Assembly: GCA_028724545.1 (NCBI GenBank)
Contig: JAQYCU010000015.1
Coordinates: 62,001 to 126,000, forward strand
DNA: 64,000 bases
Direction of reading: 5' to 3'
Source of the DNA: a bacterium
GTDB lineage: Bacteria; Bacillota; Clostridia; Lachnospirales; Lachnospiraceae
In this document: positions 1-64,000 of the stretch, one piece after another
How positions within the stretch are numbered: the stretch's first letter is position 1
Layout of the letters: the number at the start of each line of letters is the position of its first letter
Position numbers and translations under genes: made by a program
Notes under the pieces: generated by a model
The model's input: the letters and a program-made list of their open reading frames with translations, nothing else
Told to the model about the DNA's origin: nothing
Database searches by the model: none

Positions 1-1
1 T

Positions 2-1117
2 ATGTCAGATAACAAAGAGTTTTTAAGTCTGTTAAAGAGCGATTTGGATTTGTTTTCTGACCACGTTTACTGCTTTACGAAGGATGGAGATGTGAAAAAC
101 CTGCCGGCAGGCTCTACGCCGATTGATTTTGCTTATGCTGTTCATAGTGCAGTAGGTAATAAGATGGTAGGTGCCAGAGTCAATGGCAATCTGGTTAATA
201 TTGATTATCAGATTCAGAATGGTGACCGGATTGAGATTATCACATCCCAAAATTCCAGAGGACCGAGCCGTGACTGGTTATCTATTGTTAAGAGTACACA
301 GGCAAAAAATAAAATCAACCAGTGGTTCCGTTCGGAATTTAAGGAAGAAAATATTATTCGTGGAAAAGAACTGTTAACAAACTATTGTAAAGCACAGGGC
401 GTTGCCCTTACTGAACTGTTAAAACCGGAATATACGGCAGCCTGTATGAAAAAGTATGGTTTCCGTGACTGGGATTCCGTACTTGCTGCGATTGGACACG
501 GAGGCCTGAAAGAAGGTCAGGTTGTAAATAAATTGCAGGATGCATACCGGAAACAGAATCCTACTTATACCACAGACAAGGATATTCTGGAAGCAGTTAA
601 GAATAAGAATCAGACACAGGGGGCTGCTGCACCGAAGATGGCAGCCGTTAAGTCTAAAAAAGGTATTGTGGTAGCCGGTATTGATGATGTTTCGGTTCGT
701 TTTTCAAAATGCTGCAGTCCTGTTCCGGGAGATGAAATTATCGGTTTTGTCACAAGAGGACGTGGCGTGTCCATCCACCGGACGGACTGTGTGAATATGA
801 TGAATCTTTCGGAAAGCGACAGAAACCGTATTATCGAAGCTGAGTGGCAGACGACTTCTGATGGAAAAGAGGACGAATTATACGATACAGAAATCATTAT
901 TTATGCATATGACCGTTTGGGCGTGCTGCTGGATTTGACAAAAGTATTTACAGAAAACAAAGTTGATGTCAAATCGGTAAACAGCCGTACCAGCAAGCAG
1001 GGAATTGCCACAATTAATATTGGCTTTGCCGTAAGGGGCGTCGATGCATTAAATGATTTGATTAAGAAACTGCGTCAGGTTGAAAGTGTGAAGGATATCC
1101 AGAGAACGCAGTCATAA
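2..1117 (+). CDS. relA: Rel/SpoT-type (p)ppGpp synthetase/hydrolase, C-terminal part (5' end outside window)
   Basis: This is the regulatory C-terminal half of a long Rel enzyme, which makes and degrades the stringent-response alarmone (p)ppGpp. The reading frame is open to the first base, and the methionine at base 2 is internal, so the hydrolase and synthetase domains lie upstream of the window. Visible domains are a TGS domain (about residues 20-85, with VYCFTKDGDVKNLPAGST), a helical linker, the conserved-cysteine/RIS region near residue 235 (KCCSPVPGDEI...HRTDC) and a C-terminal ACT domain (about 295-370). Family assignment is firm. Whether this copy is bifunctional cannot be judged here. 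A 112-base gap follows before the next gene, which suggests loose co-transcription with the MBL-fold hydrolase and hemZ. Confidence 0.93.
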   Translation: MSDNKEFLSLLKSDLDLFSDHVYCFTKDGDVKNLPAGSTPIDFAYAVHSAVGNKMVGARVNGNLVNIDYQIQNGDRIEIITSQNSRGPSRDWLSIVKSTQAKNKINQWFRSEFKEENIIRGKELLTNYCKAQGVALTELLKPEYTAACMKKYGFRDWDSVLAAIGHGGLKEGQVVNKLQDAYRKQNPTYTTDKDILEAVKNKNQTQGAAAPKMAAVKSKKGIVVAGIDDVSVRFSKCCSPVPGDEIIGFVTRGRGVSIHRTDCVNMMNLSESDRNRIIEAEWQTTSDGKEDELYDTEIIIYAYDRLGVLLDLTKVFTENKVDVKSVNSRTSKQGIATINIGFAVRGVDALNDLIKKLRQVESVKDIQRTQS

Positions 1118-1229
1118 CAGATAAAGTTGCGAGGAATACATGCAACAATAAAAAGAGTGCCATAGTGTAAAAATATACTTATGGCAAAAGGCAGTCAGAG
1201 AGAAAAATGATTGCAGAAAAGAGGTTAAG

Positions 1230-1865
1230 ATGGAAAGAATAAAATGCGATTTTCTCGTAGTAGGTCCCGTACAGACAAACTGTTATTTTTTATATAAAGA
1301 AGAAAGCAAAGAGTGTGTTTTGGTTGATCCGGGAGATGAAGCAGGCAAAATTCAGGAATATATTGATAAGAAAAATCTGGATGTAAAAGCGATTTTGCTG
1401 ACACATGGGCATTTTGACCATATTACGGCAGTGCAGGAAATCAAGCAGCATTGTCAGGCACCGGTTTATGCAGCAAAGGCAGAAAAAGAAGTGTTGGAAA
1501 ACCCGGCGATAAACCTGTCAGTACAAATGCAGACACCTGTTTCTTTAGAGGCAGATGAGTGGCTGGAAGACGGAGAAGAGATAACATTATTAGGGCAGAC
1601 GGTACGGTGTATTCTGACACCGGGACATACCTGTGGAGGAATGTCTTACTATTTTCCAAAGGCAGGTATTTTATTTTCCGGAGATACCTTATTTCAGGAG
1701 TCGGTTGGAAGAACAGACTTTCCAACAGGCAGTATGAGTACGCTGATTCGTTCTATCCGGGAAAAATTGTTTGTGCTGCCGAATGCCGTTTCTGTTTATC
1801 CGGGACACGGTATGATGACATCCATAGAAAATGAAAAGAAATTTAATCCGTTTGCAGTTGAGTAA
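1230..1865 (+). CDS. MBL-fold metallo-hydrolase (glyoxalase II-like)
   Basis: A 211-residue single-domain metallo-beta-lactamase-fold protein. The metal site motif HGHFDH spans residues 59-64, and later ligands appear as GHTCGG and the PGHG near the C-terminus. The N-terminal pattern VGPVQTNCYF...LVDPGD is typical of the YcbL/glyoxalase II-like group, which hydrolyses thioesters such as S-lactoylglutathione-like compounds. The true substrate is unknown, and members of this group are often only called MBL-fold hydrolases. It sits between rel and hemZ, 14 bases before hemZ, an arrangement consistent with one operon. The start ATG follows a GAGG-type ribosome site. Confidence 0.88.
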   Translation: MERIKCDFLVVGPVQTNCYFLYKEESKECVLVDPGDEAGKIQEYIDKKNLDVKAILLTHGHFDHITAVQEIKQHCQAPVYAAKAEKEVLENPAINLSVQMQTPVSLEADEWLEDGEEITLLGQTVRCILTPGHTCGGMSYYFPKAGILFSGDTLFQESVGRTDFPTGSMSTLIRSIREKLFVLPNAVSVYPGHGMMTSIENEKKFNPFAVE

Positions 1866-1879
1866 AGGGAAGAGGATTT

Positions 1880-3523
1880 ATGATAACTATAGTTTTATCG
1901 GAACGTGATTTTGATTATGAACTGCAGGCTCTGGTCAACAGTTTCTTTCCGTGGCAGAAAAGCACTGTCTGCGTGGAAACGGAAGAAGAAATAGACACAG
2001 ATGCCGGTTTGCTGCGTGCCATCGAAAAGCAAAACGGTGAAGCAGCAGGCAAAAAAAGCGATGCGAAAGCAGAAGAAAAAGCAGAAGATGGTCAGTTTGC
2101 TATTGGTATTGTTTTTAAGAAGAAAGAGATTTCTATTCTGGTTCTTTGTGGCAGTATATGCCTTTCAAAGAGTGTGACGGTATCGGGCGAAGATGACTGG
2201 CACAGACATAAAGATAAGTCAGCACATCCATATCGCACATATTACAAAAATGAGTTGAAACGATTATTGTTCCATATGTTATGCGAGATACCGGAGAAAG
2301 ATTTGCCGGCAGGAATCGTCCGCAAAATACCGGACTGGGGAACGATGACAGGTGTTCGTCCGACGAAGATTCCAATGAATGAACTATTGCAGGGAAAAAC
2401 GGGCAGGCAGGTGGAGGAGTCGTTAAAGCAGTGGTACTGCTGCACGGATGAAAAAAGGCATTTATGTCTGTCGGTTGCACAGAAAGAAGCAGAATTGTTA
2501 AAAGATATTGATTTTGACAATGGATACAGCCTTTATATCGGCATACCATTTTGTCCGACAACCTGTTTGTACTGCTCGTTTCCATCCTATCCGTTTGAAC
2601 AGTTCGGGCATCTGGCAGGGCAATATCTGCAGGCTCTCAAAAAAGAGATTGTTTCTGTAGCAAAAGAGTGTCGTGGACATAAATTGACGAGTATTTATAT
2701 AGGAGGAGGCACGCCGACAGCTTTGACGGCAGAGCAGTTGGATGAGCTGCTTGCCTGCGTGAGAACGTGTTTTCCGGTAGATGACGGGTATGAATTTACG
2801 GTAGAGGCCGGCAGGCCGGACAGCATTACCAGAGAAAAACTGGAAGTTCTGCGCCGTCACGGTGTGGAGCGCATTTCGGTCAATCCACAGACGATGCAGC
2901 AAAAAACACTGGACCTGATAGGCCGGAAGCATACAGTAACAGAAACGAAAGAAGCGTTTCAAATGGCGAAGGAACTGGGATTTACCAATATTAATATGGA
3001 TTTGATTGCCGGTCTTCCAGGAGAAACGTTAGAAGATTTTTCTGATACATTACAGCAAATCAGACAATTAAATCCGGACAGCCTGACCGTACATTCGCTT
3101 GTAGTAAAAAGAGCATCCCGGTTAAGAAGTGTGCTGGAACAGGCAGGAGATTATGTGCAGGAAGAAAAAATTCGCTGTGAGAGAATGGAGCAGATGCTTA
3201 TTATGGCACAGGAGTTTGCAAAGCAGGAAGGATACCAGCCGTATTATATGTATCGGCAGAAAAATTCGGCAGGTCATTTTGGAAGTTCCGGGCAGGAAAA
3301 TATCGGATTTTCCAGAGAAGGAAAAGAATGTTTATATAATATCCTGATTATGGAAGAAATGCAGACTATCGTGGCAGTCGGAGCAGGTGCATCGACTAAA
3401 AGGTATCATCCTGACAAAAAAATAGTAAGCAGGGTAGAAAATGTAAAAAGCATAACAGACTACATTAGTAGAATAGATGAAATGATAGAACGGAAAAAGG
3501 GAATTTTTGTAGCAGAGAGGTAG
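1880..3523 (+). CDS. hemZ: Coproporphyrinogen dehydrogenase-like radical SAM enzyme HemZ
   Basis: A 547-residue radical SAM protein of the HemZ branch of the HemN-like family. The cluster-binding cysteines lie in CPTTCLYC (C225, C229, C232), preceded by YIGIPF. The second SAM motif YIGGGTPTAL follows, and GLPGET appears near residue 375. HemZ proteins carry a roughly 200-residue N-terminal extension ahead of the radical SAM barrel, seen here and including an EEKAEDG-type charged stretch. HemN-family enzymes decarboxylate coproporphyrinogen III without oxygen, but many homologues in anaerobes without full heme synthesis have other or unknown roles, so the reaction is inferred. It ends four bases before the HD-domain gene. 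Confidence 0.88.
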   Translation: MITIVLSERDFDYELQALVNSFFPWQKSTVCVETEEEIDTDAGLLRAIEKQNGEAAGKKSDAKAEEKAEDGQFAIGIVFKKKEISILVLCGSICLSKSVTVSGEDDWHRHKDKSAHPYRTYYKNELKRLLFHMLCEIPEKDLPAGIVRKIPDWGTMTGVRPTKIPMNELLQGKTGRQVEESLKQWYCCTDEKRHLCLSVAQKEAELLKDIDFDNGYSLYIGIPFCPTTCLYCSFPSYPFEQFGHLAGQYLQALKKEIVSVAKECRGHKLTSIYIGGGTPTALTAEQLDELLACVRTCFPVDDGYEFTVEAGRPDSITREKLEVLRRHGVERISVNPQTMQQKTLDLIGRKHTVTETKEAFQMAKELGFTNINMDLIAGLPGETLEDFSDTLQQIRQLNPDSLTVHSLVVKRASRLRSVLEQAGDYVQEEKIRCERMEQMLIMAQEFAKQEGYQPYYMYRQKNSAGHFGSSGQENIGFSREGKECLYNILIMEEMQTIVAVGAGASTKRYHPDKKIVSRVENVKSITDYISRIDEMIERKKGIFVAER

Positions 3524-3527
3524 ACAG

Positions 3528-4184
3528 ATGGAAGAGTACACGCAAGAATTAGAAAATGCAGAAGATATTCCTCTTCATATCAGGGAGACTGTTTGTGAAG
3601 AGATGTGTCACGGAGTTGAAGTGAGCAATCTGGCGATACTGATAGCGAAAGAACTGGGAGAGTCAGAAGATTTCTGTAAGCAGATTGCTACGGCGGGTGT
3701 ACTTCACGATATTGGAAAACTAAAACTGACAAAATATATTTATGCAGAAGACGGCCTGATGGTTGAGCAGATGAAATATGTCAGACAGCACACGGCGCAA
3801 AGTTATGAAATGATTATGGACGCCGGATATGATTTGGCGATAGCAGATGCCGTATACCATCATCACGAAAATTATGATGGCTCTGGATATCCGGATAACC
3901 TGCGTGGGGAAAAAATTCCGTGGATGGCAAGAATATTGCGTGTTTGTGATGTGTTTATTGCACTGACGTCAAACCGGAGTTACCGGAATGCATTTGACCC
4001 CAAAACAGCATTGGAGATTATGATTGACGAAGTGACAGATTATGATATGAAAATTTTTCTGGCATTTCAGCGTGTGGCACACAATTGTGTTTTCAAGATG
4101 GGAATGGAGCAGATGAAAAAAATAACCTGTAAGGAGCAGAAAGAGGCGCTTTCTGTATTTACAAAGGAAATCAGAGAATTATAA
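3528..4184 (+). CDS. HD-GYP-type phosphohydrolase domain protein
   Basis: A 218-residue stand-alone HD-domain protein. The metal-binding HDIGK motif, the HHHENYDGSGYP block and the later RVCDVFIALTSNRSYR block match the HD-GYP subgroup, whose characterised members hydrolyse cyclic dinucleotides such as c-di-GMP. No sensory or receiver domain is attached, so a regulatory input is not visible. The ATG lies four bases after the hemZ stop, which suggests translational coupling. A different phosphohydrolase substrate is possible. Confidence 0.85.
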   Translation: MEEYTQELENAEDIPLHIRETVCEEMCHGVEVSNLAILIAKELGESEDFCKQIATAGVLHDIGKLKLTKYIYAEDGLMVEQMKYVRQHTAQSYEMIMDAGYDLAIADAVYHHHENYDGSGYPDNLRGEKIPWMARILRVCDVFIALTSNRSYRNAFDPKTALEIMIDEVTDYDMKIFLAFQRVAHNCVFKMGMEQMKKITCKEQKEALSVFTKEIREL

Positions 4185-4302
4185 TTTTTGCTGTGGCAAG
4201 TGCAAATGCCCTTGCCCTCAGCGAAAATTCGTTGTATCATATAATTTGCGTAATTTATGCATCGCAATACGATAGATTAGTCGAGGCAGAATGGAGGATA
4301 AC

Positions 4303-6108
4303 ATGGCAGAATCAATGAAAGGACTCAAACGTACATGCAGATGTGCTGAACTGAGTGAAAAAAATATAGGAGAAACTGTAACAGTAATGGGATGGGTGCA
4401 GAAGCAGAGAAACAAAGGTGGCATTATCTTTGTAGATATGCGTGACCGTTCCGGTATTTTACAGATTATATTTGAAGATGGCGAAATCAGCCAGGAGGGC
4501 TTTGCAAAGGCTGAGAAGTTAAGAAGTGAATTTGTAATTGCCGTAACAGGAAAAGTGACAAAGCGTTCCGGTGCCGTAAATGAAAATTTGGAAACCGGTG
4601 CCATTGAGGTGCGTGCAGAAAGTATCCGTGTACTTTCTGAATCAGAAACACCACCATTTCCAATTGAGGCAGACAGCAAGACGAAGGAAGAACTTCGCTT
4701 AAAATACCGTTATCTGGATTTACGTCGCCCTGATTTGCAGAAAAACCTGATTATGAGAAGCCGTGTGGCAACATTAATCCGTCAGTTTCTGGCAGAGGAA
4801 GGTTTTCTTGAGATTGAAACACCAATGCTGACAAAAAGCACACCGGAAGGTGCAAGGGATTATCTGGTACCAAGCCGTGTACACCCGGGCAATTTCTATG
4901 CATTGCCACAGTCGCCACAGTTATTTAAGCAGCTGTTGATGTGTTCCGGTTATGACCGTTATTTCCAGATTGCAAGATGTTTCCGTGATGAGGACCTTCG
5001 TGCCGACAGACAGCCGGAGTTTACACAGGTAGATATGGAACTTTCTTTTGTTGACGAGGAAGATGTTATGGACGTCAATGAGCGTCTGCTTCAGAAACTG
5101 TTCAAGGAAATTCTGGATGTCGATATTACATTGCCAATCCAGAGAATGACCTGGCAGGAAGCGATGGACCGTTTTGGTTCTGACAAGCCGGATTTGCGTT
5201 TTGGAATGGAACTACATGATGTATCGGAAGTTGTAAAAGATTGTGGATTTGGTGTCTTTACCGGTGCTTTGGAAGCCGGTGGTTCTGTCCGTGGTATCAA
5301 TGCAGAAGGACAGGGCAATATGCCTCGTAAAAAAATAGATGCGTTAGTAAAATTTGCAAAGGATTTTGGTGCGAAAGGACTTGCTTATCTTGCCATTAAT
5401 GAAGATGGCACATATAAGTCTTCGTTTGCCAAGTTTATGACAGAAGAAGAGTTAAAGAATCTGGTTGATGCAATGGAAGGAAAGCCGGGCGATTTGTTGC
5501 TCTTTGCAGCAGATAAGAACAAAGTAGTTTATGACGTACTTGGTAATCTTCGTCTGGAAATTGCACGCAATCTGGATTTATTGGACAAAAATGACTATAA
5601 ATTCCTCTGGGTAACAGAGTTCCCTGAGTTTGAATATTCGGAAGAGCAGGGCAGATATGTTGCTATGCACCATCCGTTTACAATGCCGATGGAAGAAGAT
5701 ATTCCACTGCTGGCAACACATCCGGAAAAAGTACGTGCCAGAGCATATGATATCGTATTAAATGGTACAGAACTGGGTGGTGGCTCTATCCGTATCCACC
5801 AGAATGATGTGCAGGAAACAATGTTTGAGGCACTTGGCTTTACGAAGGAAAAAGCACAGGAACAGTTTGGTTTCCTTTTGGACGCATTTAAATATGGTGT
5901 GCCACCTCATGCCGGACTTGCCTATGGACTTGACCGTCTGATTATGCTGATGGCAAAAGAGGACAGCATCCGTGATGTTATCGCATTCCCGAAAGTAAAA
6001 GATGCTTCCTGCTTAATGACAGATGCTCCAAATGTTGTAGATGACAAGCAGTTAGAAGAATTATGCCTCAATGTAACAAAAACAGAGGAAAATGTCACAG
6101 AGGAGTAA
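4303..6108 (+). CDS. aspS: Aspartate--tRNA ligase
   Basis: A class II aminoacyl-tRNA synthetase of the bacterial AspRS type with 601 residues. It has an N-terminal OB-fold anticodon-binding domain (VTVMGWVQKQRNKGG), the class II catalytic core with FRDEDLRADRQPEFTQ (motif 2) and GLAYGLDRLIML (motif 3), and the inserted GAD domain around residues 290-420. I chose the ATG at 4303 because GGAGG lies five bases upstream; an in-frame ATG at 4291 would add four residues and is also usable. Only six bases separate its stop from the PAP2 gene, so the following cell-surface genes may be read from the same promoter. A TATAAT-like -10 is present at 4240-4245. Confidence 0.97.
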   Translation: MAESMKGLKRTCRCAELSEKNIGETVTVMGWVQKQRNKGGIIFVDMRDRSGILQIIFEDGEISQEGFAKAEKLRSEFVIAVTGKVTKRSGAVNENLETGAIEVRAESIRVLSESETPPFPIEADSKTKEELRLKYRYLDLRRPDLQKNLIMRSRVATLIRQFLAEEGFLEIETPMLTKSTPEGARDYLVPSRVHPGNFYALPQSPQLFKQLLMCSGYDRYFQIARCFRDEDLRADRQPEFTQVDMELSFVDEEDVMDVNERLLQKLFKEILDVDITLPIQRMTWQEAMDRFGSDKPDLRFGMELHDVSEVVKDCGFGVFTGALEAGGSVRGINAEGQGNMPRKKIDALVKFAKDFGAKGLAYLAINEDGTYKSSFAKFMTEEELKNLVDAMEGKPGDLLLFAADKNKVVYDVLGNLRLEIARNLDLLDKNDYKFLWVTEFPEFEYSEEQGRYVAMHHPFTMPMEEDIPLLATHPEKVRARAYDIVLNGTELGGGSIRIHQNDVQETMFEALGFTKEKAQEQFGFLLDAFKYGVPPHAGLAYGLDRLIMLMAKEDSIRDVIAFPKVKDASCLMTDAPNVVDDKQLEELCLNVTKTEENVTEE

Positions 6109-6114
6109 GAGAGT

Positions 6115-6612
6115 ATGACGAAAGAATCCTATGAAAAGATATTTCGACAGATTGCAGCAATTCCAAACGGTGTGCAGGGGATTCTCGTTATCGGGAAACT
6201 GATGACAGTTGTAACAGCTCTTGTGTATTTTGCAGAATTGTTTGCCCAATTGTTTGGAAAACAGTGGAGAGGACTGGCTGTACTGATTCTGGTACCCGGT
6301 ATATCATTTGTGCTGGTCAGCCTGTTCCGTAATTTGTATGATGCAAAACGTCCGTATGAAGTGTATGGTTTTACTCCGTTGATTCCAAAGGAAACAAAAG
6401 GGAAGTCATTCCCAAGCCGTCACGTTTTTTCGATTTTTGTAATAGGAAGTTCGCTGTGCTGGTATCAGCCGTATGCCGGCGTACTGGTATGCCTGATGGG
6501 TTGCCTTTTGGCAGCCTGCCGGGTTGTCAGTGGCGTACATTTTCCAAAGGACGTGATAGGTGGTGCCATCATAGGTATTTTGTGTGGATGCCTGACAGGA
6601 GTTTTGTTATAA
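6115..6612 (+). CDS. PAP2-family membrane phosphatase
   Basis: A 165-residue integral membrane protein of the type 2 phosphatidic acid phosphatase family. The three signature motifs are visible: DAKRPYE (motif 1), FPSRHVFS (motif 2) and SGVHFPKDV (motif 3), with hydrophobic segments between them. Members dephosphorylate lipid phosphates such as undecaprenyl pyrophosphate or phosphatidate on the membrane surface. Its place between aspS and a dlt-like gene set (30 bases to the adenylation gene) fits a role in envelope lipid-carrier recycling, but that is inference. The start ATG overlaps a GAGTAAGAGAG ribosome-site region. Confidence 0.87.
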   Translation: MTKESYEKIFRQIAAIPNGVQGILVIGKLMTVVTALVYFAELFAQLFGKQWRGLAVLILVPGISFVLVSLFRNLYDAKRPYEVYGFTPLIPKETKGKSFPSRHVFSIFVIGSSLCWYQPYAGVLVCLMGCLLAACRVVSGVHFPKDVIGGAIIGILCGCLTGVLL

Positions 6613-6642
6613 AAAAGAACAGAAGAAAGGGGAGATAAGGAA

Positions 6643-8187
6643 ATGACGCAGACAAATGTTTTAGAATATCTGGAGCAGACAGTAACAAGAGTTCCAGACA
6701 AAATTGCGTTTGCAGATGAAGAAACAGCACTGAGCTTTCGTGAGTTTTTAGACTGCTGTAAAAAAGTGGGAAGCCGTCTGATTCAGGAAGGCGCACAAAA
6801 AGAACCGGTTATTATTTACATGAAGAAATCGCCGTATACCTTAACAGCTTTTTTCGGAGTGATTTATGCCGGTTGTTTTTATGTACCGATTGATGAGGAA
6901 ATGCCACAGCGACGCATGGAACTGATTCTGGAAAATACACAGGCAAAATATATGATTTGTGATGCAGGTATGCAGGAAAAGGCTGCCCAGCTGCATTTTC
7001 AGGGAACTGTCTTAAATTATGAGTCCTGTCTGGAATACGACATTGACGAAAAAGGCCTGCAACAGGTTCGCGAAACAGCGTTAGATACCGACCCTCTTTA
7101 TGTATTATTTACGTCTGGCTCAACGGGCGTGCCAAAAGGTGTAGTTGGTTACCACAGAGCTGTTATTGATTATATTGAAAGCCTGTCGGACGTTTTACAG
7201 TTTGATGAGAATACCATATTTGGAAACCAGACACCATTATATTTAGATGCCTGTATGAAAGAAGTGTATCCGACAATGAAATATGGAGCGACTACCTGGC
7301 TGATTCCAAAAGAATTGTTTATGCAGCCGGTAGAACTGGTCCGTTTCTTAAACAAGCATAAAATCAATACGATTTGCTGGGTAGTTTCAGCACTGACAAT
7401 GATATCGGCATTCGGCACATTTGAAACGGTAACACCAGAATATTTACATACGATTGCTTTTGGCAGCGAGGTTTTCCCAATCAAACAGTTTAATTTGTGG
7501 AAGAAAACATTGCCGGAGGCAGAATTTTATAATTTATATGGACCGACAGAGGCAACCGGAATGAGCTGCTATTATCATGCAGAACGTCTTTTTGAGGAAA
7601 AAGAAGTGATTCCGGTTGGCAAACCTTTCAAAAATACAGAAATTATTTTGTTAGACAAGGAAGGCAAAAAAGTGGAAGATGGTCAGGAGGGTGAAATTTG
7701 TATCCGTGGTACCTGTCTGACACATGGTTATTATAATAATCCTGAGAAAACAAAAGAAGTCTTTACACAGAATCCATTAAATCCTAACTATCCGGAGCGT
7801 ATCTATCATACGGGAGATGTGGGAAGGTGGAATGAAGACGGAGAACTCGTTTTTGTTTCCCGGCAGGATTATCAGATTAAGCATATGGGACACAGAATTG
7901 AGCTGGGCGAAATCGAGGCAGATGTGGCTTTAGTGGATAATATTACGTCCTGCTGCTGTATTCATATCAAAGAAAATAATAAAATTGTCTTATTCTATAC
8001 AGGCAATCTGGACAAAAAAGAGTTAACGGTTGCCTTGAAAGAAAGACTTCCAAGATATATGATTCCAAATGCCATTGTGCAGTTAGAACGCCTGCCATTG
8101 ACACCGAATGGAAAAATGGACAGACTAAAGATGCAGGAGTTATATCTTGAGCAGAAGAAAAGCCGTCGCAGACGTGAGAAAAACTAG
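6643..8187 (+). CDS. dltA: DltA-like amino acid adenylation enzyme (D-alanine--carrier protein ligase family)
   Basis: A 514-residue stand-alone adenylation-domain protein of the ANL superfamily. The ATP loop FTSGSTG is at residues 156-162, with YGPTEAT in the core and GRQDYQIKHMGHRIE-type and NGKMDR motifs at the C-terminal end (the latter containing the catalytic lysine). DltA enzymes activate D-alanine and load it on DltC for transfer to teichoic acids. The carrier, MBOAT and DltD-like genes downstream support that pathway. The amino-group-binding aspartate is kept (D202), but the residue aligned by eye with the D-Ala-selecting cysteine of characterised DltA is Gly274 (AFGSEVFP), so the amino acid used may not be D-alanine. 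The start ATG has a GGGAG site. Downstream is a 146-base A-rich gap. Confidence 0.85.
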   Translation: MTQTNVLEYLEQTVTRVPDKIAFADEETALSFREFLDCCKKVGSRLIQEGAQKEPVIIYMKKSPYTLTAFFGVIYAGCFYVPIDEEMPQRRMELILENTQAKYMICDAGMQEKAAQLHFQGTVLNYESCLEYDIDEKGLQQVRETALDTDPLYVLFTSGSTGVPKGVVGYHRAVIDYIESLSDVLQFDENTIFGNQTPLYLDACMKEVYPTMKYGATTWLIPKELFMQPVELVRFLNKHKINTICWVVSALTMISAFGTFETVTPEYLHTIAFGSEVFPIKQFNLWKKTLPEAEFYNLYGPTEATGMSCYYHAERLFEEKEVIPVGKPFKNTEIILLDKEGKKVEDGQEGEICIRGTCLTHGYYNNPEKTKEVFTQNPLNPNYPERIYHTGDVGRWNEDGELVFVSRQDYQIKHMGHRIELGEIEADVALVDNITSCCCIHIKENNKIVLFYTGNLDKKELTVALKERLPRYMIPNAIVQLERLPLTPNGKMDRLKMQELYLEQKKSRRRREKN

Positions 8188-8333
8188 AAAGATAAAGCAA
8201 AAACAAGTAATGCGTGCAGGATAAAAACAAAGAAATGCAAGTAAGATAAAAAAGCAAAAAACGGCAGAAAAAAGGAATAAAGCCAAAATTAGAAAAACAA
8301 AAAAACAAACAACAAAGTGAAAAGGAGAGCAAT

Positions 8334-8579
8334 ATGGATTTAGAAGAAATCAAAGAGGGAGTATTAGATATTCTGGAGGAACTTCATTCAGATATTGATT
8401 ATGAGGCAGAAGAGAAACTTGTTGATGACAAGGTGTTAGATTCTTTCGATTTAGTTACACTGGTAACAGAATTAGGAGAAGAATTTGATGTTGACATTAC
8501 GGCAAGAGATTTTGTTGCAGAAAACTTCAATTCTGTAGACCGTCTTGTTGCAATGATAGCCCGCCTGTTAGATGAATAG
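8334..8579 (+). CDS. dltC: Acyl carrier protein (DltC-like)
   Basis: An 81-residue acidic carrier protein. The phosphopantetheine attachment serine is Ser37 in LDSFDLV, followed by the usual helix that contacts the loading enzyme. In dlt systems this protein carries the activated amino acid from DltA to the membrane acyltransferase DltB. The gene order here is ligase, carrier, MBOAT, DltD-like, whereas the classical dlt order is A-B-C-D, so the carrier has moved ahead of the MBOAT gene. The ATG follows AAGGAG. Assignment as a carrier protein is firm; its cargo is inferred. Confidence 0.88.
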   Translation: MDLEEIKEGVLDILEELHSDIDYEAEEKLVDDKVLDSFDLVTLVTELGEEFDVDITARDFVAENFNSVDRLVAMIARLLDE

Positions 8580-8599
8580 GAAAAATAGGAGGACCGGTT

Positions 8600-10201
8600 T
8601 TGTTTACATCATATGAGTTTATTGCTTTTATTCTGGTACTGTTTTTAGTATATTACATCATACCGAAAAAGTTTCAGTGGATACTTTTGCTGGCTGCAAA
8701 CTTTATGTTTTACTATTCAGCAGGAACTTTTTATCCGGTATTTATTCTGGTAACATCTTTTAGTGTGTACATAACAGGAAGAATCCTGGGAGGACTGGAT
8801 AAGAAACTGGATGTTTATGTAGAAGATGTAAAGATGGGAAAAATCCCGAAGCCGACCAGAGAAGAAAAGAAAGCATATAAAAAGAAAATTAATCAGAAGA
8901 AAAAACACTGGATGTTATTATGCCTGTTTCTGAATCTGGGCATTCTGGCAGTTTTGAAATATACTAATTTTGCCATTGACAATGTTAATGTCCTATTGGA
9001 TGCAGCAGGAAAAAACAGTCTGCCATATGCAGATTTGATTCTGCCGATGGGTATTTCATTTTACACTTTTCAGGCAGTGGGATATCTGCTTGATGTATAT
9101 TGGAACAAATGTGAAGTGCAGACTAATTTCTTCAGATTTACACTGTTTGTATCATTTTTTCCACAGTTAATGCAGGGACCAATCAGCCGTTATGGTGATT
9201 TATCAAAGACCTTGTACAGCAAACATAATTTTGACTGGAAACAGGTTCGTTTCGGACTCGAGCGAATATTGTGGGGATATTTTAAAAAGTTAGTTATCGC
9301 TGACAGAATGAGTGTTGCAGTTGTTATGCTGACGGAAGACCCGGAATACTATACCGGTGCTTTTGTTATTCTGGAAATGCTATTTTATGCGATACAGCTT
9401 TACGGAGATTTTACCGGTGGTATCGATATTACGATTGGTATTGCGCAGGTACTGGGTATCCATCTGGAAGAAAACTTTATTCGTCCATTCTTTTCCAAGA
9501 ACATTGCAGAATACTGGAGAAGATGGCATATTACAATGGGAACCTGGTTCCGTGATTATGTATTCTACCCTTGTAGTCTGAGCAGACCGTTAAAGTCAAT
9601 TACAACATTTTGCAAGAAGCATTTTGGAATGCAGGCAGCCAGACGTGTTGCCGTATATATTTCAACGATTCTGGTATGGCTTGCAACCGGTATCTGGCAT
9701 GGTGCCGCATGGCATTTTGTTGTCTGGGGACTGGCGAATGGTATTATCATTCTGATATCCGAAGAACTGGCACCGTTGTATCAGAAATTTCACGAACGTT
9801 TTCCAAAGCTGGTGGCTACGTGGGGATACCGTGCTTTTCAGGTTATCAGAACATTTTCTTTGATGTGCTGTATCCGTCTGTTTGATAATTATGGAAGTGT
9901 AAGAGTAACGATGCGTCAATATCTGAATATGGTTGTTAAGTTTGATATTCACGATATTACAAAACAGGAACTGCTTGGCTTAGGATTAAGCATGCAGGAT
10001 TATATCATTGTTGCTGTTGGCGTTCTGCTGATGTTTTTCGTAAGTCTTTTCGGAAGACAGGGCAGTGTACGCGAGAAAATTTCCAAAAAACCATATTTAA
10101 TCCGTTATGCCATATTTGTAATGCTGTTTTTTGCCGTATTACTGTTAGGAACCTATGGTGTAGGATTTGATGCACAGCAATTTATTTATAACCAGTTTTA
10201 A
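8600..10201 (+). CDS. dltB: MBOAT-family membrane O-acyltransferase (DltB-like)
   Basis: A 533-residue polytopic membrane protein of the MBOAT family. The two family histidines are present: His310 in WRRWHITMG and His367 in GIWHGAAWH. In dlt pathways DltB accepts the aminoacyl group from the carrier protein and passes it across the membrane; in alginate-type systems the homologue transfers acetyl groups. The neighbouring adenylation and carrier genes favour aminoacyl transfer. Translation starts at TTG, supported by a perfect AGGAGG seven bases upstream. A basic cytoplasmic loop (about residues 70-105) separates the first helices, and the length is greater than typical DltB. Confidence 0.88.
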   Translation: MFTSYEFIAFILVLFLVYYIIPKKFQWILLLAANFMFYYSAGTFYPVFILVTSFSVYITGRILGGLDKKLDVYVEDVKMGKIPKPTREEKKAYKKKINQKKKHWMLLCLFLNLGILAVLKYTNFAIDNVNVLLDAAGKNSLPYADLILPMGISFYTFQAVGYLLDVYWNKCEVQTNFFRFTLFVSFFPQLMQGPISRYGDLSKTLYSKHNFDWKQVRFGLERILWGYFKKLVIADRMSVAVVMLTEDPEYYTGAFVILEMLFYAIQLYGDFTGGIDITIGIAQVLGIHLEENFIRPFFSKNIAEYWRRWHITMGTWFRDYVFYPCSLSRPLKSITTFCKKHFGMQAARRVAVYISTILVWLATGIWHGAAWHFVVWGLANGIIILISEELAPLYQKFHERFPKLVATWGYRAFQVIRTFSLMCCIRLFDNYGSVRVTMRQYLNMVVKFDIHDITKQELLGLGLSMQDYIIVAVGVLLMFFVSLFGRQGSVREKISKKPYLIRYAIFVMLFFAVLLLGTYGVGFDAQQFIYNQF

Positions 10202-10225
10202 TGACTGACAGAAACGAGGAGTAAT

Positions 10226-11440
10226 ATGAAACGATGGAAAAAGATAGGAATCACAGTACTGTCTGTATTCGTAGTAGTTTTGATTTTTGCAGGTCTTCAA
10301 AGATTAGTTTGTCCGAAATATGCTGATGATGTTCTGGAAGGAAATTTCACGTCGGAATATTACGAAGAAATAACAGACCATGATGTTATTATGGTCGGGG
10401 ACTGTGAAGTGTATGAAAATATTGACCCGATGTATCTTTGGAAAAATTATGGTATTACAAGCTATATCAGGGGAAATGCCCAGCAGCTGACATGGCAGTC
10501 GTATTATATGCTGGAAGATACATTGCGATATGAAACGCCAAAAGTTGTAATTTATAATATTCAGGCACTGACACATGCCGAGCCACAGAAGGAAGAGTAT
10601 AACCGGATGACATTAGATGGCATGAAGTGGTCGAAGACAAAATATCAGGCGATTCAGACTTCAATGTGTAAGGGAGAGAAAACGCTGGATTATGTATTCC
10701 CGATATTACGGTATCACAGTCGGATTCTGGACCTTTCCAAAAATGATATTACCTATTATTGGAACAACCGTAAGGTAACACATAATGGTTATTATATGAG
10801 GATTGATGTTCTTCCTGCCAGCCAGTCAGATGTGGCAGATACAGAGTGGTTGCTTGGGGACGGCAAGGAAAAGGAAGAAGAAGAGAACATTGATGACCCA
10901 TGGGGAGATATTGAAGACCCGTGGTCTGATGTGGATGCCGATACGGAGGATATGGCAACGGAAATCGAGGAACCGGATGATAATCTGGCGAAGGATTCCA
11001 AAGAAGGCGAAACATTTGGCAAGCTTCCGATGCAATATCTGGACAAGATGAGAAAACTTTGCGAAGAAAAAGGGATTCAGCTCATTTTGATGAAAGCACC
11101 AAGTCTGGCACCGGAATGGTATGAGTCGGATGAAGAGCAGGTTGTGGCATATGCAGAAAAATATCAGTTACCGTATATTAATTTTTATGAACTGTTAGAA
11201 GAAACAGGGATTGATTATGAAACAGATACTTATGATGGTGGTCTTCATATGAATTTGAATGGAGCCGAAAAATTATCAGAATATCTGGGAAAGGTGCTGA
11301 CAGAAGAGTATAAAGTGCCTGACCGTAGAAGTGATTCAAAACTTTCTGAAGTTTATCAGAAGAAATATCAGTTTTATGAAGATATGAAAAAAGAACAGCA
11401 GAAAGAATTGGATAAATATGGAAAAATTGTAAGTTATTAG
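10226..11440 (+). CDS. dltD: DltD-like / SGNH-fold extracytoplasmic protein
   Basis: A 404-residue protein with one N-terminal membrane helix (about residues 7-26) and an extracytoplasmic SGNH-like domain. The block I position reads VGDCEVYENI, placing Cys60 where DltD and SGNH hydrolases have the nucleophilic serine. The C-terminal block YDGGLHMNLNGAEKLS carries the Asp and His of the triad region. Residues about 212-266 form a very acidic insertion with near-repeats DPWGDI and DPWSDV, unusual for the family. In dlt pathways DltD works with DltB to place the amino acid on the polymer. The sequence is divergent, so the dltD symbol rests mainly on gene order. Confidence 0.68.
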   Translation: MKRWKKIGITVLSVFVVVLIFAGLQRLVCPKYADDVLEGNFTSEYYEEITDHDVIMVGDCEVYENIDPMYLWKNYGITSYIRGNAQQLTWQSYYMLEDTLRYETPKVVIYNIQALTHAEPQKEEYNRMTLDGMKWSKTKYQAIQTSMCKGEKTLDYVFPILRYHSRILDLSKNDITYYWNNRKVTHNGYYMRIDVLPASQSDVADTEWLLGDGKEKEEEENIDDPWGDIEDPWSDVDADTEDMATEIEEPDDNLAKDSKEGETFGKLPMQYLDKMRKLCEEKGIQLILMKAPSLAPEWYESDEEQVVAYAEKYQLPYINFYELLEETGIDYETDTYDGGLHMNLNGAEKLSEYLGKVLTEEYKVPDRRSDSKLSEVYQKKYQFYEDMKKEQQKELDKYGKIVSY

Positions 11441-11458
11441 TTTTGAAGGAGGTTCACA

Positions 11459-11947
11459 ATGAAAAGAACAGCAGAAAAGTTTATGGCAATTTGTCTTGCT
11501 ATTGTTTTAGCAGCAGGATGTATCACAACAACATCAACAGCAGCATCTAAGGGTTATCAGTTTAAGTACAAAGGCGTAACCGTTTCTATGCACGGCAAAG
11601 CAGCCAGCCTGATTAAGAAGGCTGGTAAACCAGTTGCAAAGAAAGCAAAAAAAAGCTGCGCATACAAAGGACTGGACAGAACATATAAATATAAAAATTT
11701 TATCCTTTATACTTATACAAAATCCAGCAAGGGTGCAGAATATGTAAACGGCATTACTTTTTTAAACAACAAAGTAGCTACAAAGGAAGGCATCCGTATC
11801 GGAAGTACTTATAAGTCTGTTACTAAGAAATATGGAAAAGTAAAAGGAAAATTTGGAGTTTACACATACAAAAAAGGAAAGAGTAAACTGCAGATTGAAG
11901 TGACCAATAATAAAGTAACAAATATCAGATATATTACGGCAAAATAG
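11459..11947 (+). CDS. Small secreted basic protein, function unknown
   Basis: A 162-residue exported protein that I cannot assign to a named family. The N-terminus is a signal peptide (MKRTAEKFMAICLAIVLAAG). A lipobox-like LAAGC occurs at residues 17-21, but cleavage after the following TSTAA is an alternative, so lipid anchoring is uncertain. The mature part is rich in lysine, tyrosine and glycine and seems to hold two alternating helix/beta-hairpin units (YKGVTVSMHGKAASLIKKAG and GIRIGSTYKSVTKKYGKVKG), loosely like BLIP/SmpA-type repeats. It lies 18 bases after the DltD-like gene with an AAGGAGG ribosome site, so it is probably part of the same operon. Confidence 0.75.
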   Translation: MKRTAEKFMAICLAIVLAAGCITTTSTAASKGYQFKYKGVTVSMHGKAASLIKKAGKPVAKKAKKSCAYKGLDRTYKYKNFILYTYTKSSKGAEYVNGITFLNNKVATKEGIRIGSTYKSVTKKYGKVKGKFGVYTYKKGKSKLQIEVTNNKVTNIRYITAK

Positions 11948-11975
11948 TTTCAGCAGGTACTGAGGGAGGCACAAG

Positions 11976-13466
11976 ATGAAAAAGAAAGCAATCAGACAGT
12001 GTACCGTTTTTGTACTGGTCCTTGCGATGTTTTGCTCTATGGTACCGGTTTCGGTAAAAGCCACAGAAAGCAAAAAGACCGTGCAGGCAGGCAAAAAAGT
12101 TATCGTAAAGAAAAATGTAACCGTAGGAAAGCAGCTTAATATATCAATATCCGGTAAAGAGGTAACTTATAAAAGCAGCAATTCTTCTGTTGCCAGTGTA
12201 AGTTCTGAGGGGATTGTGACGGGAAAGAAACAGGGTGAAACTGAGATTTCCGTCAAAAAAGCAGGAAAGAAAACAACATATTACCAGATTACGGTAAAGC
12301 CGCGTAACAACAGACCGGAATTACCGGTTGCGTTAGATGAGGTCAAACTGGTATCTGCTTCCCTGAAGAAGCTGCAGAATAATGAAATGCAGTATTCTGC
12401 CAGAGTAAAAAATATGGCAAAAAAAGGAACTGTCCGTAAGATAGTATATTATTATTCCATAACTGGAAAAGACACGGCTGAGGCAGAAACTCAGGTGGCA
12501 GGTCAGGAAAAAGCAGAAACTCAGGCAGCAGGTGTGAAAAAAACAGTAACACTGACTGCGAAAAAGATAAAAGCAGGTGCTACATCTAACGTCGTTTCTT
12601 GCGAAGGAGATATTTCCGGTGATGTATCAAAGATGAAACTGCAGAAAGTAAAATTGTATACTGGAGAAGCATTATATACTTATAATGTACAGAAAAACAA
12701 AGCAGCACTGACATGGGGAACTGCCGATAAAAAGGCTCCTGTATTTAGCGGTTGGATTGGAAAAAATAGTTATTGTGGAAAAGATATGTTCCGTATCTGT
12801 TATACCGACAGGAAACAGCAGTATAATTTTAAGAAGTACGTTACGGCATATGATGAACGTGATGGAAAAGTAAAGTTCAGTGTTGACACCAGAAAAATCA
12901 ATTGGAAAAAAGAAGGCGTTTATAAGATTAAATATACGGCAAAGGATAAGGCCGGTAACAAAGCAACAGCGTGGGCAAAGGTAAGAGTATACAAACCATC
13001 TACTGCCGAAGCGATTGCAGATGAAGTGTTACGTTCTACTATAAAACCGGGCTGGTCTGACGAAAAGAAGTTAAGGGCAATCTATAAATATATTAAGAAA
13101 CACTGTTCTTAGGTTGATGCGAATACGCATAAAGACTGGCGCAAAACGGCAATTAAGGGAATCCGTTATCAGTCGGGCGACTGTTTTATGTATTATTCCA
13201 TTTCCCGACTTTTGATTTCAAGGGCAGGCATTCCGAATATTATGGTTCGTCGTTATCCTGCGCCTGCAAATCATCAGCACTGGTGGAATCTGGTATATGT
13301 AAGAGGTGGCTGGTATCACTTTGATACAACACCACGAAGCCGTCCGGGCACATTCTGTCTGGTTACAGATGCCCAGTTAAGAAGTTACGCTACTGATTAT
13401 ACTTTCCGTTTTAGAAAGAACTATTATCCAAAACGTGCCACGAAAAAAATCAGTCCGAATCCGTAA
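11976..13466 (+). pseudogene. Secreted Big2/transglutaminase-like protein interrupted by an in-frame TAG
   Basis: Two open segments in the same frame are split by a single TAG at 13110-13112. The first 378 codons encode a signal peptide, a Big_2-type Ig-like domain (about residues 33-108, with VTYKSSNSSVASVSSEGIVTG), an AETQ-containing repeat and a second Ig/HYR-like domain (about 280-345). The 117 codons after the stop hold the whole transglutaminase-like catalytic core: Cys in SGDCFMYY, His in HQHWWNLV and Asp in YHFDTTP. The stop falls between KKHCS and VDANTHKDW, so one substitution from a TAT or TAC tyrosine codon would explain it. No ribosome site precedes the distal part. Either the gene is inactivated, or the codon is read through or is a sequencing error. 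Confidence 0.8.
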
Positions 13467-13528
13467 GGAAGACGGAAAGATGACAGCACAGGCAGGGCAT
13501 ATGATAGGAAAAGTCAGGAGGCATGTTT

Positions 13529-14242
13529 TTGAAGACAATAGGAGTAATCGGTGGTTTAGGACCGATGGCGACAGTTTATTATTTAGAATTAATTACGAAA
13601 ATGACTGATGCTGCGAGTGACCAGGAGCATCCGAGAATTGTATTAAAAAGTACGCCGGACACACCGGACCGAACCAGTTATATTATAGGGGAAAGCGATG
13701 AAAATCCATTGCCGTTTCTGATTGATGCAGGAAAAGAACTGCTGCGTATGGGAGCTGATTTTATCACAGTTCCCTGCGTGACAGCACAGTATTTTTACAA
13801 AGAACTGACAGAAGCGTTAGGCGCACCGGTCATTTCCCTGTGTGGAAATATTGCAGAAGACATCTATAGAAAAGGGATAAAGAAAGTCGGAATTTTGGCA
13901 ACCAGTGGTACAATAAAAAGCAGGGTGATGGAAAAATCCTTTCAGGAGAAAGGAATCGACTGCGTTGTCCCTGATGAACAATTGCAGCAGGATGTTATGA
14001 AGATTATTTACGGGCAGATAAAAAAAGGGGAACCGGTTGATTTGGAACTGTTCCTGAAAATTGGTGATGCATTGTCGCAGCAGGGTGCTGAAAAATTGAT
14101 TTTAGGCTGTACGGAATTATCATTAATCAAAAAGTTGCATCCGTTAGATGAAAGATTTGTGGATGTGCTGGAAGTGCTGGCACAAAAAGCAGTTCTTTTT
14201 AGTGGAGCACCTTTAAAAAAGGAATACCTTGATGTCATCTGA
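13529..14242 (+). CDS. Aspartate/glutamate racemase family protein
   Basis: A 237-residue cofactor-independent amino acid racemase of the Asp/Glu/hydantoin family. The opening IGVIGGLGPMATVYY is diagnostic. The two catalytic cysteines are Cys83 (VPCVTAQYF) and Cys194 (LGCTELSL). The first motif is usually PCNTAH, so the Asn-to-Val and His-to-Gln changes are notable and may shift substrate. I chose the TTG at 13529 because AGGAGG ends seven bases upstream; the in-frame ATG at 13523 leaves a one-base gap, too short for initiation. It lies 56 bases after the broken transglutaminase and may be the last gene of the dlt-like unit, where it could supply a D-amino acid. Confidence 0.82.
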   Translation: MKTIGVIGGLGPMATVYYLELITKMTDAASDQEHPRIVLKSTPDTPDRTSYIIGESDENPLPFLIDAGKELLRMGADFITVPCVTAQYFYKELTEALGAPVISLCGNIAEDIYRKGIKKVGILATSGTIKSRVMEKSFQEKGIDCVVPDEQLQQDVMKIIYGQIKKGEPVDLELFLKIGDALSQQGAEKLILGCTELSLIKKLHPLDERFVDVLEVLAQKAVLFSGAPLKKEYLDVI

Positions 14243-14247
14243 AAAAG

Positions 14248-14275
14248 TTGACAAATCTTATGAATATAGTAAAAT
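14248..14275 (+). promoter_or_regulatory. Sigma-A-type promoter of leuS
   Basis: A consensus TTGACA at 14248-14253 and TAAAAT at 14270-14275 are separated by 16 bases, just after the racemase stop. Predicted initiation near 14282 would start the leader inside the first stem-loop. Confidence 0.6.
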
Positions 14276-14277
14276 CT

Positions 14278-14357
14278 AAAGTGCTATGGTTTTTTTTCCG
14301 TGGCACTTTAAAACGTAAAAAGAACAAAACCGTAAAAGCGCTGTAGATGCGGTTTTG
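14278..14357 (+). other. Two stem-loops in the leuS leader
   Basis: The first is a 12-bp stem, AAAGTGCTATGG (14278-14289) with CCGTGGCACTTT (14298-14309), closed by a loop of eight T; two of the pairs are G-T. The second is an 8-bp stem, CAAAACCG (14325-14332) with CGGTTTTG (14350-14357). Neither is followed by a T-run on the plus strand, so they are not obvious terminators. The leader is too short for a classical T-box and I see no T-box sequence. Confidence 0.55.
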
Positions 14358-14394
14358 TATAAAGAAACAGACGGCGCAGAAACGAGGAATATTT

Positions 14395-16812
14395 ATGGCA
14401 GAAATGTACAATCACCACACAGTGGAGAAGAAATGGCAGAAAATATGGGATGATGAGAAAGCATTCAAGACAGAAAATGACTATACAAAGCCAAAGTTTT
14501 ATGCGTTGGTAGAGTTCCCATATCCTTCCGGACAGGGACTTCATGTAGGTCATCCAAGACCTTATACGGCACTTGATATTGTAGCGCGTAAAAGACGTAT
14601 GCAGGGATATAATGTGCTCTATCCAATGGGATGGGATGCGTTCGGACTTCCTACAGAGAACTACGCAATCAAAAATAAAATTCATCCAAAGGAAGTAACG
14701 AAGAAAAATGTGGCACGTTTCAAGGAGCAGTTGCATTCTCTGGGGTATTCTTTTGACTGGGACAGGGAAATTAACACAACAGACCCGGAATATTATAAAT
14801 GGACACAGTGGATTTTCTTAAAACTGTTTAAAGCCGGTCTGGCATACAAAAAAGAAATGCCGATTAACTGGTGTACTTCCTGCAAAGTTGGTCTTGCCAA
14901 CGAAGAAGTAGTAAATGGTGTATGTGAGCGTTGTGGTTCTGAAGTTGTCCGTAAAGTAAAAAGTGAGTGGATGCTTAAAATCACAAATTATGCTGATAAA
15001 TTATTAGACGGACTGAATGATGTAGATTATATTGAAAGAGTTAAAACTTCCCAGAGAAACTGGATTGGACGTTCTGAGGGTGCCGAGGTAGACTTTTCAA
15101 TTGATGGAAAAGAAGATAAACTTCGTGTATATACCACAAGACCGGATACTTTGTTTGGTGCAACATATATGGTTGTTTCACCGGAGCATCCGATTATTGA
15201 CAAATATAAAGATGAAATCACGAACTGGGATGAGATTGTGGCATACCGTGAAATGGCAGCCAAAAAATCAGATTTTGAACGTACAGAACTGGCAAAAGAA
15301 AAGACAGGTGTTGTACTGGGTGGCTTAATGGCTGTCAATCCGATTAATGATACAAAGATTCCAATCTGGATTTCAGACTATGTTTTAATGACATATGGAA
15401 CCGGTGCGATTATGGCTGTACCGGCACATGATGACCGTGACTGGGAGTTTGCAAAGAAATTTTCTCTCCCTATGATTCAGGTAGTAGAAGGAAAAGAAGG
15501 ACCGGTAGACATTAATGAAGCAGCATTTACAGATGTTGCAACCGGGCGTATGATTAATTCCGGATTCCTTACCGGACTGAGTGTGGAAGAAGCAAAAGAA
15601 AAGGTAAAAGATTTCCTGACAGAAAATAAAATCGGTAACCGGAAAGTCAATTACAAACTGCGTGACTGGGTATTCTCCAGACAGAGATACTGGGGCGAGC
15701 CTATTCCGATTGTACATTGTGAAAAATGTGGCTATGTGCCAATTGATGAAAGTGAACTTCCACTGCTTCTTCCGGAAGTAGAAAGTTATATGCCGACAGA
15801 CAATGGAGAATCTCCACTTGCTGCCATGACAGACTGGGTAAATACTACTTGTCCTTGTTGTGGTGGTCCGGCGAAGAGAGAAACCGATACGATGCCACAG
15901 TGGGCAGGCTCTTCCTGGTATTTCCTGCGTTATACAGACCCGACAAATACAGAAGCACTGGCAAGTCCGGAAGCATTAAAATACTGGCTTCCTGTTGACT
16001 GGTACAATGGTGGTATGGAGCATACAACACTTCATCTTCTGTATTCACGTTTCTGGCATAAATTCTTATATGACCAGAAAGTAGTACCAACGCCGGAACC
16101 ATATCAGAAACGTACTTCACACGGTATGATTCTGGGTGAAAATGGTGAGAAGATGAGTAAATCCCGTGGAAATGTCGTAAATCCGGATGATATCGTCAGA
16201 GAATATGGTGCAGATACCCTGCGAACATATGAGATGTTTATCGGAGCATTTGATTTAAGTGCCTCCTGGTCAGATGATGGTGTAAAAGGATGTCGTCGTT
16301 TCCTTGACCGTGTCTGGAAACTGCAGACAATTATGACAGAAGAGGAAGGATATTCCAAAGATTTGGAAATCAAGATGCATCAGACAATTAAGAAAGTAAG
16401 CAGTGATTTTGAAAACTTAAAATTCAATACAGCAATCGCTGCAATGATGTCATTAATCAATGAATTTTATAAGAAGAATGCCATTACAAAGGGCGAATAT
16501 AAGACACTGATTACCCTTCTGAATCCGGTAGCTCCTCATATTACAGAGGAACTCTGGGAGATTCTTGGTGGTGAAGGCAGATTATACCAGCAGTCATGGC
16601 CGGAATACGAAGAGGCAAAGACAGTAGAATCCACAGTAGAAATTGCCGTACAGATTAATGGTAAGACCAAAACAACAATTTCTATTGGAAAAGAAGACCC
16701 AAAAGATGATGTTCTTGCTAAGGCAAAAGAAGCATTAGGCGATAAACTTTCCGGAAATATCATCAAAGAGATTTATGTGCCGGGAAGAATAGTAAATATT
16801 GTGGCAAAATAG
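14395..16812 (+). CDS. leuS: Leucine--tRNA ligase
   Basis: An 805-residue class I aminoacyl-tRNA synthetase. The HIGH motif is HVGH (residues 50-53) and KMSKS lies at 586-590. Two zinc-type cysteine pairs (CTSC...CERC near 165-185 and CEKC...CPCC near 445-490) and the large CP1 editing domain (about 220-420, with [15 protein letters not shown]) are visible. It charges tRNA-Leu and hydrolyses mischarged products. The start is the ATG at 14395 with GAGG seven bases upstream; an in-frame upstream codon at 14347 lacks a ribosome site. It is preceded by its own promoter and followed by a structured repeat element rather than a recognisable terminator. Confidence 0.97.
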
Positions 16813-16846
16813 TTGTGCAAAAGGATATGTTTGGAGTGAGGGTGTA

Positions 16847-16994
16847 CCTGTCAGCACAGGCTTCCCTTTTCTGTCAAGGGCACGCTCTCGCTGCGCAAAC
16901 TACGCAGCAGTACATAGTATCCTGAAAAACAGGATACAAGTACTGGCGAGTTTGTAAGCACCCTTCGACAGAAAAGAAAGTCTGTGCTGACAGG
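16847..16994. repeat. Composite element copy 1, module A (long hairpin with branched tip)
   Basis: About 148 nt. Outer arms 16847-16880 and 16961-16994 are complementary apart from a bulge and a few mismatches (CCTGTCAGCACAG with CTGTGCTGACAGG, TTCTGTC with GACAGAA, AGGG with CCCT). The tip holds CTCGC...GCGAG closing two hairpins: TGCG-CAAACTA-CGCA and AGTAC/GTACT stacked on TATCCTG/CAGGATA. The loop CAAACT is also complementary to AGTTTG just after GCGAG. The same architecture recurs at 32190-32336 and 43569-43714 with different arm sequences. Orientation as RNA is unknown. Confidence 0.85.
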
Positions 16995-17199
16995 CAATCC
17001 GGTTTGCAGGTAGCAGACGATATACAGATTCTTGTTTTCAGTTATTACCTCCAGAAATCAGATGCTATGCATCTGGCGTAGCACTTTGTGCTACTCCTTT
17101 TTCTGTCGGTATCGTGCCAGGAAAAGCAAATGCCTGCTTCGCAGTCGCTTCCTTTTCCTTTGAGCACGATAACTTTTGTACAATATCCACTTTGTAAAT
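16995..17199. other. Structured spacer between modules A and B of copy 1
   Basis: Non-coding, 205 nt. It holds three further hairpins: CAGATGC-TAT-GCATCTG, GTAGCAC-TTT-GTGCTAC, and a longer one with ATCGTGC/GCACGAT and AGGAAAAG/CTTTTCCT around a CTGC-TTC-GCAG tip. These are not present in the spacers of the other two copies, so this stretch is copy-specific. Confidence 0.6.
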
Positions 17200-17346
17200 G
17201 GGCTGTGATAAAAATAGAGTTTCCTAACAGCAGCTGTTAAAGAAGCACTGGTGCTTAGTTGACGTATTTCGTCAACTTACGCACCACTGTGCTTCTTTCC
17301 AAGCGAGAGCGTGCTGCTGTAGGAAACTCTATTTTATCACATGCCC
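17200..17346. repeat. Composite element copy 1, module B (34-bp stem with internal hairpin)
   Basis: About 147 nt. The arms 17200-17234 and 17313-17346 pair almost completely (GGGC..TGTGATAAAA, AGAGTTTCCTA with TAGGAAACTCT, CAGCAGC with GCTGCTG). Inside is GAAGCAC/GTGCTTC with GGTGC/GCACC, then GTTGACG-TATTT-CGTCAAC. An unpaired AAGCGAGAGCGT precedes the closing arm and is complementary to module A. The mntP promoter begins 13 bases downstream. Confidence 0.85.
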
Positions 17347-17358
17347 TTTAATAAAAAA

Positions 17359-17387
17359 TTGACAGAAATCCCCAAATCTGCTATACT
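17359..17387 (+). promoter_or_regulatory. Sigma-A-type promoter of the mntP operon
   Basis: TTGACA at 17359-17364 and TATACT at 17382-17387 with a 17-base spacer. Initiation near 17394 places the manganese riboswitch at the very start of the transcript. Confidence 0.75.
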
Positions 17388-17393
17388 AGTCAC

Positions 17394-17541
17394 GCAATGA
17401 GGGAGTAGTTAGCGCGAAAGCGTGGCTAAGTCAACAAACTCGACCAGTGGTCTGGCTTAATCTTAAATAACAAGACTCGTGCATAGTGTAAAACTGTGCC
17501 TGAGTCTATAGAAGCAGGTGCATGTTGTACCTGCTTCTTTT
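17394..17541 (+). promoter_or_regulatory. yybP-ykoY family manganese riboswitch with terminator
   Basis: The leader begins with GAGGGAGTAG followed by a GCGCGAAAGCGT hairpin, then GTCAACAAACTCG and an AGACTCGTGC...GCCTGAGTCT hairpin. The GGGAGTAG/GTCAACA layout closely matches known mntP leaders. It ends in a 9-bp GC-rich hairpin (GAAGCAGGT 17511-17519 with ACCTGCTTC 17529-17537) and a short T-run, which looks like an intrinsic terminator. Known members bind Mn2+ and turn expression on. Downstream mntP makes the assignment strong, although I could not run a covariance model. Confidence 0.85.
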
Positions 17542-17670
17542 GGTATGAGAAAAGAAAATCAGAAAATAATAATAGAAAACAGTAGGAAATACTGCTATTA
17601 GAACACTCTGAAAAAAGAAGCAGGATACCGGTAAAACAGAAAAAAGGAAAAACAACAGGAGGAAAGAAAA

Positions 17671-18246
17671 ATGGGTATTGTGGAATTGTTTCTGATAGCC
17701 GTCGGGCTGTCAATGGATGCCTTTGCTGTATCAATTTGCAAGGGACTGGGTATGACAAAGTTTCGTGCCGGAAATGCAACGGTAATTGCATTGTTTTTTG
17801 GAGGGTTTCAGGCATTAATGCCACTGATTGGATGGTTTCTCGGTTCTAGGTTTCAAAAATATATTGTTAACTTTGACCATTGGGTAGCATTTGGACTGCT
17901 TGTATTTATTGGTGTCCAGATGATAATAGAAAGCAGAAAAGAAGAAGAGGAAGTAACAGAAAATGGTGATGTATTAAAGATAAAAGAATTGTTTCTTTTA
18001 GCGATTGCGACCAGCATTGATGCTCTGGCTATAGGCATTACTTTTGCTTTGCTGCCGGGCACGAATATTTGGCTTTCCATTCTTTTAATAGGAATTACAA
18101 CATTTGTGATTTCTTTTGGTGGTGTCGGCATAGGATTCTTTTTTGGAAACAAATACGAAAAAAAAGCGCAGGTTGCCGGTGGAATTATTTTAATTGCATT
18201 AGGAATAAAAATTTTATTAGAACATCTGGGAGTTCTGACTTTCTGA
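17671..18246 (+). CDS. mntP: Manganese efflux pump MntP
   Basis: A 191-residue membrane protein with six predicted helices arranged as an inverted duplication. The paired conserved aspartates are in GLSMDAFAVSI and ATSIDALAIGI, characteristic of MntP (DUF204). It exports Mn2+ and protects against manganese excess. Regulation by the upstream manganese-sensing riboswitch is expected to raise expression when Mn2+ is high. The ATG follows AGGAGG. The gene for a Ca/Na-type antiporter starts 41 bases downstream, so both are probably read from the riboswitch-controlled transcript. Confidence 0.94.
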   Translation: MGIVELFLIAVGLSMDAFAVSICKGLGMTKFRAGNATVIALFFGGFQALMPLIGWFLGSRFQKYIVNFDHWVAFGLLVFIGVQMIIESRKEEEEVTENGDVLKIKELFLLAIATSIDALAIGITFALLPGTNIWLSILLIGITTFVISFGGVGIGFFFGNKYEKKAQVAGGIILIALGIKILLEHLGVLTF

Positions 18247-18287
18247 TAATGGAACAAAAAAGATAAAAATAGAAAAGGAGAAATGAT

Positions 18288-19223
18288 ATGGAATATATTT
18301 TATTGGTAGTAGGATTTGTATTATTGATTAAAGGAGCAGATTTCTTTGTAGAGGGAAGTTCCAGTGTTGCGAAAAGGTTACATGTGCCATCAATGATTAT
18401 CGGACTGACAATTGTTGCAATGGGAACAAGTCTGCCGGAAGCCTCTGTCAGCATCAGTGCATCGATAGCAAATGCGAATGAACTGGCAATCAGTAATGCA
18501 GTCGGTTCTAACATATTTAACCTGATGGTCGTATGTGGTTTCTGCGCCCTGTTCTGTCCACTGGCAGTGCAGACATCTGTTTTAAAAAGAGAATTTCCAT
18601 TTTCCATTTTTGTTGCCATATTGCTGATACTGTGTGGAGCGACAGGGATGATGGTTGGTCATCTGGAAGGTGTTATCTTATTAGTGTTCTTCGCAGCATT
18701 TATTTTATGGATGATTCAGTCAGCAAGAAAAGCAAGAGCAGAAGGCAGTGCCATTCCGGAGGAAGACTACGAAATACTTCCGGTATGGAAATGTATTTTG
18801 TATATCGCAGGTGGTATTATTGCCATTGCAGTGGGTGGCGATTTCGTTGTTGATGCAGCATCTGCGATAGCAAAACAGTTTGGTCTGTCAGAAAATTTAA
18901 TCGGTCTGACGATTGTTGCATTTGGAACGAGCCTGCCGGAACTGGTCACATCTATTGTGGCAGCCAAGAAAAACGAAGTGGATATGGCATTGGGAAATGT
19001 CATTGGCTCCAACATTTTTAATATTCTATTTGTATTAGGAATTGCAGCTGCTATTTCGCCAATCACCTTTGTACAGGAAAATATTATTGATATTGTTATA
19101 TTAGTTGCCGTCAGCCTGTTAGTCTGGGTATTTGGCTGGACAAAACAGAAAATAGTACGCTCCGAAGGTATTGCAATGCTTGTTATTTATGCTGCGTATG
19201 TAGTCTATATCTGCCAGAGATAA
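18288..19223 (+). CDS. Calcium/sodium antiporter (CaCA family, YrbG-like)
   Basis: A 311-residue membrane protein with about ten helices in two homologous halves. Each half carries the CaCA alpha-repeat: AMGTSLPEASVSI near residue 45 and AFGTSLPELVTSI near residue 210, with the later N-x-x-GSNIFN motifs (AVGSNIFNLM, VIGSNIFNIL). The family exchanges Ca2+ or related cations for Na+ or H+. Its position 41 bases behind mntP, and therefore behind a manganese riboswitch, suggests it may act on divalent cation load including Mn2+, which is inference. Confidence 0.9.
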   Translation: MEYILLVVGFVLLIKGADFFVEGSSSVAKRLHVPSMIIGLTIVAMGTSLPEASVSISASIANANELAISNAVGSNIFNLMVVCGFCALFCPLAVQTSVLKREFPFSIFVAILLILCGATGMMVGHLEGVILLVFFAAFILWMIQSARKARAEGSAIPEEDYEILPVWKCILYIAGGIIAIAVGGDFVVDAASAIAKQFGLSENLIGLTIVAFGTSLPELVTSIVAAKKNEVDMALGNVIGSNIFNILFVLGIAAAISPITFVQENIIDIVILVAVSLLVWVFGWTKQKIVRSEGIAMLVIYAAYVVYICQR

Positions 19224-19270
19224 ATGGTCAGAATTAGAAGAATCGTTTAAAAAAGAATATTTTGATGGTT

Positions 19271-19297
19271 TTAGCACTCTTTTCAAAAGAGTGCTAA
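19271..19297 (+). promoter_or_regulatory. CIRCE operator (perfect)
   Basis: TTAGCACTC-N9-GAGTGCTAA, an exact inverted repeat of the HrcA-binding CIRCE element, located just upstream of the htpG -35 box. Confidence 0.92.
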
Positions 19298-19305
19298 ATT
19301 TTTGC

Positions 19306-19334
19306 TTGACTTTTTGAAAAAAGAGTATTATTAT
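19306..19334 (+). promoter_or_regulatory. htpG promoter between two CIRCE elements
   Basis: TTGACT at 19306-19311 and TATTAT at 19329-19334 with a 17-base spacer. One CIRCE lies directly upstream and a second one follows the -10, so bound HrcA would cover both sides of the promoter. Confidence 0.7.
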
Positions 19335-19350
19335 AGGTTCTACAAGGTTA

Positions 19351-19377
19351 TTAGCACTCAACTTGAATGACTGCTAA
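19351..19377 (+). promoter_or_regulatory. Second CIRCE operator (one mismatch)
   Basis: TTAGCACTC-N9-GACTGCTAA, identical to the CIRCE consensus except for one base in the right half-site. It lies about 17 bases after the -10 box, in the transcribed leader. Confidence 0.85.
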
Positions 19378-19426
19378 TTGATAAAAAGAACAAAAAATAG
19401 TAAGAAATAAGATAGGAGAGATGAAT

Positions 19427-21523
19427 ATGCAGAGCAGGACAGGTAGTTTATCAATTGAATCTGAAAATATGTTTCCCATTATAAAGAAATGGCTTTATTC
19501 CGACCATGATATTTTTATTCGTGAGTTAGTTTCCAACGGTTGTGATGCGATTACAAAGTTAAAGAAACTGGAAGTAATGGGAGAATATTCATTCCCTGAT
19601 GACTACAAAGCTGAAATCCAGGTAGTAGTAGACCCAGAAGAAAAGACGATTTCCTTTACAGATAATGGTATCGGTATGACCGATGAGGAAGTAAACGAAT
19701 ATATTAACCAGGTTGCTTTTTCCGGAGCGACAGATTTTCTGGAGAAGTATAAAGATAAAACAAACGAAGAGCAGATTATTGGTCACTTTGGACTTGGATT
19801 TTATTCTGCATTTATGGTAGCAGACACAGTAACCATTGATACACTGTCTTGTCAGGAAGGTGCTGAAGCTGTTCACTGGGAGTCTGAAGGTGGCATTAAT
19901 TTTGAAATGTCAGAAGGAACAAAAGACACCGTTGGTACAACGATTACATTATATCTTTCAGAAGACAGTTTAGAGTTTGCAAACGAGTATCGTGTCCGTG
20001 AAGTCTTAAATAAATACTGTTCATTTATGCCGGTAGAGATTTTCCTTTCCAAAGCAAATGCAGAGCAGGAATATGAAACAATTGATGCAGCAGACCTTCG
20101 TGATGATGATGTCGTTGTAGAAAATATTGTGGAAGAAGCAAAGACGGAAGAACGTGAAAATGAAAATGGAGAAAAAGAGGTTGTAGAAGTATCTCCTCGT
20201 AAGGAAAAGGTAAAAATCAATACGCGTCCGGTATCCATCAGTGATACAACACCGCTCTGGATGAAACATCCAAATGATTGTACAGAGGAAGAGTATAAAG
20301 CATTTTACCATAAAGTATTTAATGATTACAAAGAGCCATTGTTCTGGATTCATTTAAATATGGATTATCCGTTTAACTTAAAAGGTATCCTGTACTTCCC
20401 TAAGGTAAATACAGAATATGATAATCTGGAAGGTGTGATTAAACTTTACAATAATCAGGTATTTATTGCTGATAATATCAAAGAAGTTATCCCTGAGTTC
20501 CTGATGTTGTTAAAGGGTGTTATTGACTGTCCGGACCTTCCTTTGAACGTATCCAGAAGTGCTTTGCAGAATGACGGTTTTGTTAAGAAGATTTCTGACT
20601 ATATCACAAAGAAAGTGGCAGACAAATTATCCGGTATGTATAAGACCGACCGTGAAAACTATGAAAAATACTGGGATGATATCAGCCCATTCATTAAATA
20701 TGGCTGCTTAAAAGATGAAAAATTCAAAGAGAAAATGGAAGAATATATCATCTTTAAAAATCTGGATGATAAATATATTACATTGCCGGAATATGTCGAA
20801 GCAAGAAAAGAGGCAGAGGGTGAAAATACAGATGATGTAAATGAGGAGAAAGAAACAGAAACGACAGAGGAAGCATCAGCAGAAGATAAGGAAAATGATG
20901 ATGACGCTGCGAAGGAAGAAGAGCCAACCACGGTATATTATGTTACGGATATGCAGCAGCAGAGCCAGTACATTAATATGTTCAGAGAGCAGAATATCGA
21001 TGCGGTCATTCTGACACATTCGATTGACCAGCCATTCATTTCGCAGTTAGAGCAGGGCGATTTGAAGGTAAAATTCCAGCGTATTGATGCTGATTTGACT
21101 GACAGTATGACAGAAGAGGTTGATGAGGAAACGGTAAAAGAACAGACAGAATCACTGACAGAAATCTTTAAGAAAGCACTGGGCAAAGAAGAGTTAGAAG
21201 TTAAAGTAGAAAAATTCAAAAATGAAAACATTTCTTCTATGATGACATTGCCGGAAGAAACACGCCGTATGCAGGATATGATGAAGATGTACAGCATGGG
21301 TGGCAACGGTATGGATATGTTCGGTGGTGGAGAAGTTCTGGTACTGAACTCTGCAAACAAATTGGTACAGTACATTCTGGATAATAAGGATGGCGAGCAT
21401 ACGGATTTGTTCTGCAAGCAGTTATATGATTTGGCAATGATTGCACATAAACCACTTCCTGCAGACGAGATGACAGAGTTTGTGGCAAGAAGCAATGAAA
21501 TTATGATGCTTTTGGCAAAATAA
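19427..21523 (+). CDS. htpG: Molecular chaperone HtpG (Hsp90)
   Basis: A 698-residue Hsp90-family ATP-dependent chaperone. The GHKL ATPase domain shows ELVSNGCDAITK, DNGIGMT and GHFGLGFYSAF; the middle domain shows LYFPKVNTEYDN and LNVSRSALQND. Around residues 465-500 is a very acidic low-complexity insertion (EETETTEEAS, DKENDDDAAKEEE) that is longer than in typical HtpG. I chose ATG 19427 because AGGAG sits eight bases upstream; ATG 19421 leaves only two bases. Two CIRCE operators around the promoter indicate HrcA control, whereas htpG in Bacillus subtilis is not in the CIRCE regulon. Confidence 0.95.
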   Translation: MQSRTGSLSIESENMFPIIKKWLYSDHDIFIRELVSNGCDAITKLKKLEVMGEYSFPDDYKAEIQVVVDPEEKTISFTDNGIGMTDEEVNEYINQVAFSGATDFLEKYKDKTNEEQIIGHFGLGFYSAFMVADTVTIDTLSCQEGAEAVHWESEGGINFEMSEGTKDTVGTTITLYLSEDSLEFANEYRVREVLNKYCSFMPVEIFLSKANAEQEYETIDAADLRDDDVVVENIVEEAKTEERENENGEKEVVEVSPRKEKVKINTRPVSISDTTPLWMKHPNDCTEEEYKAFYHKVFNDYKEPLFWIHLNMDYPFNLKGILYFPKVNTEYDNLEGVIKLYNNQVFIADNIKEVIPEFLMLLKGVIDCPDLPLNVSRSALQNDGFVKKISDYITKKVADKLSGMYKTDRENYEKYWDDISPFIKYGCLKDEKFKEKMEEYIIFKNLDDKYITLPEYVEARKEAEGENTDDVNEEKETETTEEASAEDKENDDDAAKEEEPTTVYYVTDMQQQSQYINMFREQNIDAVILTHSIDQPFISQLEQGDLKVKFQRIDADLTDSMTEEVDEETVKEQTESLTEIFKKALGKEELEVKVEKFKNENISSMMTLPEETRRMQDMMKMYSMGGNGMDMFGGGEVLVLNSANKLVQYILDNKDGEHTDLFCKQLYDLAMIAHKPLPADEMTEFVARSNEIMMLLAK

Positions 21524-21572
21524 GAGGAATCTTAAAGAAACCTTAACATATCATAAAAGCGACGAAAAAATA

Positions 21573-21601
21573 TTGACTAACGGTCATTTTTGGAATACAC
21601 T
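21573..21601 (+). promoter_or_regulatory. Promoter of the MMPL operon
   Basis: TTGACT at 21573-21578 and TACACT at 21596-21601, spaced by 17 bases. The -35 box is inside the first TGAC-N5-GTCA operator, so a bound repressor would block polymerase. Confidence 0.65.
21574..21586 (+). promoter_or_regulatory. TetR-type operator 1
   Basis: Palindromic TGACTAACGGTCA (TGAC-N5-GTCA) overlapping the -35 box. It matches the second site 42 bases downstream. The likely ligand is the TetR-family protein encoded at the end of this operon. Confidence 0.6.
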
Positions 21602-21615
21602 GAGTGTAACAAAAG

Positions 21616-21628
21616 TGACTGTTGGTCA
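21616..21628 (+). promoter_or_regulatory. TetR-type operator 2
   Basis: TGACTGTTGGTCA, the same TGACT-N3-GGTCA pattern as operator 1, about eight bases after the predicted transcription start. The two sites are 42 bases apart, near four helical turns. Confidence 0.6.
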
Positions 21629-21660
21629 TTTTTATTGTAAAGGAAAGGAAGTAGGATACG

Positions 21661-23781
21661 ATGATTAAAGTCGGAAAATGGATTACGAAGCATAAGAATC
21701 TTATTCTGTTGCTTACGGTTCTTCTGTTAATTCCAGCAACTCTGGGGTATATTTCTACCCGCGTCAATTATGATGTGTTAAGTTATCTGCCTAAGACTCT
21801 GGAAACGGTAGAAGGACAGGACATTATGGTAGATGAGTTTGGAATGGGTGCCTTTTCCATGATTGTAGTGGACGATATGAATATGAAAGAGGCAGCAAAG
21901 ATTGAGAAACAGGTCGAAGGAATTGACCATGTAAAAGATGTACTCTGGTATGATGATATGCTGGATACAAATATTCCAATAGAAATGTTGCCGGAAGATT
22001 TGCAAAAGTCCTTTTTTAATGGGGATGCAACGATGATGATTGCATTTTTTGATTCCACAACATCTGCGGATGACACAATGGATGCCATTGCTGATATTCG
22101 TGCAACGGTTGCAAAAAATGTATATGCCAGTGGAATGTCTGGTGTGGTAACGGATATTAAGGATTTGGCATTACAGGAAATGCCGGTATATGTCATTGTA
22201 GCAGCAGTATTGTGTCTGCTTGTTTTGCTGATTACAATGGATTCTCTCGTTGCACCATTGATTTTCCTGTTAACGATTGGCATTTCTATTTTATTTAACT
22301 TAGGAACCAACATTTTCTTAGGAGAAATTTCATATATTACACAGGCATTGGCAGCAGTTCTGCAGCTGGCTGTCACGATGGATTATTCGATTTTCCTTCT
22401 GGAAAGTTTTGAGGCCAACAAGAAACGTTTTCCGGGAGATAAAAAACGTGCTATGGCACATGCGATTTCCAACACGTTTAAATCGGTATCCAGCAGTTCT
22501 CTGACGACGGTAGCCGGATTTATTGCACTTTGCTTTATGACTTATAAACTGGGTATGGACATCGGTATTGTTATGACGAAAGGTGTTGTGGTTGGTGTTA
22601 TTGTCTGCGTTACTGTATTGCCATCCCTGATTCTGACCTTTGACGGTGCTATTGAAAAAACATCGCACAAAGCACTGATTCCATCATTAAATGGTGTTTC
22701 TGATTTTATTGTAAAACATCATTGGATTGCTTTGATTTTGTTCGCGCTGTTGTTATTCCCGGCAATTTACGGAAACAATAATTATGAAATTTATTACAAC
22801 TTAGACAGTTCCCTTCCGGATGACATTCCAAGTGCGAAGGCAAATCAGAAATTAAAAGACAATTTTGATATGAGCACCGTGCATATGGTACTTCTGGAGA
22901 ATGGGCTGAGTGCAAAAGAAAAGAATACAATGCTAAAAGAAGTAGAAGATGTTGACGGAGTAAAATGGGTACTCGGACTGGATTCTATTTTTGGACCGAA
23001 TCTTCCGGACACACTGCTTCCAAGTGATGTTAAAAATATGTTAAAGAGTGACAATTATGAACTGGAATTTGTCTGCTCCGATTATGCTTCGGCAACCGAT
23101 GAATCGAACGAGCAGATTCATAAGATAGATACGATTGTAAAGAAATATCAAAAAGAAGGAATGGTTATTGGCGAAGCTCCATTAATGAAAGATTTGGCCG
23201 ATGTTACAAATGTTGATTTGGAAAATGTCAATACGATTTCAATACTTGCCATCTTTCTGATTATTATGCTGACATTCAAATCAATTTCTATACCGGTAAT
23301 TCTGGTATCCGTAATAGAGTTTGCAATTGCCTGCAATATGGCAGTGCCGTATTATACCCATACATCGCTTGCGTTTGTTGCAAGTATTGTGATAGGAACG
23401 ATTCAGTTAGGTGCGACAGTGGATTATGCTATTCTGATGACCAACCGTTATCAGAAAGAACGTGTCATACAGAAACGCAGCAAGAAAGATGCCATTATGA
23501 TAGCACATAAGGCTTCCATTAAATCCATTTTAACAAGTGGCTGCTGTTTCTTTGCTGCAACATTTGGCGTTTCTGTTTATTCCAGAATCGATATGATTGG
23601 TTCTATCTGTACATTGCTGGCAAGAGGTTCTGTTATCAGTATGATAGTTGTTATCTGTATACTTCCTGCCATGCTCTGGATATTTGATGGCCTGATTATC
23701 CGTACAACCTGGGATATGCGAAAAGCAAAGGTACACCAGAGAGACAAGGAAAATGGAAATGTAGCAATAGAAGAAAAATAG
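21661..23781 (+). CDS. MMPL/RND-family transporter
   Basis: A 706-residue RND-superfamily membrane protein in two homologous halves, each with one N-terminal helix, a large external domain and a bundle of five helices. Typical MMPL motifs are AVTMDYSIFLLESF in the first half and GATVDYAILMTNRYQKE in the second, the aspartates being in the proton-relay position. MMPL proteins export lipids, surfactants or drugs. The gene opens a three-gene operon with a secreted coiled-coil partner and a TetR repressor, a common arrangement in Clostridia. The substrate is unknown. Confidence 0.9.
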   Translation: MIKVGKWITKHKNLILLLTVLLLIPATLGYISTRVNYDVLSYLPKTLETVEGQDIMVDEFGMGAFSMIVVDDMNMKEAAKIEKQVEGIDHVKDVLWYDDMLDTNIPIEMLPEDLQKSFFNGDATMMIAFFDSTTSADDTMDAIADIRATVAKNVYASGMSGVVTDIKDLALQEMPVYVIVAAVLCLLVLLITMDSLVAPLIFLLTIGISILFNLGTNIFLGEISYITQALAAVLQLAVTMDYSIFLLESFEANKKRFPGDKKRAMAHAISNTFKSVSSSSLTTVAGFIALCFMTYKLGMDIGIVMTKGVVVGVIVCVTVLPSLILTFDGAIEKTSHKALIPSLNGVSDFIVKHHWIALILFALLLFPAIYGNNNYEIYYNLDSSLPDDIPSAKANQKLKDNFDMSTVHMVLLENGLSAKEKNTMLKEVEDVDGVKWVLGLDSIFGPNLPDTLLPSDVKNMLKSDNYELEFVCSDYASATDESNEQIHKIDTIVKKYQKEGMVIGEAPLMKDLADVTNVDLENVNTISILAIFLIIMLTFKSISIPVILVSVIEFAIACNMAVPYYTHTSLAFVASIVIGTIQLGATVDYAILMTNRYQKERVIQKRSKKDAIMIAHKASIKSILTSGCCFFAATFGVSVYSRIDMIGSICTLLARGSVISMIVVICILPAMLWIFDGLIIRTTWDMRKAKVHQRDKENGNVAIEEK

Positions 23782-23822
23782 CAGGAAAGAAAATCAGTTT
23801 GCGATAAGAAAGGATTGATATT

Positions 23823-26177
23823 ATGAGAAAAAATACAAAGAAAATAGTAACAATTGGAGTCAGCTGCCTGATTGCATCCGGTTTGCTTATGGGAAGTGTA
23901 GAATATGCGTCACATACATTTGCTGCAACAAAGGTTATGGCAAATGCAACAAAAACAGTGACAGAACGTGTCGTGACACATGCAGCACAGAAAAAGAAAG
24001 CCGGCAATGTGGAAAAAGAAGAGTCCGTTTATGTTACTCTGGATGCATCCGGTCAGAAGAAAGAAGTCATCGTATCAGACTGGCTCAAAAATTCCGGTAT
24101 CAATGGAACATTGAATGATGTTTCCAATCTTTCTGATATTCAGAATACAAAAGGAGAGGAAACGTTCGTACAAGAAGGAGAGGGAGTAACATGGGAAACA
24201 AAAGACAAAGACATTTACTATCAGGGAACGTCAGATGAGGAACTTCCGGTTACGGTTCAAATCACATATATGCTGGATGGAGAAGAGATTGCACCGGAAG
24301 AATTGGCTGGCAAAAGTGGAAAATTGACAATGAAAATCCAGTATCAGAACCAGTCTGTAAATACAGCAACAATAGACGGCGAAGAGAAAGAAATCTATAC
24401 ACCGTTTGTGATGGCAACAGGAATGATTCTGCCGACAGAAAAATTTTCAAATGTGACAGTTGATAATGGTCAGATTTTGTCGGAAGGCGACAATGATGTA
24501 GTAGTTGCTTATGGAATGCCGGGACTGAAAGAATCTTTGGATTTGGAAAATATCGATTTTGGCGAAGACAGTTCGATTGATACAGAAGAAATCGCTGAAA
24601 AAATCACCGATTCGGTAACGATTACAGCTGATGTCACAGATTTTGAAATGGGACCGACGTATACAATGGCAACAGCAAGTCTGTTAAAAGATTTGGATTT
24701 TGACTCTGTTTCTGATGAAGATGACCTGGATGACAAGATGGATGAGTTAAAGGATGCCAGCGTTGAACTGGTTGATGGCTCGAAGCAGATAAAAGAAGGT
24801 CTTGCTGAATTAGAGGATAATTTCACAAAATATGAAAAAGCGATTAAAAAACTGGAAGGCAGCGTTAAGCAGATTAAAAAAGGCAGTGAGCAGATTAATG
24901 CAGCTACAAACAAATATACAAAATCTACGGATAAATTATTAAAAGCCGTTAATACCTATGTGGATGGTGCGAAAACATTTGCAAAAAGCACCAAGACATA
25001 CAGTGCCGGTACCAAAAAACTGGTAGACGGCGTAGGAGCACTTTATTCGGCAACATCCGGTTTCCCAAAATCATATGAGGAATTTCATACCAGTCTGGAT
25101 GCGTATACAACAGGAGTTAATACACTTTTGTCAGAAGAGAATATGGATAATCTGACAGATGCAACAACATCTTTGAAAAAAGGAATCAAAGATGTAGACG
25201 ATGGATTAAAGAGTGCACAGGCAGGTGTTGCCAGCATCAACAGCAGTGCAAGTGCATTAAATGCACAAAAAGAAAATGCAGAAAACTGTATTACCGGACT
25301 GAAGGCGATGAAACAGCAGTATGAAGGACTGGCAGCAGGCGAGTCTGACCCGGCAGCAAAAGCGCAGTACCAGCAGCTGGCAAAAGCAGCAGAGGGAGCA
25401 ATTTCTTATATGCAGGCAGCAGAGCAGTTAGCAGCAGGAATTGATGTGGCAACAAACGGTACCAGCGATGGAACAGCAGACGGAAATGGCGCAAACGACC
25501 TGGCAGCAGGACTGGCACAGTTAGAAGCAGCCACAGACACGGAAGCAACAGGCACAAACCTGTATACCGGTATGGAACAGTTAGACCAGAGTGCGCAGGC
25601 AATATCAGAAAATGCAAAAAATCTCCGTAGCAAAAAGAAATTACTGATGGATGCAAGTGGCACGATAAAAAGCAGTGTATCGGAAATTAATAAAAATTTG
25701 AAATTACTCTATAAAAATGGTAAATTAATAACAGCAAATAATAAAGAATTAACAGATGCTGCTGATTCTTTGAGTAAGAATGCAGGTAAAGTAAAGAAAA
25801 ACTCAAAGAAATTAACAGCCAGCAGTGGCAGCTTCAGAAAAGCAACAAAAACAATGGCAAGTGGTGCCGGCAAGTTATACAAAGGTGTTAAGACCTTAAC
25901 AGGAAAGACCGGACAGGTATCAGATGGTATTGATAAACTTGCAGACGGTGCTGTTGATTTATATGATGGTATGAGCCAGTTTAAGAAAGATGGCGTCGAT
26001 AAACTGACAGATACAATGACAGGTTTACTGGATGGAGGCAATGAACTGAAAAGTACAGTAGAGGAATTAAGTGATGCGTCCAAAGAGTATAAGAGTTTTT
26101 CCGGCATTTCTGAAGATATGGATGGTGATGTTAAATTCATTATGACAACAGCCGAAGTGAAAAAAGATGCAGAATAA
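23823..26177 (+). CDS. Secreted heptad-repeat protein (YhgE/Pip-like, MMPL partner)
   Basis: A 784-residue exported protein with an N-terminal signal or anchor helix (about residues 8-35). A mixed domain (about 65-290) is followed by a long alpha-helical region rich in repeats such as LVDGSKQIKEGLAELEDN, LKKGIKDVDDGLKSAQAG and KLADGAVDLYDGMSQF. These are the L-x-x-G heptads typical of YhgE/Pip-type proteins, but the multi-helix C-terminal membrane domain of full YhgE is absent. It probably forms an extracytoplasmic coiled-coil partner of the MMPL pump encoded 42 bases upstream. Function beyond that is not known. Confidence 0.8.
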   Translation: MRKNTKKIVTIGVSCLIASGLLMGSVEYASHTFAATKVMANATKTVTERVVTHAAQKKKAGNVEKEESVYVTLDASGQKKEVIVSDWLKNSGINGTLNDVSNLSDIQNTKGEETFVQEGEGVTWETKDKDIYYQGTSDEELPVTVQITYMLDGEEIAPEELAGKSGKLTMKIQYQNQSVNTATIDGEEKEIYTPFVMATGMILPTEKFSNVTVDNGQILSEGDNDVVVAYGMPGLKESLDLENIDFGEDSSIDTEEIAEKITDSVTITADVTDFEMGPTYTMATASLLKDLDFDSVSDEDDLDDKMDELKDASVELVDGSKQIKEGLAELEDNFTKYEKAIKKLEGSVKQIKKGSEQINAATNKYTKSTDKLLKAVNTYVDGAKTFAKSTKTYSAGTKKLVDGVGALYSATSGFPKSYEEFHTSLDAYTTGVNTLLSEENMDNLTDATTSLKKGIKDVDDGLKSAQAGVASINSSASALNAQKENAENCITGLKAMKQQYEGLAAGESDPAAKAQYQQLAKAAEGAISYMQAAEQLAAGIDVATNGTSDGTADGNGANDLAAGLAQLEAATDTEATGTNLYTGMEQLDQSAQAISENAKNLRSKKKLLMDASGTIKSSVSEINKNLKLLYKNGKLITANNKELTDAADSLSKNAGKVKKNSKKLTASSGSFRKATKTMASGAGKLYKGVKTLTGKTGQVSDGIDKLADGAVDLYDGMSQFKKDGVDKLTDTMTGLLDGGNELKSTVEELSDASKEYKSFSGISEDMDGDVKFIMTTAEVKKDAE

Positions 26178-26191
26178 AAGGGGCGAATTAG

Positions 26192-26803
26192 TTGGGAAAA
26201 ATAGAAGACAAAAAAAGAAAGAAAAAAGAAGCATTATTGAAATCTGCTTACCAGTTATTTACGGAAAAAGGGATTGACAATACTTCTATTTCTGAAATCG
26301 CCGGCAATGCAAAAATGGCAAAAGGAACGTTTTATTTATATTTCAAAGATAAATACGAAGTACAGGATTGCCTGATTGCACAGAAAGCCAATTTGATTTT
26401 TGAAAAAGCAAATAAAAAACTGGATGACTGGATAGAACACGGAAACTGTCGTTCCTTTGAGGATTGTGTAATTTTTCTGGCAGACTGCATAATTGACCAG
26501 CTAAATGAAAATCCGTCATTGCTTCGCTTTATTGCAAAAAATTTAAGTTGGGGAGTTTTTTCCAATATCCGTTTTCAGGAAAAAGACAACCAGAATTGTA
26601 TGGATGTATTTGACTCATTGTTAGAGCAGTCAGAAAAACAATACCGGCAGAAAGAATTGATGATTTATATGATAGTGGAACTGGTTAATGCGACCTGTTA
26701 TAATGTTATATTATATGACGCGCCTGTAGCGTTGGAAAAACTGAAAAAAGAACTGTATGAAACGATACGGGGCATTCTTCATCAATTTGAATGTAAGGGA
26801 TAA
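26192..26803 (+). CDS. TetR/AcrR-family transcriptional regulator
   Basis: A 203-residue TetR-type protein. The N-terminal helix-turn-helix reads TSISEIAGNAKMAKGTFYLYFKDKYEV (positions about 30-56), preceded by LLKSAYQLFTEKG. The rest is a helical ligand-binding and dimer domain. Translation starts at TTG with AGGGG eight bases upstream. As the third gene of the MMPL operon, it is the natural candidate for binding the two TGAC-N5-GTCA palindromes at the operon promoter, giving auto-repression relieved by the pump's substrate. That link is inferred from position. Confidence 0.9.
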   Translation: MGKIEDKKRKKKEALLKSAYQLFTEKGIDNTSISEIAGNAKMAKGTFYLYFKDKYEVQDCLIAQKANLIFEKANKKLDDWIEHGNCRSFEDCVIFLADCIIDQLNENPSLLRFIAKNLSWGVFSNIRFQEKDNQNCMDVFDSLLEQSEKQYRQKELMIYMIVELVNATCYNVILYDAPVALEKLKKELYETIRGILHQFECKG

Positions 26804-26815
26804 AAGAGGTCAATT

Positions 26816-27841
26816 ATGGGAAACTGTATGGAAAGCCAGGTCAATAAACTCATGGCGACGGGAAACTTAGAAAGGGAAGAATTAAAAGAACTTTTGAAGT
26901 TTCGTAATCCGGAAACAACAGAATATTTGTATGAAATGGCATGTCTGGTGCGCAATAAAACGCAGGAAAATACGGCAGCAGTCTGGGGGAGAATCCCTAT
27001 TAGCAGTTATTGTAAATATGACTGCAAAATGTGTGGGTTACGAAGGGAAAACCAGTTTGCAAAAAGGTACCGTATGGATTTGTCCCAGATTTTACAATAT
27101 TGTCATGCATTTGCAGAAAATGGTGTGCATCATTTTTTGCTGGAGAGTGGTGATGATGTTTATTTTTCGGAAAACAGAGTAGCTGAGATTCTTCTGGCAA
27201 TCAAAAAGTACCATCCGGATGCTGTCATTGTCCTTTCAATGGGGGAAAAGACAAAATCAGCATACCGACATTGGAACCATGTAGGCGCAGACAGTTATCT
27301 TTTGCGTTTTGGAACGGCTGATGAAATCAATTTTAAAAGGCTGTATCCGGCGAATATGTCGTTGTTATTGCGAAAGCAGAGCCTTTGGGAACTGAAGCAG
27401 GAAGGATATCATACAGGAACAGGATTTCTGGTAGGACTTCCTTATCAGACAATAGACAGTGTGACAGAAGATATTCTCTTTATGAAAAGTTTTGGAGCTG
27501 ACAGCATTTATATGGGGACATTCATTCCGGCGTTACGGACACCTTTTGAAAGAGAACGGTGTGGAAATGGAGATATGGCATTATATATTATGGCAATTCT
27601 CCGTTTGATGCTGCCGGCTGCAGATGTGATTGCAGAGCCTTCGCTGGATTGTGTATTAAAAGAAGGACGCATGAAGGCTTTTGATGCAGGAGCCAATGTA
27701 ATGATTGCAGATATTGATGATATGGAAATTCTGCGGCAGTATAAAGTTTACGAGCGCAAAAACGGCAGATTTTCTCTGCCGGCAGATGTCGTACCGGAAA
27801 TCGTGGAACGGCTGAGAGGGAAGGGAATGGCAGTAGAATGA
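26816..27841 (+). CDS. hydE: HydE-like radical SAM protein
   Basis: A 341-residue radical SAM enzyme. The cluster motif CKYDCKMCGLR gives cysteines 66, 70 and 73. It continues with HFLLESGDD, LRFGTADEINFKRLYP and TGFLVGLPYQT, the pattern of the HydE/PylB/BioB branch. HydE matures the active-site cluster of [FeFe]-hydrogenase, and Lachnospiraceae usually carry such hydrogenases. The other maturases HydF and HydG are not nearby, and PylB is a close homologue, so the specific role is probable rather than certain. Its stop codon overlaps the start of the next gene (ATGA), which suggests translational coupling to a regulator. Confidence 0.72.
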   Translation: MGNCMESQVNKLMATGNLEREELKELLKFRNPETTEYLYEMACLVRNKTQENTAAVWGRIPISSYCKYDCKMCGLRRENQFAKRYRMDLSQILQYCHAFAENGVHHFLLESGDDVYFSENRVAEILLAIKKYHPDAVIVLSMGEKTKSAYRHWNHVGADSYLLRFGTADEINFKRLYPANMSLLLRKQSLWELKQEGYHTGTGFLVGLPYQTIDSVTEDILFMKSFGADSIYMGTFIPALRTPFERERCGNGDMALYIMAILRLMLPAADVIAEPSLDCVLKEGRMKAFDAGANVMIADIDDMEILRQYKVYERKNGRFSLPADVVPEIVERLRGKGMAVE

Positions 27842-28503
27842 CAAAAGATATGTTATTATGGGATGATGATATTTGCTGGGAAGAGTCGCTGCGAAAAGAA
27901 TTATTGCAGGACGGAGTCCGGATAAAAGAAATTGATACAGCAGAAGCACTATGCACCTGTTTCAAAATAAAACAGGCGTATAGTGCTGTTGTTTTATCAG
28001 CAGAGCACTGGAACGTTCATATGGCAGAAATAAAGCAACTCTGTAAAGAAAGTGGCACACCTGTTTTTTTGCTGTCATCACAGGAAAATACAGAAGAAGA
28101 AATTGCAGCATTTGAAAATGGAGTTTGTGATTATTTTCTGCGAACGACAGATATATCCGTGATTGCAGCACGTATCAGGGCAAGATGTTTTGGATTATCC
28201 GGACATACGGAAAAAACAGAGGAAGAAATAAAAGAAGACAGAAAAAACAGTTGTCTTACAATCGGGACAAGGCAGATTTTTCTGACAGAGATGGAATTTG
28301 AAGTGTTTCATATGCTGCTGCAAAATCAGAATCAGCTTGTGTTACGGGAAACGATTTACGAGAAAGTCTGGCAGGAAAAGCAGACGAAAGATATGCGTGT
28401 GGTAGATTATGTTGTGAAACGGTTACGCCAGAAATTAAAAATAACCCAATTTGTTATTTTGTCACAATACAAACTGGGTTATTTATTACAGAAAGAAAAA
28501 TAA
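27838..28503 (+). CDS. OmpR-like winged-helix regulator with degenerate receiver domain
   Basis: A 221-residue protein with an N-terminal receiver-like fold (residues 1-115) and a C-terminal OmpR/PhoB winged helix (about 138-221, with LTEMEFEVFHMLL and MRVVDYVVKRLRQKL). The phosphoacceptor position reads VVLSAEHW, with Ser54 in place of aspartate, and the conserved lysine is Arg102 (DYFLRT). Standard phosphorylation therefore seems impossible, making this an atypical response regulator controlled in another way. It overlaps the HydE-like gene by four bases. No histidine kinase gene is nearby. Confidence 0.82.
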   Translation: MTKDMLLWDDDICWEESLRKELLQDGVRIKEIDTAEALCTCFKIKQAYSAVVLSAEHWNVHMAEIKQLCKESGTPVFLLSSQENTEEEIAAFENGVCDYFLRTTDISVIAARIRARCFGLSGHTEKTEEEIKEDRKNSCLTIGTRQIFLTEMEFEVFHMLLQNQNQLVLRETIYEKVWQEKQTKDMRVVDYVVKRLRQKLKITQFVILSQYKLGYLLQKEK

Positions 28504-28527
28504 GTCGTTTCCTACGGGAAAACAGAT

Positions 28528-29919
28528 TTATAATGTGCAGTTTCCAACCGTGCGTGGGAAAGGAAGGACATCCCTGATATTTGTCATGCCGGTCAGATAC
28601 ATAACGCAGCGTTCAAAACCAAGCCCGAAGCCGGCATGCTCTGCTGTTCCATATTTTCTTAAATCGGTATAGAACTGGTAATCTTCTTTGTTAAGACCAC
28701 ATTCTTCCATTCGTTTTACTAAAATGTCATAGTCATCTTCACGCTGGCTGCCACCGATAATCTCGCCAATTCCCGGAACCAGACAATCCATTGCAGCGAC
28801 GGTTTTGTTGTCGTCATTCAGTTTCATATAGAATGCCTTGATTTCTTTTGGATAGTCTGTGACGAATACAGGGCGTTTAAAGATTTTTTCTGTCAGATAA
28901 CGCTCATGCTCCGTCTGCAGGTCGCATCCCCAGCTGACCGGGTAGGTAAAGGAGTCATTGTGCTTTTCCAAAAGGGAAATGGCTTCCGTATATGTGATAT
29001 GTCCAAAATCAGAATGCAGTACATTGTTAAGTCGTTCTAACAGTGTTTTGTCAACATACTGATTAAAAAATTCAAGTTCTTCTTTTGCTTCCTGCATTAC
29101 ATAGGAAATAATATATTTTAGCATTTCTTCTGCAATCTGCATATCATCTTCTAAGTCTGCGAATGCCATCTCCGGCTCAATCATCCAAAATTCAGCAGCG
29201 TGACGTGAGGTATTTGAATTTTCAGCACGGAAAGTAGGACCAAATGTATAGATGTTCTGAAAAGCCATTGCATAGGTTTCTCCATTTAACTGTCCACTGA
29301 CGGTTAAGTTTACTTCTTTTCCAAAGAAATCTTCAGAATAGTCAATCTGGCCATTGTCATCCTTAGGGGGATTGTTCAAATCCATGGTAGTAACCTGAAA
29401 CATTTCGCCGGCACCTTCACAGTCGCTGCCGGTGATGATTGGTGTATGCACATAGACAAAACCCCGTTCCTGAAAGAAAGTATGGATAGCATAGGCAATC
29501 AGAGAACGGACACGGAAAACGGCCTGAAAGGTGTTGGTGCGTGGACGCAGATGAGGAATCGTTCTTAAATATTCCATACTGTGTCTTTTTTTCTGAAGAG
29601 GATAGTCAGGAGTAGAAGTTCCCTCTACTGTTATGCCGGATGCCTGAATTTCAAATGCCTGTTTTGCATTTGGTGTGGCCACTAAAGTTCCTGTTACGAC
29701 GAGAGAGGCACTGATGTTTAACTTGCTGACTTCCTGAAAATTGGGCAGCGTATTGTCATATACGACCTGAACAGGCGAAAAAAAAGTGCCGTCGTGCAGC
29801 GTAATAAATCCAAAGGATTTGGAATCACGGATGCTGCGTACCCAGCCACATACGGTAACGCTTTTGTTTAAATATTGTTCTGTATTTTGAAATAATTCTT
29901 TTATATGAATATGCTTCAT
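28528..29919 (-). CDS. asnS: Asparagine--tRNA ligase
   Basis: A 463-residue class II synthetase. The N-terminal OB fold ([19 protein letters not shown]) is followed by the catalytic core with motif 2 [21 protein letters not shown] and motif 3 [13 protein letters not shown]. Presence of AsnRS implies direct formation of Asn-tRNA rather than only the amidotransferase route. I chose the ATG at 29919, which has GGAGG seven bases upstream; an open frame extends further but without a site. It converges with the upstream regulator gene, leaving only 24 bases between stops. Confidence 0.96.
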
Positions 29920-29949
29920 AACAGACCTCCTTTTATCAAATCTATCATT

Positions 29950-29978
29950 AGTATTTCTTATATTATCCCATTCGTCAA
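29950..29978 (-). promoter_or_regulatory. Promoter of asnS
   Basis: On the minus strand, TTGACG (29978-29973) and AATACT (29955-29950) are separated by 17 bases, about 30 bases upstream of the asnS start codon. Confidence 0.5.
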
Positions 29979-30140
29979 GTAAAAAAATAAGGAAAATGAA
30001 AATAAAATGGAATGCTATGCGCAAAGGGGAAAAGATATGACAGTTTTATAGGAAATGCGAATTATGGGTAGCATCATTTGGTTTCATTGTAGAGAAACAT
30101 TGACTAAAAAAAGAGGAAGAATTACCATATTAGGCGAAAA

Positions 30141-30226
30141 AAGTATGTTGAAAAAAGTATGTTGCGAAAAAAATGTTGAAAAAGGTATGTAGAAAAAGTA
30201 AGTTGAAAAGAGTATGTTGCGAAAAG
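30141..30226. repeat. 14-bp-period degenerate tandem repeat
   Basis: About six units of GTATGTTG followed by A-rich filler, beginning near 30143, 30157, 30171, 30185, 30198 and 30212. It lies between the divergent asnS and SARP-like genes in a 370-base non-coding, A-rich gap that otherwise holds only the asnS promoter. Confidence 0.7.
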
Positions 30227-30288
30227 TACATAAAAGGAGAATTAAAAAAATGTAGCAAAAAAATTTAAAAGAAAACGTGGTGAGAGTG

Positions 30289-31086
30289 ATGAAAACAGTA
30301 ATTATTGACGGGCAATATCCGGCGATTCAGGATTTTCTGCAAAAAGCAGAAATGCAGGAAGTAGAGGTTGTCGGAACGTTTACAGACGGATGGAAAGCAA
30401 TGGAATTTGTGCAAAAAAATCAGGTAGAACTGGTGGTTTTGGAAATTCAGCCGGGAGAAAAGGATGGATTTTTTCTCGCAAAGCATCTGCAGATGCTCTA
30501 CCCTGATATTTTGCTGATATTTATTACAGAAACAGAAAAATATGCCATGGAGGCCCTGCGCCTGCATGCTGTCAGTTACATATTAAGGCCGTATGTAAAG
30601 GAAGAATTGCCATTTGCCATCGAATCGGCATTCTTGCTGTCGAAACGTAGAAAAAAGAAAATTTTTATCAAAACATTTGGACATTTCGATATTTTTGTGA
30701 ATGATTGTCCGATTATGTTTCATAGTGCAAAAGCAAAAGAATTGCTTGCTCTGTTGGTGGACAGGCAGGGAGGAACCGTGAATACGGACCAGATTATCTG
30801 CACGCTGTGGGAAGAACGTCCCAATGACGAAGCGACGCAGAGCCTGTGCTGCAAGGTCGTGAAAAATCTGCAAAAAGAGTTGACAAAATATGGAGCAGAA
30901 GAAATTCTGATAGCTGACAGAGGGATTCGCAGGGTAGACAGAAGCGTATTTACCTGTGATTTATATGAAATGCTGAATGGAAATGAAAAAGCCCGAAAAA
31001 GATTTTTGGGAGAATATATGCTGGATTACAGCTGGGCAGAAGAACGTATGGGACAATTAAACCGGCTTTTCTACGAAAAAATATAA
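30289..31086 (+). CDS. SARP-like response regulator with non-canonical receiver
   Basis: A 265-residue regulator with a receiver-like domain (1-115) and a DNA-binding domain beginning FIKTFGHFDIFVNDCPIMF, the pattern of SARP/BTAD-type winged helices (SAKAKELLALLVDRQGG, TDQIICTLWEE). At the phosphoacceptor site it has Glu52 (VVLEIQPG) instead of aspartate, and Arg100 (YILRPY) instead of the switch lysine, so it may be locked in an active-like state. I favour ATG 30289; GTG codons at 30277, 30280 and 30286 are alternatives. It sits directly upstream of spo0A, whose promoter carries direct repeats of the SARP-site type. Confidence 0.78.
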   Translation: MKTVIIDGQYPAIQDFLQKAEMQEVEVVGTFTDGWKAMEFVQKNQVELVVLEIQPGEKDGFFLAKHLQMLYPDILLIFITETEKYAMEALRLHAVSYILRPYVKEELPFAIESAFLLSKRRKKKIFIKTFGHFDIFVNDCPIMFHSAKAKELLALLVDRQGGTVNTDQIICTLWEERPNDEATQSLCCKVVKNLQKELTKYGAEEILIADRGIRRVDRSVFTCDLYEMLNGNEKARKRFLGEYMLDYSWAEERMGQLNRLFYEKI

Positions 31087-31110
31087 AAAAGACAAAAAAA
31101 TGGAAAAATT

Positions 31111-31162
31111 CCATTTGCATTCCATTTGAACTCCATTTTTTTTCCTAATCCTGATATATAAT
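31111..31162 (+). promoter_or_regulatory. spo0A promoter with three 11-bp-spaced direct repeats
   Basis: CCATTTG at 31111-31117, CCATTTG at 31122-31128 and CCATTTT at 31133-31139 repeat with an exact 11-bp period. A TATAAT at 31157-31162 follows 17 bases after the third repeat, so that repeat occupies the -35 position, which reads CATTTT and is poor. This is the geometry of an activator-dependent, SARP-like promoter. Confidence 0.6.
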
Positions 31163-31270
31163 GGGGAAAAGTTGCAAAAAAAGAGGAAATCTGATAGTTT
31201 GCAGCAGAATTTGGCAAAGTTAATCGCAGTAATGGGAAGGCTAATGAAAATAGCCGGAAAGGGAGGAAAA

Positions 31271-32125
31271 ATGGAAACATCAAAAGTAAGCGTAGTGATT
31301 GCAGACAACAATTTACAGGATTGTGAGAGCAAGAAAAAGACAATGACAGAAAAAGGCATGCATGTCATCCTGGCAACCGGAAACGGAAATAAGGCTTTAG
31401 AGGCTATCCGAAAGGAAAAACCGGACATTGTCGTAATGGATATGATTTTGCCGGGGATTGACGGAATCGGAATTTTAGAGGAAATCAATAATGAAAATGT
31501 ATTAGAGAAAAAGCCGATTTTTATTATTGAAACGGCACTTCGTATGGAAAATCTGGTGGAAGAAGCGATTCAGGCTGGAGCCGACTATTATATGATGAAA
31601 CCGATATCCAATACAATGCTGATTAAGAGGATGATGCAGTTAGTGCAAAGGGAAGACACAAAGCAGCCGACAGTATTGCATACGGTTACGACAGCAGATA
31701 CCAAAAAGAAAGAGTTGTCGCTGCCTGGCAGAGAAAAAGAAACCGAAGGACATTTCTTTTCCGGGGATTTGGAAATGGATGTTACGAATATTTTGCTGGA
31801 AATCGGAATCCCGGCACATATTAAAGGGTATCAGTATATCCGTGAGGGAATTATTCTGTCGTTTTATGATAGAAATATGCTGCACTATATTACAAAATTT
31901 TTGTATCCGACAATCGCGAAAAAATATAAAACAACTTCAAGCAGTGTCGAACGCACGATTCGTCATGCAATAGAAGTGGCGTGGAACAGGGGGAATATAG
32001 AAACATTGGAGGAAGTCTTTGGAAATACAGTCTGCGCTGGAAAAGGAAAACCGACAAATTCAGAATTTATAGCACTTTTGACAGACAGGCTGCGCTTAGA
32101 ATATAGGACGTGCAGTGTATCTTAA
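31271..32125 (+). CDS. spo0A: Sporulation master regulator Spo0A
   Basis: A 284-residue response regulator. The receiver has Asp57 (VVMDMILPG) and Lys110 (YYMMKP). The C-terminal Spo0A domain (about 170-284) shows YITKFLYPTIAKKY and SSSVERTIRHAIEVAWNRG, the recognition-helix region that reads 0A boxes. Spo0A-phosphate commits Firmicutes to sporulation and related programmes. The ATG at 31271 has GGGAGG five bases upstream. Its promoter region lies 3' of the SARP-like gene and carries three regular direct repeats, pointing to local control. The gene is followed by composite repeat element copy 2. Confidence 0.96.
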   Translation: METSKVSVVIADNNLQDCESKKKTMTEKGMHVILATGNGNKALEAIRKEKPDIVVMDMILPGIDGIGILEEINNENVLEKKPIFIIETALRMENLVEEAIQAGADYYMMKPISNTMLIKRMMQLVQREDTKQPTVLHTVTTADTKKKELSLPGREKETEGHFFSGDLEMDVTNILLEIGIPAHIKGYQYIREGIILSFYDRNMLHYITKFLYPTIAKKYKTTSSSVERTIRHAIEVAWNRGNIETLEEVFGNTVCAGKGKPTNSEFIALLTDRLRLEYRTCSVS

Positions 32126-32132
32126 ATAAGGT

Positions 32133-32220
32133 GGTACGCATTGTACCTGCCATCAAAGGCTCCCGGTTCTATCAATGGTACGCATTGTACCTGCCATCAA
32201 AGGCTCTCTGTTCTATCAAT
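32133..32220. repeat. 44-bp tandem duplication of the module A 5' arm (copy 2)
   Basis: Units 32133-32176 and 32177-32220 both read GGTACGCATTGTACCTG, then CCATCAAAGGCTC and TTCTATCAAT, with only a few differences. The second unit runs into module A; the first is a spare 5' arm without a partner. Confidence 0.85.
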
Positions 32221-32336
32221 GGTACGCTCTCGCTGCACAAACTACGCAGCAGTACATAGTATCCTGAAAAACAGGATACAAGTACTGGCGAGTTTGTAAG
32301 CACCATTTTATAGAAAAGGGAGCCTTTGACGGCAGG
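32190..32336. repeat. Composite element copy 2, module A
   Basis: Same architecture as 16847-16994, 147 nt. The arms are CATCAAAGGCTC with GAGCCTTTGACG, and AATGGT with ACCATT, so the stem is kept by different bases from copy 1. The branched core (CTCGC, CAAACTA loop, AGTAC/TATCCTG, GCGAGTTTG) is nearly identical; one stem base changes TGCG to TGCA. Confidence 0.85.
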
Positions 32337-32361
32337 CAATTCAGGTTGTGGGTGCACGCAG

Positions 32362-32581
32362 AAAACAATCGTTGAAAACCTAGCAGAACAGCCAATATGC
32401 AGATGCCGGACGAAAGTTGGAAACAATCATTGAATACCATTAGAACAGCCAACTTGCAGATACTGGATGAAAGCGAAAAACAATCATTGAAACATCAGCA
32501 GAACAGCCAATATGCAGATGCCAGACGAAAGCTGGAAAATAAATAATTGATGAATACCAGTAGAACAGCCACTATGTAAAT
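32362..32581. repeat. Tandem repeat of about 57 bp in copy 2 spacer
   Basis: Four degenerate units begin with AACAATC-type sequence near 32364, 32422, 32479 and 32537 and share AGAACAGCCAATATGCAGATG and GACGAAAGYTGG. The last unit runs directly into module B. Unit length is unlike CRISPR spacing and there is no constant repeat plus variable spacer. Confidence 0.75.
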
Positions 32582-32730
32582 GGGCTGTGATAAAACAAGA
32601 ACTTCCTAAAAAGCAGCTGTTAAACAGACACTGGTGCTTAGTGGACGTTTTATGTCCACTTATGCACCACTGTGCCTGTTTCCAAGCGAGAGCGTGCTGC
32701 TGTAGGAAGTTCTTGTTTTATCACATGCCC
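32582..32730. repeat. Composite element copy 2, module B
   Basis: 149 nt with the same fold as 17200-17346. The stem reads AGAACTTCCTA with TAGGAAGTTCT and CAAG/CTTG where copy 1 has other pairs; the internal hairpin is GTGGAC/GTCCAC where copy 1 has GTTGAC/GTCAAC. AAGCGAGAGCGTGCTGCTGT is conserved. Confidence 0.85.
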
Positions 32731-32753
32731 CCTCACAAAGCACCTGCAAAAAC

Positions 32754-32782
32754 TTGACGCAATTCTTAGGATAAGGTATATT
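32754..32782 (+). promoter_or_regulatory. Promoter of the citrate synthase gene
   Basis: TTGACG at 32754-32759 and TATATT at 32777-32782 with 17 bases between, 24 bases after module B. The leader to the start codon is about 95 bases. Confidence 0.65.
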
Positions 32783-32884
32783 ATAAGAGTTAGCGTCTAG
32801 TTTTTGGTTAAAACGTGTATACACGCATACAAGTACACAAAAGCTTGACGTAGATGATTGTGGCTGCAAAAGGAGGAACCGTTT

Positions 32885-34252
32885 ATGAGTAATAATTATT
32901 CAATGATGGCATTAAGTGAAGTGTTAGATAATAAATTTGACGAATTAGTAGAAAATTGTATGAGGTCAGGTGCCATAGATTTAAATTTATATCAGGAATA
33001 TGATGTAAAAAGGGGACTTCGTGACAGCACTGGTAAGGGTGTATTGACAGGTCTGACAGAAATATCGGATGTTATCGGTTATGATGTCGTAGAGGGCGTC
33101 AAAGAACCTGCCGATGGAAAATTATATTACCAGGGATATGATGTAAAACAGCTGGTTGGCGCAGGAATAGAAAAACGTTTTGCATTTGAAGAAACAACCT
33201 ATCTGCTTTTATTTGGCAAATTGCCGACAAAAGAGCAGTTAGAAACTTTTATCGAAATCTGGAGCAGTCTGCAGGAATTGTCAGGACAGTTTTTGCGTGA
33301 CGTTATTATGAAAGCACCAAGTGCGAATCTGATGAATGGTTTGCAGAAAAGTATTCTGACATTGTATTCATATGATTCCAACCCGGATGACATATCAGTT
33401 CCAAATGTATTAAGACAATCTTTACAGCTGGTAGCAAAAATGCCATTGATTGCCGTATACAATTATCATGCATATCGTCATTTCACTTTTTTTGACAGTC
33501 TGGTAATTAAGCCTGCCAAGAAAGAATATTCAACAGCTGAAAATATATTGCATATGCTGCGCCCGGATGGCAAGTTTACCCCATTGGAGGCAAGAGTGTT
33601 AGATGCTGCATTAGTGCTACATGCAGAGCATGGTGGTGGTAACAATTCTACCTTTACCAATCATGTCGTTACTTCATCCGGTACTGACACCTATTCTGCA
33701 GTTGCTGCATCCGTTGCTTCCCTGAAAGGTCCAAGACACGGCGGAGCAAACTTAAAAGTGCAGCAGATGATGCGCGATATACACGAAAATTGCACGGACG
33801 TTACAAGCAAAGATGCTGTCAGGGATTATTTGAAAAAAATATTAAACAAAGAAGCCTTTGACGGTGCCGGATTGATTTATGGTATGGGACATGCTGTTTA
33901 TACATTATCAGACCCAAGAGAAGTTATTCTGAAAGATTTTGCCAAAAAACTGGCAAAGGATAAGGGAATGGAAGAGGAATTTGCATTATATGACCGTGTG
34001 GAAAAAGAGGCAGCAGAACTGTTGATGCAGCGTTCCCATGTTATGAAACCAATTTGTGCCAATGTAGATTTTTACAGTGGACTGATTTATACTATGCTTG
34101 GTATTCCGGAAGAATTATTTACGCCACTGTTTGCCATTTCCCGTATTTCCGGATGGAGTGCCCATCGTTTAGAGGAACTGGTAAATAAAGGCAAGATTAT
34201 CAGACCGGCATATAAGTATGTTGGAACACATCGTGAATTTCCAAATGAATAA
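32885..34252 (+). CDS. gltA: Citrate synthase
   Basis: A 455-residue citrate/methylcitrate synthase family enzyme, condensing oxaloacetate and acetyl-CoA. Active-site segments include LHAEHGGGNNSTF, LKGPRHGGAN and YGMGHAVYTLSDPR, holding the catalytic histidines, with RISGWSAHRLEE near the end. The length exceeds the usual 370-430 residues because of an N-terminal extension, as in other Clostridia. The ATG at 32885 has AGGAGG nearby; an upstream in-frame codon is not supported. In fermenters it mainly feeds glutamate synthesis. It has its own promoter after repeat element copy 2. Confidence 0.94.
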   Translation: MSNNYSMMALSEVLDNKFDELVENCMRSGAIDLNLYQEYDVKRGLRDSTGKGVLTGLTEISDVIGYDVVEGVKEPADGKLYYQGYDVKQLVGAGIEKRFAFEETTYLLLFGKLPTKEQLETFIEIWSSLQELSGQFLRDVIMKAPSANLMNGLQKSILTLYSYDSNPDDISVPNVLRQSLQLVAKMPLIAVYNYHAYRHFTFFDSLVIKPAKKEYSTAENILHMLRPDGKFTPLEARVLDAALVLHAEHGGGNNSTFTNHVVTSSGTDTYSAVAASVASLKGPRHGGANLKVQQMMRDIHENCTDVTSKDAVRDYLKKILNKEAFDGAGLIYGMGHAVYTLSDPREVILKDFAKKLAKDKGMEEEFALYDRVEKEAAELLMQRSHVMKPICANVDFYSGLIYTMLGIPEELFTPLFAISRISGWSAHRLEELVNKGKIIRPAYKYVGTHREFPNE

Positions 34253-34292
34253 ATGAAAAAAATTGATTTTTGAATATTTTATAAAAGTAAAG

Positions 34293-34344
34293 CCATACTA
34301 TTTCTTGCATAGAAAGAAAAAATCTTGATACAAGAAAGGTATGG
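34293..34344 (+). promoter_or_regulatory. Hairpin covering the ribosome site of the small lipoprotein gene
   Basis: CCATAC-TA-TTTCTTG (34293-34307) pairs with CAAGAAA-G-GTATGG (34331-34344), about 13 bp. The 3' arm contains the AAAGG ribosome site and the ATG at 34341, so initiation would be masked when the stem forms. Confidence 0.5.
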
Positions 34345-34775
34345 TGAGTAATTTGAAGAAAAAATATTTTATGTTAGCAGCTGTTCTTTGCTTATCGCTG
34401 ATTGTTTTTGCCGGTTGTGGCAATAACAAAAACAAGGATAATGATGCAACAACACCTGCAGAAGAAGCAACACAGATGCCGGAGGCGACAGATGACAATT
34501 TGTTAGATGATGCAGCTGATGGCATTGATGATGCGATTGACGATACAACGGATGCGATTGATGATGCAGCGAATGGTGCGAATGATGTCATTGATGACGC
34601 GACAGACAGTAATGTGAATGATGACAATACAAAGGATACCGATAAGAACAACAGCAACAACAAGAATGATAAAACTAACAAAAACAGCAAGAGTGACAAG
34701 AACAACAAGAATGACACTACTACAAATAATACCAACAATTCTGTTACCGATGATAACGGTACAACCGGTCGTTAA
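34341..34775 (+). CDS. Small low-complexity lipoprotein
   Basis: A 144-residue predicted lipoprotein. The signal peptide ends in a clear lipobox, LIVFAGC (Cys near residue 27). The mature part is compositionally extreme: an Asp/Ala-rich stretch with repeated DDAIDDTTDAIDDAA units, then an Asn/Lys/Asp/Thr-rich tail. No domain is recognised; such proteins are usually surface-exposed and disordered. Starts at ATG 34341 or TTG 34353 are both possible, the first being inside a hairpin. The gene ends before a strong terminator and is flanked by citrate synthase. Confidence 0.72.
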   Translation: MVSNLKKKYFMLAAVLCLSLIVFAGCGNNKNKDNDATTPAEEATQMPEATDDNLLDDAADGIDDAIDDTTDAIDDAANGANDVIDDATDSNVNDDNTKDTDKNNSNNKNDKTNKNSKSDKNNKNDTTTNNTNNSVTDDNGTTGR

Positions 34776-34813
34776 TTGCTGTAGCAGAAAAAGGCGATAA
34801 AAAAGAATAGTAA

Positions 34814-34874
34814 AAAACTTCCTATATGATATGTACCCGGAATTCTGGACATATATCAATATGGGAAGTTTTTT
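34814..34874. terminator. Bidirectional intrinsic terminator
   Basis: AAAACTTCC (34814-34822) pairs with GGAAGTTTT (34864-34872), and the inner arms ATATG/ATATGT with ACATAT/AATAT extend the stem. T-runs flank both strands. It separates the lipoprotein gene from the convergent HAD-GNAT gene. Confidence 0.75.
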
Positions 34875-34979
34875 GAATTACGAATCTTTTTATTTTATCA
34901 GTTCTATCGGTAAACTGACCGGATTTCTGCCAGTAAACGGAATGGATTTTACAATGCTTTAAAAGTCTGCTATCCTGCT

Positions 34980-36161
34980 TTAGGATAAAGAAATAGCAAA
35001 TAAGAAGCAGGTTCTGCCTTTGTAGACGATTTCTTTTTCCATATGCATATTCAGATTTTTGGCTGTCTGGATGGAACGTTTATTTTCACAGTCAATCACA
35101 GCAACAATACGGCTAATATCTAACTGTGTTTTGGCAAACTCAAATACGGCACGGCAACATTCCAGTGCGTATCCAAATCCCCAGTGCTCACTGTCCAGCA
35201 AATAGGACAGGGCAATTTCTTCTTTTCCGTCAATAGAAAGATTTTCCAGACCACATTTTCCAATCAGTTTTTTGGTGGTCTTGCTAAAAACACCCCAGGA
35301 ACCATACCCGTAAAAAGAGTAGACATTTCGGATGTAAGCAGCCTGTTTTTCCATTTCTACATCCAGGTATTCACTGATATCCGGTATGTATTTACGCACA
35401 TCAGGGTCTTTGTAGATATCGTAAACATCCTTGATATCGTCCACGGCAAGTTCCCGTATCAGAAGACGTTTTGTGTTTGCAATCGTCACGGGTTGTCCGG
35501 TACTACGGCTGTGTACATTGACAAAGAAACGGTAGTCGATTCCTTCAAAAGATTCCAGCAGGACATCTGCCGTGGATAAATCCTGCTTGCCAGAGTCAGG
35601 ATTATAGTATCCGACGCAGGTAATACCTGCTGCTTTTGCAGCACGGCAGCCAAAGCAGGAATCTTCAATAACGACAGACTCTTTTGCACTGACACCCAGT
35701 TCTTTCAGTGCCAGCAGGAAAGTGTCCGGTGCCGGCTTTGGATGGTTCACCTTTGCGCTGGAAATCAATTTTTTGAAATATTTTTTAATTCCTAATGTTT
35801 TTGCAACGTGTTCAATTTCAGAAACAGAGGAAGAGGAGGCGATGGCAAGGTAATAGCCATGCTGATACAGGTTCTTAATCAGTTCTGTCACACCGGGGAG
35901 AATCTGATATCCTTCTTCTTCCAGTACGGCTTTCTTTTCGGCATTCATTTCGTCAAGCAGCTCTTCCACAGTGACAGGCATAGAAAAACGCTCTATGGCA
36001 TCAGCTGACATTTTCTCTGTAGAACTGCCAATGAAACTGGCACAGTATTTTGCGTCAGCAGGAACATTGTGCCGTTTGAATACGCGCAAAGCAGCACGGT
36101 GGTGTTGTGGTTCGCTATTAATAATAACGCCGTCCATATCAAAAATAATTGCTTTTAACAT
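34980..36161 (-). CDS. HAD-superfamily hydrolase fused to a GNAT acetyltransferase
   Basis: A 393-residue two-domain protein. Residues 1-220 are a HAD-IA phosphatase/phosphoglucomutase-like domain (FDMDGVIINSEPQHH, ASSSSVSE, and VIEDSCFGCRAAKAAG). Residues about 225-393 are a RimJ/RimL-like GNAT domain (LLIRELAVDDIKDVYDIY, SYLLDSEHWGFGYALECC, VIDCENKRSIQTAKNLNM). The two activities are normally separate proteins; substrates are unknown. I chose the start at 36161 because GGAGA lies six bases upstream. It is transcribed alone on the minus strand and divergent from the DUF1015 gene. Confidence 0.85.
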   Translation of the reverse strand: MLKAIIFDMDGVIINSEPQHHRAALRVFKRHNVPADAKYCASFIGSSTEKMSADAIERFSMPVTVEELLDEMNAEKKAVLEEEGYQILPGVTELIKNLYQHGYYLAIASSSSVSEIEHVAKTLGIKKYFKKLISSAKVNHPKPAPDTFLLALKELGVSAKESVVIEDSCFGCRAAKAAGITCVGYYNPDSGKQDLSTADVLLESFEGIDYRFFVNVHSRSTGQPVTIANTKRLLIRELAVDDIKDVYDIYKDPDVRKYIPDISEYLDVEMEKQAAYIRNVYSFYGYGSWGVFSKTTKKLIGKCGLENLSIDGKEEIALSYLLDSEHWGFGYALECCRAVFEFAKTQLDISRIVAVIDCENKRSIQTAKNLNMHMEKEIVYKGRTCFLFAISLS

Positions 36162-36291
36162 AATCATTCTCCAATCGTGCATAGTCTGCATATTTCTACT
36201 ACTAAGTATATCCTAAAACGGCAAAAAGGGATAGGTTTTTTTTACTATTTCTGTTATACTAAAAAGAGAAATTTTAGCAGGAGGATAAAAG

Positions 36292-37530
36292 ATGGCAGGA
36301 GTAAAACCATTTGTTGCAGTCAGACCAAAAACAGAATATGCAGATAGGGTGGCAGCGTTGCCATATGATGTGTATAACAGACAGGAAGCAAAGCAGGAAA
36401 CAGAGAAGGAACCATTATCATTTTTAAGAATTGACCGTGCCGAAACACAGTTTCCTGACAGTGTGAGTACATATGATGCGAAAGTTTATCAGAAAGCAAA
36501 AGAAATATATCAGGATATGAAGCAGAAAGAGATTTTTATACAGGATTCCCAGGCCTGCTATTATATTTATCAGTTAATTATGGATGGAAGAAGCCAGACG
36601 GGAATTGTAGCCTGTGCCAGTGTCGTTGATTATTTAAATAATGTGATTAAAAAGCATGAAAATACAAGAGAAGAAAAAGAGCAGGACCGAATCCGTCATG
36701 TAGATACGCTGAGTGCGCAGACAGGCCCTATTTTTCTGGCATACCGTTCACAGCAAACGATTAATGAAATCGTAAAAAAGGTAACAGAAAACAGCCGTCC
36801 GTTATATGATTTTACGGCAGAAGACGGCATTGGACATAAAGTATGGAAAATTAACAACCCGGATGATATTGGAGTTATTCAGGATTCTTTTGACAAAATC
36901 GGGGATATCTATATTGCTGACGGTCATCACCGTGCAGCCTCAGCTGTCAAAGTAAGTTTGAAAAGACGGAAAGAACATCCGGATTATACAGGAAAAGAAG
37001 AGTTCAATTACTTTTTATCCGTATTATTCCCAGATGACCAGCTGATGATTATGGACTACAACCGTTGTGTGAAGGACTTAAATGGTCTGGACAAAGAAGC
37101 CTTTTTAGAAAAAGCAGGCCGTCATTTTTCGATTACAAAATTAGACAAAGCAGAGCATCCGTCCCGAAAAGGCGAAGTTACCATGTATTTAGAGAAGGAA
37201 TGGTATTTGCTGACGGCTTCGGAAGAATTAATGCAGATAGAAGATGCTGTTGCGTCACTTGATGTATCTTTATTGCAGAATTATCTGTTAGAGCCTGTGC
37301 TGGGCATTCAGGACCCACGTGTAGATGAACGTATTGATTTTATTGGTGGAATCCGAGGCCTGAAAGAGTTAGAAAAAAGAGCAGACAGTGATATGAAGGT
37401 TGCTTTTGCGATGTATCCGACTTCGATTGCAGAGTTGTTTGCAGTAGCAGATGCAGGACTTCTTATGCCACCAAAATCAACCTGGTTTGAGCCAAAACTT
37501 CGTAGTGGCTTGTTTATTCACGAAATATAG
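36292..37530 (+). CDS. DUF1015 family protein
   Basis: A 412-residue protein of the DUF1015 family. The features VKPFVAVRPK, ALPYDVYNRQEA, KKHENTREEKEQDR and YIADGHHRAASA are all diagnostic. A distant link to archaeal ADP-dependent serine kinase folds has been proposed for the family, but the function in Firmicutes is unsettled, so I give no activity. The ATG follows AGGAGG. It is 24 bases ahead of a YesL-like membrane protein gene and glgB follows, which suggests one transcription unit. Confidence 0.85.
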   Translation: MAGVKPFVAVRPKTEYADRVAALPYDVYNRQEAKQETEKEPLSFLRIDRAETQFPDSVSTYDAKVYQKAKEIYQDMKQKEIFIQDSQACYYIYQLIMDGRSQTGIVACASVVDYLNNVIKKHENTREEKEQDRIRHVDTLSAQTGPIFLAYRSQQTINEIVKKVTENSRPLYDFTAEDGIGHKVWKINNPDDIGVIQDSFDKIGDIYIADGHHRAASAVKVSLKRRKEHPDYTGKEEFNYFLSVLFPDDQLMIMDYNRCVKDLNGLDKEAFLEKAGRHFSITKLDKAEHPSRKGEVTMYLEKEWYLLTASEELMQIEDAVASLDVSLLQNYLLEPVLGIQDPRVDERIDFIGGIRGLKELEKRADSDMKVAFAMYPTSIAELFAVADAGLLMPPKSTWFEPKLRSGLFIHEI

Positions 37531-37554
37531 AAAAATATAGGGGGAAAACGAGAT

Positions 37555-38238
37555 ATGGGCCGTTTTTTTGCACCAGACAGTAAACCGATGCTTTTTTTGT
37601 CAAAAGTATTTGATATTCTTATTGTGTCGATTTTGTTTTTATTATGCAGTATTCCGGTTATTACAATCGGACCAGCACTTTGTGCGCTATATTATACAAC
37701 AAGAAAAATAGTAACCAGACGGGAAGGATATGTGGTTCGTACTTTTTTTCACAGTTTCCGGATTAATTTTTTGCAGGCATTTCCGATATGGCTTGTTTTG
37801 CTGGTAGTAGCTCTTTTGATGGGAGTCAATATCTGGTATTCTGCTACGCATTTTCAGGGAGCATTCCGTATTGCAATGCTGGCATTTTACTTTGCCGTAC
37901 TGATTATAGATGTTATTCTGATAGGGTATATTTTTCCGATTTTATCCCGTTTTTCCTGTACAGGAAAAATGTTATTTACGAATGCAGTTACCATCAGTAT
38001 TACACATCTGGGAAGTACACTGGGTGTTTTGGTGCTGCAAATCGCATTTTATTTTAGCATTGCTTTCTTTTTTGCGGTATTTCCGATTGCACTCTTTGTA
38101 TTGCCGGTATGCTATGCAAAATTACAGCAATTGTTATTAGAAAGAATTTTTGCTGAATATATTGACGAAGAAAGCGAAGAGGGTAGTGGTGAAACAGATA
38201 GCAGTGATTCATCGGACGAAGCAGTAAGTCAGGAGTGA
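37555..38238 (+). CDS. YesL-family membrane protein (DUF624)
   Basis: A 227-residue membrane protein with about five helices. The N-terminal pattern FDILIVSILFLLCSIPVITIGPALCALYY is characteristic of DUF624/YesL, often found near carbohydrate transport and metabolism genes. The function is unknown. The C-terminus is an acidic Ser/Asp/Glu-rich tail (DEESEEGSGETDSSD). It precedes glgB by 46 bases, which fits a carbohydrate-linked role. Confidence 0.82.
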   Translation: MGRFFAPDSKPMLFLSKVFDILIVSILFLLCSIPVITIGPALCALYYTTRKIVTRREGYVVRTFFHSFRINFLQAFPIWLVLLVVALLMGVNIWYSATHFQGAFRIAMLAFYFAVLIIDVILIGYIFPILSRFSCTGKMLFTNAVTISITHLGSTLGVLVLQIAFYFSIAFFFAVFPIALFVLPVCYAKLQQLLLERIFAEYIDEESEEGSGETDSSDSSDEAVSQE

Positions 38239-38284
38239 TGATTCATAATTAGGGGTTATGAATCTATCTGGAAGGGAGTTATTT

Positions 38285-40576
38285 ATGGAAAAGAAATTAT
38301 ATGATTTAATGGATTGGGCAGAAATTGAAACGATTGTATATTCAGAGCATGACCACCCGGAGTCTGTGCTGGGAGCACATAAGGTCCGTGGAGGTATTCT
38401 GATTCAGGTATTTTTCCCAGATGCAAAAATGGTTTTTGTTAAGAGAAAAAAAGACGGAAAACTGTATCAGATGGAAGAAGCAGACGAAGCAGGTTTTTTT
38501 GCTGCACTGATACCGGGAAGAAAAGTCTTTTCGTATACGTTGCTGGTACAATATAAAGATGGAACGGAAAATATGACAGAGGATTCGTATGCCTATCTTC
38601 CTTCCATTCCACAAAAGGAATTACAGTTATTTGAGGAGGGCAAAAATTATACAGTTTACCGTTATCTGGGGGCGCATCCTGTCAGTGTGACCGGCACCGG
38701 AAAAGATACCACAATCTGCTGGGAGGGGAAAAAGGCAGGAAAAACGGATAAGGACACGACAGAGGGTACTTTTTTTGCTGTATGGGCACCAAATGCCCTT
38801 CGCGTAAGTGTCGTTGGAGATTTTAACCAGTGGGACGGACGCAGACATGCTATGTGCCGGTTGGGAGATTCCGGGATTTTTGCCTTGTTTATTCCGAATC
38901 TGGCAGCAGGGGAGATATACAAGTACGAAGTAAAAATCAATGCAAGAACGATTGTATTAAAGTCTGACCCGTATGGCTACCGGTGTGAAATGCGTCCGGC
39001 CAATGCCAGCATTATTACGGATTTATCTTCGTATCAGTGGCACGACAGCGAGTGGATGCAGCAGCGAAAAGAAAGAGATTTCAAAAAAGAGCCAATGTCT
39101 GTTTACGAAGTGCATCTGGGTTCGTGGAGAATGGCTGAGAAAACGGACGGCGAAGAAACAGATGGATTCCTGAATTACCGGGAGATAGCAGTACAACTGG
39201 CTGACTATGTTAAAAAAATGGGATATACCCATATTGAACTGTTACCGGTTATGGAACATCCTCTGGATGAATCCTGGGGATATCAGGTGACAGGGTATTA
39301 TGCCGTGACATCACGATATGGAACGCCGGATGATTTTATGTATTTTATGGATTATATGCATCAGAAAGGAATTGGCGTTATACTGGATTGGGTGCCGGCT
39401 CATTTTCCAAAAGACAGCAATGGATTGCGGCAGTTTGATGGAACCTGTCTGTATGAGCATTATGACCCACGTCAGGGGGAACATCCTCATTGGGGTACGC
39501 TGATTTACAATTATGGACGGCCACAGGTTTCCAACTTCCTGATTGCCAATGCTTTATTCTGGAAAGAGGTATATCACGCAGACGGCATCCGTCTGGATGC
39601 TATGGCGTCTATGCTTTATCTGGATTATGGAAAGCAGGACGGAGAATGGATTCCTAACGAATATGGTGGCAAGGAGAATCTGGAAGCAGTCCGTATGTTA
39701 AAAGAGTTAAGCCAGACATTTCATCAGAAAGAAGATGGTGCGCTGCTGATAGCAGAAGAGTCCACAGCCTGGCCTAAAGTGACCGGCTCTGTACAGGATG
39801 ACGGTCTTGGCTTTGATTTGAAATGGAATATGGGATGGATGAATGATTTTACATCTTATATCCAGATAGACCCATATTTCCGAAAAGGAAGTCACGGTAT
39901 GCTGATTTTCAGTATGGTATATGCCTATAGTGAGCAGTTTATGCTGGTGCTTTCCCATGATGAAGTGGTGCACGGCAAACGTTCGCTTTTGATGAAAATG
40001 CCGGGGCAGCCAGAGCAGCAGTTTGGAAATCTGCGTCTGACGTTCGGATATATGATGACACATCCGGGCAAGAAATTGCATTTTATGGGACAGGAATTTG
40101 CCCAGACGCAGGAATGGTATGAAAAAGAAAGCCTGCATTGGGAAGAATTAGAAGATAAAAGGCATTTGCAGATGCAGAATTATGTTAAGGAACTTCATAC
40201 GTTTTATCGGAAACACCCTGCGTTATACGAATGTGATTTTGAAGGGGAAGGTTTCGAGTGGATTAGTTGCCTGGATGCAGACCACAGTATTGTTGCCTTT
40301 GTAAGAAGAGATGAAGAGCAAAAAGAGCAGTTGCTGGTAATTTGCAATTTCACGCCGGTTCTGTATGAGAATTTTAAAGTGGGAGTTCCGTTTGCCGGAA
40401 AATACAAAGAAATTTTTAACAGTGACCATGAGTGCTATGGAGGTAGTGGCTGCGTAAACAGACGGCAGTTAAATTCCAAAGCTGTTATGTGGGATGGCAG
40501 GCCAAATTCGATTACACTGAATGTCCCACCACTGGGAATGTGTATTTTTAATTGTATGCCAAAAAATAATAAATAA
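38285..40576 (+). CDS. glgB: 1,4-alpha-glucan branching enzyme
   Basis: A 763-residue GH13 enzyme that introduces alpha-1,6 branches into glycogen. Two N-terminal beta-sandwich regions of the CBM48/isoamylase-N type (about 20-110 and 135-230, the second with FAVWAPNALRVSVVGDFNQW) precede the catalytic barrel. Catalytic residues are Asp438 (GIRLDAMAS), Glu491/492 (IAEESTAWP) and the Asp of LSHDEVVHGK. The start at 38285 has GGAAGGGAG upstream; a longer frame has no ribosome site. No other glycogen genes are in the window. Confidence 0.94.
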   Translation: MEKKLYDLMDWAEIETIVYSEHDHPESVLGAHKVRGGILIQVFFPDAKMVFVKRKKDGKLYQMEEADEAGFFAALIPGRKVFSYTLLVQYKDGTENMTEDSYAYLPSIPQKELQLFEEGKNYTVYRYLGAHPVSVTGTGKDTTICWEGKKAGKTDKDTTEGTFFAVWAPNALRVSVVGDFNQWDGRRHAMCRLGDSGIFALFIPNLAAGEIYKYEVKINARTIVLKSDPYGYRCEMRPANASIITDLSSYQWHDSEWMQQRKERDFKKEPMSVYEVHLGSWRMAEKTDGEETDGFLNYREIAVQLADYVKKMGYTHIELLPVMEHPLDESWGYQVTGYYAVTSRYGTPDDFMYFMDYMHQKGIGVILDWVPAHFPKDSNGLRQFDGTCLYEHYDPRQGEHPHWGTLIYNYGRPQVSNFLIANALFWKEVYHADGIRLDAMASMLYLDYGKQDGEWIPNEYGGKENLEAVRMLKELSQTFHQKEDGALLIAEESTAWPKVTGSVQDDGLGFDLKWNMGWMNDFTSYIQIDPYFRKGSHGMLIFSMVYAYSEQFMLVLSHDEVVHGKRSLLMKMPGQPEQQFGNLRLTFGYMMTHPGKKLHFMGQEFAQTQEWYEKESLHWEELEDKRHLQMQNYVKELHTFYRKHPALYECDFEGEGFEWISCLDADHSIVAFVRRDEEQKEQLLVICNFTPVLYENFKVGVPFAGKYKEIFNSDHECYGGSGCVNRRQLNSKAVMWDGRPNSITLNVPPLGMCIFNCMPKNNK

Positions 40577-40596
40577 AGAGAGGTTTCTAAGTTGTT

Positions 40597-41427
40597 ATGG
40601 AAGAAGTAGTAAATACCTTAAATTCAGCAGCAAGCAGCGAAGAAAAGACAAATTTTATTATTGAATATTTATTGTCGCAAAGAGGAGTGCTTTTAGACGG
40701 ACTAAAGACAATTTTGTTTGCCCTTATCGTCTATCTGATAGGTAGAAAAATTGTGAAGTTTTGTTTGAAACTCACAAAAAACTGGATGGAACGGCGCGAT
40801 GTGGAAATCAGTGTGCGAAATTTTGTAATGTCTTTTGCCAAAGTGCTTTACCATTTGATTTTGATTTTTATTGTGGCCGGTATTTTAGGAGTAGGCGCGA
40901 CGATTGTGGCAATTATTAGTTCGGCAGGACTGGCACTTGGTCTTGCATTGCAAGGCAGCCTTTCTAATCTTGCCGCTGGAATCCTGATTTTAGCACTGAA
41001 GCCTTTTAAGGCGGGTGACTATATTCTGGTTGCAGGTGCCGAAGGAACGGTTGAAAGTATTGATATTTTTTATACCAGAATCCATACAACGGACAATAAG
41101 ATTGTCGTTGTGCCGAATGGCACGATAACAAACCAGAACATTACAAATACGACAAATGCATCAAAGCGTATGCTGATTCTGGATTTCCGGGTGCCGTATC
41201 AATGTGATGTTGAAAAAGTAAAAGAAATTCTGTTTACCCTGATGAGGGAGGAAACTTTGATTTCAGATGACGAGCCTATGGATGTTGTCATTAACAAACT
41301 GTCCCCTGTTAAACTGCAAATGCAGTTAAAAGCATGGACAAAAACAGAGGATTACTGGGATGTGCGATACCGTATGCTGGAAAAAATGAAAAAAGCACTG
41401 CAGGAGAATGGAATTGAAATCTCTTAA
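40597..41427 (+). CDS. mscS: Small-conductance mechanosensitive channel (MscS family)
   Basis: A 276-residue membrane channel. Three transmembrane helices are followed by the pore-lining helix with the Gly/Ala pattern GLALGLALQGSLSNLAAGILIL, and then the beta domain (FKAGDYILVAGAEGTVESIDIFYTRI, VVPNGTITNQNITN). MscS opens under membrane tension to release solutes on hypo-osmotic shock. It follows glgB by 20 bases. A block of tandem repeats begins at its stop codon. Confidence 0.92.
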   Translation: MEEVVNTLNSAASSEEKTNFIIEYLLSQRGVLLDGLKTILFALIVYLIGRKIVKFCLKLTKNWMERRDVEISVRNFVMSFAKVLYHLILIFIVAGILGVGATIVAIISSAGLALGLALQGSLSNLAAGILILALKPFKAGDYILVAGAEGTVESIDIFYTRIHTTDNKIVVVPNGTITNQNITNTTNASKRMLILDFRVPYQCDVEKVKEILFTLMREETLISDDEPMDVVINKLSPVKLQMQLKAWTKTEDYWDVRYRMLEKMKKALQENGIEIS

Positions 41428-41438
41428 AAAGGTTTGGA

Positions 41439-41541
41439 TATAAAGAGAATGGAAAGTTCTTTAAAGGGTCTGCCTATAAAGAGAATGGAAAGTTCTTAAA
41501 AAGTCTGGTCAGAAAGAAAATGGAATGGAAAGTTCTTAAAA
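41439..41541. repeat. 36-bp tandem repeat downstream of mscS
   Basis: Three units share AAGAGAATGGAAAGTTCTT, with GGAAAGTTC at 41451, 41487 and 41527. The array begins just after the mscS stop codon and is non-coding. Confidence 0.75.
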
Positions 41542-41587
41542 ATTAGCAGTTTATATAAAAAAGAATGTTTGTCTTATAATAAATAAG

Positions 41588-41616
41588 TTGTGACAAGAAG
41601 GAAAATAATTTATAAT
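41588..41616 (+). promoter_or_regulatory. Promoter of corA
   Basis: TTGTGA at 41588-41593 and TATAAT at 41611-41616, with 17 bases between, about 40 bases upstream of the corA start. Confidence 0.6.
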
Positions 41617-41655
41617 ACAGGTATTGGAAACTAACAAGAGAGCAGGTGAAACAGC

Positions 41656-42597
41656 GTGATTAATTTTTACCGTACTGATGACAGGATTATTCATGAAGAA
41701 GACAATTTAGCTCCAGGTGTTTGGGTTAATATGGTGAACCCGACCGTTACGGAAGGTGAAGATATTGCAAGGGAACTGGATATTGATTTGCAGGATTTGC
41801 TGGCTGCATTGGATGAAGAGGAAGGTTCCCGTGTGGAACTGGAAGATGGCTATACTCTGATTCTTGTCGATATTCCGGCGACGGAAATACGCCATGATAA
41901 AGAGGCTTATAATACTATCCCTCTTGGTATTATTTTGACACAGGACATTATTATTACGGTATGTACGGAGGAAACGCCGGTTTTGCAGGCGTTTATTAAT
42001 GGACGTGTCAAAGAGTTCAGTACGAAGAAAAAATTGCGTTTTGTATATCAGATTTTGTTCCGTGTGTCTACATTATATCAGTCGCATCTGCGTATCATTG
42101 ACAAAAAACGTACAGAAATCGAGGAACGCATTGATGACCACACAGAAAATGTGGATTTGATTGATTTGCATGCATTGGAGTCGACGCTGGTTTACTTTGC
42201 GACTTCTCTGAGGGCAAATGCCGTGGTTTTAGACCGTCTGACACGTTACAAAAGACTGGAGCAGTACCCGGATGACAAAGACCTGCTGGGTGATGTTATT
42301 GTCGAGAATCGTCAGGCGATAGAAATGACATCGATTTACAGGGACATTATCAATGGAACACGGGAACTGATGTCTTCTGTTCTGGATAACAGGCTGAATC
42401 ACGTAATGCAGTCGTTAACTTCTATTACACTGGTTATGGGTATTCCTACGCTGGTATCTGGTCTTTACGGTATGAATGTCAATGCAAAATGGGTGCCACT
42501 TGCGAATACGGCGCATGGTTTTGGATTGATTTGTATTATGATACTAGTTATTTGTGTTCTGCTTTTATTCTTTTTAAAGAGGAAAAAGATTTTATAG
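41656..42597 (+). CDS. corA: CorA-family divalent metal transporter
   Basis: A 313-residue CorA protein. A large N-terminal cytoplasmic domain is followed by two C-terminal helices, and the selectivity motif YGMNVN lies between them (near residue 275). CorA forms pentamers that conduct Mg2+, and some members take Co2+ or Ni2+. The ORF begins with ATT-like context 'gtgatta', so initiation at the GTG at 41656 is used. It has its own promoter after the tandem repeats. Confidence 0.92.
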   Translation: MINFYRTDDRIIHEEDNLAPGVWVNMVNPTVTEGEDIARELDIDLQDLLAALDEEEGSRVELEDGYTLILVDIPATEIRHDKEAYNTIPLGIILTQDIIITVCTEETPVLQAFINGRVKEFSTKKKLRFVYQILFRVSTLYQSHLRIIDKKRTEIEERIDDHTENVDLIDLHALESTLVYFATSLRANAVVLDRLTRYKRLEQYPDDKDLLGDVIVENRQAIEMTSIYRDIINGTRELMSSVLDNRLNHVMQSLTSITLVMGIPTLVSGLYGMNVNAKWVPLANTAHGFGLICIMILVICVLLLFFLKRKKIL

Positions 42598-42808
42598 CGA
42601 TATTTGCCATTTATTACGTTGTTATTCCTTATTTTTTAAGAAAACAATTTAATAACCATATGAATTTTATTTATATTTTGTGATTTAGAAATTGTTATTT
42701 GTGACCTTACGGGAAGTTGCATAAAATCGCACGGTGACCAAATAAGCGAAAGAAAGAAAAAGCCAAAATGGGTACACTAAATAGAAAGAGTTTATGCGAG
42801 GTCTTTCT

Positions 42809-43540
42809 ATGCGATATATAAATGATTTGGATGTAGGGACACGTTTAAAAAATCTTCGTCTGGACAGAGAAGAAAAAATGATTGATATTGCGCTGGAGTT
42901 TGATATTTCGATGGCACAATACAGTCGTTTAGAAAGTGGAAAGGTCCGGATTTCTGTCGATGTATTGGGCAAAGCGTGTCAATACTATAATGTATCTATT
43001 GATTATATTCTTTTTGGAGAACAATATTCTCCAAAAAGTTTTTTCTTTACTAAAGTGCAAAAGTTTGAAGAAAAGGACAGCCGACGGTTTTTGAAAATAT
43101 TGAGTTGCCTTTTGAATCTGCATTGTTTTTCAAAACAGCAAAAACAGGAACCAATGTATAAGATTTTTGCCGGTGGTCTGCTGGAAATGATACCACCGGA
43201 TGCTGATAATACAATGCCATATGTTTTAGAATACGAAAGAAACCTCCAGGGAAAAAGTGAAAATACAATGATAGAAGAATTAGGTCTTACCAGATTCAAG
43301 TGGAATTCCATTATGAACGGAACAAGAGTAAATGATGTGAATATTCCGTTGGCAATCAGTAATCAGTTTGGGTATGATTTAAGTTTTCTGATACAGAATA
43401 AACTGTCAGCAAACTTATTTTTTGATGATTTGTTTTTTGAACTGGAAAAGACACATCAGAGTCATATTGTCACTCTGTTTGATGAAATTATAACAAAAGA
43501 AGGCGAAATCTATCTGTTAGAAACCCAGAAAAGAAAATAG
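42809..43540 (+). CDS. XRE-family transcriptional regulator
   Basis: A 243-residue protein with an N-terminal HTH_3/XRE domain (VGTRLKNLRLDREEKMIDIA, MAQYSRLESGKV) and a longer C-terminal region without recognised motifs. The typical DYILFGE end of the HTH domain is present. I chose ATG 42809 with GAGG seven bases upstream; an ATG at 42794 has a weaker site. The upstream 196 bases are AT-rich and include a direct repeat of GTGACC. Targets are unknown. It lies immediately upstream of composite element copy 3. Confidence 0.85.
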   Translation: MRYINDLDVGTRLKNLRLDREEKMIDIALEFDISMAQYSRLESGKVRISVDVLGKACQYYNVSIDYILFGEQYSPKSFFFTKVQKFEEKDSRRFLKILSCLLNLHCFSKQQKQEPMYKIFAGGLLEMIPPDADNTMPYVLEYERNLQGKSENTMIEELGLTRFKWNSIMNGTRVNDVNIPLAISNQFGYDLSFLIQNKLSANLFFDDLFFELEKTHQSHIVTLFDEIITKEGEIYLLETQKRK

Positions 43541-43568
43541 GAGAAATGTGGGCATAGGAGTTATTGAA

Positions 43569-43714
43569 CCTGACTGCATAGGCTCCTTTTTCTAATCAGG
43601 GGACGCTCGCGCTGCGCAAACTACGCAGCAGTACATAGTATCCTAAAAAACAGGATACAAGTACTGGCGAGTTTGAAGCCCCCTTTATTAGAAAAAGGAG
43701 CCTATGCAGCCAGG
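43569..43714. repeat. Composite element copy 3, first module A
   Basis: 146 nt. The arms read CTGCATAGGCTCC with GGAGCCTATGCAG, TTCTAAT with ATTAGAA and AGGGG with CCCCT. The core differs from copies 1 and 2 by CTCGCG for CTCTCG and by the loss of one pair in TATCCT, but the CAAACTA loop and GCGAGTTTG are unchanged. Confidence 0.85.
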
Positions 43715-43780
43715 CAATTCAGGTAGAGGTGTCCTAGAGAGAATGTTTTCAAAATTTGTCCAGGGTGTGATACATTCCGT

Positions 43781-43905
43781 TCTAATCAGGGGACGCTCGC
43801 GCTGCGCAAACTACGCAGCAGTACATAGTATCCTAAAAAACAGGATACAAGTACTGGCGAGTTTGAAGCCCCCATTGAATAGAAAAAGGAGCCTATGCAG
43901 CCAGG
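43781..43905. repeat. Composite element copy 3, second (5'-truncated) module A
   Basis: A duplicate of the first module with 190-bp spacing. The core and the 3' arm are complete, but the 5' arm starts only at TCTAATCAGGGG, so the outer half of the stem has no partner. The 3' arm has also diverged (CCCATTGAATAGAAA). Confidence 0.85.
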
Positions 43906-44029
43906 CAATTCAGACAGTGGTGTTAGGGGCATAATGCTGTCCTCTTTTTAGCATAAGGGGCATATGTAACCTGTAAGTTTACCCCGTGATTCTCCAAGTA
44001 AGAATATAGTGCAACAGCCAATATTGAAA

Positions 44030-44177
44030 TGGCTGTGATAAAAAAAGAACTTCCTAAAAGCAGCTGTTAAACAGACACTGGTGCTTAGTGGACGTCCTAT
44101 GTCCACTTATGCACCACTGTGTCTGTTTCCAAGCGAAAGCGTGCTGCTGTAGGAAGTTCTTTTTTTATCACATGCCC
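44030..44177. repeat. Composite element copy 3, module B
   Basis: 148 nt, same fold as the other module B copies. CAGACAC pairs fully with GTGTCTG and GTGGAC with GTCCAC. The conserved unpaired strand reads AAGCGAAAGCGTG, GAAA replacing the GAGA of copies 1 and 2. Confidence 0.85.
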
Positions 44178-44253
44178 TTCTTATGCACCACTGTGTCTGT
44201 TTCCAAGCGAAAGCGTGCTGCTGTAGGAAGTTCTTTTTTATCACATGCCCTTC
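44178..44253. repeat. Partial 74-bp duplicate of module B 3' half
   Basis: A direct copy of 44106-44179 that keeps GCACCACTGTGTCTG, AAGCGAAAGCGTGCTGCTGT and the closing arm up to CACATGCCC. It lacks the 5' half. The aminotransferase gene ends 10 bases further on. Confidence 0.85.
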
Positions 44254-44262
44254 TTATATTCC

Positions 44263-45480
44263 TTACTTCTGGTGGTAATCCCCCAAAAATTCTTTCAGAG
44301 CTGTTGTTGCATGCTGTAATTGCTCCAGACAAGGCAGATAAACAATACGAAAATGGTCAGGCTGCTCCCAATGGAATCCTCCACCGTGTGTCAGGAGGAT
44401 TTTCTTTTCTCTAAGAAAATCAAGAACAAATTTCTCATCATCCACAATATGGAAACGCTGGTTGTCCAGTTTTGGGAAAATATAAAAAGCAGCCTTTGGT
44501 TTCACGGCACTTAAGCCCGGAATGTCATTTATGGCATCGCAAATAAATTTTCTTTGTTCGTAGATTCGGCCACCCGGAACTAACAATTTTTTCGTTTCAT
44601 CCAGATGTTCTAACGCCGTCGGAATCAGTGATTGTGCCGGTACATTGGAGCAAAGCCGCATAGAAGAAAGCAGATTAATACCCTCTATGTATCCCTTTGT
44701 ACGGGATTTATCACCACAAAGACACATCCAGCCACAGCGATAACCGGCAATCAGGTGCGATTTTGACAAACCGTTAAAAGATACCGTTAGCAAATCCGGC
44801 GCAAGTGACGCAAGAGCAATGTGTTCTTCGTCATCCATAACAAGACGGTCATAAATTTCATCTGCAAAAAGAATCAGTTCATGTTCTCTTGCAAGATTGA
44901 CAATCTGCTCTAATATTTCTTTTGGATAAAGAGCACCGGTAGGGTTATTTGGATTGATAACGACAATAGCTTTTGTGTTTGGTGTGATTTTTTTTCGCAT
45001 ATCGTCAATATCAGGATACCAGTCGGAAGATTCATCGCACAGATAATGTACGGCAGTTCCACCGGCGAGTGTTACAGAAGCTGTCCAAAGAGGGTAATCA
45101 GGGGCAGGTACCAAGACTTCATCCCCATAATTCAAAAGTCCCTGCATTGACAGAGTAATGAGTTCGCTGACACCATTTCCGGTGTATATATCATTTTCTG
45201 TCACATTAGGCATATGTTTGCTTTTACAATATTCCAAAATGGCCCTTCTGGCAGAGAGAAGTCCTTTTGAGTCAGAGTATCCTTCCGTTGCCGTCAGATT
45301 TTCACTCATACACTGAATCATTACATCAGGTGCTTTAAAATTAAAAGGTGCCGGATTGCCGATATTAAGTTTGATAATATCTTCCCCGGCTGCTATCATC
45401 CGGTTGGCTTCGTCCATAACCGGGCCACGTATATCATAACAGACATTATTTAATTTCGTTGATTTTTCAAATGTTCTCAT
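44263..45480 (-). CDS. Pyridoxal-phosphate aminotransferase (alanine-type)
   Basis: A 405-residue class I/II aminotransferase. NIGNPAPFNF at the N-terminus, VVINPNNPTGALYP and DEIYDRLV in the core, and FNGLSKSHLIAGYRCGW with the PLP lysine are all visible. The pattern matches AlaA-type alanine aminotransferases, which transfer the amino group of alanine or glutamate to pyruvate or 2-oxoglutarate; related substrates are possible. The ATG has AGAGG upstream on the minus strand. It is transcribed alone, towards composite repeat copy 3. Confidence 0.88.
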   Translation of the reverse strand: MRTFEKSTKLNNVCYDIRGPVMDEANRMIAAGEDIIKLNIGNPAPFNFKAPDVMIQCMSENLTATEGYSDSKGLLSARRAILEYCKSKHMPNVTENDIYTGNGVSELITLSMQGLLNYGDEVLVPAPDYPLWTASVTLAGGTAVHYLCDESSDWYPDIDDMRKKITPNTKAIVVINPNNPTGALYPKEILEQIVNLAREHELILFADEIYDRLVMDDEEHIALASLAPDLLTVSFNGLSKSHLIAGYRCGWMCLCGDKSRTKGYIEGINLLSSMRLCSNVPAQSLIPTALEHLDETKKLLVPGGRIYEQRKFICDAINDIPGLSAVKPKAAFYIFPKLDNQRFHIVDDEKFVLDFLREKKILLTHGGGFHWEQPDHFRIVYLPCLEQLQHATTALKEFLGDYHQK

Positions 45481-45812
45481 ATAAATCCTCTTTCCTGTGC
45501 AAGAAATCGTTTTCTCGTACGTTTTGTTATAAAATATCCCCCCTACACTATCATAAACTTCTTGGTACGATTTTTCAATGGTTAGATGCTTTAAATTATT
45601 TTTGTTCTGCAGAAGATTTATATTATTTTTGCGATATTGCCAGATTTACCTCATTTTTGCTACAGACGATTTGAAGTTATAGGATAAGCCAGATATCCTG
45701 TGCAGTTTATAAGAGGGAAAAGAGCCAGTTTGTAAATGAGGTGTGATAAAAACAGTCTAAGATATGGATTACAGCATACATTAATAAGAGAGAAAATAGG
45801 GAGGAATTGCTT
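45481..45812. other. Intergenic region with a module B remnant
   Basis: A 332-base gap between the divergent aminotransferase and spmA genes. It is AT-rich and codes for nothing convincing. The only notable content is the 25-base remnant of module B at 45728-45752. Confidence 0.5.
45728..45752. repeat. Truncated module B remnant (5' arm only)
   Basis: GTTTGTAAATGAGGTGTGAT and the A-rich continuation match the start of module B and its upstream flank in copy 1 (TTTGTAAATGGGCTGTGAT) with two differences. Sequence beyond it no longer matches, and no complementary 3' arm follows. Confidence 0.6.
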
Positions 45813-46463
45813 GTGCTAAATTATTTATGGGGATTTATGATTCTGGCAGGAATTGGTTTTGGAATGGTAACAGGTCAGGTAGAGGCACTCAGCAATGCAG
45901 CGATTGACAGTGCAGGAGAAGCCGTGACGCTTGCCATAACAATGCTCGGAATTATGTCAATGTGGACGGGGCTTATGGAAATCGCCAGACAGTCCGGCAT
46001 AATGGAGCAGATGACAAAAGGTCTGCGTCCGGTGTTGCATTTTCTGTTTCCAAGAATCCCGGCTGACCATAAGGCAAATGAATATATTGCTGCCAATATT
46101 ATTGCAAACATTCTGGGACTGGGATGGGCAGCGACACCAATGGGATTAAAGGCAATGAAAGAACTTGCCGGATTAGAAAGGGAGAGAATTGCGAGAATCC
46201 AGAAAAAGGAAGCTGCAGAAGATATTCCAATAAGAAAAACAGCAGACGATATTCAGCTTACAAAGGCATCGGATGAAATGTGTACCTTTCTGGTAATTAA
46301 TATTTCGTCTTTGCAAATTATACCCGTCAGCGTGATTGCCTACCGGGCACAATATGGTGCAGTAAACCCGGCAGCAATTGTGCTGCCGGGTCTGATAGCT
46401 ACCATGATAAGTACTGCAATAGCAGTACTATTTTGCAGATGGATGTGTAAGAAAGGAGAGTAA
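45813..46463 (+). CDS. spmA: Spore maturation protein A / nucleoside recognition domain protein
   Basis: A 216-residue membrane protein of the Gate/nucleoside-recognition (SpmA) family. MSMWTGLMEIARQSG, HKANEYIAANIIANILGLGWAATPMG and NISSLQIIPVSVIAYR are characteristic. SpmA and SpmB act in spore core dehydration. The partner spmB, normally adjacent, is absent here. I chose GTG 45813 because GGGAGG is eight bases upstream; TTG 45807 leaves too short a gap. Its stop abuts the stop of convergent pepD with no intervening base. Confidence 0.88.
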   Translation: MLNYLWGFMILAGIGFGMVTGQVEALSNAAIDSAGEAVTLAITMLGIMSMWTGLMEIARQSGIMEQMTKGLRPVLHFLFPRIPADHKANEYIAANIIANILGLGWAATPMGLKAMKELAGLERERIARIQKKEAAEDIPIRKTADDIQLTKASDEMCTFLVINISSLQIIPVSVIAYRAQYGAVNPAAIVLPGLIATMISTAIAVLFCRWMCKKGE

Positions 46464-47918
46464 TTATTTTAACTCTTTTAAAACTTCCAGTGTATAATTC
46501 CAAGTGCGTTGTACACTGGCCACATCCATTGATTCGTTTGGCGTGTGAATATCATTCATATCCGGACCAAATGAAACGCAGTCAAGTCCCGGTAATTTAC
46601 CGGAGAAAAGTCCACATTCAACACCGGCATGAAGTGCCTGGACAACAGGCTTTCTGCCGTATTGTTTTTCAAAAATAGAAATCATCAGGTCACGAAGCAT
46701 AGAATCCTGACGGTATTCCCATGCCGGATAAGCACCGGAATTGGTAACAGAACCACCAAGTGCTTCCATCAGACAGGTAATACGGCTGACCAGTTCACTT
46801 TTTTCCGTTTCCACGCTGCTACGGACAGCAAAGGAAAAAGTAACTTCTGTTTCTTTGGTAGATAAAATACCTAAGTTGAGGGAAGTCTGTACCAGTCCTT
46901 CAATATCGTGGCTCATACGCTGTATGCCACCCGGAAGGTTTACCAGTGCAGTAATGATTTTTGCCGTAGTGTCGGCAGTCATTACCATTTCAGAAGACGA
47001 ACCGTTTTCAGCTTCCAGCAAGAGTTTGATGCCGGAATCGACGGCATGGTATTCCTTTTGGTAAATATTGCTTAATTCCTCAATTGTCTGTCTGACAACA
47101 GCAATATCTGCCGTATCCGTTACCAGTAATTCTGCCTGTGCTTCCCGTGGGATGGCATTATCTTTCAGACCACCGTTTACCGAGAGAAGATGGAAAGAAA
47201 CTTTCTGTGATAATGCATACAAAGTGCGTCCAAGCAGCTGGCATGCATTTGCACGTCCCTTGTCAATTTCCACACCGGAATGTCCTCCTAAAAGGCCGGT
47301 AATGGTAAGTGTTATCTTTGTTCCTGCTTTTTCTTCTTTCTTGACAGGCAGGTGGGCAAGTGTGCTGATGCCTCCTGCACAGCTGACCAGAAGATAGCCT
47401 TCATCTTCCGAATCCAGATTCAGCATAATTCTGGATTTGAGAGGGGAGCAGTCAAGAGCAGATGCTCCAAGCATACCGATTTCTTCATCTACTGTAAGCA
47501 CAACCTCAAGAGGAGGGTGTGGAATGTCAGTAGAAGCAAGGATAGCCAGTGCATAAGCAACGGCGATACCATCATCACCACCTAAGGTGGTTCCTTTTGC
47601 AGAAATAACATTGTCCTGCAATTCCAGGGAAAGTCCGTCTTTTGTAAAATCAATATCGCAATCAGCTTCTTTTTCACACACCATATCCAGATGCCCCTGC
47701 AGCATAACCGGTGCAGAGTTTTCGTAACCCGGTGTGCCGTCCTTAAAAATAATGACGTTATTAGAATCATCCTGTATATAGTTTAAATGATGTTCTTTGG
47801 CAAAGGTAACGCAGTAATCACTGATAGCCTTTGTGTTAGTAGAACCATGTGGAATCCCACAAATTTCTTCAAAATAGTGAAATACCGGTGCAGGTTCAAG
47901 ATTTGATAAAATTCCCAT
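46464..47918 (-). CDS. pepD: Aminoacyl-histidine dipeptidase
   Basis: A 484-residue M20/PepD-type zinc dipeptidase. Metal-site motifs are LQGHLDMVCEK, GGDDGIAVA and VDEEIGMLGA; LNLDSEDEG and HAGVECGLFSGKLPG follow. PepD cleaves dipeptides such as carnosine and other aminoacyl-histidines in the cytoplasm. It is the third gene of a minus-strand group after an OPT peptide transporter and a PqqD-like protein (37-base gap), which fits a peptide uptake and breakdown role. AAGGAG precedes the ATG. Confidence 0.93.
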   Translation of the reverse strand: MGILSNLEPAPVFHYFEEICGIPHGSTNTKAISDYCVTFAKEHHLNYIQDDSNNVIIFKDGTPGYENSAPVMLQGHLDMVCEKEADCDIDFTKDGLSLELQDNVISAKGTTLGGDDGIAVAYALAILASTDIPHPPLEVVLTVDEEIGMLGASALDCSPLKSRIMLNLDSEDEGYLLVSCAGGISTLAHLPVKKEEKAGTKITLTITGLLGGHSGVEIDKGRANACQLLGRTLYALSQKVSFHLLSVNGGLKDNAIPREAQAELLVTDTADIAVVRQTIEELSNIYQKEYHAVDSGIKLLLEAENGSSSEMVMTADTTAKIITALVNLPGGIQRMSHDIEGLVQTSLNLGILSTKETEVTFSFAVRSSVETEKSELVSRITCLMEALGGSVTNSGAYPAWEYRQDSMLRDLMISIFEKQYGRKPVVQALHAGVECGLFSGKLPGLDCVSFGPDMNDIHTPNESMDVASVQRTWNYTLEVLKELK

Positions 47919-47955
47919 ACTAACTCCTTTCTAAACAGCTTGTGTGAAAAATAAT

Positions 47956-48327
47956 CTATTCGTTTTCTTTTTCACACAAGTGCATTTCTGTGACAAAGTG
48001 ATTTTCCTGAAGCGTATGAAGAAAAGTAATAACCCGGTCTAACATACGGTCCTGTTCTTCAGGAAACAGTTCTTTCATCTGACAGACAACATCATATACC
48101 GTATTTTTGCCATCAAGTGCCTTCCATACGGAAGTACCATAATTGTCCAATGCAATATGGCTGACACGTGGACGGTGAAAAAATGTCTGTGCTATTTTGT
48201 GGAAAAAACCTTTGTTGACCATATCAAGAACGACCATGCCGTCTTTTCGTGTGGTCCATTTTAGCTCCGGCTGGGGAACCAAAATAATATCCATATAGTT
48301 TTGTGGGATTTTCTTCTTACGCTTCAT
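47956..48327 (-). CDS. PqqD-family protein
   Basis: A 123-residue protein. The region with VSHIALDNYGTSVWKALDGKNTVYDVVCQMKEL and the following helix fits the PqqD fold, a small winged-helix peptide-binding domain (also called RRE) used to deliver precursor peptides to RiPP-modifying enzymes. No radical SAM peptide maturase or precursor peptide is nearby. It is placed between an OPT transporter gene (26 bases) and pepD (37 bases), so a peptide-related role is plausible but unproven. Confidence 0.75.
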   Translation of the reverse strand: MKRKKKIPQNYMDIILVPQPELKWTTRKDGMVVLDMVNKGFFHKIAQTFFHRPRVSHIALDNYGTSVWKALDGKNTVYDVVCQMKELFPEEQDRMLDRVITFLHTLQENHFVTEMHLCEKENE

Positions 48328-48353
48328 ATCATATGCAACCTTTCTATAAAAAA

Positions 48354-50261
48354 TTATGCTGATTTTTTCTTCTTCTCATGAACGGAGAAGTATACTAAGG
48401 AAGCCAGCAGAACTACGAAGAATATGGTAGCTCCGATATTTCCTAATGGTGCGCCAAGATTAATTGTTTCGGCAAGTGTTTTTCCACTGTTAAGAGGAAT
48501 GATGGCAAAGACTGCAAGAAGAATACCGACTAAGCCTTCACCGGCAATCAGACCGGAACTGTACAGTACACCTTTGTCAACAATATTTTTGCGCTCTTCT
48601 TCTGATTTGCATGCTTTCTTTTTATCGAAGAACCAGCGAATCAGACCACCTACGAAAATAGGTGCAGAAAGGTAAATTGGAAGGTATAATCCGATGGCTA
48701 CCGGAAGTACAGGCAGTCCTAAGATTTCGATTACGATGGCAATGCCAACACCACAGAATACAAGTCCCCATGGCAATGTTCCACCCATAACACCTTCAAC
48801 AACCAGTTTCATTAATGTTGCCTGTGGTGCAGGAAGCTGTTGTGAGCCAAAGCCCCAGGCTGTATTTAAAAGATACATAACACCACCGATAGAAAGAGCA
48901 GCGACAACAGCTCCCAGTAATTCGCCAATCTGCTGGCGAATTGGTGTTGCACCTACGATATAGCCTGTTTTTAAATCCTGAGAAGTATCACCGGCCATTG
49001 CAGCGATAATACAGATGATAGTACCGATGCAGATAACAGATGCCATTCCGGAATATCCGGTAGTACCGGTTGCTTTCAAAATAGCAGTTGCAATCAAAAG
49101 TGTTGCGATAGCCATACCGGATACAGGGTTGTTAGAAGAACCAACTAAACCAACCATACGGCTTGAAACGGTTGCAAAGAAGAAACCGAATACAACAACG
49201 ATTAATGCACCAATCAGGCTGATTGGAATAGGTGGAAGTAACCAGATAATTACGGCGATTACAAGTACACCAATTAAAACAATTGGAAGAGGAAGGTCAC
49301 GATTTGTGCGTAACTCGTTTTCTTCTTTGTGGCCAAATCCCTTCATTGCTTTAGAGAATGTCTTTACGATTGTAGGAAGTGTCTTCAGAAGACTGATGAT
49401 ACCACCGGCAGCAACGGCGCCGGCACCGATATAACGGATGTAAGAACTCCAGATACCACTTGCACCAAGTGAACTGATGGCATCAGCAGCAGGAGCAATC
49501 ACGCTGTCTCCACCAAACAGTGAAATCAGTGGAATTAATACAAACCATCCTAAAACACCACCGGCAAACATATAACCTGCAATCTTGATACCACAGATAT
49601 AACCTACGCCGGCAAGGGCAGGAAGAACGTCAAGTCCAAAACCTGTTCTCAATGGTTTGATATTCCAGTTTACTTCAGAAGGGAAGAGGCAGAGTCCGTC
49701 TGCTACAAATTTGTAAAGGGCAGAAATTCCAAGACCGGAAAATACGATTTTGGATTTTTTGCCACCTTCTTCACCTGCAAGAAGGACTTCGGCACAAGCT
49801 GTTCCTTCAGGGAAAGGCAGAACGCCGTGTTCCTCAACAATCAGGGCAGTACGCAAAGGCACCATAAAGAGAACACCCAGAATACCACCACATGCAGCGA
49901 TTACTGCAATTTCAAGAAAAGAAGGTGCGTGAATGGCATCATTTTCAGAAGCCCACATAAATAATGCAGGTAATGTGAAAATGGCACCGGCTGCCAGTGA
50001 TTCACCGGCAGAACCAATTGTCTGTACCATGTTATTTTCGAGAATAGAATCTTTTCGCATAATAACACGGATGATTCCCATAGAGATAACTGCTGCCGGA
50101 ATAGAAGCAGATATTGTCATACCTACACGTAATCCGAGATAGGCATTGGCAGCACCAAAGACAACTGCCAGGAGCAGACCTAAGATAACAGATGTTACGG
50201 TAAGCTCAGGCATCACTTTGTCTGCCGCGACAAAGGGCTTGAAATCTTTTTTGTTTTCCAT
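48354..50261 (-). CDS. OPT-family oligopeptide transporter
   Basis: A 635-residue integral membrane protein with about fourteen helices. The N-terminal pattern AYLGLRVGMTISASIPAAVISMGIIR, MAGDTSQDLKTGYIVGATP and SLVYFSVHEKKKK-type C-terminus match the bacterial OPT family, proton-driven importers of small peptides and metal chelates. It leads a three-gene group with a PqqD-like protein and pepD, suggesting import and hydrolysis of peptides. GAGG precedes the ATG by eight bases. Substrate specificity cannot be read from sequence alone. Confidence 0.9.
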   Translation of the reverse strand: MENKKDFKPFVAADKVMPELTVTSVILGLLLAVVFGAANAYLGLRVGMTISASIPAAVISMGIIRVIMRKDSILENNMVQTIGSAGESLAAGAIFTLPALFMWASENDAIHAPSFLEIAVIAACGGILGVLFMVPLRTALIVEEHGVLPFPEGTACAEVLLAGEEGGKKSKIVFSGLGISALYKFVADGLCLFPSEVNWNIKPLRTGFGLDVLPALAGVGYICGIKIAGYMFAGGVLGWFVLIPLISLFGGDSVIAPAADAISSLGASGIWSSYIRYIGAGAVAAGGIISLLKTLPTIVKTFSKAMKGFGHKEENELRTNRDLPLPIVLIGVLVIAVIIWLLPPIPISLIGALIVVVFGFFFATVSSRMVGLVGSSNNPVSGMAIATLLIATAILKATGTTGYSGMASVICIGTIICIIAAMAGDTSQDLKTGYIVGATPIRQQIGELLGAVVAALSIGGVMYLLNTAWGFGSQQLPAPQATLMKLVVEGVMGGTLPWGLVFCGVGIAIVIEILGLPVLPVAIGLYLPIYLSAPIFVGGLIRWFFDKKKACKSEEERKNIVDKGVLYSSGLIAGEGLVGILLAVFAIIPLNSGKTLAETINLGAPLGNIGATIFFVVLLASLVYFSVHEKKKKSA

Positions 50262-50473
50262 TGTATAAACCTCATTTCTGCGTTGTCATTATTTTTTCTT
50301 AAATTTTGTATAAATGATGTATGGAAAGAGATACGGTCCGACAACGCTGGGACGGCATCTCTCTGAAAACGCACACCAAAACATTATAGCACAAAAAAAA
50401 TACAAAGTCAGTAGTTAAATATTGCTAAAATTGTGCAGGAAAAATAGACAAAATATACGAAAAGCAGAAAAAT

Positions 50474-51085
50474 TTATATCGTATCATTTGAGATTTTCTG
50501 GACGAAACGTTTGATTTTTTCAGGGTCTTTTCCGGGCTTTTCATCATATTCCACACCGGAGGAAACATCAACTCCGTCGGGATGCAGTGCTGCAATGGCA
50601 TCTGCAACATTGTCTTCGGTAAGGCCACCGGCAAGCAGAAGGAGTTTTTCGTCGCGTGGAATATTTTTTGCCAGATTCCAGTCGAAAGTCTTTCCACTGC
50701 CTGGTTCTAAAGCGTCAAAAACATATCCTGCAATTTTGTCGCACTGATGATAAAAGTTGTAGTGCTTCATATCATTCACATTAAATGCCTTTAAAATAGG
50801 AAGAGATATCGAATCCAGAAGTTTCTCGTCAAGGGAACCGTGAATCTGGATATAATCAAATCCGGTTTCCTCTATCTGTCTGATTTGCTCTGGATTTGGC
50901 GAAACGACAACGGCAACTTTTTTTATGCCGGGGTGCAGGCAGGACATAATTTCTTTTGCCTGCGCAATCGTATTATTTCTTTTGCTCTTTGGATAGAATA
51001 ATACAAACCCTGCAAAATCAACAGCGTTGTCATTTAAGTATTGTGCTTCCTTACAGGTAGTCAGACCACAGATTTTTATTTTCAT
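50474..51085 (-). CDS. trpF: Phosphoribosylanthranilate isomerase
   Basis: A 203-residue TIM-barrel enzyme of tryptophan synthesis that converts phosphoribosylanthranilate to CdRP. KICGLTTCKEAQ holds the active-site cysteine, and IQIHG and GGLTEDNV supply the phosphate-binding loops. It stands alone, not in a trp operon, between the OPT gene and a divergent patatin gene. The ATG lies after GGAGG and AAGG. Confidence 0.9.
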   Translation of the reverse strand: MKIKICGLTTCKEAQYLNDNAVDFAGFVLFYPKSKRNNTIAQAKEIMSCLHPGIKKVAVVVSPNPEQIRQIEETGFDYIQIHGSLDEKLLDSISLPILKAFNVNDMKHYNFYHQCDKIAGYVFDALEPGSGKTFDWNLAKNIPRDEKLLLLAGGLTEDNVADAIAALHPDGVDVSSGVEYDEKPGKDPEKIKRFVQKISNDTI

Positions 51086-51226
51086 AATCCTTGTGCCTCC
51101 TTCGCAGTTGTGCTAAAATACCTATTTATAATCTTATTTTAACATAGTAGCATAACAATAGAAGGAAACTCAATTGTTTCCTATAAAAAAATAAGGGAAT
51201 GCTAAGTAATAGCAGGAGGTGATACA

Positions 51227-52066
51227 ATGCCGGGAGTTCTTTTTGAAGGTGGTTCGCTCAGACCGGTTTTTAGTTGTGGAGTTATGGATGCTCTTTTGGA
51301 AGAAGAGGTTATGTTTCCTTATTGCATCGGTGTATCAGCAGGTGCAGCAGATGCTGCATCGTATATATCAAAACAAAAAGGAAGAAATATACAAATGCTG
51401 GAACAATACCGAAATGATAAAAGATATATCAGTAAACGAAATTTTCTCAAAGAGAAAAGTCTCTTTGGGATTCAATTTGTTTTCCGTGACATACCAAATA
51501 AACTGATTCCGTTTGATATGGATACATTTCAGAGTTATCAGGGCACTTTTTTGATTACGGCAACGGATGCCCATACCGGAGAAACAAAATATTTTACACA
51601 AAAAGATGTAGACCGTGAATTTAATGTTTTTTGTGCCACCTGTGCATTGCCGGTAGCATTTCCGGCCATTACGGTAAATGGAAGGGAATATTATGACGGT
51701 GGTTTGTCCAATCCGATTCCGATTGACAAAGTAATGGAAGACGGGAATGAGAAGGCATTGATTGTTCTGACACGTCCGGAAGGCTTCCGAAAAGAATGTG
51801 GGCGTTCTGACCGGATGGCTGCAAGGGCAGTACAAAGAAAATATCCGGTGATTGCCCATCAGCTGCGTACCCGTTATGAAAAATACAATCAGTCTGTCGC
51901 AGAATGTGAACGTCTGGAAAAAGAGGGAAAAGCCGTTATTCTTCGTCCGGAAACGGAATTAGACAGTTATGAAAAAGACGTAAAAACATTGCGTCATACT
52001 TATGAAACGGGATATGAAATGGCAAGGAAACGAATGCAGGATATCAAGAAACTTTTTGATGAATAA
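51227..52066 (+). CDS. Patatin-like phospholipase
   Basis: A 279-residue alpha/beta hydrolase of the patatin family. The oxyanion loop EGGSLRPVFSCG, the nucleophile elbow GVSAG (Ser37) and the dyad aspartate in YYDGGLSNPIP (near residue 163) are all present. These enzymes remove acyl chains from phospholipids or act as cytosolic esterases; the substrate here is unknown. No signal peptide is visible. GGAGG lies eight bases before the ATG. Confidence 0.9.
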   Translation: MPGVLFEGGSLRPVFSCGVMDALLEEEVMFPYCIGVSAGAADAASYISKQKGRNIQMLEQYRNDKRYISKRNFLKEKSLFGIQFVFRDIPNKLIPFDMDTFQSYQGTFLITATDAHTGETKYFTQKDVDREFNVFCATCALPVAFPAITVNGREYYDGGLSNPIPIDKVMEDGNEKALIVLTRPEGFRKECGRSDRMAARAVQRKYPVIAHQLRTRYEKYNQSVAECERLEKEGKAVILRPETELDSYEKDVKTLRHTYETGYEMARKRMQDIKKLFDE

Positions 52067-52214
52067 TATTGTCTTGCCTGGAAGAAAACAAAGGGAATAC
52101 TAAAATTTCAAGATTTCCTATTTCCTTTTTTGTAAAAATGGTATATAATAAAATTTGATTGTGATTCTTTCCAATCATATGAAATGCGTAAATCAAAAGA
52201 TGGAGGTTATCATT

Positions 52215-53078
52215 ATGTTAGTATCAGCTAAAGAAATGCTTACAAAGGCAAAAGCAGGTAAGTACGCAGTAGGACAGTTCAATATCAACAACTTAGAGTG
52301 GACAAAGGCTATTTTACAGACAGCACAGGAGTTACAGTCACCGGTTATTTTAGGTGTGTCTGAAGGTGCTGGCAAGTATATGTGTGGTTACAAGACAATT
52401 GTTGGTATGGTTGAGGGAATGTTAGAAGAGTTAAATATTACAGTTCCTGTAGCATTACACTTAGACCATGGCTCTTTTGAAGGTGCAAAGGCTTGTATCA
52501 ATGCAGGTTTCTCATCAATTATGTTCGATGGTTCTCATTATCCAATCGAAGAGAACATTGCAAAGACAACAGAGTTAGTAAATGCATGTAACGTTCTTGG
52601 TCTTTCTTTAGAAGCAGAAGTAGGTTCTATCGGTGGAGAAGAAGACGGCGTTGTAGGTGCAGGTGAATGTGCAGACCCAGATGAGTGTAAAGCAGTTGCT
52701 GACCTTGGTGTAACAATGCTTGCGGCAGGTATTGGAAACATACATGGTAAATATCCGGATAACTGGGCAGGACTTAGTTTTGAAACATTAGATGCTATCC
52801 AGGCAAAGACAGGTGATATGCCACTTGTTCTTCACGGTGGTACAGGTATTCCTGCTGACATGATTAAGAAAGCAATTTCTCTTGGCGTTGCTAAGATTAA
52901 TGTAAATACAGAATGTCAGTTAGCATTCCAGGAAGCAACACGTAAGTATATCGAAGAGGGCAAAGACTTAGAAGGTAAGGGATTTGACCCACGTAAACTT
53001 TTAGCTCCTGGTGCTGAGGCAATCAAGGCTACTGTAAAAGAAAAAATGGAATTATTTGGCTCAGTAGGAAAAGCGTAA
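52215..53078 (+). CDS. fba: Fructose-bisphosphate aldolase, class II
   Basis: A 287-residue zinc-dependent aldolase that cleaves fructose 1,6-bisphosphate in glycolysis. HLDHGSFEGAKACINAG holds the zinc and catalytic residues, followed by EAEVGSIGGEEDGV, IGNIHGKYP and LHGGTGIP with a phosphate-binding loop. The start at 52215 has GGAGG eight bases upstream, while an in-frame codon further upstream has none. A TATAAT lies at 52144-52149. Its codon use is more regular than that of its neighbours, typical of a highly expressed gene. A terminator follows at 53103-53134. Confidence 0.96.
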   Translation: MLVSAKEMLTKAKAGKYAVGQFNINNLEWTKAILQTAQELQSPVILGVSEGAGKYMCGYKTIVGMVEGMLEELNITVPVALHLDHGSFEGAKACINAGFSSIMFDGSHYPIEENIAKTTELVNACNVLGLSLEAEVGSIGGEEDGVVGAGECADPDECKAVADLGVTMLAAGIGNIHGKYPDNWAGLSFETLDAIQAKTGDMPLVLHGGTGIPADMIKKAISLGVAKINVNTECQLAFQEATRKYIEEGKDLEGKGFDPRKLLAPGAEAIKATVKEKMELFGSVGKA

Positions 53079-53102
53079 AGAATAAAATGTTGACAATCAT
53101 GA

Positions 53103-53134
53103 CAGCTTTGCAGCTTTGGCTGCAAAGTTGTTTT
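53103..53134 (+). terminator. Intrinsic terminator of fba
   Basis: ACAGCTTTGCAGC pairs with GCTGCAAAGTTGT over 13 bp around a four-base loop, and TTTT follows. Confidence 0.8.
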
Positions 53135-53182
53135 GGATTTATAGAAAATTTAGCAGATGAATGGGTACAGGTGTAGGAAAGT

Positions 53183-53623
53183 ATGGATAGAAAAGAATTT
53201 TTTGCGATATTACGTCAGAATTTAGAAGGGTGTATCCCGAAAGAAGAGGTAGAATCCAATATTGCATTTTACCGTAATTATTTTGCAGAATCAGAAAAAT
53301 CCGATAAAGAGATAATTCAGGAACTTGGTGACCCACGTTTAATTGCAAAAACAATTATTGATGCCTACAAAGCTTCCAAAGGCCCAATGGCTGATTATTA
53401 TACGGAGCAGGCACAGAGAGAATTTCGTCAGGAAAATGCCGGTTATGAGGAAGGCGAGGGTGAAAGTTCTTCCAAATGGTATGATAAATTATTGTTTGTA
53501 GTGCTGATAGCAGCAGTTCTTATTCTGCTGGCGAAAATTCTTGGTTTTGTAGTTGTTTACATTTTACCGATTGTTTTATTGGTTGTTGTTATCAAGATTT
53601 TGATTGACTATTTTAACAGATAA
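53183..53623 (+). CDS. HAAS/DUF1700-domain membrane protein
   Basis: A 146-residue protein whose N-terminal half (MDRKEFFAILRQNLEG..., ELGDPRLIAKTIIDAYK) fits the HAAS signalling domain (DUF1700), usually found beside PadR-type repressors. The C-terminal half has two membrane segments (about residues 100-140). No PadR gene is next to it here. Function is unknown; a role in regulated membrane signalling is an analogy only. Confidence 0.75.
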   Translation: MDRKEFFAILRQNLEGCIPKEEVESNIAFYRNYFAESEKSDKEIIQELGDPRLIAKTIIDAYKASKGPMADYYTEQAQREFRQENAGYEEGEGESSSKWYDKLLFVVLIAAVLILLAKILGFVVVYILPIVLLVVVIKILIDYFNR

Positions 53624-53643
53624 TCTGTTGATAAGAGAAATGA

Positions 53644-55103
<1,460 letters not shown>

Positions 55104-55124
55104 AAACCGAATAGTATCAAATAG

Positions 55125-55169
55125 AAAACTCCGGATGGTATGACTATGAAAAACTATCCGGAGTTTTTT
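55125..55169. terminator. Bidirectional terminator after yajC
   Basis: AAAACTCCGGAT (55125-55136) pairs with ATCCGGAGTTTT (55156-55167), with T-runs on both strands. It separates yajC from the convergent PHP gene. Confidence 0.85.
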
Positions 55170-55232
55170 ACTGTTTTATTCATTATCTCCTTGCTGGTAT
55201 TTCGATAATAAGCGTTTCGGGATTTTACAACT

Positions 55233-56096
55233 TTAGAATGTGTTATGTTTATCGTGCCAGCTTCTAAACTGTTCTAAATATTCATAAGGAATGGTGAGGT
55301 TTCCACGCCCGGTTCCCAAATCAATATCAGGTTTATTGCCTCCGTGAAAATCAGAACCGCCACTTGGCAGCAGCTGAAACTCCTGTGACAGACGGCGCAC
55401 GAAAACTTCATCCTGTGTCGTGTGGTTAGAATATTTTACTTCTATTCCGACAAGTCCGTTTTCTTTAAACTCGGCAATCATTTTTCGCAAATCGGATTCT
55501 GTCATATGATAGTGAATCGGGTGTGCCAGAACGGGAATCCCCCCGTTTTGCAGAATCAGACAGATGGCCTCTGTCGCAGCAATGCGTGCGCGTGGGACAT
55601 AAAAAGGAGAATCTTCTCCTAAATAGTCTGAAAAGGCTTCTTTGGCATCTTTTACTACATGGTGTGAAATCAGGTATCTTGCAAAGTGGGCACGTGTGAT
55701 AATCGTGTCAGGATTACCCTCCTGCAAATCTTCGATGGTCATAGGGATACCGGCTTTTTGAAAACGTGCGGCCATTTCTTCATTGCGGTGCAGCCTGCGC
55801 TCGGCAAATACCTCAATTTCCCGTATGAAATGGGTATCGTGGTGGTTTATATACAGACCGACAATATGAATTTCTTTTTTGTGATGTTCGGCAGAAATCT
55901 CGATTCCCGGGATAACTTGTAGGGGAGCGTTTATCTGCTGCGCATATTGCAGTGCAGCATCAATGCCGGAAACTGTGTCATGGTCTGTCAGTGCAAAGGC
56001 AGACAGACCTTTTTTGATTGCAAGGTCAATAATTTCTTCCGGCGAAAAAGTTCCATCTGAAAAAGCAGAGTGAACGTGTAAATCAATTGTTTTCAT
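55233..56096 (-). CDS. PHP-domain phosphoesterase
   Basis: A 287-residue member of the PHP family (TrpH-like). DLHVHSAFSDGTF opens the metal site; LTDHDTVSGID, LIIHHHDTH-type residues, VLAHPIHYH and SGGSDFHGGN complete it. Characterised relatives hydrolyse nucleoside 3',5'-bisphosphate or short RNA 5' ends. GGAG precedes the ATG. It is convergent with yajC and separated from it by a strong terminator. Confidence 0.9.
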   Translation of the reverse strand: MKTIDLHVHSAFSDGTFSPEEIIDLAIKKGLSAFALTDHDTVSGIDAALQYAQQINAPLQVIPGIEISAEHHKKEIHIVGLYINHHDTHFIREIEVFAERRLHRNEEMAARFQKAGIPMTIEDLQEGNPDTIITRAHFARYLISHHVVKDAKEAFSDYLGEDSPFYVPRARIAATEAICLILQNGGIPVLAHPIHYHMTESDLRKMIAEFKENGLVGIEVKYSNHTTQDEVFVRRLSQEFQLLPSGGSDFHGGNKPDIDLGTGRGNLTIPYEYLEQFRSWHDKHNTF

Positions 56097-56243
56097 AAAA
56101 AAACTCCTTTTTGTTTTTTGCTTATAGATAATATAGCATATTTTTTACTAAAAAAAGGCATAATTTTAGGAAGAAACGTATAGTTATATAGAGAAAATGG
56201 TGTCAAAAACAAGAAGCATGGAAAATTGCTTTGGGAGTGCAGA

Positions 56244-56621
56244 ATGAAAACAAAAGCAGGTAATTTTTTTGTGATTCTGGGTATTATGTTTATATGTTCA
56301 TTGCTTTTGCTAATGCTGGTATCGGTAGTTATCTGGAAAGTGGATGCAAAAGGCAGCTTTTTGTGTGGCAGTGTTATTGCTGTTTATATCATAACAAATC
56401 TGCTTGGAGGATTTCTGACCGGAAAAATGATGGGGCAGCAAAAATTTTTCTGGGGCATGCTGACGGGGGCTACCTATTTCTTTGTTCTGTTGGCAGCCGG
56501 TGTCTGTCTGATGGGGACAAAAATTTCCGGAAATACCCAGTTAATCAGTGGTGCGATGATATGTATTATTTCTGCTATGGCAGGAGGAATGTTTGCACCG
56601 GCAGCAAAACAGATGAAATGA
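56244..56621 (+). CDS. TIGR04086 family membrane protein
   Basis: A 125-residue protein with four hydrophobic segments. It belongs to the TIGR04086 family found beside yajC/secDF in Clostridia; the role is unknown. The ATG at 56244 has GGGAG six bases upstream, better than a TTG at 56226. In many relatives a SCIFF peptide gene follows here; I do not see one. Confidence 0.75.
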   Translation: MKTKAGNFFVILGIMFICSLLLLMLVSVVIWKVDAKGSFLCGSVIAVYIITNLLGGFLTGKMMGQQKFFWGMLTGATYFFVLLAAGVCLMGTKISGNTQLISGAMICIISAMAGGMFAPAAKQMK

Positions 56622-56744
56622 AAGAAATTTTGAAATAGTAATCTAAATGTAATAAATATGTAACACATTTCCTGATAAGATATGTTATGATACCTTATCG
56701 GAGAAAGAAAGCAGAGAAAGTGAAAATTACTGGAGGAGTGGGAA

Positions 56745-57710
56745 ATGAGGCCGCAAAATGATTTCTATCATAAACCGGAGCATACAAAAGAAAATAGTTT
56801 TAAGGAGCGTTCCGGCAAGGCAATGCTCCGGAGAAAAAGCCAGTTACGGGCAAAACTGATTTTAATAAATTCTGCTGTCGCTTTAATCGTTATTATGATT
56901 GTTCTGATATGCAAAGTGGTTTCTTTAAACAGTGTTGATTCGATAAACAGTCTGGAAGCAGACAAAAACCATACGAAGCAGGAACAGTCAAAAAAGGCAG
57001 AGAAAAAGAAAAGCCAGGCAGCACCGGAAGCAACGCCAGCACCGACTGCAGTTCCGGCACAGACGGTACCGGTTGGAAAAGACCGGTGGTTGCGAAAAAA
57101 TCTTGACCCGGCGAAGCCGATGGTAGCCCTGACTTTTGATGATGGTCCGTATACGCCGGTTACAAAAAGGATTCTGGCAACATTACAAAAATATAATGAA
57201 AAAGCCACCTTTTTTTGTGTGGGAAGCCGTGTCGGACAGTATTCGCAGATGGTGCAGCAGGAATATCAGCAGGGATGTCAGGTTGCCAGTCACACATACG
57301 GACATGTTCTTCTGACAAAATTAAAAAAGAAAAAAATACTTGCGCAAATCAATAAATGCAATACCGTGTTACAAAGAACGATAGGATGTTCGTCCACAGT
57401 GCTTCGTCCACCGGGAGGTCTGGTCAGTGAAAAAGTCCGTAATACGGCAACAGAACCATTGGTCTGCTGGTCGGTTGATTCTGAGGACTGGAAGAGCCGT
57501 AACAAGAAAAAAGTATTAAAAAAATGCAGAAATATAAAAGATGGCGATATCGTGCTGATGCATGACTTGTATCCATCAACGGCTGCAGCTGTAGAAAAAC
57601 TGGTTCCACGCCTGAAGAAAAAGGGATTTCAGTTGGTAACGATAGACGAACTGTTCTATTACAAAGGCATAACTCTGGAAAATGGAAAAGTTTATTACAG
57701 TGCGAGATAG
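56745..57710 (+). CDS. Polysaccharide deacetylase (NodB-type)
   Basis: A 321-residue protein. The cytoplasmic start is followed by one membrane helix (about 40-62), a low-complexity linker, and the NodB domain from about residue 120. Motifs are VALTFDDGPYTP, SHTYGHVLLTKL and LRPPGGL, supplying the metal site and the catalytic base. It likely deacetylates peptidoglycan or a related polymer at the cell surface. GGAGGAG precedes the ATG. Its 3' end is duplicated imperfectly just beyond the stop. Confidence 0.9.
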   Translation: MRPQNDFYHKPEHTKENSFKERSGKAMLRRKSQLRAKLILINSAVALIVIMIVLICKVVSLNSVDSINSLEADKNHTKQEQSKKAEKKKSQAAPEATPAPTAVPAQTVPVGKDRWLRKNLDPAKPMVALTFDDGPYTPVTKRILATLQKYNEKATFFCVGSRVGQYSQMVQQEYQQGCQVASHTYGHVLLTKLKKKKILAQINKCNTVLQRTIGCSSTVLRPPGGLVSEKVRNTATEPLVCWSVDSEDWKSRNKKKVLKKCRNIKDGDIVLMHDLYPSTAAAVEKLVPRLKKKGFQLVTIDELFYYKGITLENGKVYYSAR

Positions 57711-57764
57711 CACTGTGAAAGTCTGAAAAGTTTCTTGCAGTGTAAGATAGTACCTGTGAAAATT
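57685..57764. repeat. 40-bp imperfect tandem duplication at the deacetylase 3' end
   Basis: The stretch from 57685 (GAAAAGTTTATTACAGTG, continuing AGATAG) recurs from 57725 (GAAAAGTTTCTTGCAGTG, then AGATAG). The first unit contains the last codons and stop of the deacetylase. Confidence 0.75.
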
Positions 57765-57810
57765 CGACAGAAAACTTCCTATAATATTGGATAAAAGTTC
57801 TTCTGACATC

Positions 57811-57840
57811 TTGCTATTTGCCTGAACACTATGATATAAT
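57811..57840 (+). promoter_or_regulatory. Likely promoter of secDF
   Basis: TTGCTA at 57811-57816 and TATAAT at 57835-57840 with an 18-base spacer, about 70 bases upstream of secDF. Confidence 0.5.
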
Positions 57841-57912
57841 GTAAATTAGCGTGATTTTCAAAAAAAGAAAAAACAAATTACGCAAATGCAGTGTTATAAA
57901 GGAGAAATTGTT

Positions 57913-60138
57913 ATGAAGGACAAGAAGAAAGCAATATTGCAATTAGTTGTCATTATTGCAGTAATCGGGCTTTGTACCTTTACGACATTAGTAGGATTTA
58001 CTAAGAGTCACAAGGGAAGTGCCCAAAACATTAAACTTGGTTTGGACTTGGCAGGTGGTGTCAGCATCACCTATGAAGCAGTAGGAGATACTCCTTCTGC
58101 AAAAGATATGGAAGATACCCGTAACATGATGCAGAAACGTGCTGAAGTTTACAGTACAGAGTCTTCTGTAGTTATTGGTGATGGTGGACGTATTTCCGTT
58201 GACATTCCTGGTGTTTCCAATGCAGAAGAAGTTTTAGAATCACTTGGTAAAGAAGGTTCTTTGGATTTTGTAGCACAGGGTGATATGGAATTTGAAGGGG
58301 ATGACCAGTCAAAACCAAAATATACAAAAGTAATTTGTAGTGGTAAGGACATTAAATCTGCTGAGGCAAATACACAGCAGAATGAAGTTACCAAAAACAA
58401 AGAATATGTTGTTTCTTTGAAGTTTAAGACAGCAGGAACGAAGAAGTTTGCTGAAGCAACAAAAGCAGCATTTCCTTCTAATGAAGTTATTTACATTGTT
58501 TATGATGGCGAAGTTATTTCTGCACCGGCTGTACAGGCTGAGATTACAAACGGTGAAGCTGTCATTTCCGGAAGTTTTAAAACATATGACGAGGCAGAGG
58601 AGTTAGCTTCCCTGATTCGTATTGGTGCACTTCCTATTGAGTTAAAAGAAATTCAGTCACAGGTAGTAGGTGCCCAGCTTGGTCTGGATGCGATTCAGAC
58701 AAGTCTGGTTGCAGGTGGTATCGGATTCGCATTAGTAGTTCTATTTATGTTAGTATTCTACCGTCTGCCTGGTCTGGCTGCATCAATTGCCTTGATTTTC
58801 TATCTTGTGCTGATGTTAGTAGGTTTAAATGCGTTAGATATTACATTAACATTGCCGGGTGTTGCCGGTATTATTCTGAATATCGGTATGGCTGTGGATG
58901 CCAACGTTATTATTTTTACCCGTATCAAGGAGGAACTGCGAAAAGGAAAGACCGTGCAGTCCAGTATCAAACTCGGTTTTGATAAAGCGTTGTCAGCTAT
59001 CATCGATGGTAACGTTACTACTTTGATTGCAGCATTTGTGCTTTATGTCAAAGGTTCCGGTACCGTTAAGGGATTTGCAACAACATTGGCAATTGGTATT
59101 ATTTTATCTATGTTCACAGCATTGTTCATTACAAAGATTATTCTGAAGGCAATGTATGTACTGGGTGTAGATGATGTAAAATACTTTGGTGTAGAAAAAG
59201 AAAGAAAAGTTATCAACTTTGTTGGCAACCGTGCAAAGTTCTTCCTGATTTCAGGTGCTTTGATTGTTGCTTGTATCGTATGTCTTTTTGTTAACAAAGC
59301 AGGACGTTGTGATGGTAACATCCTGAATTATGGTCTGGATTTCTCAGGTGGTACTACATTTGATATTACCTTTAATGACGACCAGAAGATTACAGATGAT
59401 GTTAAGAAAGAGATTGAAACTATCTTTAGTAAAGAGGCAAAATCAAACGACGTTGTCATTTCTGAGATTGCCGGTTCTAATGGTATTTCTGTAAAGACGG
59501 TAGAGCTTTCAGAAGACCAGCGTAATAATATTACAAATACTATTACAGATAAGTATAAAGTAGATGAAAAGAATATCCAGAACCAGAATATCAGTGCATC
59601 TGTTTCTGATGAGATGAAGAGTGACGCTATCGTAGCCGTTATTATTGCATCTCTGTGTATGCTGTTATATATCTGGTTCCGTTTCAAAGATATTGTGTTC
59701 GCAGGAAGTGCTATTCTGGCTCTGCTTCATGATGTTGTTGTAGTTTTACTGGTATATGCCGTTACAAAGATTTCTGTTGGTAATACATTTATTGCTTGTA
59801 TGCTGACTATCGTAGGTTACTCTATCAATGCAACTATCGTAATCTTTGACCGTATTCGTGAAAACTTAGGTGGAAGCAAAAACGAAGAAACACTTGCCCG
59901 TGTGGTAAATGAGAGTGTAACGCAGACATTAACCCGTAGTATTAATACTTCATTAACTACATTTATTATGGTTATTATGCTGGCAATTCTCGGTGTTGAT
60001 TCCATTCGTGATTTCGCGATTCCACTTCTTGCCGGTATTATCTGTGGTGGATATTCATCTGTATGTATTTCTGCTACTCTCTGGTATACGATTAAAACAA
60101 AGTTTAGTCGTAAGAAGAAAGCAATCGCTAAAAAGTAA
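57913..60138 (+). CDS. secDF: Protein translocase subunit SecDF (fusion)
   Basis: A 741-residue fusion of SecD and SecF, both RND-type membrane proteins. The SecD half (1-445) has GLDLAGGVSITYEA and GMAVDANVIIFTRIKEELRKG; the SecF half has YGLDFSGGTTFDI and YSINATIVIFDRIREN. SecDF uses the proton motive force to help complete export through SecYEG. The start at 57913 has AGGAG eight bases upstream; a longer frame lacks a ribosome site. Tandem 14-bp units and a terminator follow. Confidence 0.96.
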   Translation: MKDKKKAILQLVVIIAVIGLCTFTTLVGFTKSHKGSAQNIKLGLDLAGGVSITYEAVGDTPSAKDMEDTRNMMQKRAEVYSTESSVVIGDGGRISVDIPGVSNAEEVLESLGKEGSLDFVAQGDMEFEGDDQSKPKYTKVICSGKDIKSAEANTQQNEVTKNKEYVVSLKFKTAGTKKFAEATKAAFPSNEVIYIVYDGEVISAPAVQAEITNGEAVISGSFKTYDEAEELASLIRIGALPIELKEIQSQVVGAQLGLDAIQTSLVAGGIGFALVVLFMLVFYRLPGLAASIALIFYLVLMLVGLNALDITLTLPGVAGIILNIGMAVDANVIIFTRIKEELRKGKTVQSSIKLGFDKALSAIIDGNVTTLIAAFVLYVKGSGTVKGFATTLAIGIILSMFTALFITKIILKAMYVLGVDDVKYFGVEKERKVINFVGNRAKFFLISGALIVACIVCLFVNKAGRCDGNILNYGLDFSGGTTFDITFNDDQKITDDVKKEIETIFSKEAKSNDVVISEIAGSNGISVKTVELSEDQRNNITNTITDKYKVDEKNIQNQNISASVSDEMKSDAIVAVIIASLCMLLYIWFRFKDIVFAGSAILALLHDVVVVLLVYAVTKISVGNTFIACMLTIVGYSINATIVIFDRIRENLGGSKNEETLARVVNESVTQTLTRSINTSLTTFIMVIMLAILGVDSIRDFAIPLLAGIICGGYSSVCISATLWYTIKTKFSRKKKAIAKK

Positions 60139-60140
60139 TT

Positions 60141-60188
60141 GCTAGGAAGCGACTGCTGGGAAGCAAATACTAGGAAGCAAATGCTAAA
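60141..60188. repeat. 14-bp tandem repeat after secDF
   Basis: Three units beginning GGAAGC at 60145, 60159 and 60173, each followed by ACTGCTG or AAATACTA-like sequence. It starts within a few bases of the secDF stop codon. Confidence 0.7.
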
Positions 60189-60247
60189 AAGTATGCAAAA
60201 AGCAATTATAAAAAATATTTTTAATTAAAAATACAAAATTATGAATC

Positions 60248-60315
60248 AAAAGCCGTAGGCAATAAGAGGTTCCCTTTACCGAAACCAGGGGGATGCTCAT
60301 TTGCCTGCGGCTTTT
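60248..60315 (+). terminator. Terminator of secDF with a structured loop
   Basis: AAAAGCCGTAGGCAA (60248-60262) pairs with TTGCCTGCGGCTTTT (60301-60315) over 15 positions with one wobble. The 38-base loop contains a further CCCT/AGGG hairpin, which is unusual for a terminator. Confidence 0.7.
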
Positions 60316-60419
60316 ATAGGTATTGGATGGCAGACAGAATTAGAAAAATGTGATATGATAATTTATGTTTGAAAAGAAAAAGTGGGGGAACTTTCCCGTT
60401 AAAGGAGCAGAACAGAAAG

Positions 60420-62153
60420 ATGAAAGAATGGATAACATATCATTATGATTTTCAAATAGAAAAAATAGTAAATCGCTATGGAATATCAGAAATGCTGGCA
60501 GAAGCCCTGGTCAATCGTGGATTGTTTGACTGGAAAAGTATGGACCAGTACGTTTTTCCGGATATGGAGTGTCAGCATAATTTCAGTGAAATGAAAGATG
60601 GCATCGAAACGGCTTCTATATTAGAAGAAAAAATCAAAGAGGGGAAAAAAATCAAGATTATAGGCGACTATGATGTAGATGGCGTTATGTCAACTTACAT
60701 ACTATATCGTGGTATCGAAATGCTGGGAGGAAAAGCAACTTACCGTATTCCCCATCGTGTTTGTGACGGATACGGAATACGGGACTATATGGTAACAGAA
60801 GCGAAAGAAGAAGGTTGTGACACGATTATTACCTGTGACAACGGAATTTCTGCAGTGGATGCAGTGAACAAAGCAAAAGAACTTGGTATGACAATTCTTA
60901 TTACAGACCATCATGAAGTGCCATTGGATGACGGAGAAGAAGTGCTGCCACCGGCAGATACGGTAGTTGACCCAAAGCAGAAAGCTTGCCAGTATCCGTA
61001 TAAAAATTTATGTGGAGCCGGTATCGCTTATAAACTGATGCGCTACCTGTTCCAGAAGAATGGCATAAAGAATTGCGAGGAAGAACTTCTTCCGTTTGCA
61101 GCAGCTGCTACCGTGTGTGATGTTGTTCCTCTTCTGGGAGAAAACAGGATTCTGGTAAAAAATGGACTGGAATATCTGAAAAAGACAACAAACAAAGGAA
61201 TGCGTGCCCTCATCGAGGCAATGGAATTAAGCAAAGAAATTTCATCATATGATTTGGGATTCCGTATCGGACCGTGTATCAATGCAGCAGGCAGACTAGA
61301 TGATGCCAGACGTGGTGTGGAACTGCTGTTAGAACAGGATGAAAAAGCTGTTGTGAAAAAAGCCTGTGAACTGGTCGAACTCAATAATGAGAGAAAAAAT
61401 TATACGGCAAAGGCAACAGAACAGGCAATTGCCATAATCGAATCGGGGGAAATGGCTAATGACAGAGTTCTGGTGATTTATCTGAAAGACTGTCTGGAAA
61501 GCGTTGCAGGCATTGTGGCAGGCAGGATTTGTGAGAAGTATTATCGCCCGGCAATGATACTGACAAAAGGAAAAAAAGGTGTAAAAGGTTCTGCACGTTC
61601 CATAGATGGGTATCATGTGCAAAAGGAATTAAACCGTTGTAAAGATTTATTATTGGAATATGGTGGTCATGCGAAGGCAGCCGGTTTTTCTCTTTTAGAA
61701 GAAAATGTAGACCGTTTCCGAAAACAGTTAAACGAAAACTGTACATTGACGGATGAAGATTTGATAGAAAAAGTTTATTATGACAGGGAAGTGCCGTTGG
61801 CAGAAATCAATATAAATACTGTCCTGCAACTGAATTATATGGAGCCGTATGGCGAAGAAAACAGGGCTGCAATATTTTTAAGAGAAAATGTTGTGATTAC
61901 TTCTGTATTTTTGTGTGGCAAAGAAAAGCAGGTCGGCATACTGCGTATCAAAGATGGAAACCGTCTGTATGATGGCGTGGATTTTCAGTGCGAGCAACAT
62001 ATCGGTGAAGCAATTTGTGAACGATATGGAGAGAAGACGTGGGAAGATTTAAAACAGGGAAGAAATACAGGATGCAAAGTTGATATTTTGTACAAACCAT
62101 CAATCAATGACAGAAATGGTAATGTACAGTTTCAGATAGAAGATTGCAGATAA
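60420..62153 (+). CDS. recJ: Single-stranded-DNA-specific exonuclease RecJ
   Basis: A 577-residue 5'-3' ssDNA exonuclease for repair and recombination. The DHH-family motifs are GDYDVDGVMS (83-87), CDNGIS and DHH (163-165). The DHHA1 motif GGHAKAAGFSL appears near residue 420, and the C-terminal OB-like region follows. The ATG at 60420 has AAAGGAG but with a long 13-base spacing, so the start is less certain than the rest. It precedes prmA by 21 bases. Confidence 0.92.
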   Translation: MKEWITYHYDFQIEKIVNRYGISEMLAEALVNRGLFDWKSMDQYVFPDMECQHNFSEMKDGIETASILEEKIKEGKKIKIIGDYDVDGVMSTYILYRGIEMLGGKATYRIPHRVCDGYGIRDYMVTEAKEEGCDTIITCDNGISAVDAVNKAKELGMTILITDHHEVPLDDGEEVLPPADTVVDPKQKACQYPYKNLCGAGIAYKLMRYLFQKNGIKNCEEELLPFAAAATVCDVVPLLGENRILVKNGLEYLKKTTNKGMRALIEAMELSKEISSYDLGFRIGPCINAAGRLDDARRGVELLLEQDEKAVVKKACELVELNNERKNYTAKATEQAIAIIESGEMANDRVLVIYLKDCLESVAGIVAGRICEKYYRPAMILTKGKKGVKGSARSIDGYHVQKELNRCKDLLLEYGGHAKAAGFSLLEENVDRFRKQLNENCTLTDEDLIEKVYYDREVPLAEININTVLQLNYMEPYGEENRAAIFLRENVVITSVFLCGKEKQVGILRIKDGNRLYDGVDFQCEQHIGEAICERYGEKTWEDLKQGRNTGCKVDILYKPSINDRNGNVQFQIEDCR

Positions 62154-62174
62154 TAGCAGAGAAAGGAAAAAATT

Positions 62175-63218
62175 ATGAAATGGATTCGTTATGATGTGCA
62201 TACAACAACAAAAGATGCTGAAATGGTTGGTGAAATTCTGACAGAACTTGGAATTGCCGGTTATGAAATATCAGACCACGTTCCACTTTCGCCGAAGGAA
62301 GAAAAGCAGATGTATACAGACATTCCTGCTGATTTAGGGCCGGATGACGGTCTTTCAACGCTTACTTTTTATACAGAGGCAGAGCAGGATGGCACACCGG
62401 CATTTTATAGTACCGGCTCGTCTTTGCGGGATGAAAGAATGGAAACAGCCTCCCTTTTCTGGCAGCCGGAGAAATTAATAGAACAAATCCAGTCAAGGAT
62501 TCAGGAAATGCAGGCATTTTGTCCTGTTTCTATGCCAGAAATTTCTTACTGCATTCAGGATGATTCTATGTGGAAAGATAAATGGAAAGAAAATTTCAAG
62601 CCATTTTATGTGGCAGATGATATTCTGATTAAGCCTACATGGGAAGAAGTTCCGCAAAATGCCAAAAAAGAGGATATCATCATAGAGATTGACCCTGGTT
62701 CGGCTTTCGGAACAGGCAGTCACGAAACAACAAAACTCTGCCTGCTAAATGTAAGAAAGTATATTACGCCGGAAACAACGATTCTGGATGCCGGATGTGG
62801 CAGTGGGATTCTGGCGATTGCAGCATTGCTGTGTGGTGCCAAATCTGCATTTTGTCTGGATATAGACCCGGCAGCAGTAGATGCAACGATAGAAAATGCA
62901 CAAAAAAATCATATCGAGTCATCACGCATTCAGGCTGTTCATGCGAATATTCTGGAAGACAGTGAAGACGTGCAAAAAAAATGCAACGGCACATTTGATA
63001 TTGCCGTTGCAAATATTCTGGCAGATGTCATCATTCCTCTTGCTGACCATATTGGTGATTTTATGAAACCGGACGGTGTTTTTATTTCATCCGGTATTCT
63101 GGCAGAAAAGGCAGATGATGTAGAGCAGGCCCTTGTAAAAAATCAGTTTTCCATTATGGAAAAAGTGACAATGGGCGACTGGGTTTCTTTTGTGGCTAAG
63201 AAGAAAAGCACTTTATAA
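62175..63218 (+). CDS. prmA: Ribosomal protein L11 methyltransferase
   Basis: A 347-residue SAM-dependent methyltransferase. An N-terminal recognition domain (1-150) precedes the class I Rossmann methyltransferase fold with TILDAGCGSGILAIAALLCGA, FGTGSHETTKLCL and the NPPY-like VANILADVI motif. It trimethylates residues of ribosomal protein L11. Its end overlaps by 23 bases the end of the convergent phosphate cotransporter gene. Confidence 0.93.
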   Translation: MKWIRYDVHTTTKDAEMVGEILTELGIAGYEISDHVPLSPKEEKQMYTDIPADLGPDDGLSTLTFYTEAEQDGTPAFYSTGSSLRDERMETASLFWQPEKLIEQIQSRIQEMQAFCPVSMPEISYCIQDDSMWKDKWKENFKPFYVADDILIKPTWEEVPQNAKKEDIIIEIDPGSAFGTGSHETTKLCLLNVRKYITPETTILDAGCGSGILAIAALLCGAKSAFCLDIDPAAVDATIENAQKNHIESSRIQAVHANILEDSEDVQKKCNGTFDIAVANILADVIIPLADHIGDFMKPDGVFISSGILAEKADDVEQALVKNQFSIMEKVTMGDWVSFVAKKKSTL

Positions 63219-63999
63219 TATTAACGCAGTGCTCCAGTATGCTGCCACAATGAAAAAGTATATTCATATACTCAATTCCCAATTCTTCTGTACACTTTTT
63301 CTTACGCAAACGTTTGATGTGGTTTTTCTTGCATTTTGCAAGAAAATTCTCCACATCCGTTTTTTGCGACTGGATGGTTTCGGGCATTTTGTTATTTTCT
63401 GTCTGTAAAATGTGCGATGTCAGTTTTAACATAAATTCCAGTTCATCCAGCATATGCTGCAGGTCATTTTGTGCCTGCTTGGAAAAAGCCTTTTTCTGAT
63501 GCTTTAATTCATAAGATTTTTCTGCCAGTTCCCATGTATGTTTTTCTATTCTTTCAAAATCTCCCATACATTGTAGTAACATATCCAGCAGGTAGCCGTC
63601 TGATTCAGAAAGATTTTTCTCGGAAATCTGAATCAGATAATGGTTTAGTTTTTTGAAATACTCCTGTAGTGCATTTTCACGCTGCTTTAGGTCCTGAAAG
63701 TTTTCTTTTTGGTATTGAAAGAGAAGTGATTTTGCATCTGCAAAAATAGTATTGGTTTCTTCAGCAATATATCCGGTGACTTTTTTCGCCTGCGTAACGG
63801 CATAACCGGGTTTATCCAGAAAACGGGAATCCAGTAAGCGCAGTACAGCCATATTTTCGTCATCTTTTTTGTTATCCGGAAGTGTCTTTTTTGCTAATAG
63901 CACAATGTATTTTGAAAATGGCAACAGTACGATTGTTGCACTGATATTAAAAGCACTATGTATTACGGCAATACCAACTTCTGATGCTGCCTGCTGCAA
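63196..63999 (-). CDS. Na/Pi cotransporter family protein, C-terminal part (5' end outside window)
   Basis: The gene continues past the window edge; 267 codons are visible. The N-terminal visible part (HSAFNISATIVLLPFSKYIVLLA) is the last membrane segment of a Na/Pi-cotransporter domain. It is followed by a cytoplasmic, helical PhoU-like region (about 100-220), which contains EKNLSESDGYLLDMLLQCM and FERIEKHTWELAEKS. Such fused NptA/PhoU-type proteins import phosphate or act in phosphate sensing. The true start lies upstream (right) of the window. It is convergent with prmA. Confidence 0.85.
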   Translation of the reverse strand: MQQAASEVGIAVIHSAFNISATIVLLPFSKYIVLLAKKTLPDNKKDDENMAVLRLLDSRFLDKPGYAVTQAKKVTGYIAEETNTIFADAKSLLFQYQKENFQDLKQRENALQEYFKKLNHYLIQISEKNLSESDGYLLDMLLQCMGDFERIEKHTWELAEKSYELKHQKKAFSKQAQNDLQHMLDELEFMLKLTSHILQTENNKMPETIQSQKTDVENFLAKCKKNHIKRLRKKKCTEELGIEYMNILFHCGSILEHCVNIIKCFSS

Positions 64000-64000
64000 A

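Follow-up and report, generated by a model that had tools for sequence, protein, structure and literature searches.

Three composite repeats in the window

The window, a stretch of 64,000 nucleotides from a Lachnospiraceae genome, contains three copies of a composite repeat at the positions given in the original prediction. A repeat scan and the ORF context show each to consist of a module A, a spacer and a module B, all three copies being intergenic and in one orientation. The copies are small (515-690 bp), lie between ORFs and, like MITEs, contain no transposase gene of their own.

Copy 1 is flanked by the leuS gene and mntP. Its module A, together with the outer stem, spans 16838-17000 on the plus strand (core 16870-16972, plus; cmsearch E 1e-25) and has 48 blast matches in its own genome. 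The spacer (17001-17184, plus) resembles those of other copies at its outer edges and differs from them in the middle, where hairpins lie near 17063-17094 and 17105-17170. Module B follows on the minus strand (17185-17352; core 17222-17324, minus; cmsearch E 8e-17) and likewise has blast matches in the same genome. The folding energy of copy 1 is -237 kcal/mol compared to -139 +/- 6 for shuffled sequences (z -15.6). Directly past the copy is the promoter-like site TTGACA-17-TATACT (17359-17387, plus) of the mntP leader, which itself occupies 17388-17540 upstream of mntP (GAGGGAGTAGTTAGCG...CTAAGTCAACA...AAGACTC). This leader resembles the manganese (yybP-ykoY) riboswitch, but its score, 11 bits, falls short of the threshold of 45; leaders of the same type are kept after leuS in several congeners, where they can precede another exporter gene.

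Copy 2 starts past an ORF that ends at 32125. The 5' arm of its module A (32132-32342, plus; core 32212-32314, plus) includes a 44-nt tandem duplication (32132-32175 / 32176-32219), and its spacer (32343-32568, plus) contains repeats of the AGAACAGCCAATATGCAGATG type; in the spacers of this and other copies, AACAGCCAATTTGTAAA-type units are repeated in varying number. Module B is at 32569-32735 on the minus strand (core 32604-32707, minus; cmsearch E 1e-15). Copy 3, located between an ORF ending at 43540 and a convergent ORF at 44263-45480, is more complex, in that the repeat scan delineates a second module A and a partial duplication of module B. The first module A (43560-43720, plus; core 43591-43692, plus; cmsearch E 9e-23) is followed by a second, duplicated one (43749-43911, plus; core 43781-43883, plus; cmsearch E 2e-22), then by module B (44016-44179, minus; core 44052-44154, minus; cmsearch E 1.5e-16) and by a partial tandem copy of that module's right half (44180-44252, minus; repeat scan family D3). 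Elsewhere in the window, at 30138-30225, the repeat scan detected a short tandem repeat of the AAAAAGTATGTTGAAAA type with a spacing of 14-27 nt (family D4).

The original prediction treated A and B as two different modules, but module B is the core of module A on the minus strand. The covariance model R1, which was built from 21 sequences, nearly all of the A type, matches each module A in the window on the plus strand with E values of 1e-22 to 1e-25 and every module B on the opposite strand with E values of 1e-15 to 1e-17. Because a model built from A modules finds every B in this manner, the two hairpins of a composite form an inverted pair.

Anatomy and covariation of the core

The core, about 103 nt in length, caps a long palindromic stem and combines a mini-hairpin with a long hairpin. 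In 98 distinct sequences, an outer stem is followed by a mini-hairpin of 2 bp in ACGCTCTCGCT and then by two further stems, the first variable and the second conserved (CGC-AG-CRGTAC / GTACYG-GCG, interrupted by an ATA/AA internal loop); the tip is variable. Nearly all core pairs (32 of 33) change on both sides among the 98 distinct cores, and 93.8% of the core cells are paired, compared to 63.6% in shuffled and 29-40% in slid controls. The stem extends past the model by a median of 20 and a maximum of 67 Watson-Crick pairs, whereas the 99th percentile at random places is 7; the sequence of this outer stem is unrelated between copies, yet its pairing is near-perfect. The 2-bp mini-stem covaries as well, from C-G to T-A in 12 cases and from G-C to A-T in 3, and as a stem this short does not lend itself readily to template switching, its covariation suggests that the folded core is under selection.

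Size and distribution of the family

The three copies that had been counted in the window are a small fraction of those in the window genome (hereinafter G000; other G labels denote sampled genomes, and L labels, fetched loci). This genome yields 75 covariance model matches and encompasses about 42 A modules (86 nt or longer) and 39 B modules among the matches listed. A module B is present within 700 nt of 28 of the 42 A modules; 14 A modules and 14 of the listed B modules are unpaired, some of them at contig ends. Convergent A/B pairing was observed also at other loci and in other genera.

A covariance search of the family with counts per genome, proposed along with the original prediction, identified the core in 25 of 28 genomes of the same genus, with up to 130 matches per genome, and in 113 of 299 Lachnospiraceae genomes that were drawn evenly, mostly one per genus. 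In a sample of 391 genomes of the class, the core was detected in 11, all of which are Lachnospiraceae, and none was seen outside this family. Thus, the possibility that the modules are absent from all other genomes, which would have spoken against a repeat family, is contradicted by the presence of the core in many of them. A pattern scan of named records added Coprococcus catus, Blautia, Butyribacter intestini, Eisenbergiella and several other Lachnospiraceae; the sampled congener G014 matches Butyribacter intestini TF01-11 in 15 of 15 stretches compared. The pattern matches at L100 and L106 are in coding DNA and look like chance. Three core patterns gave 0, 0 and 1 matches in viral contigs, and copy 1 had no match in the phage or plasmid collections. 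A Coprococcus catus locus (L105, 7367-7444) contains a fluoride riboswitch that scores above threshold and is unrelated to the element.

Apparently, the copies belong to a large and so far undescribed Lachnospiraceae family of DNA repeats that form hairpins: searches of the open-access literature yielded no description that matches them.

Two carriers of the core in related genomes

In two congeners, the core is part of elements with the features of MITEs. In G014, it occupies the middle of a 213-bp MITE with terminal inverted repeats TAGGTAATTGCGAAACT; ten core-bearing copies are bounded by target duplications of 10-14 bp (two with one mismatch), and some other copies of the element show none. 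In G026, the core is within a 276-bp MITE that has terminal inverted repeats GATGTTGAGGTCAAAAGG; of its 14 copies, 12 are flanked by duplications of 7 bp or more. The ends of the latter match those of a resident IS of about 1.85 kb (L278, 529-2380), itself flanked by a 7-bp duplication, that encodes a 546-aa IS1182-like transposase (NF033551, E 2e-31, below the curated cut-off; Pfam DDE_Tnp_1_6 and DUF772 above their cut-offs). For the G014-type ends (TAGG-N3-TTGCGAAACT), which by eye are apparently shared by G145, the cognate transposase was not found, and a search for IS4-type (DDE_Tnp_1) elements gave no matching element. Given that both the ends and the duplication lengths differ between the carriers in G014 and G026, two types of transposons carry one and the same core.

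Another small hairpin repeat, AGCGAGAAAA...TTTTCGAGCT, occurs in Butyribacter (L226, 2904-2933, and L233) and in L233 is inside a core-bearing element. Larger inverted pairs with a transposase as cargo were considered and rejected: where examined, the ORFs between paired cores are ordinary genes.

Mobility in the window genome

The comparison of empty and filled sites that accompanied the original prediction was performed among congeners at leuS, where the core is present only in the window genome. None of the 22 congeneric leuS loci that reach past the leuS stop codon has a core near leuS, and neither do two truncated loci; in several congeners, the promoter of the leader is located from a few to about 45 nt past the stop, compared to about 545 nt at copy 1. 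Because the congeneric sites lack the core and several have the promoter near the stop, copy 1 represents a filled site. However, target duplications at 12 G000 composites showed no excess over mispaired flanks, and no inverted-repeat ends were seen in the G000 composites. The suggestion of a non-autonomous mobile element is well supported by the duplications and the matching IS in the relatives and by the site that is filled in G000 only, but draws no support from duplications at the window copies. The case for mobility of the G000 composites therefore rests on copy number, absence from the congeneric sites and kinship with the elements of the relatives; these composites appear to be old, unless they arose by a different route.

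The orientation of the copies differs between genomes. In G014, 35 of 44 copies are on the leading strand, and in G000, the right-hand gene is co-directional with the element in 33 of 40 cases. These biases in G014 and G000 could hint at a role related to expression. In G014, the directions of replication and of genes are inseparable because nearly all genes follow the fork. G229, with 19 of 35, has no bias and departs from the other two, so that no general orientation rule emerges, and a general bias of insertion into the leading strand was rejected.

Pairing at the level of DNA or RNA

The original prediction considered a large non-coding RNA, and the corresponding reading, a structured RNA (5'-UTR or stand-alone) copied around the genome whose hairpin acts in transcripts, can be confronted with the mismatches in the stems. 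Where pairing is selected in RNA, G-T is expected to be tolerated and A-C is not; indeed, the acceptor stems of phage T5 tRNAs, taken as the control because the tRNAs from the fetched loci were too few (4), contain 11 G-T and no A-C mismatches. In contrast, G-T is as rare as A-C in the repeats, both in the core (48 vs 57) and in the arms (60 vs 56), so that greater tolerance of G-U than of A-C, as expected of a functional structured RNA, is not apparent and the base pairs lend the RNA reading no support; in the module A arms of G000, the counts are 15 and 24. One inner core pair is T-G in 12 cases and A-C in none. Furthermore, the compensated differences in the G000 arms are of the transversion type more often than of the transition type (133 vs 92), and many positions display all four Watson-Crick pairs, indicating that wobble intermediates were not the main route of change. 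The symmetry of the mismatches together with the excess of transversions argues against selection on the arms as RNA and for arm pairing that is kept at the DNA level.

Nor was a known RNA family recognised: no Rfam family reached its gathering threshold in the window, low-threshold scans produced nothing credible on the element, with weak matches at chance level, and the view that the repeat is no named RNA stands. The compensatory changes at almost all core pairs, the conservation of unpaired bases and the location of most G000 and G014 copies close to the start of a co-directional right-hand gene would all suit an RNA. Nevertheless, set against the near-equal frequencies of G-T and A-C, the predominance of transversions among the compensated arm changes, the lack of an Rfam family and the unbiased orientation in G229, these observations leave an RNA an unlikely explanation, although the inner core may still act as one.

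Relationship to known repeats and probable origin

By anatomy, the family is closest to MITEs and REP-type dimers. As in bacterial MITEs, including those derived from IS1182, the elements of the relatives are short and non-coding, with terminal inverted repeats, target duplications and, in G026, ends in common with a resident IS. A MITE is normally bound to one IS family, whereas here one covarying core is common to elements with different ends and duplication lengths, and the window copies have no visible inverted-repeat ends or duplications. Integron attC sites are DNA hairpins in which the stem sequence varies, the pairing is kept and the outer boxes are conserved. The hairpin described here similarly varies in its stem while the pairing stays, but is conserved at the tip rather than in outer boxes, and its copies are scattered singly.

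Quite unlikely, too, is the possibility that the core moves independently and enters existing palindromes, such as MITEs and terminators, at their tips. Such a unit would fit the presence of a single core among unrelated arms in different carriers, as well as the core-less 79-bp elements of G014, which correspond to the 213-bp element without a 134-bp segment that is bounded by the direct repeat TGCACA. Deletion between the 6-bp repeats, however, gives the same pattern, other filled copies (L195 and L199) have the inverted rather than the direct form at this place, and the related inner arms in G014 and G026 suggest one ancestral palindrome that was taken up by different ends.

REP, BIME and REPIN elements resemble the family in being palindromes that recur between genes in large numbers per genome and are frequently arranged as inverted dimers whose spacers vary (PMC3116915, PMC3733652), but REPs are defined as palindromes of 20-40 bp with a GTAG or CGTC tag (PMC3733652), whereas the family hairpin, of about 150 nt, has a 103-nt core with a three-way junction and a different conserved sequence. 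A Y1 (RAYT-type) transposase that moves the inverted pairs in single-stranded form would accommodate the dimers with variable spacers, a hairpin maintained at the DNA level and the partial strand bias in G014 and G000. Such a mechanism is nevertheless highly improbable because co-occurrence argues against the Y1 link, with no Y1 genes found in the core-rich G014 (46 cores), G008 (30), G026 (25) and G003 (16) and zero cores in G017 and G016, which have such genes, and because target-site duplications are unexpected for Y1 transposition.

Taken together, these observations are probably best explained by a non-autonomous mobile DNA hairpin that is carried by unrelated transposons, with the window copies being old members of the family. 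The unit would be the conserved core of about 103 nt at the tip of the long palindromic stem, which in the window genome appears mostly as two inverted copies (A...B) separated by a variable spacer, and it would be moved by a transposase that acts in trans on the ends of the carrier. The arms might be kept complementary by DNA-level events, most simply by arm-to-arm template switching during replication. Template switching between inverted repeats yields multi-base compensatory changes (PMC8794818), and we infer that it causes the complementarity of the arms here; the changes, like those in the template-switch hairpins of that study, are multi-base and compensatory without wobble intermediates, but the hairpins there were described for RNA genes, whereas here they belong to a dispersed repeat whose long arms display, at many positions, all four pair types. 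A purely neutral view of the arms leaves the conservation of the core unaccounted for; the core could be kept because some factor recognises its single strand in folded form, with DNA a likelier target than RNA. More tentatively, the core might be a self-interested single-stranded DNA hairpin module that belongs to no single transposon family, has spread through the Lachnospiraceae by capture in many unrelated MITEs and is recognised by a factor of the host or the element.

A carried DNA hairpin of this kind would be unusual in that a single structured core is found in elements moved by different transposases. The family cautions that covariation by itself is no proof of an RNA, and its long arms, which co-evolve nearly free of wobble pairs, are a natural, replicated test case for template switching between inverted repeats. 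For the Lachnospiraceae, a major family of gut bacteria, it adds an abundant class of repeats that reaches 130 matches per genome.

Follow-up and report, generated by a model that had tools for sequence, protein, structure and literature searches.

Paired changes suggestive of both selection and arm copying in a repeated hairpin of Lachnospiraceae

Covariation between the arms of a stem is commonly regarded as the strongest evidence that an RNA fold is functional. A 64-kb stretch of DNA from a bacterium of the Lachnospiraceae, which is called the window here, raises the question of whether the paired changes in a repeated hairpin reflect a selected structure or the copying of one arm onto the other. 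Three plus-strand copies of this hairpin begin near positions 16843, 32186 and 43567 (Table 1). The initial annotation claimed that compensatory base changes distinguish these copies, regarded them as evidence for a selected structure, and warned that palindrome correction during replication could also equalise the arms. Every arm pair that it quoted is present in the window. By direct reading, the three copies carry CACAG/CTGTG, CAAAG/CTTTG and CATAG/CTATG at the first site. The second site reads TTCTGT/ACAGAA and TTCTAT/ATAGAA, with TTCTAAT/ATTAGAA in the third copy, and the third site reads AAGGG/CCCTT, AATGG/CCATT and AGGGG/CCCCT. Copies 1 and 3 start approximately 30 bases past the stop codon of a plus-strand open reading frame (ORF), and for copy 2 a duplicated left end lies approximately 15 bases, and the full copy approximately 60 bases, past an ORF stop.

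Table 1. Positions of the hairpin copies in the window and of the structural parts of copy 1
Feature	Position	Strand	Remark
Copy 1, module A hairpin	16843..16997	+	Inserted directly after leuS stop codon
Outer stem, 5' arm within model	16860..16880	+	Pairs with 16961-16975; outermost stem reaches 16847
Conserved 11-nt 5' bulge CACGCTCTCGC	16881..16891	+	
Mini-helix, 5' side	16892..16894	+	Pairs with 16958-16960; from covariation, absent from model structure
Inner stem, 5' side	16896..16923	+	One-base bulge, AG bulge 16906-16907, ATA side 16914-16916 of internal loop
7-nt terminal loop GAAAAAC	16924..16930	+	
Inner stem 3' side, AA side of internal loop and mini-helix 3' side	16931..16960	+	
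Module B, partner hairpin of copy 1	17195..17352	-	Model match 17206-17334, 84.5 bits; one composite insertion with module A
Copy 2, A type	32186..32348	+	Duplicated left end ~32138-32181
Partner hairpin of copy 2, B type	32569..32730	-	Model match 32588-32717
Copy 3, A type	43567..43718	+	
Second A copy in tandem, 5'-truncated	43788..43909	+	Fourth A copy of window
Partner hairpin of copy 3, B type	44027..44252	-	Model match 44036-44164; then duplicated half-copy

The hairpin is approximately 150 nt long. In copy 1, an inverted repeat (16847-16869 and 16972-16994) has 23-nt arms that are 87% complementary at a spacing of 102 nt, and the segment from 16840 to 17000 folds at -87.1 kcal/mol versus -42.1 +/- 3.9 kcal/mol for its shuffles (z -11.6). 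A covariance model of 129 positions and 36 pairs, to which this genome contributed 15 sequences and sister species 5, recognises modules A and B alike, with B on the opposite strand, and the two modules are thus homologous hairpins. Copies from this genome and from foreign genomes share the same fold. Conservation is concentrated in the bulge CACGCTYNCGC, the AG bulge, the ATA/AA internal loop and the terminal loop, and the stem sequences vary. The window's genome has 71 occurrences of the bulge motif CACGCTCNCGCT and none of its reversed control. The terminal loop has 7 nt in 184 of 205 distinct sequences, and 145 of these 184 loops match RNAANAC, with the inverted form matched by a single one. 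Rfam searches gave no match at the gathering threshold for the 64-kb window, only three microRNA families far below their cut-offs (E 0.07-0.6) for 16800-17560, and no match at E<=0.5 for five other loci.

Several smaller observations concern this architecture. Half-arm duplications of hairpin ends directly adjoin full copies at 32138-32181 and 44180-44252, similar ones are found at many loci of the same genome, and they may have been left by slippage or by partial insertion. At three other loci, module A is nested in module B's outer stem, forming a mosaic of the two hairpins. A kissing contact between the A bulge and a complementary B bulge was considered and rejected, because the two bulges of copy 3 (CTCGCGCT and CTTTCGCT) do not covary.

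The initial annotation had also proposed that copies from related genomes be aligned and examined for covariation, and the larger alignments bear out strong covariation. Three of them were fitted to the model structure: A2 (this genome, 83 distinct rows), A3 (the genus, 56 rows) and A4 (66 rows, mostly from other genera). Covariation scores were 0.566 for A2 versus 0.196 +/- 0.007 in shuffles, a control that ignores relatedness, 0.816 versus 0.226 for A3, and 0.741 versus 0.201 for A4, and a slid-partner control reached at most 0.143. Relatedness was taken into account with our own R-scape-like script, which is distinct from R-scape and whose null reshuffles substitutions along the tree. By this test, 1 of the 36 modelled pairs was significant among 40 module A copies of the same genome. 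A2 yielded six significant pairs, including 4 of the 36 modelled, and A4 yielded 26, including 22 of the 36. When 174 pooled rows were used (the remainder of 197 after a 93% identity filter), 36 pairs were significant, of which 30 are among the 36 modelled pairs, six are unmodelled, and none is in conflict with the fold.

Four of the six unmodelled pairs extend the outer stem, and the other two (33-99 and 34-98) form a mini-helix beside the 11-nt bulge, where they are 87% and 85% Watson-Crick, respectively, with four pair types each. Because the mini-helix is absent from the model structure, its covariation is not explained by model fitting. Furthermore, the two pairs lie between the 11-nt bulge and an internal loop, and since arm copying would erase these loops, they count for selection. 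With our script, therefore, covariation was found at pairs where it is not expected from arm copying.

Mismatches offer another means to separate the two processes. Among 148 intact sequences (those of the 205 distinct rows with at most one transversion mismatch), 4758 cells comprise 4605 Watson-Crick pairs, 48 G.T, 64 A.C and 41 others, and thus G.T does not exceed A.C overall. The far outer stem has 31 G.T versus 55 A.C and the pairs near the bulge have 27 versus 7, a difference with a Fisher p of 2e-5. In all these counts, cells stand for sequences rather than events, and the helices were grouped post hoc. In the per-helix count, which leaves out the columns less than 60% Watson-Crick (2 of 36), the inner helix (36-41) shows 28 G.T versus 46 A.C, opposite to the expectation for RNA. 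The 3-bp helix has 4 versus 5, the tip helix 4 versus 6, and the 6-bp helix 27 versus 16, with most of the latter count contributed by one column. At pair 32-100, U.G is present 97 times, U-A 68 times and A.C not at all. The T hardly varies, so this pair shows polarity rather than covariation. A control with 8 tRNAs gave 12 G.U and no A.C among 173 cells, which is a weak comparison because the tRNA finder itself prefers G.U.

Changes between close relatives point in the same two directions. Starting from 193 sequences and 57 sister pairs, the 31 pairs with at most 20 differences were used. In these, the far outer stem underwent 25 both-arm and 69 one-arm changes. The both-arm changes include 17 transversions and 8 transitions, and they cluster, with 5 in adjacent pairs versus 1.4 after shuffling (4 of 500 shuffles). 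The near-bulge, inner, 6-bp and tip helices together have 18 both-arm changes, of which 16 are transitions and 2 transversions, without clustering. The transition to transversion proportions of the two groups differ at a Fisher p of 4e-4. We read the changes in the far outer stem as arm copying and those in the core as stepwise compensation.

The proposals of the initial annotation can be judged accordingly. Where arms have been remade complementary by copying, covariation says little about selection, and the sites beginning with CACAG and TTCTGT, which lie in the far outer stem, are therefore weak evidence for it. The site read as AAGGG, AATGG or AGGGG lies beside the bulge and is better evidence than the other two. 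A selected structure is thus supported for the core by the larger alignment, the transition-rich changes and the mini-helix, but not by two of the three sites originally put forward. Likewise, the concern about palindrome correction was justified for the long outer stem, with its transversions, clustering and fewer G.T than A.C, but it seems not to extend to the core, where changes are mostly transitions and unclustered. It seems that the core is held in shape by selection and that the long outer stem is matched mostly by arm-to-arm copying.

The hairpin is abundant and widespread within one family. DNA searches of the window's genome found 57 places matching module A (E below 1e-11 for 45) and 70 matching module B, and the covariance model found 77 matches. 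It is present in 25 of 28 genomes of the genus. In broader samples, for which the best 8-11 candidates per genome were scored and the counts are lower bounds, it was found in at least 99 of 299 family genomes, representing at least 98 of 298 genera, and in at least 10 of 391 genomes of the class, all ten of which are labelled as the same family or the window's own. DNA queries, which would miss diverged copies, found no match in phage, plasmid and viral collections. The hairpins are intergenic and often directly follow a stop codon. The loci examined contain 34 pairs of neighbours separated by less than 700 nt, of which 30 are plus-minus (head-to-head), 3 plus-plus, 1 minus-minus and none minus-plus (tail-to-tail). 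Copies in a sister genome, G014, are mostly single hairpins.

Comparisons of insertion sites and flanks suggest mobility. At the leuS site, where 22 loci of sister species containing the 3' end of leuS were read for 493 to 1500 bases past the gene, none of the 22 has a model match at E<=1, and the window's own locus has two. Six hairpin-free loci show the leuS stop followed by a promoter-like TTGACA or similar sequence and a shared leader. In G014, a pattern search found the terminal repeat TAGGYRATTGCGAAACT on both sides of the hairpin at 18 of 30 loci, and 10 of these 18 have direct repeats of 10-16 nt, 5 of them exact, as counted without a shuffled control. This terminal repeat also borders the hairpin in a genome of another genus, where 4 of 10 loci show apparent duplications by eye. 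The copies in these two genomes thus lie inside short inverted-repeat elements with apparent target duplications of 10-14 bp. In one more genome the surrounding repeat is a different one, and the hairpins within it again form a head-to-head pair. In the window's genome, the composites are without these terminal inverted repeats, and 23 that were examined gave no convincing target duplication (2 at shuffled p<=0.05, as by chance).

Also present in G014, at five loci, are short mini-elements with the same terminal repeats and no hairpin core. No autonomous copy was seen when the terminal repeats were searched in one genome and 16 stretches of G014 were read, the latter containing short elements only. 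One locus (L068:1713-2629) holds two small ORFs between B-type and A-type half-hairpins, as if they were the cargo of an element. It was considered as an autonomous element and set aside, as the two ORFs (143 and 105 aa) are without a Pfam match.

Gene context was evaluated for 108 matches, selected manually with regard to flank length and so as to avoid duplicates (53 of the 69 in one match set, 25 from other loci of the genus, and 30 of the 44 in G014). With crude ORF calls, 70 of these lie between co-directional genes, 56 in sense and 14 in antisense orientation (p 4e-7). One hairpin is located between ORFs that we take to be plsY and gpsA. When all 44 matches of G014 were considered, orientation follows the replichore, as guessed from the matches themselves, in 32 of 37. 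Here 24 sense matches run with the replichore, 3 antisense matches run against it, and 1 runs with it yet is antisense to the genes. The orientation bias is thus confounded with replication direction, and transcription and replication are not separable as its cause.

These findings are probably best accounted for by a mobile palindromic element whose folded core is conserved and strand-specific. The hairpin, which occurs in up to tens of copies per genome, would be a non-autonomous mobile palindrome of the Lachnospiraceae. Selection for the plus-strand fold would keep the pairing, loops and bulges of its core intact, and the arms of its outer stem would repeatedly be made complementary by template switching or gene conversion. 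Its spread may depend on carriers with terminal inverted repeats and target duplications of 10-14 bp, moved by a putative transposase. A putative protein might read the folded core, either in transcribed RNA or in the lagging-strand template while this is single-stranded DNA. A possible but less probable reading is that of a cis-acting mRNA element involved in processing, stability or antitermination that hitch-hikes in several unrelated mobile carriers. The predominance of the sense orientation between co-directional genes, the carriers that differ between genomes, the U.G polarity of core pairs and the A-rich loops are all consistent with such a role, but the orientation bias fits replication direction as well, no Rfam relative was found in the searches above, and the hairpin is missing at the leuS site of sister species and is thus not needed there. 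Rather unlikely, in our estimation, is an as yet undescribed structured RNA class, in which a bulged hairpin or three-way junction with fixed loops would act in cis in mRNAs and be spread by several unrelated carriers, its outer stem freely rewritten by arm copying and its core under stepwise compensatory selection.

A purely mutational origin, by which template switching would keep the arms complementary everywhere with no selection on the fold, is improbable. The missing overall excess of G.T over A.C and the transversion-rich, clustered both-arm changes of the outer stem speak for it, and PMC8794818 raises the possibility that compensatory changes in rRNA stems arise instantaneously by template switching. 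The outer stem resembles that case in having both-arm changes without wobble intermediates that cluster in neighbouring pairs, but differs in that a repeated mobile element, rather than rRNA, is concerned and only its outer stem is affected. Speaking against this origin are bulges and loops that stay constant in sequence, length and orientation across many genera, the mini-helix that covaries between bulge and internal loop, the transition-rich changes of the core, and the predominance of G.T over A.C next to the bulge. More improbable still is a REP- or REPIN-like element that is moved as a folded single strand by a REP-associated Y1 (HUH) transposase. REP, REPIN and BIME sequences are short palindromes of 20-40 nt according to PMC3116915, PMC2817692 and PMC3733652, and the last of these describes a foot tag of GTAG or CGTC. 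Many intergenic hairpin copies per genome, inverted (here head-to-head) pairs and conserved unpaired bases are shared features, and orientation that follows the guessed replichore would also fit. However, the hairpin is far larger (129 positions in the model alone) and has an 11-nt bulge and several loops, and some carriers show target duplications. Moreover, Y1_Tnp (PF01797) does not co-occur with it: 50 of 99 hairpin-bearing genomes encode this family, as do 120 of 200 others (odds ratio 0.68, p 0.14), and of the 30 genomes with at least ten matches only 16 do so. On these counts a REP/RAYT link was set aside. That the copies are ordinary intrinsic terminators is very hard to credit: they are strong hairpins directly past stop codons, but their long bulge and loops are conserved, no T run follows the arm, they are present between co-directional genes, and they come as composite insertions of 500 bp.

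The favoured mobile element is also comparable to the enterobacterial RU-type and other bacterial MITEs which, in PMC2759123, are small non-coding mobile sequences of 100-170 bp. In two genomes the carriers resemble these, with inverted repeats at their ends and apparent target duplications. Unlike those MITEs as described there, the hairpin core is common to carriers with different ends and to copies without such ends, and its loops are conserved over approximately one-third of the sampled genera of the family. PMC3733652 makes no mention of Firmicutes, Clostridium, Lachnospira, Roseburia or Eubacterium. In the literature searched, which covered few subscription papers, no description of this hairpin repeat was found. 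Integron attC sites also have variable stems and conserved extrahelical bases and act as folded single strands. The present hairpin differs from them in that no cassette array was seen and that conservation falls on the middle and tip, not on the foot.

One hairpin, in hundreds of copies, therefore holds covariation of both mutational and selected appearance, and the two regimes can be separated by wobble polarity, the share of transitions, clustering and isolated pairs. The sampled genera of Lachnospiraceae that carry it, approximately one-third, are common gut bacteria, and the hairpin may influence how sequences downstream of many genes are expressed.

Two further features were observed near the first copy. 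The segment 17385-17560 is a leader ahead of an mntP-like gene (Pfam Mntp), with a motif GAGGGAGTAGTTAGCG...GGCTTATTCTTAAATAACAAGACTC that is common to sister species and that in one of them precedes an ORF resembling a sodium/calcium exchanger. It has no metal-riboswitch match in Rfam at E<=1, five sister loci have no match to any family at E<=0.1, and the leader is possibly a diverged or unlisted metal riboswitch. Farther downstream, at 19271-19377, two 27-nt repeats, TTAGCACTC...GAGTGCTAA, lie ahead of a large ORF at 19421 and presumably represent a CIRCE-like operator.

What the first reader, a model, noticed from the sequence alone, without database searches (positions are those of the whole stretch)
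17200..17346. Module B: long stem with covarying arms and two-part internal hairpin
Stem sequence differs between copies (AGAGTTTCC/GGAAACTCT in copy 1, AGAACTTCC/GGAAGTTCT in copies 2 and 3) and so does the inner hairpin (GTTGAC/GTCAAC versus GTGGAC/GTCCAC; GAAGCAC/GTGCTTC versus CAGACAC/GTGTCTG). All substitutions keep pairing. The flanks TGTGATAAAA...TTTTATCACA stay constant, so they may act as a recognition end.
Basis: seen in the sequence. Interest (0 to 1): 0.74.

Follow-up and report, generated by a model that had tools for sequence, protein, structure and literature searches.

The report
Mobile hairpin repeats with conserved RNA-like cap
The stretch is one of about 76 copies of a hairpin-forming repeat scattered through this bacterium's genome, and the tip of the hairpin carries a precisely conserved, one-stranded fold that recurs in roughly 40% of sampled genera of the same bacterial family (Lachnospiraceae-like), apparently carried around by small transposons, and matches no RNA family in Rfam.

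Summary
The hairpin is real (folding z = -13; 28 genomic copies, 21 of 48 pairs with double compensatory changes). It is subfamily "B" of a larger repeat family. The neighbouring repeat "A" (16843-17006), read on the minus strand, has the same architecture; A and B sit back-to-back at all three window loci. What is conserved is not the GGGC...GCCC ends but a ~90-nt cap at the hairpin tip: a long P2 stem with a YU bulge, a U.U mismatch and a GUNNUUU loop, plus a mini-hairpin AGC-GNRA-GC (GNRA in 138 of 140 alignment rows). A cap model finds 76 copies here and hits in 137/348 genomes (133/333 genera) of the same family, but none elsewhere in a 391-genome class sample. In 35 hits, mostly from other genera, the structure holds (95.9% of cells paired; 26-47% when slid), and own arms pair far better than swapped arms. 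In two relatives the cap lies at the centre of 274-bp inverted-repeat elements with 7-bp target duplications (11/14 and 7/8 copies). So these look like miniature transposons (MITEs) whose arms change quickly and whose tip is kept. The arms show no significant strand preference; the cap does. Rfam 15 has no match. The cap's function is unknown; an RNA-level role is my leading inference.

The parts
17190..17360 (+). B element (the finding), including conserved flanks outside the GGGC...GCCC stem
   Evidence: BLAST copies and anchored conservation profile
17200..17234 (+). P1 5' arm (sequence-variable outer stem)
   Evidence: Fold; covariation
17239..17298 (+). P2 hairpin of the cap
17302..17312 (+). 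P3 mini-hairpin AGC-GAGA-GC-GT; GNRA-type tetraloop at 17305-17308
   Evidence: GNRA in 138 of 140 alignment rows
17313..17346 (+). P1 3' arm
17230..17318 (+). Cap, match to covariance model R3
   Evidence: 81.3 bits, E 1.2e-19
16843..17006 (-). A element: sister repeat with the same architecture on the opposite strand, pointing away from B
16876..16964 (-). Cap of the A element
   Evidence: 89.4 bits, E 8.5e-22
32186..32348 (-). A element, second composite in the window (cap 32218-32306)
32580..32733 (+).
43565..43726 (-). A element, third composite (cap 43597-43685)
43787..43875 (-). Second A cap, tandem duplicate in the third composite
   Evidence: 85.0 bits
44029..44180 (+).
44180..44252 (+). 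Partial tandem duplicate of the 3' half of B
   Evidence: BLAST; weak R3 match 44153-44222

Best explanation
This is a copy of a non-autonomous, MITE-like palindromic mobile element. Its long arms evolve fast but stay complementary, and its apex carries a conserved, strand-specific ~90-nt structure (the 'cap': P2 hairpin plus GNRA mini-hairpin P3) that defines an apparently unreported repeat family confined, in the genomes sampled, to one bacterial family (Lachnospiraceae-like). Shown: copy number, intergenic dispersal, terminal inverted repeats and 7-bp target duplications in two relatives, different arms carrying the same cap, and no significant orientation bias to genes. Inferred: a transposase encoded elsewhere moves the elements by their outer inverted repeats; the arms stay paired as a DNA palindrome (selection on the inverted repeats and/or template-switch correction); the cap is kept because it works as a folded single strand. 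I think that strand is most likely RNA in read-through transcripts, where the cap could bind a host factor or limit damage done by the hairpin in the transcript. The cap's function is not shown.
For: Repeat nature: about 33 near-full B copies by BLAST and 76 caps in the 2.27-Mb genome. The B copies examined lie between the open reading frames called; tandem-gene orientation is 10 sense to 6 antisense by my tally, and 14 sense, 19 antisense, 12 divergent, 11 convergent in 56 loci from many genera. Mobility: G026 and G217 copies are 274-bp elements with inverted ends (GATGTTAGGGTCAAAAGG-type; GRTTNGGGTGTCAAAAGC-type) and exact flanking direct repeats of 6 bp or more, mostly 7, in 11/14 and 7/8 copies, against about 0.9 after shuffling the flanks. 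Same cap, different arms: A and B in this genome, chimeras with an A element nested in B arms (L187, L225, L226), and G202 elements with different ends. Structure: A1, A2 and A6 pair counts beat shuffles and slid controls on paired cells and double changes; in A6, mostly other genera than the model's training genus, 20 of 23 pairs have double changes and GNRA is 35/35. Strand: GNRA loops and a near-fixed G.U pair closing the P2 loop (33/35 in A6) exist on one strand only; the arms show no significant G.U over A.C bias (B 17:10, A 21:13). Range: 137/348 genomes of the family; 11/391 in a class-wide sample, all 11 in the same family. Not in Rfam 15.
Against: No clean target duplications or agreed termini were established for the A and B copies of this genome, which look old and are often nested; mobility is inferred from relatives. 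No transposase or autonomous partner was identified. No expression data, so RNA action is inference: GNRA-like loops and G.T pairs can also form in single-stranded DNA. The A6 rows were found with a model of this structure, so the pair counts lean towards it. Tandem arrays in Anaerobium acetethylicum (L102) do not look like simple single insertions. About 20% (12) of the 56 to 70 loci scanned had a called open reading frame running across the cap, probably spurious but not resolved.
Confidence: 0.68

Rival explanations
1. A stand-alone regulatory RNA (cis element or small RNA) that happens to be multi-copy; the cap binds a ligand or protein and controls neighbouring genes.
For: Family-wide conserved, covarying, strand-specific fold with GNRA loop. 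In the window the B element lies just upstream of a promoter-like sequence and the mntP leader.
Against: No orientation bias to neighbouring genes (my tally); no recurrent neighbouring gene other than common background families in 110 loci; transposon-type ends and target duplications in relatives.
Confidence: 0.12
2. Single-stranded DNA element: the folded cap is recognised as ssDNA (for example by an HUH/Y1-type transposase, as for REP/REPIN elements) and drives copying.
For: Divergent pairing of caps (23 divergent, 4 tandem, 0 convergent neighbours within 1 kb in this genome) resembles the inverted doublets of REPINs; GNNA loops are also stable in DNA (established knowledge); strong DNA fold.
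Against: Ends with 7-bp target duplications in G026 and G217 point to a cut-and-paste type transposase instead. Loops are GNRA, with no pyrimidine at the third position in 140 rows. Y1 transposase presence was not tested.
Confidence: 0.12
3. Neutral palindrome: arms and tip are kept complementary only by replication template switching, with no selected function; the cap is conserved because copies are recent.
For: Arms show no significant strand preference; partial duplications and P2 deletions typical of hairpin instability occur.
Against: The cap keeps specific unpaired and loop features (GNRA, YU bulge, U.U mismatch, GUNNUUU loop) across genera whose stems have changed almost completely; neutral drift would not preserve these.
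Confidence: 0.06

Closest known systems
MITEs (miniature inverted-repeat transposable elements) of bacteria, e.g. Correia elements, ERIC
   Same: Short, non-coding, palindromic, intergenic, multi-copy; inverted ends and target duplications in G026 and G217.
   Different: A conserved, strand-specific structured tip shared by elements with different arms across many genera; I know of no such cap in Correia or ERIC elements (from memory, not tested).
REP / REPIN repeats with RAYT transposases
   Same: Dispersed intergenic hairpins, often in inverted pairs.
   Different: Much larger (about 90-nt cap on a roughly 35-bp or longer stem); ends with 7-bp duplications in relatives; Y1/RAYT partner not tested.
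BOX elements of Streptococcus pneumoniae
   Same: Modular hairpin repeats with parts present or absent (P2-less short forms).
Palindromic candidate structured RNAs of human microbiomes (PMC8040213)
   Same: Palindromic structured candidates mined from gut metagenomes; that study lists 3161 candidates.
   Different: Two of the palindromic examples in the passage I read are mostly or entirely from Bacteroidetes; its supplementary tables could not be searched here, so prior listing of this motif is not excluded.

Membership tests
MITE | Terminal inverted repeats | tested here: met
   G026 and G217 elements, 274 bp; not established for the A/B copies of the window genome
MITE | Target-site duplication | tested here: met
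   Mostly 7 bp; 11/14 and 7/8 copies in relatives; in the window genome flanks were viewed but no agreed ends or duplications found
MITE | No coding capacity, multi-copy, dispersed | tested here: met
   274 bp in relatives; 76 caps in this genome
MITE | Autonomous partner with the same ends | tested here: inconclusive
   Ends found about 60 times in G026, several at contig edges; no full-length partner seen
REP/REPIN | RAYT (Y1 transposase) partner and 5' GTAG-type hairpin | not tested
   No Y1 family search was run
Known Rfam RNA family | Match to a curated covariance model | tested here: not met
   No match at gathering scores over the window; best sub-threshold match to the element is a miRNA hairpin model (MIR781), 23.6 bits against 88
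Cis-regulatory RNA | Consistent orientation and gene association | tested here: not met
   14 sense, 19 antisense, 12 divergent, 11 convergent in 56 loci; no recurrent partner gene beyond common families

The most novel reading that the evidence does not exclude
The cap is a true RNA module, specific to one bacterial family, that different miniature transposons have acquired at their hairpin tip: a shared RNA device that acts in transcripts through or from the element (docking a host protein or ribosome-related factor, or shielding transcripts) and is therefore under strand-specific selection independent of the transposase.
Probability: 0.35. Interest if true: 0.85.

Novelty: new variant of a known kind. 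Interest (0 to 1): 0.7.

Why it matters
A conserved fold present in about 40% of sampled genera of a major gut bacterial family, up to about 76 copies per genome and absent from Rfam, would be among the most abundant uncharacterised structured elements of these bacteria. Finding the same strand-specific cap on elements with different arms and ends raises a testable question: why would miniature transposons keep an RNA-like structure at their tip?

Tried and rejected
Rfam at gathering and lenient thresholds: nothing convincing. A short 17-base pattern scan of genome contigs mostly gave chance hits; of the 19 loci tested with the cap model only Anaerobium acetethylicum (L102) proved real; that used the one scan. 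Viral contigs: a 27-base B pattern gave no match. Attempt to find an autonomous partner through the G026 ends: no full-length element. Partner-gene search in 110 loci: only common families such as ABC transporters recurred. The first orientation script used too strict a pattern and was redone. Literature: no paper found describing this repeat. Considered and dropped: terminator (no T-run at the element end), CRISPR, integron attC, group II intron, retron (no matching features seen; not tested one by one).

Full report
What was checked. The finding (17200-17346) was read, folded and searched against its own genome. It folds with z = -13.2 as RNA and -12.9 as DNA. BLAST finds about 33 near-full copies of this repeat ('B') and many partial ones in the 2.27-Mb genome. 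The quoted arm and hairpin differences are correct except that copy 2 has GTGCCTG opposite CAGACAC, one A.C mismatch. On 28 copies, 97.5% of cells pair, 21 of 48 pairs have changes on both sides, and no shuffle of 500 reaches any of the five measures.

A and B are one family. A second repeat, A (16843-17006), lies next to B at all three window loci. Read on the minus strand it has the same architecture: long variable outer stem P1, long hairpin P2, and mini-hairpin AGC-GNRA-GC. A gives 98.5% paired cells and 24 of 59 pairs with double changes. The A model finds B copies, and the A and B models find many of the same loci in other species. In A-B loci the two caps point away from each other; over the genome neighbours within 1 kb are 23 divergent, 4 tandem, 0 convergent, and the few pairs noticed in other species are mostly divergent too. 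Short B forms without P2, and A elements nested in B arms, also occur.

The conserved cap. From 45 sequences, all from this genus, a cap model (R3) was built; 20 of 23 pairs show double changes. P2 carries a two-base YU bulge, a U.U mismatch in CUUA/UUAUG and a GUNNUUU loop closed by a near-fixed G.U pair. The family name Lachnospiraceae is my inference, supported by real hits in Anaerobium acetethylicum. In 35 hits drawn mostly from other genera, 95.9% of cells pair against 26-47% when slid, GNRA is 35/35, and own arms pair at -30.1 kcal/mol on average against -12.0 for swapped arms. Over four alignments GNRA is 138 of 140 rows.

Mobility. In G026 (same genus) and G217 (same family) the cap sits at the centre of a 274-bp element with inverted ends and mostly 7-bp flanking repeats: 11 of 14 and 7 of 8 copies, against about 0.9 expected. 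The ends of these two resemble each other (GGGT(GT)CAAAAG) and may belong to one transposon type. G202 carries the cap in elements with different ends, seen by eye only. The repeats are intergenic without significant orientation bias and without a recurrent partner gene beyond common families.

Which strand. In the arms, G.U and A.C cells do not differ significantly (B 17:10, A 21:13), as expected for a DNA palindrome. In the cap, GNRA loops and fixed G.U pairs favour one strand. This suggests that arms and cap are kept by different forces. That the cap acts as RNA is inference; no expression data were available.

Verdict. A real, abundant and, as far as could be checked, unreported family of MITE-like elements with a conserved structured cap. 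Mechanism of movement is inferred from relatives; function of the cap is open. Rfam 15 has no match; no paper describing it was found, but supplementary tables of a large candidate list (PMC8040213) could not be searched.

Noticed in passing
window 17395-17545: Leader of mntP (17671-18246; my annotation) resembles a yybP-ykoY manganese riboswitch; Rfam scores it far below threshold (11 bits against 45), and a promoter-like TTGACA...TATACT lies just after the B element.
   Followed up: partly
window 19271-19297 and 19351-19377: TTAGCACTC...GAGTGCTAA inverted repeats upstream of an HtpG-like gene (19421-21523) look like CIRCE/HrcA operators.
   Followed up: no
window 17044-17176: A third dispersed repeat between A and B, with two further near-full copies and one partial copy in the genome.
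   Followed up: no
L102:2808-3340: Anaerobium acetethylicum carries four tandem caps at 148-bp spacing.
   Followed up: partly
L242:1938-2133, L262:1977-2178: In G001 some caps have a greatly lengthened P2 tip (about 40 extra bases that themselves form a hairpin).
   Followed up: no
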